The notes under the pieces were generated by a model. It was not told the DNA's origin, did no database searches, and was given only the letters and a program-made list of their open reading frames with translations. From positions 1 to 45,585 of the IMG/VR virus record IMGVR_UViG_3300022665_001388: a stretch of 45,585 nucleotides of DNA. One strand, 5' to 3'. This DNA is from a virus. Shown one piece after another: positions 1-45,585 of the stretch. The stretch's first letter is position 1; each line of letters begins with the position of its first letter. The translations under genes and the position numbers were made by a program.

Positions 1-2
1 AC

Positions 3-1097
3 TTTACCACCGTTCCCCAGGGAGCGACGCTCGCTGCCGAAACGCAAATCGGCGCGCGGCCGTATTTTAATCTCGTCGAGGCGCCGAATTTAATCGGTTG
101 GGAAACCGAGATCGGTGCAAGCGGGATCCCATCCCTTTCCGAGATCCGGATCCTCGAAACTCGCGAGGAGAAAGTCGGACGGTACACAACCGAGGAGCGG
201 AACTACATTCGTTTGTTCACGCGTGATGTATGGCAACTTTACAAGCAAGACATAAAGACGCAAAAGTTTCTGTTGAAGGAGGAGGGCCAGAATACTTTCG
301 GCGCGATCCCACTTGTAACTTGCTACGTGAAACGTACCGGGTTGATGACCGGCAAGCCGGCATTAGAGCCGCTGGCGTGGTTGAACCTGGCGCACTGGCA
401 AAGTATGAGCGACCAACGGAACATCCTACGCTTCGCACGGGCACCTCTTCTATTGGGAACCGGATTTAGCGAAGAAGAGATCGAGAAGCCTATCATCATC
501 GGTCCGGCGCAAGTGATCCGAGTTGAGAACGTCAACGCGAAACTCGTATTCGTTGAACACACGGGGAAAGCCATTGAAGCCGGACGACTTGATTTAAAAG
601 ACTTGGAAGAACGTATGGAGGTGCAAGGTCTCGAGCCATTCTTCTCGCGAAGCGGTGGGGAAACCGCGACAGGCAAAGCGATCGAAGAAGGGCGGAACCT
701 TACGACGTTGCAAGAGTGGACTGTCGAAATCGGAGAGACGATGACTCTTGCGTATCAGATGGCGGCGCAGTGGCGCGGGCAAACGTTGAGCGAAGATTTT
801 AATGTTGTCGTGTTCAGGGATTTCGGCGCGTTACCAAACCGCGGCGAAGACATCACGAACCTGATCAAGGTCCGTGCGCAAGGGGACATCACGCAAGAGA
901 CTTTCCTCGAAGAATTACAACGACGCGGTCTCTTGAGTGAATTTCTTGATCTCACCGACGAAGTCGAAAGACTGAAGCAAGAGATCTCCTTCAACCCCCT
1001 ACCGGGCGAAGACGACGACCCACCAGACCCTAACGATCCCGATCCCGATCCCGATCCCGATCCCGACCCAGATGTCATCGACCCCGATGAGGAATAG
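3..1097 (+). CDS. Portal protein (DUF4055 family), 5'-truncated by the window edge
   Basis: The reading frame is open from base 3 with no start in the window, so this is the C-terminal part (about 364 residues) of a portal protein. The portal is the dodecameric ring at one capsid vertex through which DNA is packaged and ejected. The stretch GLMTGKPALEPLAWLNLAHW, the following SDQRNILRFARAP, and VEHTGKAIEAGRLDLKDLEE are typical of the DUF4055 portal-like family. The protein ends in an acidic tail of Asp-Pro dipeptides encoded by GATCCC repeats. The MuF-type head gene starts 4 bases downstream, the usual order portal then MuF. An internal TTG at 213 is only an artificial start, because the family homology extends upstream of it. 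The family call is from recognised sequence features and the function follows from that family. Confidence 0.85.
   Translation, partial: FTTVPQGATLAAETQIGARPYFNLVEAPNLIGWETEIGASGIPSLSEIRILETREEKVGRYTTEERNYIRLFTRDVWQLYKQDIKTQKFLLKEEGQNTFGAIPLVTCYVKRTGLMTGKPALEPLAWLNLAHWQSMSDQRNILRFARAPLLLGTGFSEEEIEKPIIIGPAQVIRVENVNAKLVFVEHTGKAIEAGRLDLKDLEERMEVQGLEPFFSRSGGETATGKAIEEGRNLTTLQEWTVEIGETMTLAYQMAAQWRGQTLSEDFNVVVFRDFGALPNRGEDITNLIKVRAQGDITQETFLEELQRRGLLSEFLDLTDEVERLKQEISFNPLPGEDDDPPDPNDPDPDPDPDPDPDVIDPDEE
1035..1064 (+). repeat. Hexanucleotide tandem repeat (GATCCC)5 in the portal gene
   Basis: Five perfect GATCCC units followed by a degenerate GACCCA encode an Asp-Pro tail at the C-terminus of the portal protein. 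In-frame six-base units can expand or contract without breaking the frame. Confidence 0.9.
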
Positions 1098-1100
1098 TAG

Positions 1101-3947
1101 ATGGCGCGGCATCCGACGGTAACCTTACCGTTCAGACCGAGCGCCGTCATTCGTGGGGCGGTGCAATCGGTGAACGAGAAGATCCTTGATCAATCGATCA
1201 AGCATGCGGTATTTCTTGAGGGGTTGAAAACCGGGGAAGTCAACAAGATCATCAAGTTCTTGAACAACGACGTTCTGCCGGACTACGTTACCCAACTACG
1301 GGCTCGGCTTGACAAGATTGACATCAAGGGCTTCGACCTCGGCCCGGTCACCACGCGCCGGTTGAAGGAACGGCTGGCGGGTACCAACGAGTTCTTATCG
1401 GCCGGCATACGCAAGGCAGGGGGGACGCTACGGCGCGACCTGGAAAGCATCGCTATATCGGAAGCGGAATGGGCCAGAAGGGTCTTAGCGGGGCACCTGG
1501 GGCCCCTGGGGGTCGATACCTTGCTACCGAGCACGGCGCTGCTGCGCAGCGTGGTCTCGGCGCGGCCGTTTCAGGGGGCCCTTTTGAAAGACTGGGTGAA
1601 GGGATGGGAACGGGCAACGCTTCAAGGGATCGATCGTCAGATCAAGATCGGCCTGGTTGCTGGGGAAGGAACGCAACAGATCGTCCGCCGGGTGATTGGG
1701 TCCCCAGGGGCGGCGGGCGTCTTCCAAGGGCTACGCCGGAACGCTACGGCGATCGTACGGACCTCGGTAAACCACACGACAACGCACGCGCGCGAGGTTA
1801 CCTTTCAAGAAAACCGCGACGTGGTGAAGGGAGTCCAGTGGGTCTCAACGCTTGACGGTAGAACAACGTTCATCTGCATGGGTCTCGACGGTAGGATTTT
1901 TCGCGTTGATTCCGGGCAACGTCCACCGGCACATATCAACTGCCGATCAACGACGGTGCCGGTGTTGCGTAGCCTTGAGGAGCTCGGACTTACTAACGCG
2001 CAGAAGATCAAGATCCCCGAAGGAACCCGCGCATCGATGAACGGGCAGGTTCCCGCAAAAGTACGCTACGGAGATTTCCTCAAGCGCATCGACAAAACGG
2101 ATCCGGCGTTTGTTACCAGAACCCTGGGCCCGGGTCGTGCGAAACTTTGGCGCGAGGGCAAAGTACACATTACGCGGTTTACCGATCAAAACCTCAAGCC
2201 GATAACGTTGAAAGAGCTACGCCAACTCGAAGGCTTGGATAAACCAGCGCCGAAACTCCCGGGCGAGATCGGCCCACGTAAACCACGCCGTCCCCCCGGA
2301 GGTGGGCCCACGCCGTTACCACCGCCACCGAAACCCCCGAAGCCGAAACTCCCCGATAAGCCAGCGCCAGACATTCCAGCGCCAACGGTGAAGAAGCACA
2401 TCGACGATGTCAAGTTCCCGGAGTTCGCTTCGCAAGGCGTGTACCAGTCCCCGTTGAAGGAAACACGTTTGCGCACCGGGGGACCCGGATCAATTTTCAA
2501 AGTTGGGGCGACGGAAGATCACGCGCACACTCTGCAAAGGTATTTAAGATTGAATGTTGAGGCAAGCAACATAGAGATTAAAAACGTCATCGGGTTTGGT
2601 GATGATGTTGCACAGGTAAGTTTGAATACGGCAGTACGGAATATTCTAACCGGTTCTCCTACTCTTGATGTAGCTGCTCCTGTTGGCGTGCGGATCGGTA
2701 AAAAAATTCACTTGATGGACGTCCGGGGTAATTCGGTAGTATCGGCGATGAAGTTGGTCGGTAAGCGTAACGTTCGCATCCACGTTATGGATTTTGATGC
2801 GCCGGAATTTGTGCCATACAAGAAAGCGTTGTTGCGGGTGAATCAGGGGAGCGACCGTCCGGCGTTCCGCGGAAGGGGGTATCAGAAGGGTGCGCCGACG
2901 TTAACCCTTCGAGCGATCATCGAAGAGATTTTAGAACCGCAAATCCGCGGGAGGGAATTGCCTTACACCCCAGCGGATTTAGCGGTAGAAATTCTCGAGC
3001 GAGTGAAGGCGGCATCACTTTCGTCGGAACAGTTGGCGGTGCTTGCGTCACCGCAACTCGGATCCGGCTTGCGGGTTGTGTTGGATGTATCCGCGGGGTT
3101 ACGCTCCGGCAAGGAGGTTGCAGACGAGATTAGTAAATTGATCGGCGATAGCGATGTAGGCTTAACGGGTAAATTGAATAGGGCAAAGCGTCTTCGCGAG
3201 GAGATCGGAAAGCTTATTCCGGGAAGTGAGAGGTGGAAGGGGTTACAAAAAAGGATAGAAAGGTTGAACAAGGAGATCCGTACAACTCCGACTCTTGATA
3301 AAATAATCAGGGAGGTTCTGGAACTACCCGAGGATCGAAGACTCAAGGTTGTGATTGATAGGACTGAGGTAGATAAGTTGCCGAGACATTTTGGCGACGT
3401 TGTTGATAGCGTGATCGACGAGGGCGATTTCAGAACACGGTTGGACAAGTCTCAAGAGTTCGTGCAGCGTATTGTGAACAAAGATGTCTTCCCCGATGGT
3501 ACTCTTAAAATCGGCGCGAAAGTAATCGACTCTACGGATGTTCAACGATCGTTCCATCGAGGTAGCCAGATTAATATGGAACGGTCGGCCCCGGTAAAAA
3601 TTTTCGTGCATGAGATTGGCCACGCCGTTGAGCAAAGTTCCGTGAAGAACCGCATCATCGAGTCGGCGCGAAAGTTTCTAAAGCACCGTTGGAAAGTCGG
3701 TGGGAAGAAGATGCGAAAACTTTCCGAGATCACGGGGAGCAAACACTTTGATTCTTGGGAAGTTGCCAACGAAGACAAGTTCCAGCGACCATACATGGGC
3801 AAAGACTACGGCGAGCGTGCTACGGAGTTGGTGTCGATGGGATTGGAGGAGTTGCACTTCAACCCCGGAAAGTTTCTTCGCGACGATCGTGAGTACTTCG
3901 AGTGGATAGTCGATGTCATCCGTGGAAGGGTGCCGGTGATTCCATAA
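1101..3947 (+). CDS. MuF-type head morphogenesis protein fused to a C-terminal zincin-like metallopeptidase domain
   Basis: A 948-residue protein. Residues about 150-290 match the phage Mu gpF-like minor head domain, ending in the hallmark W247-x4-D252-G-R and H278-I-N-C-R-S283. This domain binds the portal and is carried in the capsid. A Pro/Lys-rich linker (about 375-435) follows, then a long region I do not recognise (about 440-800). The C-terminal domain has a zincin motif HEIGH at 837-841 (two zinc-binding His and the catalytic Glu838) and a possible third ligand at E905 or E909 in GERATEL. MuF proteins in other phages often carry variable C-terminal enzymatic or toxin domains, so the inference is a virion-packaged peptidase, either for capsid maturation or for delivery into the host. 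The protein is much longer than a bare MuF protein (about 300-400 residues). The start ATG lies 4 bases after the portal stop. Protease activity is not proven by the motif alone. Confidence 0.82.
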   Translation: MARHPTVTLPFRPSAVIRGAVQSVNEKILDQSIKHAVFLEGLKTGEVNKIIKFLNNDVLPDYVTQLRARLDKIDIKGFDLGPVTTRRLKERLAGTNEFLSAGIRKAGGTLRRDLESIAISEAEWARRVLAGHLGPLGVDTLLPSTALLRSVVSARPFQGALLKDWVKGWERATLQGIDRQIKIGLVAGEGTQQIVRRVIGSPGAAGVFQGLRRNATAIVRTSVNHTTTHAREVTFQENRDVVKGVQWVSTLDGRTTFICMGLDGRIFRVDSGQRPPAHINCRSTTVPVLRSLEELGLTNAQKIKIPEGTRASMNGQVPAKVRYGDFLKRIDKTDPAFVTRTLGPGRAKLWREGKVHITRFTDQNLKPITLKELRQLEGLDKPAPKLPGEIGPRKPRRPPGGGPTPLPPPPKPPKPKLPDKPAPDIPAPTVKKHIDDVKFPEFASQGVYQSPLKETRLRTGGPGSIFKVGATEDHAHTLQRYLRLNVEASNIEIKNVIGFGDDVAQVSLNTAVRNILTGSPTLDVAAPVGVRIGKKIHLMDVRGNSVVSAMKLVGKRNVRIHVMDFDAPEFVPYKKALLRVNQGSDRPAFRGRGYQKGAPTLTLRAIIEEILEPQIRGRELPYTPADLAVEILERVKAASLSSEQLAVLASPQLGSGLRVVLDVSAGLRSGKEVADEISKLIGDSDVGLTGKLNRAKRLREEIGKLIPGSERWKGLQKRIERLNKEIRTTPTLDKIIREVLELPEDRRLKVVIDRTEVDKLPRHFGDVVDSVIDEGDFRTRLDKSQEFVQRIVNKDVFPDGTLKIGAKVIDSTDVQRSFHRGSQINMERSAPVKIFVHEIGHAVEQSSVKNRIIESARKFLKHRWKVGGKKMRKLSEITGSKHFDSWEVANEDKFQRPYMGKDYGERATELVSMGLEELHFNPGKFLRDDREYFEWIVDVIRGRVPVIP

Positions 3948-4198
3948 TGATTAAGGTTAGCCTTAGAGTGAAACCGGATCCGGTTGAAGCAATCATCTCG
4001 AATGGTAGATGGTTCTGTGATAACCGGGACGTGGAAAAGTTCTTGCGCACGAACGAATCGATCCATCGGTATCTTGATCACTACGGCGGGATGCCGAACC
4101 CCGATGGAGTTTCCGCGGAGCACGCGATCTCAATCTTCGGGGGTGAAGTTCTCGAGAGCAGCCCGATTCCGAAGTCGCCGAGACGGCGCGTGTACTAA
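3947..4198 (+). CDS. Small hypothetical protein in the head operon
   Basis: An 83-residue protein starting MIKVSLRVKPDPVEAI, with its ATG overlapping the TAA stop of the MuF gene (TAATG), which indicates translational coupling. A longer frame could begin at 3902, but that would run deep inside the MuF gene, so the coupled ATG is preferred. It has no membrane segment or recognised motif. Its place between the MuF gene and the scaffold gene suggests a head-related role, but no function can be assigned. Confidence 0.6.
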   Translation: MIKVSLRVKPDPVEAIISNGRWFCDNRDVEKFLRTNESIHRYLDHYGGMPNPDGVSAEHAISIFGGEVLESSPIPKSPRRRVY

Positions 4199-4266
4199 AA
4201 ACGCAAGAAAAATTTTCTTGAATTGCAAACAGGAACGCCGTATTTTCGGGGGATGCTTTTGGCGCA

Positions 4267-4299
4267 GGGGCGGGATGCCCCGCCCGGCGGGATGCCGGG
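4267..4299 (+). other. Two tandem GGGAT-loop hairpins in the scaffold leader
   Basis: Two adjacent stem-loops precede the scaffold gene. The first has stem GGGGC (4267-4271) / GCCCC (4277-4281). The second has stem CCCGGC (4283-4288) / GCCGGG (4294-4299). Both enclose the same five-base loop GGGAT closed by a C-G pair. The stems differ in sequence yet remain paired. Three more of the same kind precede the capsid gene. No U-tract follows, so they do not look like terminators. An RNA-level protein-binding site is an inference. Confidence 0.65.
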
Positions 4300-4330
4300 T
4301 TGATTTTCGTTTGTAGGAAAGGAGTCAGGA

Positions 4331-5173
4331 ATGACGCTTGCGGCGTTGATCTCAAAAGACGATCACGGCTCGTTAACCGCGGAACTACAGGGGGAATACG
4401 TATCGAAAGGAGATCAGTTCATTCTCGATGTAGGACCGGTGGACGGTTTCGCTTTGGAAGATGCCAGCAGTCTTCGGGCTGCTCTTGAACTCGAGCGGGA
4501 TGCTCGGAAGGTTGCCGAGACGGCAACCAAAAAGTTCAAGGGGATCGATCTCGTCAAGGCGAAAGCAGCGCTGGCAACGGTTGCCGAGTTGGGGGATATG
4601 TCCGTTGACGACAAGGTAACCGAGGCGATGAAAGTTCGAGAGGTAACGCTGCTCGATAAATTCAACGGCGAGAAGACGACCCTTGAAGAGAAGATCGCGC
4701 TGCGGACAAAGCAACTTGAGAACATGCTCAAAGATAACGCTGCGCTCATCGCGATCGAAAATCACAAGGGGAACTCGAAACTTCTTCTGCCGCATATCCG
4801 TGACTTCATCAAAATGCGTGAAACCGACAACGGCGATCTCGTCGCCCAGGTAGTCGACGACAAAGGTGTTGAACGGATCACTACTAAATCGGGGTCAACC
4901 GATGCGATGTCCATCGATGAACTTGTCGCGTGGTTCAAAGGGCAAGAGGCGTACCAGGCAGCGTTTAGCGGCGATGGTCAGTCCGGTAGCGGTTCCACCG
5001 GTGGACCAACGACCGGCCCGGGTACCGGCGGAACTCCCACCGTTACGCCTTCCATCCCCGGAGCTCCTGTGAAGGTAGCACTCGGTAGCATCAAGATCAA
5101 ATCCACGGATCAAGAATCCATCAACGCACACTGGCAACAGATCGCATCCGGGGAAGCTATCGTAACGGACTAA
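4331..5173 (+). CDS. Capsid scaffold-like protein
   Basis: A 280-residue acidic, strongly helical protein directly upstream of the major capsid gene, the usual position of a scaffold. The central part (about residues 50-145) is rich in Glu, Lys and Ala with coiled-coil character. It is followed by VVDDKGVERITTKSG and MSIDELVAWFKGQEAYQAAF, a pattern common near the C-terminus of phage scaffold-like proteins. A Gly/Ser/Thr/Pro-rich linker (about 215-240) leads to a short C-terminal segment, which in scaffolds often contacts the coat protein. The start ATG has the strong ribosome site GGAAAGGAG. The 132-base leader contains two GGGAT-loop hairpins. No protease motif is visible. The function comes mainly from position and composition. 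Confidence 0.7.
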   Translation: MTLAALISKDDHGSLTAELQGEYVSKGDQFILDVGPVDGFALEDASSLRAALELERDARKVAETATKKFKGIDLVKAKAALATVAELGDMSVDDKVTEAMKVREVTLLDKFNGEKTTLEEKIALRTKQLENMLKDNAALIAIENHKGNSKLLLPHIRDFIKMRETDNGDLVAQVVDDKGVERITTKSGSTDAMSIDELVAWFKGQEAYQAAFSGDGQSGSGSTGGPTTGPGTGGTPTVTPSIPGAPVKVALGSIKIKSTDQESINAHWQQIASGEAIVTD

Positions 5174-5211
5174 CGGACTAAAAGCGGATGGGGCATGGGT
5201 GGGCTACGGAA

Positions 5212-5268
5212 CGCGAGGCGGGATGCCTTGCGGTCTCAGGCGGGATGCCGACATGGCGGGATGCCATG
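5212..5268 (+). other. Three tandem GGGAT-loop hairpins in the capsid leader
   Basis: Three hairpins share the loop GGGAT closed by C-G. The first has an 8-pair stem (5212-5219 with 5225-5232) including one G-U pair. The second (5239-5241 with 5247-5249) is short, extendable by GTC/GAC across a bulge. The third has a 6-pair stem CATGGC (5252-5257) / GCCATG (5263-5268). The core GGCGGGATGCC is constant while the outer stem bases change together. They lie in the 179-base leader of the capsid gene, matching the two hairpins upstream of the scaffold gene. Confidence 0.7.
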
Positions 5269-5283
5269 GTAACGTTCCCTCCC

Positions 5284-5306
5284 ACGTAACGTGGAAACGT
5301 AACGTG
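5284..5306 (+). repeat. Direct repeat ACGTAACGTG x2 upstream of the capsid gene
   Basis: Two perfect copies of ACGTAACGTG (5284-5293 and 5297-5306), with a 13-base period, lie between the GGGAT hairpins and the capsid start codon. Each copy is nearly palindromic (CACGT-ACGTG type). It could be a protein-binding or regulatory site. No function is established. Confidence 0.6.
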
Positions 5307-5352
5307 TGCGCAGGGCTGACTTGTAAACGCAACGTTTGCTTGCGGAGTTATC

Positions 5353-6555
5353 ATGGCGAATACGCTCATCAACATCATGCACAAGATTCTCGCCGGTGCG
5401 TTGAGCACCTTGCGCGAGCGGGCGATTATGCCCCGTCTTGTGAATTCCAGTTTCTCCACCGAGGCGGCACGGAAGGGGGAAACCATCGATGTGCCGATCC
5501 CGACCGCGGTCTCGGTCTCTAACGTCGCCCCAGCCTCGACTCCCCCAACCCCGACCGACACGACGCCGGATCTCGTTCAGGTTCCCTTGGATCAGTGGAA
5601 GAAGAGCGATCCGTTCTACCTCACCGATAAGGACATGGTCGAGGTCGACAAGAACGAGCACTTCCTGCCGATGCAAGTCGGCGAGGCCGTCAAGGCGCTG
5701 GCCAACACGATCAACATCCATCTGCACGCGCAATATCAGCAGACGGATCGCGGGATCTTCGGGTACCACGGCACTGCCGGTACAACGCCGTTCGGGTCCG
5801 ACGTCAAGGGCGCAACGCAGAGTCGAAAGATCCTTCATCAACAGCTCTGCCCCCGGGAAGATCGCCGCGGTGTCGTTGACTTCGACGCGGAAGCGCAGAT
5901 GCTTGAGTTGTCGGCGTTCTCCGACGCCGAGAAGATCGGCGGCTCGACGGTGAAGCTTCAAGGCGAGATCGGCGAGAAGTTCGGCATCCTTTGGGCAGCC
6001 GATGATCACGTTGCGACGCACACGGCTGGGGCTTTCACGACGGGTACTCCGATCACCAGCGGCACCGCGGCCATCGGGACCGATACCGTAACTATCGACG
6101 ATACAGCCTTCACCGGGACCGTCGAAAACGGCGACATCATCTCGTTTGCCGGTCACACACAAACCTACTGCGTCATCGACAACGCAGCATCCCCGGAGTT
6201 TGCCGGGGCGCCCCTGGGAACGTACACGGCCGCGGCAAATCAGATCACCCTTCTGAAGTTCTTTCCGAAGTTGAAGACTGCGGTTGCCGATGCCGAAGCC
6301 ATTACACTGAGAGCGACACACGTTCTCAATCTCATCTTCCACCGCGATGCTTTCGCGTTTGCGATGCGTCCGTTGATGGGTGCAATCGCCGACGTCGTGA
6401 TCGGGTCTCGCCTCGCGACCATGCAAGACCCGGTGACCGGTCTCGTTCTTCGTTTGGAAGTTTCCCGACAGTACAAGCAGACGGTCTGGGAACTCGATGC
6501 GCTTTACGGTGCGCAACTCGTTCGCGCGGAACTGGCGATGCGTCTCGCTGGTTAG
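5353..6555 (+). CDS. Major capsid protein (P22 coat-like family)
   Basis: A 400-residue protein resembling the P22 coat (gene 5) family. It has the N-terminus MANTLINIMHKILAGALSTL, the segment FSTEAARKGETIDVPIP, and the conserved FYLTDKDMVEVDKNEHFLP with a following EAVKALANTIN helix. A threonine-rich inserted region around residues 225-260 is consistent with a surface-exposed insertion. The C-terminal segment, with FHRDAFAFAMRPL and a later REL-like strand, is also typical of the family. The protein builds the icosahedral shell. Its ATG has CGGAG six bases upstream. The long structured leader and a strong downstream terminator fit a separately controlled, highly expressed gene. Confidence in major capsid is high. 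The exact family is from pattern recognition. Confidence 0.9.
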   Translation: MANTLINIMHKILAGALSTLRERAIMPRLVNSSFSTEAARKGETIDVPIPTAVSVSNVAPASTPPTPTDTTPDLVQVPLDQWKKSDPFYLTDKDMVEVDKNEHFLPMQVGEAVKALANTINIHLHAQYQQTDRGIFGYHGTAGTTPFGSDVKGATQSRKILHQQLCPREDRRGVVDFDAEAQMLELSAFSDAEKIGGSTVKLQGEIGEKFGILWAADDHVATHTAGAFTTGTPITSGTAAIGTDTVTIDDTAFTGTVENGDIISFAGHTQTYCVIDNAASPEFAGAPLGTYTAAANQITLLKFFPKLKTAVADAEAITLRATHVLNLIFHRDAFAFAMRPLMGAIADVVIGSRLATMQDPVTGLVLRLEVSRQYKQTVWELDALYGAQLVRAELAMRLAG

Positions 6556-6622
6556 TTCAGAAATCCAACCCCTACCACCCGTCGCTTTTCTTCGTCGTCG
6601 TTCGTCTTTCTTTTTGGCAAGG

Positions 6623-6662
6623 CCCTGCTCGGTGTTCTCCTCGGCCGAGCGGGGACCTTTTT
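6623..6662 (+). terminator. Rho-independent terminator after the capsid gene
   Basis: Stem CCCTGCTCGG (6623-6632) / CCGAGCGGGG (6644-6653), 10 pairs with one G-U, closely followed by a run of T (6658-6662). It sits 68 bases after the capsid stop and before the next head gene. Confidence 0.8.
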
Positions 6663-6686
6663 ACCACGTGAACACGGGAGGCGCTT

Positions 6687-6941
6687 ATGCCCGATGATAA
6701 TATAGGAGAACCGATGTTATGTGAAACATGCCGCGTAGTAAGTAAGGATGGCGTCGGCCGCGTACGGATCATCCGCAAAGAGGACCGCGAAGAATACCTC
6801 AAGAAAGGATTTAAAGACGCCGCCGATACCGAGCCCGATCTAAAACCAGATCCAGAACCCGAGCCCGAGCTCACCTTCGAACCAGTCGCCGAAGTGCAGC
6901 ACCCGCAACCGAAGACGGCGAAGAAGAAGAAGAAGGGGTAA
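6687..6941 (+). CDS. Small hypothetical protein with acidic and lysine-rich tail
   Basis: An 84-residue protein. The N-terminal half has a CETC pair (residues 12-15) and a charged helix (RKEDREEYLKKGF). The C-terminal half has Asp-Pro/Glu-Pro repeats followed by the basic end KTAKKKKKG. The start ATG follows GGGAGGC. It lies between the capsid terminator and the head-tail adaptor gene. Short proteins with a similar charged tail follow capsid genes in other phages, but no function is established. The AKKKKK tail resembles tails on several DNA-metabolism proteins in this window. Confidence 0.6.
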   Translation: MPDDNIGEPMLCETCRVVSKDGVGRVRIIRKEDREEYLKKGFKDAADTEPDLKPDPEPEPELTFEPVAEVQHPQPKTAKKKKKG

Positions 6942-6947
6942 CCCGTC

Positions 6948-7469
6948 ATGGCCGCGACGTTCATCGTTGAAGATGGAACCGGGTTGAGCAACGCGAATTC
7001 GTATGCAAGCGTTGCCGATGCGGATCAATACCACGAGAACAACGGCAACCCCACGGCATGGAGCGGAGCGACAGCGGCGGTGAAGCAGAACGCCTTGCGT
7101 GAAGGTACGCGCATCCTTGACAATTGGTACCGCTTGCGGTGGAAGGGTCGTCGCCTTTCAAGGGATCAAGCGCTTCTGTGGCCGCGCGCGTACGTTGAGG
7201 ACGAAGATCGGTTTGCGGTGGACTCTGACATCGTGCCGATAATCGTTGCGGATGTTACCGCGTACATGGGTTTGCAAATCGTCAACGGCGATGATCCGTT
7301 GGCCGGGCAAGACAACCCTGGGGCAGTGAAAAGCGAATCGGTCCAAGTTGGATCTATTCGAAAAAGCACCGTGTACACCGGCGGCAACCCCCCACGGAAA
7401 CGATACCCCGAAGTCACGAAACGACTCGCCGGACTTTTGACGGCGTCGGATCTCGTTTTGAGAGGATAG
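6948..7469 (+). CDS. Head-tail adaptor (DnaT-like ssDNA-binding family)
   Basis: A 173-residue protein. The N-terminus FIVEDGTGLSNANSYASVAD and the following DADQYH are characteristic of the phage DnaT-like family found between capsid and tail genes, generally annotated as a head-completion adaptor. The helical core, with ALREGTRILDNWYRLRWKGR then LLWPRAYVEDED, also fits. It probably forms the ring attached to the portal. The ssDNA-binding part of the family name is historical and need not apply. It starts 7 bases after the previous stop. Confidence 0.8.
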   Translation: MAATFIVEDGTGLSNANSYASVADADQYHENNGNPTAWSGATAAVKQNALREGTRILDNWYRLRWKGRRLSRDQALLWPRAYVEDEDRFAVDSDIVPIIVADVTAYMGLQIVNGDDPLAGQDNPGAVKSESVQVGSIRKSTVYTGGNPPRKRYPEVTKRLAGLLTASDLVLRG

Positions 7470-7481
7470 CACGAGCACACG

Positions 7482-7853
7482 ATGACCACCTCACTTGACA
7501 AAGCGTTAGGCGTCTCGGTGAAAGACCTGATCGGGGATCTGGTAACGGAGAAGATGACTTTTGAGATCGACGTCGAAGACTACAGCGCCTCAACCGGAAA
7601 GACGACGACGGTAAAGCGACGGTTCCAGGCGAAAGCTTCTCCGCCCCAGGAGTATGACTCTCGTTACATCAACGGGGATAGTATTCAAGCGGGGGACTCG
7701 TCAATCTTTCTTGCCGGTAAGGATCTGAAGTTCATCCCGAAAAAAGGGATGGTCGTGATCGAACGGGATCAACGGTGGCGGTCGGTACGTGTGCGGAAAC
7801 ATCGAAGCGGGGATGACATCGCCGCGTGGGAGATTCAACTCCGGCATCAGTAG
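7482..7853 (+). CDS. Head-tail joining protein (stopper-like)
   Basis: A 123-residue, probably beta-rich protein with DLVTEKMTFEIDVEDYSA near the N-terminus and GDSSIFLAGKDLKFIPKKGM in the centre, ending in AAWEIQLRHQ. The pattern in which a hydrophobic strand precedes a KKGM turn and a terminal strand resembles phage head-closure and stopper proteins. Its position between the adaptor and the gp10-like protein supports this. No catalytic motif is present. The product is inferred from context and length. Confidence 0.6.
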   Translation: MTTSLDKALGVSVKDLIGDLVTEKMTFEIDVEDYSASTGKTTTVKRRFQAKASPPQEYDSRYINGDSIQAGDSSIFLAGKDLKFIPKKGMVVIERDQRWRSVRVRKHRSGDDIAAWEIQLRHQ

Positions 7854-7860
7854 CGTAGCA

Positions 7861-8379
7861 ATGGCTTTTGAAAACTTGGATCAATTCAACCGAGAGCTGG
7901 AGACATGGGCGCGCGTGCGCGTGCCGGAGGAAATCCTACTCTTTCAAAAGTGGTTAGCGTTAACGGCGCTGCGGATGTTGGTTTTGATGACGCCGGTAGA
8001 TACCGGTCGCGCTCGTGGGGGATGGCAAGTCGACATCAACAAATCGAGGGAGGGACAGGCAGTCGGTGTTGCTCTTCGACAAAGTGATGAGAGCGCAGAA
8101 CAATTCGATCAACCCCCACCGCTTTCTGAAGTCGGTCAGAGCACTTTCGATCAAGGGGCCGCGGTGATTACCGGGATGGCGGTGCCGTTCCAAACGGTAA
8201 TCATTTTTAACAACGTAAAATATATTCTCGTTCTTGATGGGCAAGAGGCGCCGCATGGACGCCCACCCCCCGGAAGCCCTCAAGCGCCGGAAGGGATGAC
8301 CAGGATAGTTCTCCGTGATCTTGAGAACATCGTTCGTCAAGCGAACGAACCGCCGGCCGCGTTGCCGATAGGAGCGTAG
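7861..8379 (+). CDS. Tail completion / minor tail protein (HK97 gp10-like)
   Basis: A 172-residue protein. The segment LMTPVDTGRARGGWQVDIN (residues about 41-59) is the hallmark of the HK97 gp10-like family, which forms part of the head-tail connector or tail-completion ring. The downstream FNNVKYILVLDGQEAPHG is also typical. The ATG at 7861 is preferred over an upstream in-frame codon at 7789, which would overlap the previous gene by 65 bases. The protein ends in a Pro/Gly/Ala-rich tail. Confidence 0.82.
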   Translation: MAFENLDQFNRELETWARVRVPEEILLFQKWLALTALRMLVLMTPVDTGRARGGWQVDINKSREGQAVGVALRQSDESAEQFDQPPPLSEVGQSTFDQGAAVITGMAVPFQTVIIFNNVKYILVLDGQEAPHGRPPPGSPQAPEGMTRIVLRDLENIVRQANEPPAALPIGA

Positions 8380-8388
8380 AAACCAACC

Positions 8389-8805
8389 ATGCCCGATAAA
8401 GAAGCGGCGAAGAACGCGGCGCGGTTGCGGTTTGAAACGCAGATCGAAACGCCGCAGAAGTTGGTGACGCAATATGACAACCAACCGTTGCCGGAAGACA
8501 AGCGAAGGAGTTCGGAGATCTGGTCGCGGGTGCAAGTACGTTTTAACGGTACCGCCCGGGTTGATACCGGGGCAACGTTGGGGAGGTACCGTACGCAAGG
8601 CGAGCTAATCGCGAGGCTATTTGCACCGGTGGACAAAGGCGATGGGGACTTGATGGCGCTGGCGGATGTAATTGAGAACGCTTTTACGAGTGTTGATGAT
8701 ACGGGTGTTCGGTTCCGTGCTCCTTCTACGGAGCAGGTCGGGCGCGTCGGTAGCGAGTGGCAGGTCAACGTTGTCTGCCCCTTTTGGTTCGATGACTTGA
8801 GATAA
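8389..8805 (+). CDS. Tail terminator protein (DUF4128 / gpU-like)
   Basis: A 138-residue protein. Residues about 10-60 contain LRFETQIETPQKLVTQYDNQ, and the C-terminal half contains DVIENAFTSVDDTGVRFRAP, both resembling DUF4128-type tail terminator proteins that cap the tail tube and set its end. The position immediately before the tail tube gene is the classical location. It starts 9 bases after the previous stop. No features conflict with this call. Confidence 0.75.
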   Translation: MPDKEAAKNAARLRFETQIETPQKLVTQYDNQPLPEDKRRSSEIWSRVQVRFNGTARVDTGATLGRYRTQGELIARLFAPVDKGDGDLMALADVIENAFTSVDDTGVRFRAPSTEQVGRVGSEWQVNVVCPFWFDDLR

Positions 8806-8818
8806 AGGAGGGAAGGCG

Positions 8819-10048
8819 ATGCCTGATCCTGCTATCGCTGATAGAATCCTGATGGGGTTCAAAAAGGAAACGACGTTCGGGGACACCCCGACGGCCGGGA
8901 ACTTCCAACTCTTCCGGTTGATCGACGAGTCGCTTCGACAGGATGTAACGTACGTTGACTCGCGGGAGATCCGTTCCGATCGGCAGACTCTTACGACGAA
9001 GAGAACAAACTTGATGGCCGCTGGTGGGTTCAACACGGAACTTTCCGCGGGGCAGTACGACGACTTTTTAGAGGCGTCTTTGTTCGCCGATGCAACGTGG
9101 TCGGCGGAAATCACCGACGTTGTCGCGGATGCTGCGATCTCCGCAGATAGCGCCAAGCAAGCGTACATCGGGATTGCCGCAGAGTTCACGAGCTACAGCA
9201 AGGATGAGTGGGTTTTCGTCTCCGGGTTCGTTGACGCGGCGAATAACGGCTGGAAAAAGATCGTAGTGATCCAGGACGGTGCCCTTCCAAGTGATGACGA
9301 GATGGTTGTGAAGAGCGCCCTGGCGTTGATAACGGTGGCTGCCTCACCGGCGATTACGATTACACAACTCGGATCGATCACCAACGGTACAACGGCGACA
9401 TCGTTTTCCATTGAGCGGCAATACACGGACCTCGTCTCGCCGGACGTCTTCGCGATCTTCAAGGGGTTGATCCCATCGCAGATGTCGATAGCAGTCGTTG
9501 CCGATCAGATCATCACGGGCGCTTTCGAGTTCCTGGGGAAGTCCGTGGCAAGCGCAACGGCATCCGTTGGTGTAGCGAACGATGCAGCGCCCAGCGACGA
9601 GGTGATGTCCGCGGTGGAGGACGTCCACGCGATCATGGAAGGTGCGGGAGGTGTGACAGGAAACCCGACAGACTACTCGACAACGGACTTCGCGTTTACG
9701 TTGATAAACAATCTCCGTGCACGTGCGGAGGTCGGGCAACTCGGGCCCCCATCCATCGGCGCCGGTACTATTGGCGTGACCGGAACGATCCGGGCGCTCT
9801 TCCGGGATATCGTGGTCATTGATAAGTTCTTGAACGATACCCTTTCAGAGCTCGCGTTGATCGTTCAAGATTCCGCCGGCAAGGGATACGCGATTGACTT
9901 CCCCAACGTCCGCTACACTTCCGGGCAACGCGTTGCCGGAGGGCAGAACACGGATATCATCGCGGATATGGCATTCACGGCAACGATGCATTCCGCGGGG
10001 TCGACCCCGGAAAACAAAACGATGCGTATTGCACGAAAGACCTCGTAA
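8819..10048 (+). CDS. Major tail tube protein
   Basis: A 409-residue protein. The opening segment DRILMGFKKETTFGDTPTAG is typical of siphovirus tail tube proteins, as is EIRSDRQTLTTKRTNLMAAG, followed by a Gly-rich strand region and later TATSFSIERQYTDLV. Hexamers of this protein stack to form the tail tube. The length fits a tube domain plus an inserted domain. The start has a very strong site, AAAGGAGGG. The gene is followed by its own terminator, as expected for an abundant virion protein. Confidence 0.85.
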   Translation: MPDPAIADRILMGFKKETTFGDTPTAGNFQLFRLIDESLRQDVTYVDSREIRSDRQTLTTKRTNLMAAGGFNTELSAGQYDDFLEASLFADATWSAEITDVVADAAISADSAKQAYIGIAAEFTSYSKDEWVFVSGFVDAANNGWKKIVVIQDGALPSDDEMVVKSALALITVAASPAITITQLGSITNGTTATSFSIERQYTDLVSPDVFAIFKGLIPSQMSIAVVADQIITGAFEFLGKSVASATASVGVANDAAPSDEVMSAVEDVHAIMEGAGGVTGNPTDYSTTDFAFTLINNLRARAEVGQLGPPSIGAGTIGVTGTIRALFRDIVVIDKFLNDTLSELALIVQDSAGKGYAIDFPNVRYTSGQRVAGGQNTDIIADMAFTATMHSAGSTPENKTMRIARKTS

Positions 10049-10073
10049 GTTAATAAACGTTTCCATCGGTTGT

Positions 10074-10117
10074 GAGGTGCGCGGTCGTTTTGCCAGGGGG
10101 CCGCGTACCTCCTTTTT
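10074..10117 (+). terminator. Rho-independent terminator after the tail tube gene
   Basis: Stem GAGGTGCGCGG (10074-10084) / CCGCGTACCTC (10101-10111), 11 pairs with one G-U, followed by TTTTT (10113-10117). It separates the highly expressed tube gene from the chaperone genes. Confidence 0.82.
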
Positions 10118-10152
10118 CCTTTGCCTAGCACAAGAGGATGAAAGGTTTTCTG

Positions 10153-10563
10153 ATGGCGCTGAACCTGAAAAAGTCGTTTGGGTTGGATCCGAACAAAAGC
10201 GTAAACGGGGTATTAGTGGATTATGAGGAGGGGGCCCGGTTGCTTATCGCTTCTTCTCGAAATCCAAAGTACAGAGAAGAGATTCGCCGGGGGATGGAAC
10301 CACATCTTCAACGTCTTCGTCGTGGGCGCAAGGGCGCTTTGATGAGGATAACCGAAGAGGTGCAGATGGATGCGGCGTCGAAGCATCTCCTTTTGGGATG
10401 GGAAGAGATCGTTGACGAAGAAGGGAACCCTGAGACGTATACGCCGGAGATAGGTCTCAAAGCGTTCCACGATTCTATGGATTTTTTCGATGACGTGATG
10501 CAATACGCTGACGATCTGGCGTTGTTCCAACTCGAACAAACGGAGGAGGATTTAAAAAACTAA
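10153..10563 (+). CDS. Tail assembly chaperone, first frame (G-like)
   Basis: A 136-residue helical, acidic protein located between the tail tube and the tape measure, the conserved position of the lambda G-type chaperone that coats the tape measure protein during tail assembly. The ATG at 10153 has GAAAGG seven bases upstream. The earlier ATG at 10138 has its ribosome site too close and is disfavoured. The last sense codons contain two overlapping slippery heptamers just before the TAA, and an open frame in the -1 phase continues to 11000. A minority of ribosomes probably makes a longer G-T fusion. Confidence 0.78.
   Translation: MALNLKKSFGLDPNKSVNGVLVDYEEGARLLIASSRNPKYREEIRRGMEPHLQRLRRGRKGALMRITEEVQMDAASKHLLLGWEEIVDEEGNPETYTPEIGLKAFHDSMDFFDDVMQYADDLALFQLEQTEEDLKN
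10551..10560 (+). promoter_or_regulatory. -1 programmed ribosomal frameshift site in the tail chaperone genes
   Basis: The sequence TTTAAAAAAC contains T TTA AAA (10551-10557) and A AAA AAC (10554-10560), both perfect X-XXY-YYZ heptamers in the zero frame, immediately before the TAA at 10561. A Shine-Dalgarno-like GGAGGAGG lies at 10542-10549, a known type of stimulator. The -1 frame is open from the slip site through to 11000. Confidence 0.85.
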
Positions 10564-11000
10564 AGGAGCTCCTCACGTGGAAAGTACGATGGGGAGATCC
10601 AAAACATCGGAAGTCGCTCGAGAAGGCCGAAGCGCGCGGGATGGATGTCAAGGTACTTGACGATGAACCGTTGGTTTCAGAACGGAACGAAATTCTTCTT
10701 GAGTTGTTTCTCCTTCTCGACGAGGGGCGTTCTTACGGGATGGATGCTAACCCGATTAGCATTGAGGAGATCGTTGCCGGGTTAGACTTGTATCTTGTCG
10801 AAGACGTCGAAGATCGAATCAATTACGTTTTCATGATTCGTCACCTCGATAGTTTTTACAGGAAGTTGATGAGAGATGCCAACGATAAGGGTAGCAGTAG
10901 AAGCCCGACAAGCAAAGCGGGGGGCGGACCTGGCATCGACGTCAATCGACAAGATAACCCGAAGTTCCAAGAAGGGCGGGGCGGAAGTCAAAAGGCTTGA
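10560..11000 (+). CDS. Tail assembly chaperone T extension, read after -1 frameshift
   Basis: In the -1 frame relative to the G-like gene, translation continues with LKELLTWKVRWGDPKHRKSL and on through MDVKVLDDEPLV to a stop at 11000. This gives 146 residues, and 282 for the G-T fusion. No ribosome site or start precedes the early part, and the first ATG (10641) is internal and lacks a clear ribosome site, so expression as a fusion is more likely than as a separate gene. Its end overlaps the tape measure start by 125 bases, also seen in other phages. It is expected to link the tape measure to tail tube subunits during assembly. Confidence 0.75.
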   Translation, partial: LKELLTWKVRWGDPKHRKSLEKAEARGMDVKVLDDEPLVSERNEILLELFLLLDEGRSYGMDANPISIEEIVAGLDLYLVEDVEDRINYVFMIRHLDSFYRKLMRDANDKGSSRSPTSKAGGGPGIDVNRQDNPKFQEGRGGSQKA

Positions 11001-13575
11001 CCGAAGTCTCGATAAGATGGGGAAGACGGGCATCGGTCTCGGTAGGATCTTCGGAGCGTTAGGTCTTTCGATATCCGGCGCGTTGGCAATCCGTAGTACA
11101 ACCAGAGCGTTCGGTAACTTCGAGAACATAATGACACGGGTCGGCGCTGTTTCTGGGGCAACAAAAACGGAATTTGCAAGGTTGATTGAAATGGCGAAGG
11201 AGCTCGGAGCCAGCACGAGGTTCAGCGCCACCGAGGCCGGTGAAGGTCTCCTTTTCCTTGTTCGTGCGGGGCTCGACGTCAACAAAACTCTAACGGCGAT
11301 GCCGCAGGTTTTGAAGTTCGCGGCGGCGTCCGGTTTAGAGTTAGGAGAGGCGGCTGACTTTGCGACGAACATCATGTCACAATTTAATCTCAAAGCAAAG
11401 GATATGGAGCGCGTTACCGATTCGTTGATTATCACGGCGAACCGGGCGAACACCGATGTAAGGCAGATGGCCGAGGCGATGAAGTTTGCGGGTACAACCG
11501 CGGGGGCGATAGGAATTCCAATTGAGGAAGTCGCGGCGGCGATCGGTGTGTTGGGTGATAGGGCCATACAATCCGGCATGGCCGGAACGAATCTACGTCA
11601 GATACTTGCGGCGATGTTAGACCCGTCGATAAAAGCAACAAAGGTCTTCAAAGATTTGGGAGCGAACTTAGATGAACTACGAGCGATCTTGAGAGAGGGG
11701 AACTTGATCGGGTTGTTCGAAGAGTTAAAGCGCAAGGGGTTTGATATCGAGGAGGCGTTCAAAGTTTTTGAAAGGCGAGGTGGACCCGCCGCAAAAATTC
11801 TGACTCAGGTAACCGAACGGATGCGGTTCGTCGTCGAGGAGCAAAAAAATCTTATCGGTGAAACTAAAAGGCTCTCGGACATCTTTGAGGACACGTTACA
11901 AGGAGCGTTCCGTCGTTTGAATTCGGCAGCCGAAGCGGTGCAGATCGCACTCGGGGAGGCGGGGCTTGCAAAATCAATTCGATCTCTGGTGGAAGCTACG
12001 GCAACGTTGCTACGCGAACTTGCCAAGAGTCCACGGTTGATTAGTTCAATGGTTACGGGGATCAAAGGTTTAGTGGTAGCAATAACCGGGTTGATAGCTC
12101 TCGGACTTGCAAAGTGGGCGATCGCCGGTGCTCTGGCTTTAATAAGGATGCAAAAGGCTGCTCTCGCGGCGACGGCAGCGCTTACAACACTAAAGGGGGC
12201 GGTGCTCGCGTTGACTACTGCAGTCGGCGGTTTCTTTCTTGGAAAAATTCTCGCGGAAGAGTTCGAGTTCATGGCTAATTTGTCCGTTAATCTTGTGAAC
12301 ACGTTACAGAAGGGTTGGGAACTTATCCGCGTTGGGTTTGCAATAGCAATGGCGCCTCTACAGGAGATCTTCAGCGACACCGTCGACGGTATGAAAAAGA
12401 CGCTATTTGATTTCTTGACGAGCATCCCGAACGCGGTTTTAAGCCTTCTCCCAGGAACGCCGCAACACTTGCAAACGTTCTTGAAAAATCTGGCGGGTGA
12501 AAATGCTGCATCGGATCTTCGACGTAAACAGGGGGGTAGTCTTCTCAAACGGGTAAGCGATAGGATAGAAACAGAAGTGAAAGAGTCAGCGGCTCGACTC
12601 AAGTTACTTGAGCAAGTCCGACAGAACATGCTTAGTGATATCGAGAAAAAGTTCGCACCCCCCGACCCAATACCAACACCTCCTCCTGGGGGTGAAGAAA
12701 CACGCCGGATAGATCAAGGGGATCCCTTCAAGCGCTTTGGTCTCTTGGCGAAAGAGTTCACAGGAAGAACGGAAGCCGCAGCGAAAACCCTTGAGGTTTT
12801 CAAACTTCAACGTCTTGAGCTCACGAGTCAAAACAGGGTTCTTGAAGCCATCGTATCAAAGGGAACGGTGGCTGGGGAAGTTGAACGGATCCGATTAGCT
12901 TTCCTCAAAGAGGGGAACGTGCTAAGTGAAAGTCAGCTTGCGGATTTGACGAAGTTGATCGAGAAGAACGTGGAGCTAAACGACGTTATCGACAAACGGG
13001 ATGCGGCGCAGCGACGCGCGGAACAAACAGCACGGCAACTCGGCCAGGCGTTTGGCCGATCGTTGGAAGACGCCGTGTTCCAGGTTCGAAGTCTTACCGA
13101 CGCGTTAGAAAGTCTCGGCAACGAAGTTCTCAGAATTGTGTTCCGGTTTGCGGTGTCCGGACCTCTCGAGCGCGGTATTACCGGACTGCTTACCCCGGCG
13201 GTGGTGAAACATGGTGGCGGCGTCGTCGGTGAAGGCGGCGGGTCGTTCAGATCCGTGCCGGCATCGGTGTTTGCCGGGGCCCCACGGCTACACTCGGGGC
13301 TTTTCGGGGACGAGTTCCCCGCAATACTTCAACGCGGCGAAACGGTTCTCACGGCCCGACAAACCGCTGCGATGGGTGGCGGTGCACAAGTCGAGGTGAA
13401 CATCTTCAACAACACCGGTGAGGAGGTGCGCACCGAAGAAGAACAGGGGCCCGGTGGACTTGTTCGGTTGAACGTGATCATCGGGCAGATGGTAGCGAAC
13501 GACATCCGGCGTGGTGGACCGGTTCAGAAGGCGCTAAGAGAGTCTGGGGTGTCCCCGCGTCCCGTTGGGAGGTAA
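10876..13575 (+). CDS. Tail tape measure protein
   Basis: An 899-residue protein that sets tail length and is held in the tube lumen. Residues about 60-330 match the TP901-type tape measure core, with GNFENIMTRVGAVSGATKTE, MAKELGASTRFSATEAGEGL and TTAGAIGIPIEEVAAAIGVL. A long hydrophobic stretch (about 388-470) follows, as is usual for proteins that enter the host membrane during DNA ejection, then coiled-coil segments. The C-terminus, with LHSGLFGDEFPAILQRGE, is common in such proteins. The start overlaps the chaperone T frame. By the usual 0.15 nm per residue rule the tail would be roughly 135 nm, which is an estimate only. Confidence 0.9.
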   Translation: MPTIRVAVEARQAKRGADLASTSIDKITRSSKKGGAEVKRLDRSLDKMGKTGIGLGRIFGALGLSISGALAIRSTTRAFGNFENIMTRVGAVSGATKTEFARLIEMAKELGASTRFSATEAGEGLLFLVRAGLDVNKTLTAMPQVLKFAAASGLELGEAADFATNIMSQFNLKAKDMERVTDSLIITANRANTDVRQMAEAMKFAGTTAGAIGIPIEEVAAAIGVLGDRAIQSGMAGTNLRQILAAMLDPSIKATKVFKDLGANLDELRAILREGNLIGLFEELKRKGFDIEEAFKVFERRGGPAAKILTQVTERMRFVVEEQKNLIGETKRLSDIFEDTLQGAFRRLNSAAEAVQIALGEAGLAKSIRSLVEATATLLRELAKSPRLISSMVTGIKGLVVAITGLIALGLAKWAIAGALALIRMQKAALAATAALTTLKGAVLALTTAVGGFFLGKILAEEFEFMANLSVNLVNTLQKGWELIRVGFAIAMAPLQEIFSDTVDGMKKTLFDFLTSIPNAVLSLLPGTPQHLQTFLKNLAGENAASDLRRKQGGSLLKRVSDRIETEVKESAARLKLLEQVRQNMLSDIEKKFAPPDPIPTPPPGGEETRRIDQGDPFKRFGLLAKEFTGRTEAAAKTLEVFKLQRLELTSQNRVLEAIVSKGTVAGEVERIRLAFLKEGNVLSESQLADLTKLIEKNVELNDVIDKRDAAQRRAEQTARQLGQAFGRSLEDAVFQVRSLTDALESLGNEVLRIVFRFAVSGPLERGITGLLTPAVVKHGGGVVGEGGGSFRSVPASVFAGAPRLHSGLFGDEFPAILQRGETVLTARQTAAMGGGAQVEVNIFNNTGEEVRTEEEQGPGGLVRLNVIIGQMVANDIRRGGPVQKALRESGVSPRPVGR

Positions 13576-13580
13576 GTACG

Positions 13581-13943
13581 ATGCCAAGTTGGCCAGCGCC
13601 ACCGTTTCCGCAAAGACCTGAAAGCGACGGGTACACGGAACAAACCCCGGAAGTGATTTTAAGATCACGGATGGACATCGGACCGTCGAAAGTCCGCAAG
13701 CGTTTTTCCGGTGGCGGACTTACCCGGTTTACTTTGAGCTACCAACTCGACGAAGCCCTGACGCAGATGACTGACTTTGATACGTTCTTCGTTACCACCG
13801 TCGATCTCGGATCGATCGTGTTCACCTTCCCTCACCCCAGGACAGGTGTAGTTATCAACGGTTTGTTTCTACGTGCGCCCAGGTACACGAACATCGGCGG
13901 GTTGATCTACCGGGCCGATTGTTTGATTGAGCAGAGACCATAG
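13581..13943 (+). CDS. Minor tail protein
   Basis: A 120-residue protein after the tape measure, starting MPSWPAPPFPQRPESDGYTE, with RSRMDIGPSKVRKRFSGG and a beta-rich remainder. This pattern (MD-GP-KVR-RF) occurs in small distal tail proteins located between tape measure and DUF1833-like genes, comparable in position to lambda gpM. It probably belongs to the tail tip. It starts 5 bases after the tape measure stop. No enzymatic motif is present. Confidence 0.7.
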   Translation: MPSWPAPPFPQRPESDGYTEQTPEVILRSRMDIGPSKVRKRFSGGGLTRFTLSYQLDEALTQMTDFDTFFVTTVDLGSIVFTFPHPRTGVVINGLFLRAPRYTNIGGLIYRADCLIEQRP

Positions 13944-13954
13944 CCTAACTAATC

Positions 13955-14428
13955 ATGAGCCGGGACCTTTCTTCCACCGCGGACGTCGCGATAAACGCGC
14001 AAGAAACCAGCGAGGTCTTTCTTGTGCTATTGGAGATCACGCACGCGGATCTGGTCGTGCCGATACGTCTCGTTAACAACGACGTAGATATCATTCACAA
14101 TTCGGACACGTACCTCGCTTTTCCTTTTCGGATAAACCTCCCGGATCAAGCGGAGTCTTCTGCACCGCGAGCGGCGATAGAGATCGATAACGTCGATCGT
14201 ACTATTGTTCAAGCGATATCCGGTTTGACAACGCCGGCGGATGTTTCTATCAAAGTTGTACTGGCTTCTTCGCCGGATACTATCGAAGTTGAATACGTGG
14301 ATTTCAAGATGTCCGGGGTTTCGTACGATGCGTTAGTCGTACGCGCGGATCTTTCCCTCGAAGAATTCATGATCGAACCGTACCCCGGTGAAACCTTCGA
14401 CCCAGGGAGGTTCCCATCGCTATTTTAG
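13955..14428 (+). CDS. Tail tip protein (DUF1833-like)
   Basis: A 157-residue beta-rich protein. It opens with INAQETSEVFLVLLEITHAD, followed by PIRLVNNDVDI and a strand pattern with AFPFRINLPD, typical of the DUF1833 tail family located before NlpC/P60 peptidase genes. It corresponds in position to lambda gpL-type baseplate proteins. Its stop (TAG at 14426-14428) lies inside the beginning of the NlpC/P60 frame, and the ribosome site for that peptidase (GGAGG at 14406-14410) is inside this gene, which suggests translational coupling. Confidence 0.75.
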   Translation: MSRDLSSTADVAINAQETSEVFLVLLEITHADLVVPIRLVNNDVDIIHNSDTYLAFPFRINLPDQAESSAPRAAIEIDNVDRTIVQAISGLTTPADVSIKVVLASSPDTIEVEYVDFKMSGVSYDALVVRADLSLEEFMIEPYPGETFDPGRFPSLF

Positions 14429-14859
14429 ATGCAGCCATCATCTCAGCGGAATACGTTGGTACGCCTTTCAAGTGGAGAGGGCGCACACGACAGGGATGGG
14501 ATTGTTGGGGGATGCTACGGCACATCTACGCGGAACAATTCGGGGTTGAACTTGAACCGTACGCCGTACGGTACGGCATCGAGGATACCCCGAAAATTTT
14601 CAACGCCGAGAAAGATGATTGGAAGGAGATAGAACCGGGCAAGGAACTACCCGGGGATGCGGTCGTCGTGAAACTTGCCGGGCGTGCGGTTCATATCGGG
14701 CTCGTACTTGAGACCGTGCGCGGGTTGATGCTTCATTGTGAACACGGAGTTGATACCGTTGTCGAGAATTATCGATCTACCCTTTGGAAAAGTCGAGTCG
14801 AAGGCTTTTATCGACACCGAGAACTTTTCACCGCAATTACCTGCGGCGCTGCCGGTTAA
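14416..14859 (+). CDS. NlpC/P60 tail peptidase with a non-AUG start
   Basis: A probable 147-residue cysteine peptidase of the NlpC/P60 family, a tail-tip muralytic enzyme comparable to the lambda gpK C-terminal part. The catalytic Cys is in RQGWDCWGML (TGT at 14503), and a candidate His is in AVHIGLVLE. The frame opens after a stop at 14389 and has no ATG, GTG or TTG before 14512, which is already downstream of the catalytic Cys. The ribosome site GGAGG (14406-14410) is placed well for ATC at 14416 (5-base gap) and less well for ATT at 14422. The start is therefore probably AUC or AUU, or there is a sequence error. It overlaps the upstream DUF1833 gene by 13 bases and the J-like gene downstream. 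Confidence 0.75.
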   Translation: MAILDAAIISAEYVGTPFKWRGRTRQGWDCWGMLRHIYAEQFGVELEPYAVRYGIEDTPKIFNAEKDDWKEIEPGKELPGDAVVVKLAGRAVHIGLVLETVRGLMLHCEHGVDTVVENYRSTLWKSRVEGFYRHRELFTAITCGAAG

Positions 14860-17800
14860 GGTTTCGGCTCTGACTCACCCGCTGAAAATAGATCAGCGCA
14901 TCGACTACGCAACCCCTGCGGGGTTGTCGTTGGCGGAGATCATCGATCGCCTCGATTGCGATCCGACGCTAAAAGAGTACGCGATCGTTTACGTCAACGA
15001 TAGGCTGGTCCCGAAGTCACAGTGGAACCGTTTCGTCCCCGCCCCGGGGGATGTTGTAACGATCAGAGTCGTGGCCGCGGGAGGGGGTGGTGGGAACGAT
15101 CAAGCAAAGACAACGAGGATTATTCTATCCATCGTAGTTCTCGTTCTTGCTCTTGTTGCCGGGCCGATTGTCGGTGCGTTGATCAACACCGCGTTCACCG
15201 CTATCGCCTTGGATGCAGCCGTAACAATTGGAACGTCTCTTATCGCGGTTGGGGGTTTGTTAGCGGTGAACGCGCTCGTTCCCCCACCGCGTCCCTCCCT
15301 CGGTGATCTTGCGGATACGAGATCAACAAACAGTTTGAGTTTGATAACCGGTGCCCGCAACCGCGCAAACCCTTTCGGGGTGATCCCTCGTCCCCTGGGG
15401 AAGCATCGTATGGTACCTCCGTACGGCGCATTGCCCTATTCGGAGATCTCGCGCGACAGGTTCGGGGATCAAGCACAATTCATGCGGTTCCTTTTCATTT
15501 GGGGTTACGGACCACTCGACATCACGGATTTAAAAGTTGGTGAGACCCCGCTCGATCAATTTCAGGATGTAGAAATCCAAACCATAGAGGGCCGCGTTGG
15601 GGATCCCTTGCCGGATTTGTTCACCGATTCGGTTTTCGAAGAACAACTCGCGATCACGATTACGCAAGTGGGAAGCCCGTTCAAGAGAACAACGCAGACT
15701 GACGTTGAGGAGATCGTCGTTGACATCCTCTTCCCCCAGGGGCTCGTGCAATTCGGAAGCGACGGTGGGCGGAGCAATCGAACGGTTGAGATGGTTGTTC
15801 AATACAAAGACGTCGCGTTGCCAGATGTCGATGCAAATTGGAGCGTAAGCGATACTCTATCACAGACTTTCTCTGCGAGGGTATCCCCTAAATTCAAAGA
15901 CGAGCCATTTCTTCGTCAAAAACGTTTTGGAGCCGCGGATCCTACTCAGAGATATGATTGGGTTGCCCTTGATAGATTTGATGGCACAATTAAAATTTTC
16001 CATGGTCCCGCGGTTCCGGTGGGAGGAACAATATCACTTGTGTTTCCCCGACGGATCGCAAGTTGGATCCCGCTCGCGCGGGTCTTCCGAGAGACCGATG
16101 ACGACAACATAATCGATGCAGCGGATATTACAGACGTGCGCGCAAGCACGGAACCTTTCGGAGATTCAGATCCCGATACGCCGATCGGTGGGGAGTTCCT
16201 GGTTACAGCGCAAACCCCCACGGCGACAAAGTTCGTCGACGTTGCCGGTGGGGATCTGTTCTTCACGGTGCTCAAAACAAAAGCGAAGACACCATCAGCG
16301 ATCATCCGGAGTATTCATTTCGAAGTTCCCAAACTACAGTACGACGTGCGCATCTCCCGGGTTACCGCAGACTCCTCAGGATCTAAAGTCTTCGACGAAG
16401 CGGTCTGGACGGTGCTCCGATCCATCAAGCATACCCCACCGGTTACGCTTACCGGGGTTGCGATGACGGCGATCCGCATCAAGGCAACGGATCAACTCCG
16501 CGGGGTTATAGATTCGTTTAACGGCGTGGTAACTTCGATTATAAAAGATTGGGATGGTGCAGCATGGGTTGAACGTGGAACGGAGAACCCTGCATCGATG
16601 TTCCGCGAGATATTAGAAGGTCCGGGGAATAAACGCCCCGTTGCGGAAGCAAGATTGGATTTAGTTCAACTCCAGACCTGGCATGACTTCTGCGATACTA
16701 CCGGATTTTCATTCAACCAGATTGTTGACTTCCAGAGTACGGTGCGCGATATGCTTCAAGCTGTCGCATCGGCGGGTCGAGCGTCGCTTACTATTATCGA
16801 TGGAAAGTGGTCTGTTGTTATCGACGATGCGCAAACGATCATCCGTCAACACCTCACCCCCAGGAACACGGCGGGTTTCGAAGGCGAGCAATTCTTCCCC
16901 GAACAACCGCACGCGTTCCGTGTTCGTTTTGCAAACGAAGACTCCGGGTATGAGATCGACGAGCGCATCGTTTACGACGATGGTTTCACCGCGGCAAACG
17001 CCACGAAGTTTGAGGTTCTTGAGTTCCCCGGGATCACGAACAAGGAGCAGGTATGGAAACTTGCGAGGTACTTCATTGCTGTGGGAAGACTTCGACGTCG
17101 ACGGTTTACCGTCAACCTCGACGTAGAACATCTCGCGTGCACGCGTGGGGATCTTGTGAAGTTCGCTGGAGACGTTCCCCTTATCGGTCAAAAGCAAGGG
17201 CGTATTACCGTTGTCAACGTCGACGGTGGCGGCAACGCTACCGATGTCGATCTGGATGATCCGGTGTTGATGACGTTGGGTCTGACTTACGATCTCCGTT
17301 TTAGACGAACCGATGGTACAACGTTTCTGGCAGCGGTGGATACGAATCCGGGCGTACAAACTAACGTAGTTTTTACAACGATCATTCCGCCGGCAAGTAT
17401 CCCGACGGTGGGTGATCTGTTCTTCTTCGGGCAAACCTCTCTCGAGTCGATCGATGCGATCGTGTTAAGCGTTGAACCTGGAGGGGACTTGACCGCAAGG
17501 CTGGTTCTCATAGATTATTCCCCTGCCGTGTTTACCGCAGACAGCGGAACAATCCCCGCGTTCAATTCGCAAATCACAATTCCACCCGGGGGCGAGAAGC
17601 CTTTCATCAAGGAGGTGCGGTCTGACGAGAATGTCTTGTTGCATTCCACCGACGGAACTTTTCAAAGTCGGATCCTTGTTACCCTTGCGGCGACGACTAA
17701 CATCTCGGCGTTTGTTGATAAGGTGCAAGCGCAATTCCGCATCAAGGATACCGATGAGCCATTCGTCTTCGCGCCGGATATGCCCCGCGAAACAAAAGAG

Positions 17801-19477
17801 ATTTCACTTATCCCGGTTGAAGACGGGATCACTTACGAGTTTCGGCTTCGCTATGAGTTTTTAGATAACCGCTTTGGCGAGTGGACTGTTCTCCAAGATC
17901 ATACGGTTATAGGTAAGACGTCCCCGCCGTCAGATGTTACCGGGTTTATGGCTACGCTTAGAACAACCGGCGTAGAACTAACCTGGAACGAGATCCCGGA
18001 TCTTGATCGTGACTCGTACGAAGTGCGCCTCGGTTCAACGTGGGCGGGTTCTTCGTTCGTCGCCAACGTTACCGCAACAACGTACCTCACGGAAGTTTTC
18101 ACCGGTGCGCGTACATACCTGATCAAGGCCCTTGATTCGGCGAGACCAGTAAGAAACGAATCGGTAAACGCCGCATCGGTTACCGTTACCCCGGTCGTAC
18201 CGAGTACCCCGGTTTTAAGCGTGACGTTTGACGGTGCGGCGTTTGTTTTGAGTTGGCCGACTGGGGCGGGTACGTTCCCGATCTCGCATTACGAGGTCCG
18301 CAAGGGCGGCGCGTCGTGGTCCGCCGCTACCGTTGTCGCGGAGCGGATTCTTACGACGTGGTTTCGGAGGGAGGTAACGTTCACCGGGGCGGAAACGTGG
18401 CGTGTTACCGCGTACGGTGTTGGTGGAGGTGTAAGCGGCAACGCCGAGATCTCCGTAAGTCCGGGAGTCCCATCGGTATCAACGCCAACGGCAACCGTGA
18501 TCGATAATATCGTTCTCCTGGGTTGGACTGGAACAAAGGGTAGTCTCAACATCGCAAAATACGATGTTCGCAAGGGCGCCGTATTCTCTTCGGCTACCGT
18601 GCTGACGTTGATTGACTCTTTAGGCTTTCTCATTATGGAGACTGCGGCGGGGACGTTCACTTATTGGATACAACCGATCGACACCGCGGGAAACGTTGGT
18701 ACTGAAAAAAGTATCACGGTAAAAGTCGATGCGCCTCCCGACTTCGTTTTTCATAAAGAGTTCGTGAGTGATTTCTCGAACAGAACTGTTCTCACGGATC
18801 TCTGGGTTACGGACCTGCACGATCCCAACGAAGACCCGCCGTCTTTGTCCGGCCCGTCGATCATCACGCGAACGTATCAACAGCACTTCGATGATAATAC
18901 CTGGGCAAGCGTGCAAGCGGCGATCACCGATGGTTTCACCGTACAGGGTCAAGATGGCACGAACGATCTCAGCGGTTTGTACGAAGAAGAGTTTGATGTT
19001 GGGGTGGTGGTCCCCGATGCAAAAGTCATCGTTGAGTTCGTACAGAACGATTTACAGGGATCGGTAACGGTTACAACGATAATCTCGACAAAAGAAACCG
19101 TACCCGACCCCTGGACCGATCACCCGGCAGGGAAGGAAGCACTGGCGAGCAATTTTCGGTATATCAAGATTCAGTTCACCGTAGCTTCCGACACCGATAC
19201 TAAGGACTATACGCAGTTGACTGGGTTAACCGTGACCGTTCGCGTGAAAGAGATCACCGATGAAGGGGTTGTGAACGTAACGGCGAATCCTACAACGGTA
19301 ACCGTAAACAAAACGTTCGCGAACTTCACCGCAATAGAACTAACCCCCCAACACGCCTCCCTCCCCAGAATCGCGGTTTACGAAACGGTAAGTTCCTCTC
19401 AGTTTAGAGTACGGCTGTTTGACGATACGGGCGCGGCGCAAACTGGAAACGTGAGTTGGATAGTTAGAGGATTTTAA
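14738..19477 (+). CDS. J-like central tail tip / host specificity protein
   Basis: A protein of about 1579 residues at the tail tip, the lambda J position after the NlpC/P60 gene. It has an N-terminal beta-grasp-like part (GLSLAEIIDRL, YVNDRLVPKSQW), a long hydrophobic segment (about 126-184), and a large hub region including WGYGPLDITDLKVGETPL, typical of J proteins. At least three fibronectin type III-like domains follow (about 1062-1150, 1155-1240, 1245-1335), with repeats such as YEVRKGGASW and YDVRKGAVF. The C-terminal part (about 1345-1579) is probably receptor-proximal. The start is uncertain: GTG at 14738 has no ribosome site, whereas TTG at 14759 has CGGAG nine bases before it. Both overlap the peptidase gene. 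Confidence 0.85.
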   Translation: MNTELIPLSRIIDLPFGKVESKAFIDTENFSPQLPAALPVKVSALTHPLKIDQRIDYATPAGLSLAEIIDRLDCDPTLKEYAIVYVNDRLVPKSQWNRFVPAPGDVVTIRVVAAGGGGGNDQAKTTRIILSIVVLVLALVAGPIVGALINTAFTAIALDAAVTIGTSLIAVGGLLAVNALVPPPRPSLGDLADTRSTNSLSLITGARNRANPFGVIPRPLGKHRMVPPYGALPYSEISRDRFGDQAQFMRFLFIWGYGPLDITDLKVGETPLDQFQDVEIQTIEGRVGDPLPDLFTDSVFEEQLAITITQVGSPFKRTTQTDVEEIVVDILFPQGLVQFGSDGGRSNRTVEMVVQYKDVALPDVDANWSVSDTLSQTFSARVSPKFKDEPFLRQKRFGAADPTQRYDWVALDRFDGTIKIFHGPAVPVGGTISLVFPRRIASWIPLARVFRETDDDNIIDAADITDVRASTEPFGDSDPDTPIGGEFLVTAQTPTATKFVDVAGGDLFFTVLKTKAKTPSAIIRSIHFEVPKLQYDVRISRVTADSSGSKVFDEAVWTVLRSIKHTPPVTLTGVAMTAIRIKATDQLRGVIDSFNGVVTSIIKDWDGAAWVERGTENPASMFREILEGPGNKRPVAEARLDLVQLQTWHDFCDTTGFSFNQIVDFQSTVRDMLQAVASAGRASLTIIDGKWSVVIDDAQTIIRQHLTPRNTAGFEGEQFFPEQPHAFRVRFANEDSGYEIDERIVYDDGFTAANATKFEVLEFPGITNKEQVWKLARYFIAVGRLRRRRFTVNLDVEHLACTRGDLVKFAGDVPLIGQKQGRITVVNVDGGGNATDVDLDDPVLMTLGLTYDLRFRRTDGTTFLAAVDTNPGVQTNVVFTTIIPPASIPTVGDLFFFGQTSLESIDAIVLSVEPGGDLTARLVLIDYSPAVFTADSGTIPAFNSQITIPPGGEKPFIKEVRSDENVLLHSTDGTFQSRILVTLAATTNISAFVDKVQAQFRIKDTDEPFVFAPDMPRETKEISLIPVEDGITYEFRLRYEFLDNRFGEWTVLQDHTVIGKTSPPSDVTGFMATLRTTGVELTWNEIPDLDRDSYEVRLGSTWAGSSFVANVTATTYLTEVFTGARTYLIKALDSARPVRNESVNAASVTVTPVVPSTPVLSVTFDGAAFVLSWPTGAGTFPISHYEVRKGGASWSAATVVAERILTTWFRREVTFTGAETWRVTAYGVGGGVSGNAEISVSPGVPSVSTPTATVIDNIVLLGWTGTKGSLNIAKYDVRKGAVFSSATVLTLIDSLGFLIMETAAGTFTYWIQPIDTAGNVGTEKSITVKVDAPPDFVFHKEFVSDFSNRTVLTDLWVTDLHDPNEDPPSLSGPSIITRTYQQHFDDNTWASVQAAITDGFTVQGQDGTNDLSGLYEEEFDVGVVVPDAKVIVEFVQNDLQGSVTVTTIISTKETVPDPWTDHPAGKEALASNFRYIKIQFTVASDTDTKDYTQLTGLTVTVRVKEITDEGVVNVTANPTTVTVNKTFANFTAIELTPQHASLPRIAVYETVSSSQFRVRLFDDTGAAQTGNVSWIVRGF

Positions 19478-19478
19478 G

Positions 19479-20762
19479 ATGGTTGTAAATTGGAATAACC
19501 CTGGACTATCCACCGCGTACGCGACCGCTCTCACGGAGAAGAAGGATCGCGACGTTGCCGTCGGCAAGATGGATTTTACCGGCGATACGGCGATCCCCAC
19601 GGGGTTCATCCAATGGAACGCCGCTGGTGACAAGTGGGAGAAGTTCAACGGCACGATCTTTGTTGATCTGTCGACGAAGTACATCATCGACGTGGACCTC
19701 CTTGATGGTTTGCACTCAACGGCGTTTGCCCCCATCGCTCATGTTGGAGCGGGCAGTAGCGCGGAACATCCGGATGCAACAATATCGGTATCCGGGTTCT
19801 TATCCGCGGCAGACAAAACGACCATCGACGGACTCGGAACAATTTCGACAGAGGCGACGCCGCTCGGTATTACGGTGGGTGGTACGGGGGCGGCGGACGC
19901 ACCAACGGCAAGAACGAATCTCGGTCTCGGTACCGCAGCGGTAAAAAACCACGGTGTTCTGAATGATCAACTCCCGTTGATGAACGCAACAGGTTACCCC
20001 GCAGCGGATGGTTCTTTGCTTACGGCGTTACCAACCGCGGCGGGTTTCGGTGATGCCGCAGTCGAGGCTGTCAAGGCCAGTGGCACGGACGCGTTGTTAC
20101 GCGCGGACGGTTTGGGTGATTTGCTTACCGCTATCAACGGACGGTTTACTAAACTTAACGCTTTTGGAAACTCTTCCGGAACATTTACTTGGAATAGGGC
20201 AACCGGAACGACTCATATTCTTATGATGGTTAGTGGATCGGGTGGTGGTGGTGCCGGGAGTTCATCGGGGCAGGGTGGTGGTGGTGGTGGTGGTGCAGGT
20301 GCAGCGATAGGAAGTCTTGACGTAACTTCAATCTCGCAGCTTGAAATAGTCGTCGTCGATGGTGGTAATGGAGGTGGAATAAACTTGAATGGTTTCTCAG
20401 GGGGACAGGGGACGATCCAAGCCGTTGGAGGTGGAACCATATACTTATTTGGGAACGCCGGCTTATTGGGTGCCGCTCCTTCAACTACACAGCTTGGCGG
20501 ATCGGGCGGTGCCGGCGGTGGTACGAATTCAAGTCTTGAACTTACTGGATCGTTTGGCGGTAACGGTTCCGGGGAAGGAGGCGGATCGGGAGGGCATGGC
20601 GGCGCGCTAAGTAGCGCCGGTCCATCTACGTTGTTTGGAACAACAGTAGGACATGCGGGCACTCGTGGTGGAGGCGGTTCCGGTGGAGGAGCTGGTAGTA
20701 CGAACGGAAATGATGGTGGTAGGAGTTGGGCGCTCATCATCGAGTTCGGAACAGTAATTTAA
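19479..20762 (+). CDS. Tail fibre / receptor-binding protein with glycine-rich C-terminus
   Basis: A 427-residue protein. The N-terminal part (residues about 1-90) has PTGFIQWNAAGDKWEKFNGT and DLLDGLHSTAFAP, motifs frequent in phage tail fibre repeats. It is followed by SAADKTTIDGL and LGITVGGTGA, also fibre-type. Residues about 250-420 are strongly glycine-rich, with runs such as GSGGGGAG and GGGGGGGAG. Such Gly-rich domains form stacked polyglycine-II helices in some phage adhesins and bind the host receptor. The gene starts 1 base after the J-like stop. Involvement in host recognition is an inference from these features. Confidence 0.78.
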   Translation: MVVNWNNPGLSTAYATALTEKKDRDVAVGKMDFTGDTAIPTGFIQWNAAGDKWEKFNGTIFVDLSTKYIIDVDLLDGLHSTAFAPIAHVGAGSSAEHPDATISVSGFLSAADKTTIDGLGTISTEATPLGITVGGTGAADAPTARTNLGLGTAAVKNHGVLNDQLPLMNATGYPAADGSLLTALPTAAGFGDAAVEAVKASGTDALLRADGLGDLLTAINGRFTKLNAFGNSSGTFTWNRATGTTHILMMVSGSGGGGAGSSSGQGGGGGGGAGAAIGSLDVTSISQLEIVVVDGGNGGGINLNGFSGGQGTIQAVGGGTIYLFGNAGLLGAAPSTTQLGGSGGAGGGTNSSLELTGSFGGNGSGEGGGSGGHGGALSSAGPSTLFGTTVGHAGTRGGGGSGGGAGSTNGNDGGRSWALIIEFGTVI

Positions 20763-20779
20763 TATGGAGGCAACCGACG

Positions 20780-21199
20780 ATGGCTGAGGTAATTCATCTA
20801 ACCAAGCTCACGGGTGGACCGGCATCGAGGAGTTCCGATGATACTGAAGGGTTTACTGGAAACAAGTCTCTCATCTTTTCTGCTCTCGCTGGTAACGCCG
20901 CCGCCGCTGGAAACACGCCTTCTTTTGATACCGAGTTCTTGCCGAACGTTAGTTGGATCGCTGACGTGACCGCGCTCGCCGGGGGTGTTCCAGCACACGT
21001 TGTCACAGTCATCTGGGAGCACTCGTTCGATGGCACGACCTATTACGCTCTCGCCACCGAAGCGGATTTGACCGCTGTCGGGTTCAAGCAAAGACTCGTT
21101 CGTGAAAGCGTAATGCGATTCGTTCGAGTCCGGTGGACGATTGGCGCCGGCGATCAGACTTCCGGAACCATCGACGTTTACATTCAAGCGAAACCGTGA
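20780..21199 (+). CDS. Hypothetical virion-region protein
   Basis: A 139-residue protein starting MAEVIHLTKLTGG, with ATGGAGG upstream of the ATG at 20780. The upstream in-frame start at 20726 would lie within the fibre gene and is disfavoured. It appears beta-rich, with VTVIWEHSFDGTTYYALATE and a terminal strand TIDVYIQAKP. Similar small proteins occur after fibre genes in phages. It could be a tail or capsid accessory protein, but the family is not recognised. Confidence 0.6.
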   Translation: MAEVIHLTKLTGGPASRSSDDTEGFTGNKSLIFSALAGNAAAAGNTPSFDTEFLPNVSWIADVTALAGGVPAHVVTVIWEHSFDGTTYYALATEADLTAVGFKQRLVRESVMRFVRVRWTIGAGDQTSGTIDVYIQAKP

Positions 21200-21413
21200 T
21201 CGCACTGAAGATCCGATCGTTTCGGGTTGCTCATTCGAAGGAGATGACGTTGACGTATTCTTCGGGAGGTGATGTCAACGATAAGTTTCCGGATGCCGCT
21301 TCGCCTTCGATCGGGTCTTCGGTTCGTTCCGAACCGGTGAGGGTACCCCACACCCACGCCGTACGCACCGGGGGGGTACATCCTGGCGGGGGTGATGCCC
21401 CACGGGGACACGG

Positions 21414-21480
21414 ACCCCCACCAACGCCCGCACGGAACCCCCCACCAACGCCCGCACGGAACCCCCCACCGACCCCCGTA
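21414..21480 (+). repeat. 23-24 base tandem repeat in the gene-poor junction
   Basis: Two near-identical units (ACCCCCACCAACGCCCGC plus ACGGA, with one extra C in the second unit) at 21414-21436 and 21437-21460 are followed by a degenerate third unit to 21480. It would encode PPTPARNP repeats in one frame, but no gene is supported there. Its function is unknown. Confidence 0.7.
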
Positions 21481-21756
21481 GTGGGCCCGTAGCGGGTTTG
21501 GGACCCTTCCCCCCGGATCGTGGGGCCCCCGACCCGTAGAAACGCGTGACGAGGCCCCAGGGGCGGTTTTTTGGGCTTTCCAGAACCTTTGTTCTAAGTC
21601 GTGCTATAGTACGGACTTATCTATTTCCAGCCGTACTCGTCCCGCTGCGGTACCGGAAACGGACCCCTAAAACAAAAAAATAGGATCTATAACTCTAATC
21701 TAATTCACGACTTGAACGATGTCACATCTTTATTTTTGAAAAAGGGATTTTAGTTC

Positions 21757-21784
21757 TTGATTGAATCCACCCGATGGGTAGGAT
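21757..21784 (+). promoter_or_regulatory. Putative sigma70-like promoter for the accessory operon
   Basis: TTGATT (21757-21762), a 16-base spacer and TAGGAT (21779-21784), 63 bases before the start of the first accessory gene. The -10 and its downstream GTCGGT resemble the promoter candidate at 23140-23169 (TAGGAT, ACGGTC). Confidence 0.5.
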
Positions 21785-21847
21785 GTCGGTATGGTTACGG
21801 TACGAACAACACACGACGGAAACGGAAACCACGGAAAGGAAACCACG

Positions 21848-22069
21848 ATGAGTAGTACCACGACGACGTTAACGACAAGGACGAAGCAGACGAAGAAGCT
21901 TCTCGCACGCGTTGAGAAGATGGTCGAGGAACTTGAAGGACATATCGATGAGATGACTGAGTTGCACGGCGTTGCTAACCAAGTGCAGATCGGGCGCCGT
22001 ACCGCTTTCGCCGATGTCATCGAGATGCTTCAGAAGGAGATCGAGGGGATGGAAAGGAGCGACGGATGA
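21848..22069 (+). CDS. Small helical hypothetical protein
   Basis: A 73-residue protein, MSSTTTTLTTRTKQTKKLLA at the start, then a charged helix predicted as coiled coil (RVEKMVEELEGHIDEMTEL) and a second helix near the end. The ATG at 21848 has GGAAAGGAAA upstream. An earlier in-frame ATG at 21791 would add 19 residues but lacks a ribosome site. It is the first gene of the accessory operon and overlaps the next by four bases (ATGA). Its function is unknown. Confidence 0.6.
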   Translation: MSSTTTTLTTRTKQTKKLLARVEKMVEELEGHIDEMTELHGVANQVQIGRRTAFADVIEMLQKEIEGMERSDG

Positions 22070-22266
22070 AAACTACCGATACCGCCGAGAGCCAGTTCGA
22101 AGCGTTGCACACGGAAGCTTTCGAATTGACCGAGACAATTCAGCGGAAACTCTTCGACGCGTTTCCACACCCCGAGGCGGCGACCTGGACCGATGTTGCG
22201 ACGGTGGCGGTGGTAAGGAACCGCATCAAGGCGATCGTGGCGTTTATGGACGGGAAGGATAGCTGA
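22066..22266 (+). CDS. Small hypothetical protein
   Basis: A 66-residue helical protein beginning MKTTDTAESQFEALHTEAFE, translationally coupled to the gene before (ATGA) and followed two bases later by the VWA-like gene. The ribosome site GGAAAGGAG precedes the ATG. No motif is recognised. Its tight packing in the operon supports a real gene. Confidence 0.6.
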   Translation: MKTTDTAESQFEALHTEAFELTETIQRKLFDAFPHPEAATWTDVATVAVVRNRIKAIVAFMDGKDS

Positions 22267-22268
22267 AA

Positions 22269-23123
22269 ATGAACATCAACCGTACGTTCAAGACGACCGG
22301 CGAACTTTTGGAAACCATCGGGAAGCTTCCCAACGATAAGACGCGGGCGTCGACGGGGAACAGCGCCTCCCACGGATGGGATCTCGATTGCGGTTTCAAA
22401 AACGCGGTGAAGTACGCAAGCGAGGGATGGGCCGAGGGTCTTGAGGCGATCACGCGGGCGCGGAAGGCGTTGGGGGACATCGTCAAGCCGAAGTCAACAC
22501 AACAGGATTTCATACTACGGGAAGACGGCGGATCGTTCATCGAGGTGGGCGCGTATTGTTCCGGTGAGCCGGAGTGCTTCGGGGACTTCACCTCGCCCGA
22601 CCGCCAGACGAAGCCGATCCGAATCATCGTCAACATCTCGGCGAGCGCCTTTGTCAGCGCGGATAGCATACGCCGACGCGGTGCGGTCATCGTTGCGGCG
22701 ATCGACGTGTTGGAGGAGCGGGGTTTCATGGTAGAGGTGTTGGTTTGCGAGGCGGTAACCCACGGCAAGGATCGCCGGTTCGGGTGGCGCGTGTTGGTCA
22801 AGGAAACAGGGCAGAACTTGGATCTTGATCGGTTGGCGTTCTGGCTCACCCACCCCGCGGCGTTGCGCCGACTTGGTTTCGCGGTGTGCGAGTTGGAAGA
22901 CAAGCGGACGCGGGAGCAGTTCGGGTTCGTGATCTACGGCGGGTACGGTATCCCCGCCGAGGTTCAGCTCACCGACGACGACCTCGCCGGAGATCATATT
23001 TATTTCCCGTCTCGCGGCATCGGAAGCTATTCCAGCGATGACGAAGCGCTCCGGATCATCCGTAACCTGTTGATTGATAAGGGCTTCCTCCTTGAGGCGG
23101 ACCTCGAAGAAAAAAGAATCTAA
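22269..23123 (+). CDS. Possible VWA-fold protein paired with the MoxR-like ATPase
   Basis: A 284-residue protein. I do not recognise the N-terminal part (residues 1-110). The segment from 117 reads RIIVNISASAFVSADS, with RRRGAVIVAAIDVLEERGF and VEVLVCEAV next. This resembles the first strand, metal-site loop, helix and second strand of a von Willebrand A domain, where the usual DxSxS is NxSxS (N122, S124, S126). VWA proteins are the standard partners of MoxR-type AAA+ ATPases, and such an ATPase is the next gene. The VWA assignment is an inference. An alternative is an unrelated phage protein family that simply co-occurs with the ATPase. Confidence 0.55.
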   Translation: MNINRTFKTTGELLETIGKLPNDKTRASTGNSASHGWDLDCGFKNAVKYASEGWAEGLEAITRARKALGDIVKPKSTQQDFILREDGGSFIEVGAYCSGEPECFGDFTSPDRQTKPIRIIVNISASAFVSADSIRRRGAVIVAAIDVLEERGFMVEVLVCEAVTHGKDRRFGWRVLVKETGQNLDLDRLAFWLTHPAALRRLGFAVCELEDKRTREQFGFVIYGGYGIPAEVQLTDDDLAGDHIYFPSRGIGSYSSDDEALRIIRNLLIDKGFLLEADLEEKRI

Positions 23124-23126
23124 AAA

Positions 23127-23169
23127 CCTCGAAAAAGGATTGGATCAAGGGGTTTGTTCGAGGTAGGAT
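23127..23169 (+). promoter_or_regulatory. Putative promoter with overlapping inverted repeat upstream of the MoxR-like gene
   Basis: TTGGAT (23140-23145), an 18-base spacer and TAGGAT (23164-23169) form a plausible promoter 49 bases before the ATPase start. A perfect inverted repeat CCTCGAA (23127-23133) / TTCGAGG (23157-23163) brackets the -35 box and abuts the -10 box, as an operator would. It could alternatively be a weak hairpin at the end of the preceding gene, but no T run follows. Confidence 0.5.
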
Positions 23170-23217
23170 ACGGTCGTGATGAGTAGCTTTTACCACCCAA
23201 ACCAAGGAGCCGAGGCG

Positions 23218-24600
23218 ATGAGAACTTACCGCATTGTGAAGTCCCCCGAGAGCGCGGTCGCCGTTGATGGTACCCCGATCGTAACGGGTACCGCGTGCTG
23301 GTACCGGAAGACCCGCGAGGTGGACGGCCCCATCGTCAGCGAGTTCATCCCCTACGTTGGATGGGAGGAGATCCCCGCCGGCTTCGACATCCACCTCGTC
23401 AAGGCGATGCTCCTTCAGACCAACGTGTTGTACTTGAAGGCGTGCGCCTTCCAGAACAAGAGCGAGGGGCAGAACACGTACGCGCGGATGGGTGAGCGCC
23501 ACTACATCTACCACGCCCGCAAGCTGGACCTCGTCAAGTACCTCGTGGGTGAGGTGCCGTTTCTTCCCCGCCCGATTATCAAGAGCGGCGAGGGGCGTGG
23601 CCCCAGGGGTACGGGCGGCGACGATGGTAACACCGGACCCGCCCCCGTCGCAGTCACGACCCCCGACCCAGCGGTAACGCCGATCGTCACCGTGGACCTG
23701 TCGAAGTTGGAGAAGGATCTACGCGACAAGATCGCCGCGGAACTTGCCACAGCCCTGGGGGAAGATAAGATCACCGGGATCTTGCAGGAGATCGTTCGCA
23801 AGAACACGCCGACGACCGTTGAGATTGTCAAGCCGGACGGGTCCACGAAGATCATCGGTCTCCAGCACGAAACCTTCCCGAAGCTTCTCAAGTACGCCAG
23901 TACGGGGTGCAACGTGTACATGGTCGGGCCCGCGGGTTCCGGCAAGTCGCGCGCCGGGCTCGAAGTCGCGAAAGCTTTGGATCTTCCCTTCTACGCGGAG
24001 TCGGTCAGCCAACAGACCCCGGTGTCGAAGTTGATGGGCTACATGGATGCCAACGGCAACTACGTTTCGACAAGCTTCCGCCGTGCCGTCGAGAACGGTG
24101 GTGTTTTCCTCCTGGACGAGATTGACAACGGTAACGCCAACGTGATCGCAAGCTTGAACGCAACCGCGGCATGCGGTGCGGGCGAGTTGGTTTCCTTCCC
24201 CGACGGGATGGTCGTCAAGCACAAGGATTGTATTATCCTTGCCGCGGCGAACACCATCGGCCGGGGCGGGGATCGCGAGTACGTAGGGCGCAATCCCCTG
24301 GACGCCGCAAGCATCGACCGCTTCATTTTCCTTGAGTGGAATTACGACGAGAAGCTTGAGAACGCCCTTTGCGCCTTGCAGAAGATCGATAGCGCGTGGG
24401 TGACGTGGGTTCAGAAGATTCGCCGCGCCACCGGCGAGCTCGGCGTGCGGTTGGTCGTTTCCCCGCGTGCGGCGGTGAACGGTGGTAAGTTGATTCAGAT
24501 CGGTGTCTCCTGGGAAGAGGCTGAGTACGCGGCCATCTTCAAGGGCATTGACACGGACCAGGTATTGAAAATCAAAACGCGCGCCAAAAACTACGCGTGA
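23218..24600 (+). CDS. MoxR/CobS-like AAA+ ATPase
   Basis: A 460-residue protein. An N-terminal non-ATPase part (1-150) is followed by a Gly/Pro linker, then a AAA+ domain with Walker A GPAGSGKS (237-244), Walker B VFLLDEID (D300, E301), and a sensor-1-like AAANTIGRGGD, with arginine-finger-region RNPLDAASIDRF. Residues such as SVSQQTPVSKLMGYMDANG resemble the MoxR/CobS group, which remodel protein or metal-enzyme complexes together with VWA partners. The gene before it may be such a partner. ATG at 23218 follows AAGGAG with an 8-base gap and is preferred over the upstream 23176. The role in the phage is unknown. Confidence 0.82.
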   Translation: MRTYRIVKSPESAVAVDGTPIVTGTACWYRKTREVDGPIVSEFIPYVGWEEIPAGFDIHLVKAMLLQTNVLYLKACAFQNKSEGQNTYARMGERHYIYHARKLDLVKYLVGEVPFLPRPIIKSGEGRGPRGTGGDDGNTGPAPVAVTTPDPAVTPIVTVDLSKLEKDLRDKIAAELATALGEDKITGILQEIVRKNTPTTVEIVKPDGSTKIIGLQHETFPKLLKYASTGCNVYMVGPAGSGKSRAGLEVAKALDLPFYAESVSQQTPVSKLMGYMDANGNYVSTSFRRAVENGGVFLLDEIDNGNANVIASLNATAACGAGELVSFPDGMVVKHKDCIILAAANTIGRGGDREYVGRNPLDAASIDRFIFLEWNYDEKLENALCALQKIDSAWVTWVQKIRRATGELGVRLVVSPRAAVNGGKLIQIGVSWEEAEYAAIFKGIDTDQVLKIKTRAKNYA

Positions 24601-24712
24601 GAACTCATCGCGGGCGGGGGGCCCCTGGGGTCTGGTAAACCCCGGGGGTTACCCCGCCACTTAGACCGGACCGAAACCGAAACCAACAAACCAACGAACC
24701 GGAGACCGAGAC

Positions 24713-25555
24713 ATGGAAACCTGGACCACGATAAAGATCACTAACCGCGAGGGAGAGACGTTCACGAGTAGCCTGACCGATGACGACGCCGCGATGGTTT
24801 GCACCGGACTTGAGGAACCCTTCCCCCAGAAGCTTGCGACGTTGTACGGCAAGCACGGGCTCCGGAAGACCCCGCGCGGCAAGGGTCTCACGGATACGCA
24901 ACGGTTCTGGATGCATAAGCTTTCCAACATGGCGGTAGAGTTCTCCGGCGCCGACGAACCCCTCCCTCTTCGTACACCAGGGGGATACGCGATCCCGACG
25001 AAGCCGGAGGCGCCAACGTTCCCCCGCATCGTTGAGTTACTTGTCGCGGCGAAGTCGAGCGGGTTGAAGTTCCCGAAGATCCGCATTGCGGTGCCCCGCC
25101 CGAAAGAGTTGGGGCCCGACCCCTTGAAGCTTCCCACGCCGCAAGTCGTTCTTTCGATCGGCGGACCCCGTTCGGCGTTCCCCGGGTCGATCAACGTTAC
25201 CGACGGGAAGCCCTTCCGCCGCAACGCGTGGTACGGGCGGGTTCTTACCGACGGGACCTGGACCCCGAACCGGGCGAACGACCAGGGGGGCTTCACGGGC
25301 CGTTTAACGACGTTCGTGGTGGAGGAGGTACTTGGGGACCTGGACGCCGACCCGGCGGGCGTGGGCAAGCTACAGGGGGCCTTGACGGGGTCGTGCTGCT
25401 TTTGCGGTCGCGACCTGGAGACCCGCGAGTCGGTGGGCGCGGGGTACGGGCCCGTTTGTGCGAAACACTTCGGGCTCCCCTGGGGGAAGGCAACGGTACG
25501 GGCGTATGCGGAGATCAAGTCGGAAGTGGTAACCAAAACCACGGAGGAGGTGTGA
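24713..25555 (+). CDS. DUF6011-like zinc-binding protein
   Basis: A 280-residue protein. The C-terminal part (about residues 224-253) has CCFCGRDLETRESVGAGYGP then VCAKHFG, a treble-clef-like zinc site of the DUF6011 type (C-x2-C with GxGPxC). The N-terminal and middle part is not recognised, and includes a Pro-rich region and YGKHGLRKTPRGKGLTDTQR. DUF6011 domains occur in phage and bacterial proteins linked to DNA or RNA, but no activity is established. The start ATG is preceded by a 112-base GC-rich spacer with CCCCTGGGG and an inverted repeat. The next gene starts within its stop codon. Confidence 0.7.
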   Translation: METWTTIKITNREGETFTSSLTDDDAAMVCTGLEEPFPQKLATLYGKHGLRKTPRGKGLTDTQRFWMHKLSNMAVEFSGADEPLPLRTPGGYAIPTKPEAPTFPRIVELLVAAKSSGLKFPKIRIAVPRPKELGPDPLKLPTPQVVLSIGGPRSAFPGSINVTDGKPFRRNAWYGRVLTDGTWTPNRANDQGGFTGRLTTFVVEEVLGDLDADPAGVGKLQGALTGSCCFCGRDLETRESVGAGYGPVCAKHFGLPWGKATVRAYAEIKSEVVTKTTEEV

Positions 25556-25893
25556 TGAACACCGACAAAACGAGATCAACCAAGGTGAACGTGGCCGAGA
25601 TCAACGAAGTGTTTTTAGATGCGCCGATGTTCTCGGAGAACCGACGAGTACCGAGGTTTGCGATGGACTTCGGCGATGTCGAGACGGTGGGGTTGCACCT
25701 AAAGAGGCCGGCTTTGACGGCGCCGATGTCGTGGGGGGACCCGGGGTATTTCGGGATCTTCCTGGGGTTCAACGAGAAGCGTAGCGCGTGGGCAGTCGGC
25801 GTCAAGGATGTCAAGTCGTTTGATACGGTGTTGACCGGTGGTCTGTTGTATTCGTCGTTGGAAGAACTCAAGAAGGATTGGCAACTCGATTAA
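25555..25893 (+). CDS. Hypothetical protein
   Basis: A 112-residue protein, MNTDKTRSTKVNVAEINEVF at the start, with ATG overlapping the upstream TGA (TGATG) and a strong GGAGGAGG ribosome site. A longer upstream frame from 25228 overlaps the DUF6011-like gene by more than 300 bases and is rejected as the start. Segments such as WGDPGYFGIFLGFNEKRSAW look like a compact alpha/beta fold. No family is recognised. Confidence 0.6.
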   Translation: MNTDKTRSTKVNVAEINEVFLDAPMFSENRRVPRFAMDFGDVETVGLHLKRPALTAPMSWGDPGYFGIFLGFNEKRSAWAVGVKDVKSFDTVLTGGLLYSSLEELKKDWQLD

Positions 25894-25904
25894 GGGGGGG
25901 GGTC

Positions 25905-26021
25905 GTGAAGAGAAGCACAAAACGCGCGTGGTCGACTTTCGGGGAGGCGGTCGTTTCGTTCTTGTTCTTTGTGTTCTTTGTGTTGATTGTTCTCGTTGGA
26001 TTTGAATGCACAGGAGGTTAA
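25905..26021 (+). CDS. 38-residue single-span membrane protein
   Basis: Starts with GTG at 25905 after the ribosome site AAGGGGGGGG and ends at TAA 26019-26021, one base before the next ATG. The N-terminus is basic (KRSTKRAW). A hydrophobic stretch FLFFVFFVLIVLVGF of about 20 residues including its flanks would cross the membrane, and a short ECTGG tail follows. The basic N-terminus predicts N-in orientation. It fills the gap between two genes exactly, which supports its reality. It could be a small membrane effector or a holin-like lysis factor, since no other lysis gene is recognised here. The function is speculation. Confidence 0.55.
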   Translation: MKRSTKRAWSTFGEAVVSFLFFVFFVLIVLVGFECTGG

Positions 26022-26022
26022 G

Positions 26023-26385
26023 ATGACCCGCCGGAAAAAGGAAACCGAACGACACGAGGCGAAGAAGACGGCGAAGAAAAAGAAAGTGGCGAAGACGACG
26101 ACGGATGACAATGACAACGAACAACTCCGGGATCTCCGGTACGCGATGGGGGCACGGGCGGACTCGGCAGAGTCGTTGGGAAAGGTCGTGCACGGCGTCG
26201 GTCCGGGCGCGGAGATCCAGATCAAACAAGAGGTGGCGCAAGCCGGAGAGACCGGTGAGGATGAGGGCGTGCGCTATCGTGTGCTTGAGACCGTGAACTT
26301 TCTCGGCGTGGCCATCGGTGACGTCGTTGACATGGCTACGGTACACCGATGGTCGAAGAGCGGAATCAAAATCAGAATCAAATAA
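26023..26385 (+). CDS. Lysine-rich hypothetical protein
   Basis: A 120-residue protein. The first 30 residues are highly basic (TRRKKETERHEAKKTAKKKK), followed by an acidic spacer and a C-terminal domain containing YRVLETVNFLGVAIGDVVDM, which may bind something as a small alpha/beta unit. The start ATG follows AGGAGG and is one base after the stop of the membrane protein. The basic tail suggests nucleic acid binding. No family is recognised. Confidence 0.6.
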   Translation: MTRRKKETERHEAKKTAKKKKVAKTTTDDNDNEQLRDLRYAMGARADSAESLGKVVHGVGPGAEIQIKQEVAQAGETGEDEGVRYRVLETVNFLGVAIGDVVDMATVHRWSKSGIKIRIK

Positions 26386-26430
26386 TGAATAGAGAGGAGG
26401 GAACAACCGTATTCTTTACCATACCATACA

Positions 26431-26513
26431 GGTAAGGGTAACATTTAAGTTTACTTAAATAAGAATAAGATCAAGTCAGCCCCCTGGGGGTTATAGAAAG
26501 GGAAGAACGTAGG
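26431..26513 (+). promoter_or_regulatory. Palindromic promoter module, copy 1
   Basis: GGTAACATTTAAG-type AT-rich DNA with inverted repeat ATTTAAG (26443-26449) / CTTAAAT (26454-26460), then palindrome CCCCCTGGGGG (26480-26490), one base, and TATAGA (26492-26497), followed by AAGGGAAGAACGT. The same order and spacing occur at 45319-45412. No clear -35 hexamer is visible at the normal distance, which fits activator-dependent control. The 297-base gap (26386-26682) otherwise holds no gene. The next gene starts at 26683. Confidence 0.65.
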
Positions 26514-26682
26514 AGGTTCCCACAAAAAGTTTTTTCAAAAAGGAAATGGCGATATCGAGCGTGTTTTAGCACGTTTAAGAAACAACGCGGAATCATTTTA
26601 AAAAAAGTTCTGGAAGCGGTGCTCGCCGTTAGGTATGTACGGCGGCGCCAAAACACTAACCTCCAACAAAGGAGACGAGACG

Positions 26683-27312
26683 ATGGCGAAGAAGACTGCC
26701 AAGAAGGCGAAGAAGAAGACGGCGAAGACAGAGACACCCGCGACGACACCCGCACCCACGGCGGCAGCGGACGGGGTAAAGGGAACGCGAAAGGGAACAA
26801 CGGGAAACCTGAGTTCATACATCCGCGGGTTGATCCTCGCCAAGACGGACATCGAGACCGATGAGGTGAAGAAAAAGTGTTTGCGGAAGTTCGGGGAGAC
26901 CGTGTCGATCCGCGATTGTATGGGAACACAACTTTATAACCAACGCCTCCGGTTGATCCGCACCGGCGAGGTTGACGGCAAGGAGTGGTTTACCCGTGCG
27001 GAGATCTCCCGGGTGAAGGCCGGCAACGGTATCAGCGGGCGCCACCACGCACCAAAAGAAGACGCGCCGCCCATCGCCGATGACGAGAAGACGGCAACCA
27101 AGCACGGACGCGGCGAGCGTGGTGGAGGTGGAGGTGGAGGTGGAGGTGGTAGTGGGAAAAAGAAGACCGCGAAGAAAAAGAAGAAGGCGAAGAAGACAGC
27201 AGCAGATCCGATGACCGAATCGCCCACCGAAGCGAAGAGGGAGGCGAAGAAGGCGAAGATGAAAACAGCGAAGAAGGAGAAGACAGCCGCCGCGATCCCC
27301 GCTGCGGAATAG
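26683..27312 (+). CDS. Histone H1-like lysine/alanine-rich DNA-binding protein
   Basis: A 209-residue protein. The basic N-terminus (AKKTAKKAKKKTAK) is followed by Pro/Thr/Ala linker, then a compact domain of about 80 residues (from about 36) with SSYIRGLILAKTDIETDEVK and FTRAEISRVKAG, resembling a winged-helix-type fold. A poly-Gly linker of about 10 residues leads to a second basic C-terminus (KKKTAKKKKKAKK). Such Lys/Ala tails are typical of bacterial H1-like proteins that condense DNA. Here it is the first gene after the promoter module 1 and heads the early DNA-metabolism operon. DNA binding is inferred from composition. ATG at 26683 has AAAGGAG upstream; the earlier 26635 start lacks one. 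Confidence 0.65.
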   Translation: MAKKTAKKAKKKTAKTETPATTPAPTAAADGVKGTRKGTTGNLSSYIRGLILAKTDIETDEVKKKCLRKFGETVSIRDCMGTQLYNQRLRLIRTGEVDGKEWFTRAEISRVKAGNGISGRHHAPKEDAPPIADDEKTATKHGRGERGGGGGGGGGGSGKKKTAKKKKKAKKTAADPMTESPTEAKREAKKAKMKTAKKEKTAAAIPAAE

Positions 27313-27464
27313 GTTTCCTCTTCACTTCCGGATGGGGGGATACCCCCAGCCCCATCTACACCGGGCCGGATGGGTGCAGAGACACGGTCGCGAGCGCGCG
27401 CGTGATCGAGGCCCGGAATTCTTTTCTCTCGTCGTTGGGAACCTGAAACGAGAGTAGATCGGGA

Positions 27465-28898
27465 ATGGAAAAGAGACGACGGTATTACCAACACCAGAGC
27501 GACGCGGACCGATACGCGGTGCGTTGCCAACACCCGGCGCTGATCAAAGAAATGCGCCTCGGTAAGTGTCTCCCGGTGATCCGTCGGTGTCGAAGGTACA
27601 TCCCCCTGGGTCGAAAACTCCGCGTGTTAGTTGCCGCGCCATCTTCGGCGTTGGGTTCGTGGGAAGACGAACTCACGCTCGAAGGGTTGCAAGGGGAGGT
27701 GCAATACCTCACTGGTGAAGGCGGACGTAAGGCAAGGCTTCGACGTCTCGAAGCGGGGAAGTCGTGGAACCTGATGAACAAAGAGGGTTATATTGCCATG
27801 CCGGAGATCGCCGCGGAAGCGTGGGATGCCGTGGTCATCGACGAGAGCACTTTCTTGAGAAACCCACGAACGAAGATCACCAGGTTCTATCTCAAGAACT
27901 TTCGCAACGTACCCCATCGATGGTTGCTTACGGGTACGCCGAACCCGGAAGATGAGTTGGATTGGGTGACGCAACTACTCTGGCTTGACGGGATCGCGCT
28001 CGGGTACCGAAACTTTTGGGCGTATCGATCGGCGTTGTACGACCCGCCGCAGTGGGGTTACAAGTGGACGCCGCAAGCGGGAACACCAACGAAACTCAAA
28101 AGGTTCTTGTCGCATCGGGTCTTCGTACGACGACGCATCGATGTTGATATGGAAGTACCGACAACGTTCGTGCGGCGGTTGGTGGACCTTCCCCCAGGAT
28201 TCCGCAAGGCGTACCGAACGCTTGAAGAAGAATTGATCCTTGAGTACAACGGTCAAGAGATCGAGCGAACGAACTATGAGCCGGTGAAGTACAAACTTTT
28301 GAGACAGCTCTGCGGCGGGTTCTTGAACAAGGATCTCGCGTGGCGTGGGAAGATCAACGCGTTGCGAGAACTTCTCACCGGTGACCTCGCGCTCGATCCC
28401 GTCGTTGTATGGTTCACGTTCAACCAGGAGATCGATGCGGTATACGCGGACCTCTACAAAGTGATGGGGGATAAGGTCGATTTTATCAACGGGACCGTAC
28501 CACAGAAGGAACGCCGCGAACGTGTGCGTGAATTCCACCGCGGACTCTTGCGGGTTCTTCTCGTGCAGATTTCGGTAGCCGAGTACGGGATGAATCTATC
28601 GGTCGCGGATACGGCGATCTTTTATTCACTTCCGCGCGGTACGCTTGCCTGGACGCAAACAGTAGATCGGATCCTTAAACTTGGAAAGAAGGGGCTGCTG
28701 ATCATCCCGCTGTTGGTGCGTGACACGTTGGAAGAAGAAATTTTCGAGGCGTTGCAACATCAGAAGTCGACGAGTAGTTGGTTTGTCGGTCGCGTACTAC
28801 GTCTCCGAGAAAAGCGTTTGGAGAAACTAAAATTATCATGTTCGTCGACTCCTCGCGGCGAGCGATTAAACGCACCAACACACGGTGTGTATCCTTAG
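27465..28898 (+). CDS. SNF2-family DNA helicase/translocase
   Basis: A 477-residue superfamily 2 ATPase. Motif I appears as MRLGKC (30-35), where Cys replaces the usual Thr after GK. Motif II is DEST (126-129), followed by LRNP. Motif III is LLTGTPNPE. The second RecA-like lobe has VVVWFTFNQEIDAVYADL, then VAEYGMNLSVADTAIFY and a motif VI-like QTVDRILKLGKKG. These are typical of the phage SNF2-like helicases. The length equals the two-lobe core without extra domains. It may remodel DNA or proteins during replication or recombination. The GKC change could weaken ATP binding, but other members may tolerate it. Confidence 0.85.
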   Translation: MEKRRRYYQHQSDADRYAVRCQHPALIKEMRLGKCLPVIRRCRRYIPLGRKLRVLVAAPSSALGSWEDELTLEGLQGEVQYLTGEGGRKARLRRLEAGKSWNLMNKEGYIAMPEIAAEAWDAVVIDESTFLRNPRTKITRFYLKNFRNVPHRWLLTGTPNPEDELDWVTQLLWLDGIALGYRNFWAYRSALYDPPQWGYKWTPQAGTPTKLKRFLSHRVFVRRRIDVDMEVPTTFVRRLVDLPPGFRKAYRTLEEELILEYNGQEIERTNYEPVKYKLLRQLCGGFLNKDLAWRGKINALRELLTGDLALDPVVVWFTFNQEIDAVYADLYKVMGDKVDFINGTVPQKERRERVREFHRGLLRVLLVQISVAEYGMNLSVADTAIFYSLPRGTLAWTQTVDRILKLGKKGLLIIPLLVRDTLEEEIFEALQHQKSTSSWFVGRVLRLREKRLEKLKLSCSSTPRGERLNAPTHGVYP

Positions 28899-28964
28899 AG
28901 GGGATGGGTGCGTCGCCGAGACCCGCGGGGGTCTTTCAAACACGGAGAACGGAAAGGATCGACG

Positions 28965-29129
28965 ATGTCTCAAAGGGTAGTCAAGATGATAAAGCGTGCG
29001 GCGCGGACGGCACACCCGGAGAATCAACGTAGCATCTACCGGGATCTCTTGAAGCAGTGGCGCGCGAGTCCGTGGAAGTTGAGACGGTTCAACGCGCTAC
29101 GCTTGATGGCGATGGGGAGGAAGTCGTGA
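28965..29129 (+). CDS. Small basic protein
   Basis: A 54-residue, strongly basic helical protein (MSQRVVKMIKRAARTAHPEN onward, ending in GRKS). ATG at 28965 follows GGAAAGGA; the earlier 28908 start lacks a ribosome site. The next gene begins with GTG inside its stop codon. It could bind nucleic acid or act as a small regulator; no family is recognised. Confidence 0.55.
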   Translation: MSQRVVKMIKRAARTAHPENQRSIYRDLLKQWRASPWKLRRFNALRLMAMGRKS

Positions 29130-29554
29130 CACGGTGGATAGATAAATTGGAGGCGTACGGTATGATGATTCCCCCGAAACGGAAGGCGCTCGCGGACAAG
29201 GGTCTCTGGTGCTACAAGTGCAAAATCATTTTCAGCAAGGAACGCGGCACGTGTCCGGTGTGCAAAGCGATCGAGTGGAAGGACGGTCTGTCGATCAAGT
29301 ACATCGAAACGAACAATGTGTGCGCGGTAGATATGGCCGTGCCGGATCAACCCTTGGATCTGGGCGATGGGAGATTCCTAACCTTCGAAAAATGGAGCGT
29401 GATTTTGCACGCGGGCGAGCCGGTGCGAGTAGAGTTCGTAGGCATGATTGGCCGCGAGGACAAGGGCAAAGACGAAGACGAAGACGAAAACGGTAAGTAC
29501 GATGCCCCGCCGGAACGGTCCGAAGCTTTCGAGTCCGGGGATGCCTGTGAATAA
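29126..29554 (+). CDS. Zinc-ribbon hypothetical protein
   Basis: A 142-residue protein. A four-Cys zinc ribbon, CYKCKIIFSKERGTCPVCK (about residues 32-50), is followed by a beta-rich region and an acidic C-terminus (DEDEDENG). The GTG start overlaps the previous stop (GTGA) with ribosome site GGAGGAA; the longer frame from 29057 has no such site. The zinc ribbon suggests interaction with nucleic acid or protein partners in the replication operon. No family is recognised. Confidence 0.6.
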   Translation: MTRWIDKLEAYGMMIPPKRKALADKGLWCYKCKIIFSKERGTCPVCKAIEWKDGLSIKYIETNNVCAVDMAVPDQPLDLGDGRFLTFEKWSVILHAGEPVRVEFVGMIGREDKGKDEDEDENGKYDAPPERSEAFESGDACE

Positions 29555-30110
29555 TTTCAGCACGATGTTCAAATCCAAAGAGGCGCAGGTCTGGCAGCGC
29601 GTGTTGTGCGTTGATCCCGGGGTCGGTGGTACCGGGCTGGCGTTTTGGCCAAAGCTATTCCGGTGGAAACCCAAAATGTACGAAAGAGAAGTTGTTCACC
29701 CGCAACCCCCGGAGTATACCGGCGTAGTAAAGCCACCGAGGGCGGGTACGGATCAAACGTGGATGAGTCGGGCTACCGATTCCGTTCTTGCTTTCGGTTC
29801 TACTATCAAACTTTTAGATCCGTGTTATGTCATCATAGAGTTTGTGGAGTTGTGGGATGGATCGGAGAAGTCGCAAGCGGCGGCGAAAACCGGTTCGTCG
29901 TTCAAGCTTGCGTGCCTTATCGGGATGATGATCTGGGAAGTGAGAACTCAACTCAATGTTTCCCCGGTGTTGGTGAAGCCGCAAGAGTGGAAGGGGCAAC
30001 TCAAGAAACCCATCGTGCACAAACGGATCTTCAGAGCGTTGGGGGAAAAGTACCCGGAACACACGGCCGACGCCGTCGGTATTGGTTTGGCAATACAAAA
30101 GGTTTTGTGA
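29502..30110 (+). CDS. RuvC-like Holliday junction resolvase
   Basis: About 202 residues with a RuvC/RNase H-like fold: first acidic residue in CVDPGVGGTGLA (D38), second in IIEFVELWDG (E113 or E116), and the final Asp in HTADAVGIGLAI (D190). This spacing and the terminal ADAVGIG match RuvC-type nucleases. It would resolve branched recombination or replication intermediates before packaging. The start is uncertain: ATG at 29502 and ATG at 29541 both lack strong ribosome sites, and both keep the whole catalytic domain. It overlaps the zinc-ribbon gene upstream and the uracil glycosylase gene downstream by one base. Confidence 0.8.
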   Translation: MPRRNGPKLSSPGMPVNNFSTMFKSKEAQVWQRVLCVDPGVGGTGLAFWPKLFRWKPKMYEREVVHPQPPEYTGVVKPPRAGTDQTWMSRATDSVLAFGSTIKLLDPCYVIIEFVELWDGSEKSQAAAKTGSSFKLACLIGMMIWEVRTQLNVSPVLVKPQEWKGQLKKPIVHKRIFRALGEKYPEHTADAVGIGLAIQKVL

Positions 30111-30661
30111 TGTCGAAGTTTGCCGAATTGAAAAACTTGGAGGTGTCGTGGAGTACGTGTACACGATGCCCCCTTTCCGAGACCCGACGGCGCGTTGTCT
30201 TCGGTCGCGGTGGCGTGCGGCATTGTCATATCCTTTTCATCGGCGAGGGACCTGGCAAGTCGGAAGACCTCCGGGGTCGCCCGTTCTGCGGGCCGTCGGG
30301 GAAACTATTCGACTACGCCATGAAAGTCGCGGCGGAACGATGCGATTTCCGAATTCCGATTCACTACGTTATCAACATCGTAGGATGCCGACCGACGGAT
30401 GAAAAGTACGGACCGAACCGGAAGCCGAACAGCGATGAGATCCTTGCGTGCACAGATCGGGTTGTGCACACAGAACGAATTTTGAAACCCGCGATCGTCG
30501 TCTTCCTGGGACGAACGGCGGAGACGGCGTTGCGGCGGGTCTTCCCCCAGGGGATCGCACTACGCCACCCGGCGTATGTTTTACGTGTCGGCGGTCGTGA
30601 GAGCGGCGAGTTCAGAATTTTGGTAAGGGGTTTGATGGATGTTTTTAGAAAGGAGGCGTGA
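30110..30661 (+). CDS. Uracil-DNA glycosylase, family 4-like (Fe-S)
   Basis: A 183-residue protein. It has the Fe-S ligands C17 and C20 (CTRCPLSETR), with C93 and C114 as likely further ligands. Motif A GEGPGKSEDLRGRPFCGPSG is nearly identical to the family pattern, and motif B is HPAYVL near the C-terminus. Family 4 enzymes excise uracil from DNA. ATG at 30110 overlaps the upstream TGA (TGATG), which decides the start over an upstream in-frame codon. In a phage this argues that uracil is not the intended base in its own DNA; it may repair deaminated cytosine. Confidence 0.85.
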   Translation: MSKFAELKNLEVSWSTCTRCPLSETRRRVVFGRGGVRHCHILFIGEGPGKSEDLRGRPFCGPSGKLFDYAMKVAAERCDFRIPIHYVINIVGCRPTDEKYGPNRKPNSDEILACTDRVVHTERILKPAIVVFLGRTAETALRRVFPQGIALRHPAYVLRVGGRESGEFRILVRGLMDVFRKEA

Positions 30662-30873
30662 TGTTAAACAGCGGTATGGATGAGAGCCGATCACTACACG
30701 CGGTCAAGGCGTGCGGGCGTGCGATTCATTTTGAGTGTGAGGATAGCCCGAAGTCTGCTTTGCTTGAATGGCGCATCGCGATGGAGTACGCGCAAACGAA
30801 GCGCGCGCGAAAGTTCTATCAACACCGACACGAAACTCTCGTGGCGGAACGGAGTGGATGGGGGATGCTATGA
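30661..30873 (+). CDS. Small hypothetical protein
   Basis: A 70-residue protein, MLNSGMDESRSLHAVKACGR at the start. The ATG at 30661 overlaps the previous stop (TGATG) and follows AAAGGAGG. The C-terminal half is helical and basic (EYAQTKRARKFYQHRHET). No family is recognised. The next gene overlaps its stop by four bases. Confidence 0.55.
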   Translation: MLNSGMDESRSLHAVKACGRAIHFECEDSPKSALLEWRIAMEYAQTKRARKFYQHRHETLVAERSGWGML

Positions 30874-31253
30874 ACGATGATTTCTCCCGGATGAACCCAG
30901 ATGACATCCCGGATGTCGCATGTACGAGGTGCGGTACCGTTGCACCGTCGCACCAGTCTCCCAACGATATTTTAGGGGTCGAGCCGTGGTGCTTGTCGTG
31001 TGTAAATTCGTGGCTCGACCGCGAGACCGCGAGTGTAATTCTGGAGCAAGGAGGGGGGGACGATCATCCGGAACTCCGGAGAATTCTACGGAACGAGATG
31101 GAAAGGATAACGGTACGAGTTAAAAGGATTGCATCCGACCGCGACCGTTACAAACGACAACTCGACAAGTTGATCCGGGTTTGTAAGATTGCTAAAGGGA
31201 TCTGGGTCCTTCTTGATAAGACCGTTGTGGACATCGAAGAGGAAAATTCTTGA
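30870..31253 (+). CDS. Zinc-ribbon and coiled-coil protein
   Basis: A 127-residue protein. A four-Cys zinc site (CTRC at about 18-21, CLSC at about 41-44) is followed by a long charged helix (residues about 60-110) of coiled-coil character containing ERITVRVKRIASDRDRYKRQ. The ATG overlaps the previous stop (ATGA). It is probably a small DNA- or protein-binding accessory factor. No family is recognised. Confidence 0.6.
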   Translation: MNDDFSRMNPDDIPDVACTRCGTVAPSHQSPNDILGVEPWCLSCVNSWLDRETASVILEQGGGDDHPELRRILRNEMERITVRVKRIASDRDRYKRQLDKLIRVCKIAKGIWVLLDKTVVDIEEENS

Positions 31254-31972
31254 TGCATTACCACGGTGGCAAATCACGGCTGGCAAAACGGTTTTGCAGT
31301 TTCCTCACGGAGTCGTTGATGGATACGCGTGGGAAGTTTTGCGAGCCGTTCGTTGGTGCGTTCAACATCATGCCGGTGATCTCCAGGCACGTGAAGCATG
31401 CATCGTGTTCGGATATCCACGCCGGTCTGATCTGTTTGTTGAACGCGGTTCAGGATGGGTGGGTTGGTCCGGAAGACATCCCGGAGGCCGAGTACTTCCG
31501 AATCAAAAAGCTGAATGACTTTACCGATCCGCTCACATCGTTTGCATCGTTCGGTACTTCCTTTGGTGGTAAAGAGTGGGGGGCTTACGCGAGATACTTC
31601 GGGCAGAATTTCGCGCGTAGTGCAAGATCTGGTCTCGGGAAAAAGGTGGGGTATATGGACGATGTGATCTTCCACTGTTGCGCGTTCGAAGATGTGTACG
31701 AGACCGGGTCCACAGTGTATTGTGATCCGCCGTACCGTGGAACCGGGCAGTACCGTGCAAACCTCGGTGAAGCTTTTGACTTTGATAAGTTTGATGCGTG
31801 GTGCCTTGAAACCGCACAGCATGGCAACCGCGTTTTCATTTCAGAGCTCAGTCCGGCGCTACCGTGGAAGAAAGTATGGACCGGAACGCGGAAGATGATG
31901 ATGAACAAAGCCCAGGGGAAGTTCAAGAAGAGGTACGACGTTACCGAGTACCTTTACGAAGTGGTAGTTTGA
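31253..31972 (+). CDS. DNA adenine methylase (Dam-type)
   Basis: A 239-residue class alpha adenine-N6 methyltransferase. It opens with HYHGGKSRLAKRF and CEPFVGAFNIMP (AdoMet-binding motifs X and I). The catalytic DPPY is at 158-161, followed by RGTGQY. It methylates adenine in a target I cannot predict (not necessarily GATC). ATG at 31253 overlaps the TGA of the preceding gene. No restriction endonuclease gene is adjacent, so it is an orphan enzyme, probably protecting phage DNA or altering regulation. Confidence 0.88.
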   Translation: MHYHGGKSRLAKRFCSFLTESLMDTRGKFCEPFVGAFNIMPVISRHVKHASCSDIHAGLICLLNAVQDGWVGPEDIPEAEYFRIKKLNDFTDPLTSFASFGTSFGGKEWGAYARYFGQNFARSARSGLGKKVGYMDDVIFHCCAFEDVYETGSTVYCDPPYRGTGQYRANLGEAFDFDKFDAWCLETAQHGNRVFISELSPALPWKKVWTGTRKMMMNKAQGKFKKRYDVTEYLYEVVV

Positions 31973-31974
31973 TT

Positions 31975-32295
31975 ATGGCCAGGAAAGTAAAGGCGAAGAC
32001 GTGGAAAGAAAGGCGCAAGTCGTTTCTGCTCGAGTTGGTTCTCGTGTGCCGGCGCCACGGCCTATCGATCGATCACTATTGCGGTGAAGCCCTAACGATT
32101 GAAACTTGGAACGACGACTCGGAGGGGACACTACTGAACGCGTATGACGCCGATGAATCCGTGGGGGTCCACGAGTGGATGCTTGGTCAAAGAAGTATCA
32201 TAACTTGTAAGAATTGCAGAATGAGTTGGTATCCTGATTGGATCAAGGATAAGAAGATGTGCACGTCACCGCCACCGTTGCCGGAGGTGTCATGA
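31975..32295 (+). CDS. Hypothetical protein
   Basis: A 106-residue protein, MARKVKAKTWKERRKSFLLE at the start, with a basic N-terminus. A cysteine pair (CKNC, about residues 80-83) near the C-terminus and a histidine-containing central region could bind metal. It starts two bases after the methylase stop, and its own stop overlaps the start of the nuclease gene. No family is recognised. Confidence 0.55.
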   Translation: MARKVKAKTWKERRKSFLLELVLVCRRHGLSIDHYCGEALTIETWNDDSEGTLLNAYDADESVGVHEWMLGQRSIITCKNCRMSWYPDWIKDKKMCTSPPPLPEVS

Positions 32296-33419
32296 TGAAA
32301 ACCATCGAGCTACTACAAGCGGCGGACGCGGGGTTCTGGAAACCGTCGGAAGGTTTCACGCAGTCGTTGATCAAAGATTTCTTAGCGTGCCGGTACCGGT
32401 TCCTTTTGAAGTGTAACGGGATTTCGAGCCGAAGCGAAAAGCGATCCTTGCGTTTCGGGTCTCTGATGCATACGTGTCTCGAAGCGCGGAATAAAATCAT
32501 CGTTCGGAAAGGAGGCAAGGTAACCATCGCGGTGTTGGATAAGGCGACGAAACGTGTTCTTGATTCGATCGTTGACGGTCTCGTTGACGCCTCGTCTTCC
32601 CCCCAGGAAGCGGACCGGATCTTGGAAGAGGGCGCGTGGGCTACGGCGCTGTTGCGTGGGTACCTTGCCGAGTGGCACGAGACCGATACCTCGCGCGAGT
32701 GGGTTTCGGTTGAGCGGAACTTCGATGTCTGGTGGTTAGCTTCGGAAGAGCCCGACGCGTACCGATTGCGGGGGAAGCGTGATGGGTTGTTCCGGGGGGG
32801 TGGAAGACGCCCGCGTCTCTGGCTACACGAAACGAAAACGTCTTCGCGCATCGTCGAAGAACAACTCACGGAACGGCTGGCGTTTGACTTTCAAAGCTTG
32901 TTCTATTTACTTGCGTGCGAGATAGAGTTTGCCCCGGCGAAGATCGGCGGGGTGCAGTTCGATTACATCCGGACGCCAAGTCTTCGCCAAAAGAAAAAGG
33001 AGAGCCGTCCGGAGTTTGTGGATCGTGTTGTTTCGGATATCGAGTTGAATCCGGATCACTACTTCAAGCGGTGGGAAGCAACGTTTCCGAAAGAGATGAA
33101 GGTGCGTTTTCTCATTGATCTCAAGTGCAAGCTTGAAGAGATGATTCTCTGGTATCAAGGTACCTTGCCAACGTACCGTAGCGAGGGATCGTGTTTCGGC
33201 GCGTACCAGTGTGCGTTCACCGGTCATTGTGCGTCGGATGATTTCGTGGGGTATGAACAAGGTCGCGGGGTGTTCCCGGAGTTGGATGAAAATTACCCGA
33301 TAGTTGAGGAGGTGATTGAAGATGCCTGTGGTACGCGTCAAGCCAAAAAGAAAGGTAGCAAAAAAAGCCGGGCGAAGAAAGCGCGCTCCGGCCGTAGTGA
33401 TGCCGGGGCTTCCCGATGA
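32292..33419 (+). CDS. Cas4/RecB-like PD-(D/E)XK nuclease with putative Fe-S cluster
   Basis: A 375-residue protein. The nuclease motif is D164 (GKRDGLF) followed by E180-x-K182 (LHETKT), preceded by FLACRYRFLLKC and a QxxxY-like stretch (FDFQSLFYLLACEIEF). Four cysteines, C33 and a C-terminal group C301, C307, C313, fit the Cas4/AddB type where a Fe-S cluster staples both ends of the nuclease domain. It is likely a single-strand or end-processing exonuclease that feeds the Sak4-like recombinase in the next gene. The C-terminus is basic (KKKGSKKSRAKKARSG). The start has GGAGG upstream; ATG 32292 is followed at once by a second ATG. Confidence 0.82.
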   Translation: MMKTIELLQAADAGFWKPSEGFTQSLIKDFLACRYRFLLKCNGISSRSEKRSLRFGSLMHTCLEARNKIIVRKGGKVTIAVLDKATKRVLDSIVDGLVDASSSPQEADRILEEGAWATALLRGYLAEWHETDTSREWVSVERNFDVWWLASEEPDAYRLRGKRDGLFRGGGRRPRLWLHETKTSSRIVEEQLTERLAFDFQSLFYLLACEIEFAPAKIGGVQFDYIRTPSLRQKKKESRPEFVDRVVSDIELNPDHYFKRWEATFPKEMKVRFLIDLKCKLEEMILWYQGTLPTYRSEGSCFGAYQCAFTGHCASDDFVGYEQGRGVFPELDENYPIVEEVIEDACGTRQAKKKGSKKSRAKKARSGRSDAGASR

Positions 33420-34293
33420 GAAGAAGATCCCGAACACAGACCCGGCAAGGCTTACGGGGTTGCTATATGGTCTCCCGAAGATCGGTAAGACATCCTGGTT
33501 TGCTACGTTCCCCGATACGTTGTTCCTTACGACGGAGCCTGGGACGAAGGGACAAGAGATTTTTGAGTACAACTCCGATGATGGCGGTTGCAAGAATTGG
33601 GATCTCGTTCGGGCTGCTGTGGATCTCTTGGAGAAAACGGATCGCTTTTCAACGGTGGTTATGGATACCGGTGACGAGGGGTATACGATCTGCTTCGACT
33701 GGACGTGTAAGCGGGAAGGGATTTCGCATCCGTCTGATGCCGATTACGGGAAGGGTTGGGGGGCGATTGCTACGGAGTTCCGTGACATCGTTAACCGCAT
33801 CGTACGGACCGGTCGCGGAGTTTGGTTTACTTCGCACGTGAAAGAGACCGAGCATAAGCCGCGTGGCGGAACTCCGTTTACTAAAATCACGCCGACGCTC
33901 GGGACGCAAGCATGGAAAGTAATAGTGCCCCTGTGTGATCTCGTGATTTATTGTGAATATATGACGGTTCCCGCAACGCGACAGACCCAACGTGTGATGA
34001 TCACCACAGGCGATGAGATGGTTTTGGCCGGCGGGCGTCGTTTGTGCCGGGGGACGGAGAAGATCGTTCTGCCGCGGTTCCTACCATTGCAGGACGAGGG
34101 CGGGTACGATACCTTTCTTGCGGCGTGTCATGGGGAAGACGTCGGTCTCGATCCGGAAACGTTGGTTGCCCCACGGACGGCGAGCGAAGATCTGAAAGGG
34201 TTCCTTAAAAGCGTAATCAAGAAAGGACAGAGAGAGGCGCAACAGAGAGAGGCGAAAAAGAAAAAGAAGAAGAAGAGACGGCGTACGGCATAG
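33322..34293 (+). CDS. Sak4-like / AAA_24 recombinase ATPase
   Basis: A 323-residue RecA-fold ATPase. Walker A GLPKIGKT is at 50-57, with a Walker B-like VVMDTGDEG (D115) and the characteristic SDADYGKGWG. These are typical of phage nucleotide-binding AAA_24 proteins such as Sak4, which anneal single strands together with a DUF669-type SSB; an SSB of that type is the next gene. Both ends are basic: KPKRKVAKKAGRRKR near the N-terminus and KKKKKKKRRRTA at the C-terminus. It overlaps the nuclease gene by 98 bases; ATG 33322 is preferred because GGAGG lies 10 bases upstream. Confidence 0.85.
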   Translation: MPVVRVKPKRKVAKKAGRRKRAPAVVMPGLPDEKKIPNTDPARLTGLLYGLPKIGKTSWFATFPDTLFLTTEPGTKGQEIFEYNSDDGGCKNWDLVRAAVDLLEKTDRFSTVVMDTGDEGYTICFDWTCKREGISHPSDADYGKGWGAIATEFRDIVNRIVRTGRGVWFTSHVKETEHKPRGGTPFTKITPTLGTQAWKVIVPLCDLVIYCEYMTVPATRQTQRVMITTGDEMVLAGGRRLCRGTEKIVLPRFLPLQDEGGYDTFLAACHGEDVGLDPETLVAPRTASEDLKGFLKSVIKKGQREAQQREAKKKKKKKRRRTA

Positions 34294-34350
34294 CGGCGCA
34301 GAGGTTTGGATTTGTTGTTCGTTTACTCTTTTACTACTACGGAGGATTTC

Positions 34351-35322
34351 ATGGGTTCGTTCAAGGCGTTTGCCAAAAAGGCGGTGAAGAGCGGCGAGGT
34401 GAATTGGGAACGGGAGAAGGAGATGGCCGCGGGGTTCCCCGAGGGTCAGTTCGAGTTCCAACTCCAAGAGGCTATCGTAGTAGAAAGTTCCACCGGCAAT
34501 TGGATGATCCGACGGCAACACTATTGCCTCAAGGGTGAGTACGCCGGCGAGATCGCGCGGGACACTATGAATCTCAACGAAATGGGACGGGGTTTCGCGA
34601 TGCAGTGGTTGGAGCGGATGGGTGTTGAGGTGCCGGATGCGTTCGAGGGCATGGAGGAGGCGGTCGCAGAGGTTGCCGAGAACGCGCCGATCTATGTGGC
34701 AACGGTCAAACAGAACGACGGGTTTACCAACGTGCGGGTCGGTCGTTTGTTGGAAGCGTCGGCGGAGAAAGCCGAGGGGATGAAAGACGACGACGACGAC
34801 ACCACCAGCGATGACAAGCCCGAGTCCGGCGATGGTAGTGGTGGCGAAGAGGTCGACGTCGATAAGGGTACGCGCGTATCCGTCAAGATCGACGGCGAAG
34901 AGTACGATGGCGTTGTTGACGAAGCCAGAGACGAAGATGCCGATGTTATCTTCGACGATGGGGACTCGGGGACTTATCCTTACGATGAGATCACCGTGCT
35001 CGACGAACAACCGGAACCGGAACCGGAGCCGGACCCCCCGAAGAAGACGAGTAAGAAAAAGGGGGGGAAGAAGGGCGGTAAGGGTAAGGGCAAGGGTAAG
35101 ACGACGTCGAAGGATGATGGTGGACCGGCAACGGTGGGCGACGACCCCAACGCCGAGCTGGTGGACTTCGTTGAGTTTTGTCAAGCGCATGACATCGAAG
35201 TCAGCGACGACGACGATGAAGAGGCGTTGTGCGAACGGATCACAGAGTACGAGTGGGAAGGCGATAGCCTGACCGAAGAAGAGAAGAACCTTCTCGAGGC
35301 GATCAGCGCGACGATCTCCTAA
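34351..35322 (+). CDS. DUF669-like single-stranded DNA-binding protein with extended C-terminus
   Basis: A 323-residue protein. The first 140 residues match the phage DUF669 type (WEREKEMAAGFPEGQFEFQL, SSTGNWMIRRQHYC, GEYAGEIARDTMNL). An extension follows with RVSVKIDGEEYDGVVDEARD then DGDSGTYPYDEITVL, which resembles a small barrel of the tudor/SH3 type. A linker combines PEPEPEPD and repeated KKGGK, then an acidic end domain with DDDDEEALCERI. The very acidic C-terminus is typical of SSBs, where it recruits partner proteins. ATG at 34351 follows GGAGG; an earlier frame start at 34306 has no ribosome site. It ends at a terminator. Confidence 0.78.
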   Translation: MGSFKAFAKKAVKSGEVNWEREKEMAAGFPEGQFEFQLQEAIVVESSTGNWMIRRQHYCLKGEYAGEIARDTMNLNEMGRGFAMQWLERMGVEVPDAFEGMEEAVAEVAENAPIYVATVKQNDGFTNVRVGRLLEASAEKAEGMKDDDDDTTSDDKPESGDGSGGEEVDVDKGTRVSVKIDGEEYDGVVDEARDEDADVIFDDGDSGTYPYDEITVLDEQPEPEPEPDPPKKTSKKKGGKKGGKGKGKGKTTSKDDGGPATVGDDPNAELVDFVEFCQAHDIEVSDDDDEEALCERITEYEWEGDSLTEEEKNLLEAISATIS

Positions 35323-35350
35323 CCGCCCGCTAAGAACTTTTCCGTTCTCG

Positions 35351-35388
35351 CCCGGTCCCCCTTGCCCAACGGGGGGGCCGGGTCTTTT
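35351..35388 (+). terminator. Rho-independent terminator of the recombination operon
   Basis: Stem CCCGGTCCCCC (35351-35361) / GGGGGGGCCGGG (35371-35382) with a T-rich stretch TCTTTT (35383-35388). It lies 28 bases after the SSB-like stop. Confidence 0.85.
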
Positions 35389-35416
35389 GTACTAAATTTT
35401 CCGTAAGTCAAGGCCC

Positions 35417-35444
35417 TTGGAAACCGCCCAGGGGGCCCTATACG
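35417..35444 (+). promoter_or_regulatory. Putative promoter of the polymerase operon with GC palindrome
   Basis: TTGGAA (35417-35422), a 16-base spacer and TATACG (35439-35444). The spacer contains CGCCCAGGGGGCCC, so a CCC-A-GGG palindrome lies just before the -10 box, resembling copies 1 and 2 of the promoter module. It is 85 bases before the next gene. Confidence 0.55.
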
Positions 35445-35528
35445 ACGTTTCCCTGATATTCGGGTTCCAAACTACCCGTAAGGGGTCGGGAACGGCGCTA
35501 CGGGGCGTCAGGGTGGGGGAATGCGATT

Positions 35529-35816
35529 ATGTGGCCGACTTTCCTTTATGGGTTTGTTGTGGGGCTGGTCGTCGGGTGTTCTGTGGGGGTTGTGTTGTCG
35601 GGGATGTTGATCGCGGGTGCACGGCAAGAACGGGAAGACGACGAAGACGACGACCGCGAAGATCCTTTTGATGTCGGTGTAACGTGGGATTGGCAAAAGG
35701 AAGATTGCCCGGGGTCCCCCACAAACGGGAAGCATAAGGCGCCGAGTCTTCATTCTATAGCACGGGGGGAAACCGGTTGTATCTGGTGCGGGAAGGATCT
35801 CGAAAAAGATGTTTGA
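35529..35816 (+). CDS. Small membrane protein with glycine zipper and CxxC
   Basis: A 95-residue protein. A membrane helix (about 5-31) contains a glycine zipper G8-x3-G12-x3-G16-x3-G20, followed by an acidic region (EREDDEDDDRED) and a C-terminal CIWCGKDL pair that may bind zinc. Glycine zippers mediate helix packing and oligomers. It overlaps the polymerase start by eight bases. A holin or other membrane role is possible; no family is recognised. Confidence 0.55.
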   Translation: MWPTFLYGFVVGLVVGCSVGVVLSGMLIAGARQEREDDEDDDREDPFDVGVTWDWQKEDCPGSPTNGKHKAPSLHSIARGETGCIWCGKDLEKDV

Positions 35817-37635
35817 ACGCGGCGGGGGGGACATCGATCTCGCGCAAGCGTATGACGTGGAGACCACGGGGCTCTCACCGTACGCCGGAGATGAGATGTT
35901 CGCGTTCAGTCAAACCGATATCTTCGAAGACAAAACTTCGGTGTACCGTCTCGACGGGTCGAGGTTGCGGAAGTCGCAAGGCAAGCGCGCGCTCGATAAG
36001 TTTTGGGATCCCAACATCACACCGTTGGATCTTCGTCCCAGGTTTATCCATAATGCCAAGTTTGATTTAACCTTCACCGAAAAGGAACTCGGTCGGCGCC
36101 TCGACGCTTACAAGGGGTCGGTGCACTGCACGCATAAGATGTCTCACATCTTGCAGAACTCTCACCCGGGGCACGGTCTCGATATGCTTGCGTGGGAACT
36201 CTTCGAGTACCCAAAAGCGGACGCAACGATCCGGCGGATGGCAAAGCACGTCGGCGGTTATCATCACGTCCCCGAAAAGTTGATGCGTGATTACCAGATC
36301 AAGGATACCGAACGCGGGATGCTTCTCGGTTTGTTCTTCTGGCCGAAGATTCAAGCGAAGAAGAAATTGCTTGAGTGTTACGAAACCGAGATGGAATTGA
36401 TCTGGACGACGATGCGGATGGAAGCCCGCGGCGTGATGTTGCATCGGGACCGCGCCGCGAAGATGGTAGAAGACCTCCATCAAGACTTGTTCAACGTGCG
36501 ACAACAGCTCTACATGGAGGTGGGGCGTCGGTTCAACCCGAACAGCGATGACCAGATCCGCCGGATACTTTTTCGCGAGATCGGTTTGCCGATAAACCCG
36601 GCGCACCGTACCCCTGGGGGAAAACCTGGTACGGGTAAAGATGCCTTGAGGGAACTTCGGGAAACGAACCCGCATCTTATCCTTGATCTGATTTTAAAAC
36701 ATCGATCGTATACAAAGGGTTCCAAGCTAATCCAAGATTATCTTGAGTTGGCGGGCGCGGACGGGGTAATTCATCCGGAGATCAATACGTGCGCGGCGGT
36801 GACGTCCCGCGAGTCATGCTCGAATCCTAATCTACAGAACGTTCAAGTCGGCGGTGTGCTTCTGAATCCGTTTCCGGTTCTTGCACGGCACGCGTTCCGC
36901 CCGCGCCCAGGGTACGTGAACTTGCATATTGATTACTCCGGGATCGAGATGCGGTTGCTGATTCACTACGCCCGCGAGCCGAAGATGATCGATTGCATCT
37001 TGCGGGGGGATGGTGATGTTCACGCGATGGCCGCGGAGATTTTCTTCGGCCGTGAGTTCACCCGGCATCGGCATGGTAACAAGAGATGGAAGACGCTACG
37101 TAACGCGGCGAAGAACGGTAACTTTGCGATCCCGTACGGCGCAAGCGGGTTGAAAGTCGGCAAGGTGTTAGGCTTCCCCCAGGATGGTCGTGAGGGTTTC
37201 ACCGCGCTGGCGCGGTACCGTGCGGCGTTCGGGCCGTTGGCGTTTCTTACGCAACTGGTTTCACAAGATGTTCTCGAGCACGGTTTTGTTGAGACCGTCT
37301 TCGGGAGAATTCTTCACGTTCCGAAGAACAAAGCGTACATCGGCACAAACTATCTGATCCAAGGTACGGCGGCGGGCGTGTTGAAGCGGGCGCAGAACCG
37401 GGTGCACGCGTACAACGAAACGCAAACGAGCGGCGAGGTGCGGTTGCTATTACCGATTCATGATGAACTGGTTATTGAGTACCCGCGCTCTCGTCTGGGT
37501 GAATTGCCGGGGTACTTGCGTGATGTTCGGAAGCTAATGATCGACTTCCCGTACTTCAACGTGCCGTTGGAGGTGTCCGCCGAAATCGTAACATCATCTT
37601 GGGAACGGAAACACCCGTTGGAGATCGCGGCATGA
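35809..37635 (+). CDS. DNA polymerase I family A (3'-5' exonuclease and polymerase)
   Basis: A 608-residue replicative polymerase without a 5' nuclease domain. The proofreading exonuclease has YDVETTGLS (D16, E18), HNAKFD (D86) and Y162-x3-D166. The polymerase has motif A DYSGIEMRLL (D375), motif B R431-x3-K435-x3-F439-x3-Y443 (RNAAKNGNFAIPYG) and motif C IHDEL (D552, E553). Phe439 sits at the position that selects against dideoxynucleotides in this family. The protein must copy a template that may carry deazaguanine and methyladenine. ATG at 35809 overlaps the preceding gene's stop. Confidence 0.93.
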   Translation: MFERGGGDIDLAQAYDVETTGLSPYAGDEMFAFSQTDIFEDKTSVYRLDGSRLRKSQGKRALDKFWDPNITPLDLRPRFIHNAKFDLTFTEKELGRRLDAYKGSVHCTHKMSHILQNSHPGHGLDMLAWELFEYPKADATIRRMAKHVGGYHHVPEKLMRDYQIKDTERGMLLGLFFWPKIQAKKKLLECYETEMELIWTTMRMEARGVMLHRDRAAKMVEDLHQDLFNVRQQLYMEVGRRFNPNSDDQIRRILFREIGLPINPAHRTPGGKPGTGKDALRELRETNPHLILDLILKHRSYTKGSKLIQDYLELAGADGVIHPEINTCAAVTSRESCSNPNLQNVQVGGVLLNPFPVLARHAFRPRPGYVNLHIDYSGIEMRLLIHYAREPKMIDCILRGDGDVHAMAAEIFFGREFTRHRHGNKRWKTLRNAAKNGNFAIPYGASGLKVGKVLGFPQDGREGFTALARYRAAFGPLAFLTQLVSQDVLEHGFVETVFGRILHVPKNKAYIGTNYLIQGTAAGVLKRAQNRVHAYNETQTSGEVRLLLPIHDELVIEYPRSRLGELPGYLRDVRKLMIDFPYFNVPLEVSAEIVTSSWERKHPLEIAA

Positions 37636-37898
37636 GTAGAACAACGAAGAAGATCGCGCGGACAGAGATCATTGAGGAGATATGTCAACGCGTGGGGATT
37701 ACGCGGGTTCGTCGGGGGATGCGTGCACCGCAATACCTTACACGCGACGAGCTAATCAGAATTAAAACGTATCTCGATGTCTATCATCAACGTATGCAGA
37801 GAATGGAAACCACACTGAACGAAAACATCTTGGCTCTGGCCGCTGCGCTTGCCAACGCGAAGAAAGAGGAGGTTACCAGTGGCGCTGAAAAGGAGTGA
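37632..37898 (+). CDS. Small hypothetical protein
   Basis: An 88-residue, mostly helical protein beginning MSRTTKKIARTEIIEEICQR. ATG at 37632 overlaps the polymerase stop (ATGA). Its last part carries the ribosome site GGAGG for the primase-helicase, whose GTG lies inside it by 20 bases, indicating coupling. No family is recognised. Confidence 0.6.
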   Translation: MSRTTKKIARTEIIEEICQRVGITRVRRGMRAPQYLTRDELIRIKTYLDVYHQRMQRMETTLNENILALAAALANAKKEEVTSGAEKE

Positions 37899-40059
37899 TC
37901 GCGATCCGTTAGTTGGATTTAAACAACATGGGGTAAACTTGAACGCGCGCTCCGGGGACGATCAACGCGTTGCAAATTGCCCATTCTGCGGTGGCGCGGG
38001 AAAATTTTACGTGCACAAGATCCGTGGAACGTGGGATTGTAAGAGTTGCGGTCGTTCGGGGAACCCCTTGACGTTCATCTCGCAATGGGGGGAGGAGACG
38101 GCCAGGATATTATCCGAGAATTTGGGGCTTGCAACGAAACTCGCGAAGAAGCGGGGGCTCGGAGTCAAGACGTTGCGGGCGTGGGGCGTTGGGTGGAACG
38201 GTAGGGAGTACACCATACCGGTGCGGTTGGGTGACAAGCTATATGACTTGCGGCGATACGGCGGTAAGAAAGATTATGCGACGAGTGGGTCGAAGCTTTC
38301 GCCGGGTGGAATGCTCGACGACCGGTCGGATGCAGTATGGCTGCTCGAGGGCGTCTGGGATGCGATGGCGTTGTGGGAGTGCTTGCACAAAAAGAAACTA
38401 CGCGGGTCGGTGATCTGGATGCCGGGGGCTAACGTCTTCCCGAAAGGCGCACACGACCTCTTCGAGAACAAGGTTGTCTACTGCGCGTACGACAACGACG
38501 ATGCGGGCCGGCGCGGAACGTTGCGCGTACGGGATAACCTATCGGGGATCGCTCGCGGTGTGCAATACGTACACTGGCCAGAGAAGCTACCCGACGGGTA
38601 CGACGTGCGGGACCTGTACCGCGACAAGAAATCTCTCGCGGTGCAACTCCTCACCGAGATGCTTCATGACGTTCCCCCAGGAGACCTCACGCCGTTACCA
38701 GGTAAAGGGGGTAAGGGGGGTAAGGGAGGTGGTGGAGGTGGTGGTAAACTCGATGGCAAAGGGGTATTACCGGCGAAAGTTACGGCTGCTTATCGAAAAT
38801 GGTTGTACTTACCGGATGCGGATGTGCTCTCAATAATGTTCGGGGCGGTGCTCGCGAATAGGATGGAGGGGGATCCGATCTGGTTGTTTCTTGTAGCGCC
38901 GCCGGGCGGAAGCAAAACAGAGCTGTTGATGTCTCTTACCGACGCGCCGTTGATACACACTCTTTCCGCGGTAACCCCGCACGCGTTGATAAGTGGAGCG
39001 ACGACAATGGGTTCTGGGGATCCATCGTTGATCCCGAAGTTGAACGGCAAGGTTTTAATCATCAAAGACTTCACCGCGGTTCTGTCGTTGCAAGCCCCGG
39101 CACGTGATGAAATCTTTGGTATTCTTCGGGACGCGTATGACGGCCGGTGTGCAAAGACTTTCGGCAACGGTATCACGCGATCGTATGAGAGCACGTTCGG
39201 CATTATCAGCGGCGTTACCGGCATCATCGAGATGCATGGTGCGTCCTCGACTTCCCTGGGGGAAAGGTTCTTGCGTTATCGTGTGCATACGCTATCGGGG
39301 AGTTCTATCGCGGCGGGGGATAGGATTATCGATGCGGCGTTGAGTAACATCAACAAAGAAACGACGATGCGAGAAGAACTTCGAGAGATCGCCGCGGAAG
39401 CGTTGAACTGGCAGCCTGACTTGAAAAAGATTCCCCGGTTGAACCGGGCCGTTCTCGAAAAGATCCGCAAGCTTGCGCAGTGGGTTGCGGCGTTACGTGG
39501 GGTTGTTCATCGCGAACGGTACACACGTGAAGTCGAGATCCGCCCGCAGGCGGAGGTAGGAACGCGCATCGCTAAACAACTCGGCCGTCTGGCTATCGGC
39601 GTGGCGATGTACCATCGCTTAGGAGAGGTCGACGACGTATCGGATCCCTATCAAATTATTACCAAAGTCGCGCGCTCGACGGTGCCGGATAGGGTGGAAG
39701 ACGTGGTGAGATGTTTGTACCTCGGTGGGGATCTTGAAGGGGTGCATACTTTTTTTGACGTCAGCGAGATTGCTACCAAGTCAAGGTACCCCCCGTCAAC
39801 GGTCTCATCGGTGCTCCAGGATTTAGAGTTGCTACGGGTTACGCAGAAAGATGGTAAGGGGATTACCCGTGGCGGTTGGCGGTTGACAAACGCGATGCGG
39901 AGGTTGATGCGTCCGTTACGATTGTACACTAATGAGAAGCGTTGGATTAAAGGGAAAGAACGGGAAAGGATCAAGCGTGATAGATATCGGCAAAGTACCC
40001 GAGTCGGTGACCGACGGCGAGATACGCCGAAGACTTCAAGACGTGGACGAGGACGATGA
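37879..40059 (+). CDS. Primase-helicase replication protein
   Basis: A 726-residue protein. The N-terminus has a zinc finger C34-x2-C37, C54-x2-C57 (CPFCGGAGKF, CKSCGRSG). A Toprim-type region follows with WLLEGVWDA (E157) and YDNDDAGRRGT (from about D205), as in phage primases. A Gly-rich linker (KGGKGGKGGGGGGG) leads to an ATPase domain with a P-loop-like APPGGSKT (340-347), in which the first Gly is Ala and the residue before Lys is Ser. A winged-helix-type segment (VSEIATKSRYPPSTVSSVL) is near the end, and the last residues are basic. It likely combines priming with unwinding or loading at the fork. GTG at 37879 is decided by GGAGG six bases upstream. Confidence 0.8.
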   Translation: MALKRSDRDPLVGFKQHGVNLNARSGDDQRVANCPFCGGAGKFYVHKIRGTWDCKSCGRSGNPLTFISQWGEETARILSENLGLATKLAKKRGLGVKTLRAWGVGWNGREYTIPVRLGDKLYDLRRYGGKKDYATSGSKLSPGGMLDDRSDAVWLLEGVWDAMALWECLHKKKLRGSVIWMPGANVFPKGAHDLFENKVVYCAYDNDDAGRRGTLRVRDNLSGIARGVQYVHWPEKLPDGYDVRDLYRDKKSLAVQLLTEMLHDVPPGDLTPLPGKGGKGGKGGGGGGGKLDGKGVLPAKVTAAYRKWLYLPDADVLSIMFGAVLANRMEGDPIWLFLVAPPGGSKTELLMSLTDAPLIHTLSAVTPHALISGATTMGSGDPSLIPKLNGKVLIIKDFTAVLSLQAPARDEIFGILRDAYDGRCAKTFGNGITRSYESTFGIISGVTGIIEMHGASSTSLGERFLRYRVHTLSGSSIAAGDRIIDAALSNINKETTMREELREIAAEALNWQPDLKKIPRLNRAVLEKIRKLAQWVAALRGVVHRERYTREVEIRPQAEVGTRIAKQLGRLAIGVAMYHRLGEVDDVSDPYQIITKVARSTVPDRVEDVVRCLYLGGDLEGVHTFFDVSEIATKSRYPPSTVSSVLQDLELLRVTQKDGKGITRGGWRLTNAMRRLMRPLRLYTNEKRWIKGKERERIKRDRYRQSTRVGDRRRDTPKTSRRGRGR

Positions 40060-40180
40060 GGTGACCGTGTCAACGTGGGAGGCGGGTTTCATCGAAGGCG
40101 TTGTTTACAAGAATAGTGCGTGGTCCCTCACCGATCAGCAACGGAAGATCGCGATGCAAATCTTGGAGAAGTATTCATGA
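39977..40180 (+). CDS. Small hypothetical protein
   Basis: A 67-residue protein, GTG start (39977) inside the end of the primase-helicase gene with AAAGGA upstream; a longer version from 39932 is possible but lacks a site. It has an acidic centre (RRRLQDVDEDDEVTVSTWEA) and a terminal helix (LTDQQRKIAMQILEKYS). The stop overlaps the next start (ATGA). No family is recognised. Confidence 0.5.
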   Translation: MIDIGKVPESVTDGEIRRRLQDVDEDDEVTVSTWEAGFIEGVVYKNSAWSLTDQQRKIAMQILEKYS

Positions 40181-40452
40181 TAAGGTTGTATCCAGAACGC
40201 GTGGCGATTGACGTCCTACACGTAGAGTTTAACGTTGGGGTTTCTACTGAACCAGGGGATGGGAGTCATCACTTCAGACTTGGTAAGCTTGATGTAGAAA
40301 TTGAGATTATTAGTCTTGACCGTCTCGATCTTGAGGAAACGTACGAGATCAAAATCCTTGGTGAGAGGTGGAGTGAAATACAACTCATGAAAGAGGAGTT
40401 TAATGGGAAGATATACGGGTACTTTGCGAAAGTGTTTGGGGTGTTCCCGTGA
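40177..40452 (+). CDS. Small hypothetical protein
   Basis: A 91-residue protein starting MIRLYPERVAIDVLHVEFNV, rich in predicted beta strands with aromatic and charged residues. It is coupled on both sides (ATGA upstream, GTGA downstream). No recognised motif; its role in the replication operon is unknown. Confidence 0.55.
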   Translation: MIRLYPERVAIDVLHVEFNVGVSTEPGDGSHHFRLGKLDVEIEIISLDRLDLEETYEIKILGERWSEIQLMKEEFNGKIYGYFAKVFGVFP

Positions 40453-40940
40453 GCCCGAAAGACAAAGACGGCAAGAAGCGGATCCGGTTCACGTTCACGC
40501 CGGATGGTGTTGCGGGGTTGTTTCTCGCGTCGTTGCCCCCAGGAGGCGGTGGACGTGCGGAACAACTAACGCTCGGGCAGATCATCGAAGACGCGTACAA
40601 CCAGGGGATCTACGTTGGTCTGGAAAGGGGGGAGCAAGTTTTCAAGGCGTTGCATGAGACAGGGGAAGTGTTGGGACCGGCGGGGTTTTGCAAGCGTGAG
40701 GAGTCAGGATCTTGGGACTCCGCTCTTGATGTGGAGGTGGACGAGGGAGAAGCGGTAGCGGTGAATTGTAATTGTTTCTGTTGTCAAGTGGAACACGCAG
40801 CGGAGGAGGTGGCATATGCCGCAGAAGAAGCTAAAAAAGAAAGGGACGAAGAAACCGGGTCTGGACCGGAAGACGGAAGGGCCCTCCGGGGTCCCCCCAC
40901 GGGGCCCACCACGGGGGGCAAGGAAGGCGAAGGGGCGTAA
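40449..40940 (+). CDS. Hypothetical protein with Cys cluster
   Basis: A 163-residue protein with GTG start overlapping the previous stop. A basic N-terminus (SPKDKDGKKRIRFTFTPDGV) is followed by LTLGQIIEDAYNQGIYVGLE, a helical unit, a region with CNCFCC, and a disordered acidic/Gly/Pro C-terminus. The last 125 bases overlap the ParB-like gene in another frame, so part of the tail may be selected mainly in the other frame. No family is recognised. Confidence 0.5.
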   Translation: MSPKDKDGKKRIRFTFTPDGVAGLFLASLPPGGGGRAEQLTLGQIIEDAYNQGIYVGLERGEQVFKALHETGEVLGPAGFCKREESGSWDSALDVEVDEGEAVAVNCNCFCCQVEHAAEEVAYAAEEAKKERDEETGSGPEDGRALRGPPTGPTTGGKEGEGA

Positions 40941-41589
40941 GATACGGCGGAATGGCCCTAACGGGCGTATGAAGACGGGAACGCCTTCCTGGCGGAAATT
41001 GCCGGCGTACAGGCGACGCGTGCGCGTGGGCTACGAGGAGGTTTTGTTGACGGTGTTGACGCCGTGGGGAGACAACCCGCGGTTCAACGCCGACGCCGTG
41101 CCGATGCTCGCGGATCTGATCCGGAAACATGGGTTTGCGGGTGTCATCGTCGCGACCCCCGACGGCGTGATCCGTGCGGGGCATACCCGCTACGCGGCGT
41201 TGAAGCATCTCGGGTGGGAAAAGGTATGGGTGCACTGGAAAGACTTCGACTCGGAAGAAGAGGCGGAAAACTTCGCGCTGGCGGATAACAAAGCGGGTGA
41301 GTGGGCAAGTTGGGATCACGCGAAACTCGCAAAGCTTTTTCGTTCGCGGGTTATGGTTGAGATGAAAGAGTTGGAAGCATCAACCGGGTTCCGCCAACAG
41401 GAGATACAGTGGGCCGGCGTCAGAGCGGTGGACCCGAGGGATGTTAAAGATCCAGAGAACGAAACGGGGTCTGAGGATTTCAAGTTCGTTCTTCGCATCG
41501 ATGATATCACGGATGCCGACAAGAAAAAGATTCTGCGCAAGGTGCAGAAGGCGTTGGAGGGAACCGGGTACGTAGCGGGGGTATTTTGA
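40816..41589 (+). CDS. ParB/sulfiredoxin-like nuclease-domain protein
   Basis: A 257-residue protein. The ParB-type core (residues about 75-150) has DNPRFNADAVPMLADLIRKH, then GVIVATPDGVIRAGHTRYAA with the GHTR signature, and later LADNKAGEWASWDHAKL. These are typical of phage ParB-like proteins seen near DNA methylases and modification genes. The N-terminus is strongly basic and disordered (KKLKKKGTKKPG). It could be an adaptor, a CTP-dependent DNA clamp or a nuclease. It starts with GGAGGAGG six bases upstream and lies directly before dpdA. Confidence 0.8.
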   Translation: MPQKKLKKKGTKKPGLDRKTEGPSGVPPRGPPRGARKAKGRKIRRNGPNGRMKTGTPSWRKLPAYRRRVRVGYEEVLLTVLTPWGDNPRFNADAVPMLADLIRKHGFAGVIVATPDGVIRAGHTRYAALKHLGWEKVWVHWKDFDSEEEAENFALADNKAGEWASWDHAKLAKLFRSRVMVEMKELEASTGFRQQEIQWAGVRAVDPRDVKDPENETGSEDFKFVLRIDDITDADKKKILRKVQKALEGTGYVAGVF

Positions 41590-41590
41590 T

Positions 41591-42742
41591 ATGGGGATCA
41601 TGAAAAGACGCCTCGACGAGTTGCAGGGGCGGTCGTCGACACGGCCGGCGAAGAAAAAGAAACGGGCGACGCCAACGACGCCAGCGGCGATGACGCACTA
41701 CACGTTGCAACGCGATGCGGCGATGAAAGTGCCAGGGTATATCGTGAAGCCTTCCCCCAGGATTCCGCTGCTTGTTTCGTTCTCACACTTGCGAGATCCC
41801 GGAGTTCTAAGCAATTGGGAGATCTCCGGTACTCTAAAACTATCTTACGATGGTCTCGTGGATACGATGTTGGTGCCGGGGTCGTTCGGTGCGTACATGG
41901 CGGGGGAACCGGTGAAGTTGGATGAATACATCCGGTTCATTCACAAGTACAAACGGATCTGGCATGCGTACGCGGCGCTCGAAGTAGTACGAGATCCTGG
42001 GGAAACGTTGGAGAACTTTCGGGAGATGCAGCGGCAGGGGTTGAACCCGATCCCGGTGCACACGGCAGGGAACACCAAAGCGGATATGGATCGGTTGTTT
42101 CAAGAGTCGCCGTTGGGTTTTGTGATGATCGATGGTATTTCTGTGGCGGCGTTGCGAAAGGATGGTGGTGCGGGTTTGATCAAGCAACGGATGGGATGGG
42201 CGCGTGGCCGTCCGGTGCACTGGTTGGGGTACAACCGCGAGGGGATGATGCGTGGGTTCAAACCGTTCTCCGTGGATTCGCGAAAGTGGATGCATGGTTT
42301 CCGCTACGGCGCTCTTGAGTTGTACATGGGGAACGGGCGCTGGTGGAACTTCAAAGATGGACCCGGGGCCATCGATCTAATCAAGGCGGACACTTTGCCC
42401 AAGGGTGTTTTAAGGGTGTTAAAATCCCAGGCAGAGTGGTGCGGGTTTTCCCTTGACGATCTAACGGATCCAAGTCGATGGGCGAAACGCCCGGGCGCGG
42501 AGGGAGTTGCTTCACTTTCGATCTGGGGGTGGATTCAATACGTGCGGGAGTTCTATCATAAGTTCGGGATGCGTATTTTCTTCGCCGGTGTCGGTTCAGA
42601 TAGTGTAGTCGATGAGGTTCTTGTGCACTACGTACGGATCCTTGAACAGAAAGGCGGGTTTACCTGGCTCGAGGGAAAGCTGGATGAGATTCCAAAAGTG
42701 GAAGGGTGGAACCCGGAAGAAGGAAACAAAGGAGGCGAGTGA
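41591..42742 (+). CDS. dpdA: DpdA-like DNA guanine transglycosylase (7-deazaguanine insertion), altered active site
   Basis: A 383-residue TGT-fold protein of the phage DpdA type. Shared segments are GEPVKLDEYIRFIHKY, TLENFREMQRQGLNPIPVH and KPFSVDSRKWMHGFRYG, with D229 in the SVDS motif in the place of the nucleophile of TGT. DpdA exchanges guanine in DNA for preQ0 or a derivative. At the place of the usual DSG-x-F motif the protein reads LVPGSFGAY (V95, P96, G97), so the expected Asp is missing, and the DxI-like motif has Glu131. Whether activity persists is open. The first 30 residues are basic (RPAKKKKRATP). The stop overlaps the queC start, and an unusual ParB-like gene precedes it. Identity is from recognised motifs only. 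Confidence 0.72.
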   Translation: MGIMKRRLDELQGRSSTRPAKKKKRATPTTPAAMTHYTLQRDAAMKVPGYIVKPSPRIPLLVSFSHLRDPGVLSNWEISGTLKLSYDGLVDTMLVPGSFGAYMAGEPVKLDEYIRFIHKYKRIWHAYAALEVVRDPGETLENFREMQRQGLNPIPVHTAGNTKADMDRLFQESPLGFVMIDGISVAALRKDGGAGLIKQRMGWARGRPVHWLGYNREGMMRGFKPFSVDSRKWMHGFRYGALELYMGNGRWWNFKDGPGAIDLIKADTLPKGVLRVLKSQAEWCGFSLDDLTDPSRWAKRPGAEGVASLSIWGWIQYVREFYHKFGMRIFFAGVGSDSVVDEVLVHYVRILEQKGGFTWLEGKLDEIPKVEGWNPEEGNKGGE

Positions 42743-43557
42743 TGCAATTCTTGACCGATCAGATTATGAAGGCGAACGAGAAGATCGTCGTTGCCGTTTC
42801 CGGGGGGATGGACAGCGCGACGCTTTTACACGATCTCGCATCGTCATTGATTCATTGGGAAGGGATGCCCCCGACTGGTGCCGGTTCTTTGATGGAGCGG
42901 GTTTATCCGATCACGTTTGACTACGGGCAACGGTACGTTAGAGAAACAACGCGGGCGCTTGAGTTGTGCCGGGGGTTGGGGTTGTCTTACAAGATCATCC
43001 ATGTCTCCCGGTTGCACGCGATTCTGGGCAAAGCGTACGCGCCGGACTCGCCGATTGTACCGAACCGAAACATGATCATGATCTCGATGGCGATGTCATA
43101 CGCGATTTCCCTGGGGTCGAAGTTGGTTCTGTTCGGAGTGCACGCGGAGGACTGGGAGCCGGGTGTCGGGAACGGTTGCAACCCCGAGTTCATTGAGGCG
43201 TTGGCAACGGCCGGGCGGTTATGCTGGGGGAACGTCGGCGCTGGTGTTGATCTCATGGCGCCGTATATCAAGATGGGGAAGGCGGACGTTCTGCGGGCGG
43301 GTTTGGCCGACGGGGTGGGGGTACCGTATCATCTGACGTGGAGTTGTCACGATGATGGAAAGCTTGCGTGCGGGAAGTGCGGAGGGTGCAAGGAACGCCT
43401 CGAAGCGTTCTGGAAAATCGGCGTGCGTGACCCTTTGCAATACGCCGAGAAAAATGATCAGACACATTATGAAGTGTTGTACACAGAGAGCGGCGAGACG
43501 TGGAGGGAGCTGACGCGGTTCGTGTACAAAGGAAAAGAGTTCGTTAACGTTTCATAG
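42742..43557 (+). CDS. queC: 7-cyano-7-deazaguanine synthase QueC
   Basis: A 271-residue enzyme of preQ0 synthesis that converts 7-carboxy-7-deazaguanine to preQ0 with ATP and ammonia. It has the PP-loop SGGMDS (20-25), the family segment PNRNMIMISMAMSYAISLGS and FGVHAEDWE. The zinc site is C202, C210, C213, C216 in TWSCHDDG and ACGKCGGC. It starts at ATG 42742 after AAAGGAGG, overlapping the dpdA stop. FolE, QueD and QueE, needed to make the substrate, are not in the window, so precursor may come from the host or from genes elsewhere in the genome. With dpdA it forms a compact DNA modification module. Confidence 0.92.
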   Translation: MQFLTDQIMKANEKIVVAVSGGMDSATLLHDLASSLIHWEGMPPTGAGSLMERVYPITFDYGQRYVRETTRALELCRGLGLSYKIIHVSRLHAILGKAYAPDSPIVPNRNMIMISMAMSYAISLGSKLVLFGVHAEDWEPGVGNGCNPEFIEALATAGRLCWGNVGAGVDLMAPYIKMGKADVLRAGLADGVGVPYHLTWSCHDDGKLACGKCGGCKERLEAFWKIGVRDPLQYAEKNDQTHYEVLYTESGETWRELTRFVYKGKEFVNVS

Positions 43558-43570
43558 CGTTTCATAGCGT
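43551..43570 (+). repeat. 10-base tandem duplication at the queC stop
   Basis: TTCATAGCGT is repeated twice (43551-43560, 43561-43570) and begins a third time. The first copy contains the queC stop codon, and the duplication has created a second TAG just after it. Confidence 0.75.
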
Positions 43571-43589
43571 TTCAGAAAGGAGTCGTGGT

Positions 43590-44090
43590 ATGGGAAGGCA
43601 TGGATTAAGATCGGGGCAATTGAAAGAGGGGCATGACTTGCCGGTTGCGAAGGAGGGGGGCGTGTTGGAAATTCTACGAGTGCGCCGGTATTCGTTGGGG
43701 TACCAGACGGTGAAGATGTTGATGGACGGTTCAGAGTACGGGAGTGCGGACTTCGAGATCACATCGGCGTACGATTTAGATGGGCGTTACCTGGGGGATA
43801 GCGCGATGGCGAGTATGCTCTGCGTCAAGGGCATCTCGGTGTTTCGGAAGACGCATCATTCTCATTGTGTGTGCTCGATCGGGCTCGACGAAAAGCGCGG
43901 GGTCTGGTACGGGTGGTCTCACCGGGCGATCGTCGGTTTTTCCCCGGGGAAGGGGCATAAGGTTTTCGATCCGAAGTTCAGGGGTGTTGACGGGGATGAA
44001 ACGTTGTTCGTTGAACACGGGACGGAGACGATCCGGACGTTGCGGCAAGCGCGAACTTCAGCTCAAAGATTTGCGAGGTTTGTGTCATGA
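43590..44090 (+). CDS. Hypothetical phage protein
   Basis: A 166-residue protein with ribosome site AAAGGAG before ATG 43590. The central segment CSIGLDEKRGVWYGWSHRAI followed by VGFSPGKGHKVF resembles a family of conserved phage proteins without known function. It lies between queC and the nucleotidase, so it could take part in nucleotide or DNA modification, but nothing in the sequence shows a catalytic site. The next gene overlaps its stop (ATGA). Confidence 0.65.
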   Translation: MGRHGLRSGQLKEGHDLPVAKEGGVLEILRVRRYSLGYQTVKMLMDGSEYGSADFEITSAYDLDGRYLGDSAMASMLCVKGISVFRKTHHSHCVCSIGLDEKRGVWYGWSHRAIVGFSPGKGHKVFDPKFRGVDGDETLFVEHGTETIRTLRQARTSAQRFARFVS

Positions 44091-44578
44091 CGAAGAGAAA
44101 GGTAAGCAAGATGTCGAAGAAGATCGAGATGCCGGGGTATCACACGGTAAGCATCGGGAACATAAGCGATGGACGTCTCCGGGATTTTATGCTCGTGCTC
44201 ACCGACGCGGATGGGGAAGTGTTGGTGCGGGTGAGCGCGATCGTCGCGGCGTTCTCCGACGCCGGTTTACAGGAGGTCAAAACGAAGATCATTTTGACCG
44301 GGGGTCTTGAGTTGTGGGTGAAACAGACGGTGCAAGAGATCTCGGACCTTTTGATGATGTTGGGGGGGCCGAACGCGGCGCCGTCGCAAGGGCCCACCGC
44401 GGATGATGCGGGTGCACAACCGGAAGCGACGGGGTCTGTACGGTCCCTGCTGGAAGACCACCCACCGCGTCGCAACGACGGCGTAGCGGACGCGGCGTCT
44501 CCTGGGGTTAGTAGCGGTCACCCGCAAGAGGGCGAGCCGGGGTATGCCGTTTATACGGACGGGGAGCCGAGGATATGA
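44087..44578 (+). CDS. Hypothetical protein with disordered C-terminus
   Basis: A 163-residue protein. A short basic N-terminus (TKRKVSKMSKK) is followed by a compact region with YHTVSIGNISDGRLRDFMLV and ILTGGLELWVKQTVQEISDL. The C-terminal 65 residues are Gly/Pro/Asp-rich and probably disordered. Starts by ATGA overlap; a second ATG at 44111 is possible. No family is recognised. Confidence 0.55.
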   Translation: MTKRKVSKMSKKIEMPGYHTVSIGNISDGRLRDFMLVLTDADGEVLVRVSAIVAAFSDAGLQEVKTKIILTGGLELWVKQTVQEISDLLMMLGGPNAAPSQGPTADDAGAQPEATGSVRSLLEDHPPRRNDGVADAASPGVSSGHPQEGEPGYAVYTDGEPRI

Positions 44579-45294
44579 AAGGGGCAAAGCCGGCGGTGCA
44601 AATCTTTTTGGATCTCGACGGCGTGCTGGCGGACTTTCATGCGGGAGTCTGCAGAGTGTTTGGTATCGACGTGAATGATCACGTGTTGTCTCGGGGTGCT
44701 GTTGATCTTGTCGAGATGGTGGGGAAGGCGTTGGAGTGGGGGACTCTCGGTGTTGGTGTTGGTGTTGGTGTTGGTGTTGGTGTTGGTGAGGGACGTTGGA
44801 AGAAAAAGTTCTGGGATCGGATTGATCAAGATGGGGTGGCATTTTGGGAGGACTTGCCGCGTGTTAGTGGTGCCGGTGAGTTGCTTCAAGCATGCGCGCG
44901 GGAGGTCGGGTGGGGGAACGTGTTCTTCTGTACCTCTTGCCCCAGGAATCCGTTTGCCACGGCGGGAAAGCTTTTTTGGATCAACCGGTTTTGTTTGGAG
45001 TTTTGTTCGGATGATGACGAACGAGGGATGCGTCGGCGGTACTTTATCACGGATGATAAGTGGATGCTTTCGCGGCGCGGAAGGGTGTTGATTGACGACT
45101 GGGAGAAGAATACATCGGTTTGGGAAGACCTCGGCGGGTCGGCACTGCTTTTTCCGTGGTGGTATAATCGGCGCGGATCGCGTGGAGATGGTGTTTTGCG
45201 CACGGAAGGGGTTTGTAACGAGTTGAGTGATTTAGTTTCACTTTGTAGGAAAGAAAGCCTTGTTTGTGGCGATGGAGATTCCGAAATACGTTGA
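44575..45294 (+). CDS. HAD-family 5'(3')-deoxyribonucleotidase-like protein
   Basis: A 239-residue protein. HAD motif I is FLDLDGVLADF (D13, D15), with a C-terminal LIDDWEKNTSVWEDLGGSAL that supplies the last acidic residues, as in phage 5'(3')-nucleotidases acting on deoxynucleotide monophosphates. In the middle, residues about 59-72 are a Gly-Val repeat encoded by a GGTGTT tandem repeat, an unusual insertion in a globular enzyme and probably a loop between cap and core. ATG overlaps the preceding stop. It probably adjusts nucleotide pools during DNA synthesis or modification. Substrate specificity is inferred from family. Confidence 0.78.
   Translation: MKGAKPAVQIFLDLDGVLADFHAGVCRVFGIDVNDHVLSRGAVDLVEMVGKALEWGTLGVGVGVGVGVGVGEGRWKKKFWDRIDQDGVAFWEDLPRVSGAGELLQACAREVGWGNVFFCTSCPRNPFATAGKLFWINRFCLEFCSDDDERGMRRRYFITDDKWMLSRRGRVLIDDWEKNTSVWEDLGGSALLFPWWYNRRGSRGDGVLRTEGVCNELSDLVSLCRKESLVCGDGDSEIR
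44749..44784 (+). repeat. (GGTGTT)6 tandem repeat in the nucleotidase gene
   Basis: Six perfect GGTGTT units followed by GGTGAG encode Gly-Val repeats inside the nucleotidase. The six-base period keeps the frame if copy number changes. Confidence 0.9.
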
Positions 45295-45318
45295 TTTCTT
45301 ATGGTAACTATGTAATTA

Positions 45319-45412
45319 ATTACCTTTATATAGTAAAGGTAACAGTTAAGTTAAACTTATATAAGTTTAACGTAAGAGACCCCCTGGGGGCTATAATAGG
45401 GGAAGATGTGTA
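45319..45412 (+). promoter_or_regulatory. Palindromic promoter module, copy 2
   Basis: Inverted repeat TTACCTTTA (45320-45328) / TAAAGGTAA (45334-45342), then a perfect 20-base palindrome at 45351-45370 (TTAAACTTAT and its complement), then palindrome CCCCCTGGGGG (45380-45390), one base, and a consensus -10 TATAAT (45392-45397), followed by AGGGGAAGATGTG. It closely matches copy 1 at 26431-26513 in order and spacing. The 204-base gap 45295-45498 holds no other gene; the tandem repeat 45428-45476 is in the same leader. The downstream gene begins at 45499. Confidence 0.7.
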
Positions 45413-45427
45413 TCTTTTACCTGGCTT

Positions 45428-45476
45428 GATTTGTTTGATTTGTTTGATTTGTTTGATTTGTTTGATTTGTTTGATT
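45428..45476 (+). repeat. 9-base tandem repeat GATTTGTTT in a leader
   Basis: Five GATTTGTTT units and a partial sixth lie between the -10 box of module copy 2 and the final gene. It is within the putative 5' untranslated leader. Confidence 0.9.
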
Positions 45477-45498
45477 TAGTTTTGGTGAGGAGATGCAG

Positions 45499-45585
45499 AT
45501 GTTGGATCCAGAGTTAGATCGGAAGGCGTTGGATGGAGAGGTGTGCTTGCATTGTGGTTGTGTTCGTGTTTCGGACGATTGCGAG
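45499..45585 (+). CDS. Zinc-ribbon protein, 3'-truncated by the window edge
   Basis: The last gene is open to the window end (29 codons). ATG 45499 has GAGG eight bases upstream; ATG 45493 in the same frame is too close to it. The protein starts MLDPELDRKALDGEVCLHCG and contains CLHCGC, followed later by another Cys, so it begins like a small zinc-binding protein. It is the first gene after promoter module copy 2. Confidence 0.5.
   Translation, partial: MLDPELDRKALDGEVCLHCGCVRVSDDCE

Follow-up and report, generated by a model that had tools for sequence, protein, structure and literature searches.

A phage ParB–dpdA–queC cassette in which the DpdA-like and QueC-like proteins both lack canonical base-binding residues

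In Arthrobacter phage Sonali (MK411746), a ParB-like gene, dpdA and queC follow one another in tightly coupled order, and both Sonali and mycobacteriophages such as Knocker carry the longer arrangement ParB–dpdA–queC–queD–queE–folE. DpdA and QueC are also found in Mycobacterium phage Rosebush and Escherichia phage CAjan, for which modification of the phage DNA was predicted; these phages possess the full preQ0 pathway, and dPreQ0 was chemically verified in their DNA (PMC6884629). In the bacterial Dpd system, a protein of the ParB superfamily, DpdB, works with DpdA (PMC12839542, PMC6392294). DpdB is a ParB-like ATPase (PMC12839542), and ORF1 of CRB2 was proposed as its homologue because DpdB generally accompanies DpdA (PMC6392294). 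QTRT2, the non-catalytic subunit of the eukaryotic TGT, is a TGT-family protein without the Asp102-type residue, its Asp pair being changed to Cys and Glu (PMC6165067). QueC-family enzymes outside preQ0 synthesis are represented by type IV CBASS, with the QueC-like conjugase Cap9 and the remodelled TGT-family protein Cap10 (PMC11996544), and by QatC, in which the Tyr/Asp pair that recognises the nucleobase in QueC is replaced by Thr (PMC13279940).

The locus analyzed here lies in a 45,585-base IMG/VR virus contig that is classed as linear and whose 5′ end falls inside the portal gene; the whole contig is referred to below as the window. It carries a ParB-like gene, dpdA and queC in the order seen in Sonali, with identities to the proteins of the Sonali- and Knocker-type cassette of approximately 23 to 24% for DpdA and 33% for QueC. 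Unlike in Sonali and Knocker, queD, queE and folE are absent from the window, and unlike their Sonali counterparts, both window enzymes lack canonical base-binding residues. In contrast to Rosebush and CAjan, the preQ0 pathway beyond QueC is absent from the window, and modification of its DNA would be a prediction from gene content. In contrast to the bacterial Dpd system, no DpdC or other Dpd genes were seen in the window, and its ParB-like protein is likened to DpdB by superfamily only. The DpdA-like protein resembles QTRT2 in lacking the Asp102-type residue; unlike QTRT2, it keeps the nucleophile Asp, and a family profile search of the window revealed no second DpdA as a catalytic partner. 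The window QueC, like QatC, has lost the Tyr and Asp of the YPDC motif. However, the window ORFs scanned include neither a CD-NTase nor a QatB protein substrate as a CBASS or Qat partner, the neighbouring gene is ParB-like, and the window DpdA belongs to the phage DNA-transglycosylase lineage.

The cassette and its genomic surroundings

An ORF check yielded the three cassette genes at the coordinates that the sequence-only reading had given (Table 1), with a single base between the end of the ParB-like gene (41589) and the start of dpdA (41591) and with the dpdA stop codon (TGA, 42740-42742) sharing its last base with the queC start codon (ATG at 42742). The gene names proposed there were borne out by matches to PHROG 620 (ParB-like), PHROG 887 (queuine tRNA-ribosyltransferase/DpdA-like) and PF06508 (QueC), and the three genes derive from a 7-deazaguanine DNA-modification cassette. 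A clear ribosome site, AAAGGAGG, precedes the queC ATG, and a ribosome site, GGAGGAGG, lies upstream of the ParB-like ATG (40816). The codon adaptation of the cassette ORFs (0.77-0.79) is like that of phage core genes (0.78 for the polymerase gene).

Table 1. Features of the cassette region, with positions in the window
Feature	Position	Strand	Match or conservation
Two small genes (40120-40452, 40449-40940), left side of the inserted block	40120..40940	+	No family match; absent from the sister phage
ParB-like gene, 257 aa	40816..41589	+	PHROG 620/8071/723, E down to 2.8e-22
DpdA-like gene, 383 aa, TGT-superfamily barrel, altered base pocket	41591..42742	+	PHROG 887, 1.3e-10
DpdA N-terminal tail, ~55 residues, Met-Gly start, Lys/Arg-rich, predicted disordered	41591..41755	+	pLDDT <50 at residues 17-53
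DpdA V95, codon GTG, at the invariant DSGAF Asp (E. coli TGT D89; Z. mobilis Asp102)	41873..41875	+	Asp in 124/124 representatives with a letter there
DpdA E131, codon GAA, at the invariant Asp of L-D-V-I	41981..41983	+	Asp in 126/126 representatives
DpdA D181, codon GAT, at the first Gly of the GG-L motif	42131..42133	+	Gly in 121/126 representatives
DpdA H210, conserved family His, kept	42218..42220	+	126/126 representatives
DpdA D229, nucleophile-position Asp in SVDS, kept	42275..42277	+	126/126 representatives
queC-like gene, 271 aa	42742..43557	+	PF06508, 9.9e-35
QueC G143-N144-G145, replacing Y-P-D of the YPDC substrate motif	43168..43176	+	Tyr in 66/77, Asp in 77/77 representatives
QueC H203, replacing the essential Tyr (E. 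coli Y189)	43348..43350	+	Tyr in 75/77 representatives
Tad6-like gene (type I Thoeris inhibitor family), directly after queC	43590..44090	+	PF25188, 1.6e-25
Gene without assigned function closing the block	44087..44578	+	Before the nucleotidase-like gene (44575-45294) common to the sister phage

When viral contigs were scanned in two rounds with DpdA alignments, some of them being fetched twice, 161 dpdA loci were obtained. A ParB-like gene was present at 134 of them and adjacent to dpdA at 124, while folE, queD, queE and queC were found at 149, 147, 146 and 124 loci, respectively. The sequence-only reading had suggested a check of this co-occurrence and had held a ParB-like gene beside dpdA to be undescribed. 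That claim of novelty fails because the pairing is common in phages, ParB–dpdA–queC–queD–queE–folE being a common cassette exemplified by Sonali, and is already in print (PMC6392294; PMC12839542). The breadth of this association draws attention to the role of the ParB-like gene. The window ParB-like protein has a basic N-terminal tail of approximately 68 residues followed by the ParB N-domain; it retains the three columns conserved in dpdA-adjacent ParB proteins and departs at no conserved column.

A sister phage (IMGVR_UViG_3300033153_006853) has the same gene order as the window, with 56%, 46% and 43% identity in the major capsid protein, polymerase and primase, respectively. The stretch from the primase to the nucleotidase-like gene measures approximately 0.9 kb in the sister phage versus 4.5 kb in the window, where the block comprises ParB, dpdA, queC and the Tad6-like gene, preceded by two unknown genes and followed by a third. 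The sister phage has no dpdA, ParB or que gene and thus no cassette at the syntenic site, so the block, an insertion relative to this phage, is present in one phage and absent from the other. The cassette and the Tad6-like anti-defence gene occupy a variable spot between the primase and nucleotidase genes. Of the 36 gene starts inspected, just two encode Met-Gly, those of dpdA and the Tad6-like gene, which flank queC; this observation is post hoc. The capsid relatives in sequenced genomes are mostly alphaproteobacterial, which hints at the host and no more. For this single metagenomic contig, no close relatives for measuring selection were found.

As the sequence-only reading had stated, none of the window ORFs scanned encodes FolE, QueD or QueE, and no terminase gene was seen among them. 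Synteny with the sister phage indicates, however, that the record lacks approximately 15 kb lying between nucleotidase and portal genes, and the absence of queD, queE and folE therefore holds for the fragment only. The three genes could in principle lie in the missing stretch; in relatives, they usually adjoin dpdA. Two explanations have to be weighed at this point. The cassette might be a relic, acquired as a normal cassette that then lost queD, queE and folE and whose dpdA and queC are now decaying without function. The missing upstream genes fit such a history, whereas the three intact and closely spaced ORFs, two of them with strong ribosome sites, their normal codon use and the unaltered conserved columns of the ParB-like protein argue against it. 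Alternatively, the cassette might serve canonical anti-restriction, with the host or unsequenced phage genes supplying CDG, QueC making preQ0 and a ParB-guided DpdA inserting preQ0 in DNA. This would be in keeping with a gene order shared with Sonali and many other loci and with a gap large enough to hold queD, queE and folE; the objections to it come from the two enzymes.

Substitutions in the base pocket of the DpdA-like protein

The DpdA family profile matches the DNA-guanine transglycosylase 7ui4 in the PDB (4.6e-4), and in a Foldseek search, the AF2 model of the window DpdA matched phage queuine tRNA-ribosyltransferases in BFVD (Sonali, E value of 1.5e-13). The fold is thus TGT/DpdA-like, as the sequence-only reading had presumed. 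Foldseek matches of DpdA models against the PDB were weak (best TGT match 1j2b, E value of 0.01, probability 0.96), and a high-confidence canonical relative matched TGT in the PDB no better than the window model did. A PDB search with the single window sequence gave no match, and no DpdA-like relatives were confirmed in bacterial genomes. PADLOC was silent on DpdA/Dpd in the window, which means little because canonical phage DpdA escapes PADLOC too.

Conservation was examined in 126 representative homologues and reaches at least 95% in 14 columns. At four of these near-invariant columns (95, 98, 131 and 181), the window DpdA departs from the family, while no other representative departs at more than two. 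The substitutions are D95V, the nearby A98S, D131E and G181D, and D229, H210, N142, P155 and G213 are kept. Alignment of the DpdA family with E. coli TGT by hhalign paired column 95 with D89, and the DSGAF motif of the family profile aligned with DCGAF of 7ui4. In TGT, the incoming base loses a proton to Asp102, with Asp280 serving as nucleophile (PMC6165067), and the base is bound via Asp102, Asp156, Gln203, Gly230 and Leu231 (PMC5395182). From motif position, we infer that E131 would correspond to TGT Asp156 and D181-G182 to the Gly-Gly loop.

The register that puts V95 at the Asp position was held in 32 of 32 MAFFT realignments of random subsets and in an HMM built without the window sequence. 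One hmmalign run, which introduced a four-residue insertion, had instead matched D91 with the catalytic Asp, as had an early four-sequence alignment; in view of the realignments and the window-free HMM, D91 was rejected as the catalytic Asp. The AF2 models, with strand 90-95 followed by helix 98-103 in the window protein and strand 35-40, ending at D40, followed by helix 43-48 in L087, are consistent with the V95 register but not independent of it, because the alignment underlying the window model had this register from the start. A frameshift or sequencing error behind the lost Asp was rejected as well: no gap interrupts the alignment at this point, and the differences affect several separate codons spread over two genes.

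A tree of 61 proteins places the window DpdA inside a supported clade of normal, Asp-bearing DpdAs (support 99/90), and the loss of the DSGAF Asp is therefore derived. No branch of this tree is longer than the terminal branch of the window DpdA (1.83 versus a median of 0.66), which would fit a relic; on the other hand, the catalytic Asp and the His are intact, and the changes cluster in base pockets instead of being scattered. The N-terminal region is also extended, with 57 residues before strand 1 versus fewer than 30 in most homologues. A search for relatives sharing the losses with the pattern VPGSFGAY matched unrelated genes only. For canonical modification of DNA, the retained nucleophile is favourable, but Val stands in for the DSGAF Asp and Glu for the LDV Asp, both of which are otherwise invariant.

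Loss of substrate-recognition residues in the QueC-like protein

Every ATP and zinc residue checked in the window QueC is intact; SGGMDS (SGGxDS), VPxRN, the conserved Lys (K180) and the four zinc cysteines are all kept. The departures from the set of 77 QueC representatives lie at residues 143 to 145 and 203 (Table 1). G143 and G145 align with Y131 and D133 of E. coli QueC, of which the Y131A and Y189A variants are inactive (PMC13329287). The loop before VPxRN is shortened to 13 residues, compared with 28 to 29 in most homologues, and is short in a few others. The protein scored 107.7 bits with the NCBIfam equivalog TIGR00364, below the cut-off of 150.3, which is weak evidence because canonical phage QueC proteins went unscored. 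The GNGC-PEF pattern, used to find QueC relatives sharing the losses, matched unrelated genes only, the last QueC scan contained no homologue that had lost YPDC as the window QueC has, and the DpdA and QueC losses occurred together in no other homologue examined.

With a QueC devoid of the invariant Asp and of the two Tyr residues that inactivate the E. coli enzyme when changed to Ala, canonical preQ0 modification of DNA would need several exceptions at once, and judging from the residues present, we consider it unlikely. The sequence-only reading had envisaged a working preQ0 pathway fed by the host or by distant genes. Its assignment of the genes to a 7-deazaguanine cassette stands; the host-fed pathway is the less likely reading because both enzymes have lost residues that are nearly always present in homologues and to which published work assigns a part in base binding or processing. 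Decay of the cassette would account for the loss of residues that E. coli QueC cannot do without (PMC13329287) and for the shortened loop, but it sits poorly with intact ATP and zinc sites, and we regard it as doubtful.

The QueC changes also raise an anti-defence or protein-directed role, in which the QueC-family enzyme and the remodelled TGT-family protein would act on a protein, as Cap9 and Cap10 do and as proposed for QatC on QatB, or in which the inactive pair would serve as a decoy or as a QTRT2-like, non-catalytic partner of a host enzyme. The remodelled Cap10 with its conjugase Cap9 (PMC11996544), QatC without the YPDC Tyr/Asp (PMC13279940) and QTRT2 without the Asp pair (PMC6165067) provide precedents, the cassette adjoins the Tad6-like gene, and the Met-Gly starts of the two queC neighbours and the long, disordered DpdA tail would suit a protein target. 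Nevertheless, the window yielded neither a CD-NTase or QatB nor a second TGT, Cap9 keeps YPDC (PMC13329287), the Met-Gly observation is post hoc and the ParB-like neighbour points to DNA, which makes this role the least probable of those considered here.

A putative remodelled module and its meaning

We tentatively favour the reading that the locus descends from a standard phage 7-deazaguanine cassette, that both enzymes have lost their base-reading residues and that the cassette is now a remodelled module that would still be expressed; its sequence suggests that it probably no longer does its standard job. Two adjoining enzymes of one pathway would either have gone out of selection jointly, as in a relic, or have shifted jointly to a new task. 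Remodelling is favoured because the ORFs are intact and coupled, codon use is normal and the changes are clustered, whereas the long DpdA branch, which fits either course equally well, and the absent upstream genes lend some weight to decay. It should be noted that the evidence comes from one contig. In such a module, recruitment of the DpdA-like protein to DNA would fall to the ParB-like protein, aided by the new basic tails, and QueC would still activate a carboxylate with ATP, while guanine would no longer be swapped for preQ0, the reaction having either ceased or passed to another substrate. A more specific proposal, which we consider very unlikely, is that DpdA and QueC jointly abandoned 7-deazaguanine and would place a different base into DNA or a small molecule onto a protein, possibly the Met-Gly tail of DpdA or the Tad6-like protein; the ParB-like protein would then serve as the adaptor to DNA.

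As the ParB–dpdA–queC cassette was already known, what is new here, as far as sequence comparison can tell, is the joint loss of base-binding residues in DpdA and QueC. Gene names are usually the sole grounds on which a phage deazaguanine cassette is called functional. In the present cassette, all the names match, yet both key enzymes lack the residues that hold the base, and anyone predicting modified DNA from annotation would be misled by the locus. Should the module still be active, it would represent a natural example of a DpdA/QueC pair moving to another substrate, and such a shift, if true, would parallel the QueC-family proteins reported in CBASS and proposed for Qat.

A variable interval beside the primase gene

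The entire block at 40120-44578 of the window, which comprises the ParB-like gene, dpdA, queC, a Tad6-like gene and three genes of unknown function, is absent from the syntenic sister phage represented by contigs L191 and L192; the interval between the primase and nucleotidase-like genes is therefore a variable spot. Outside this block, the uracil-DNA glycosylase family gene and the D12-type adenine methyltransferase gene constitute additional DNA-modification or repair genes of the window phage.

Tad6-like genes and further features of the window
Feature	Location	Match or context
Tad6-like gene	window 43590-44090	PF25188, 1.6e-25 (a family of type I Thoeris inhibitors); immediately 3′ of queC
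Another Tad6-like gene	L074 13772-14410	PF25188, 1.3e-44; close to dpdA cluster of viral contigs L074/L075
Uracil-DNA glycosylase family gene	window 29645-30661	PF03167
D12-type adenine methyltransferase gene	window 31250-31972	
DUF7192 gene, then CobS/MoxR-like AAA gene	window 22269-24600	PHROG 249 (AAA gene)
GGTGTT repeats	window 44750-44790	short, in-frame, within nucleotidase-like gene
GATTTGTTT repeat	window 45427-45479	close to contig end

Pathway genes and dpdA pairs in related loci

The viral contigs carrying the nearest DpdA relatives (L005, L086-L089, L095, L102 and L103) mostly lack queC and retain queD, queE and folE. At ~2220-2769, L005 also harbors a membrane protein gene, the product of which resembles, by eye, a YhhQ-type preQ0 transporter.

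Many phage cassettes contain tandem or paired dpdA paralogues (L086, L088, L092, L025, L046, L051, L061, L065, L068 and L033), some of which share a one-base overlap. Wherever the DSGAF motif is present, its Asp is kept by both copies of a pair. The paired paralogues possibly form DpdA heterodimers.
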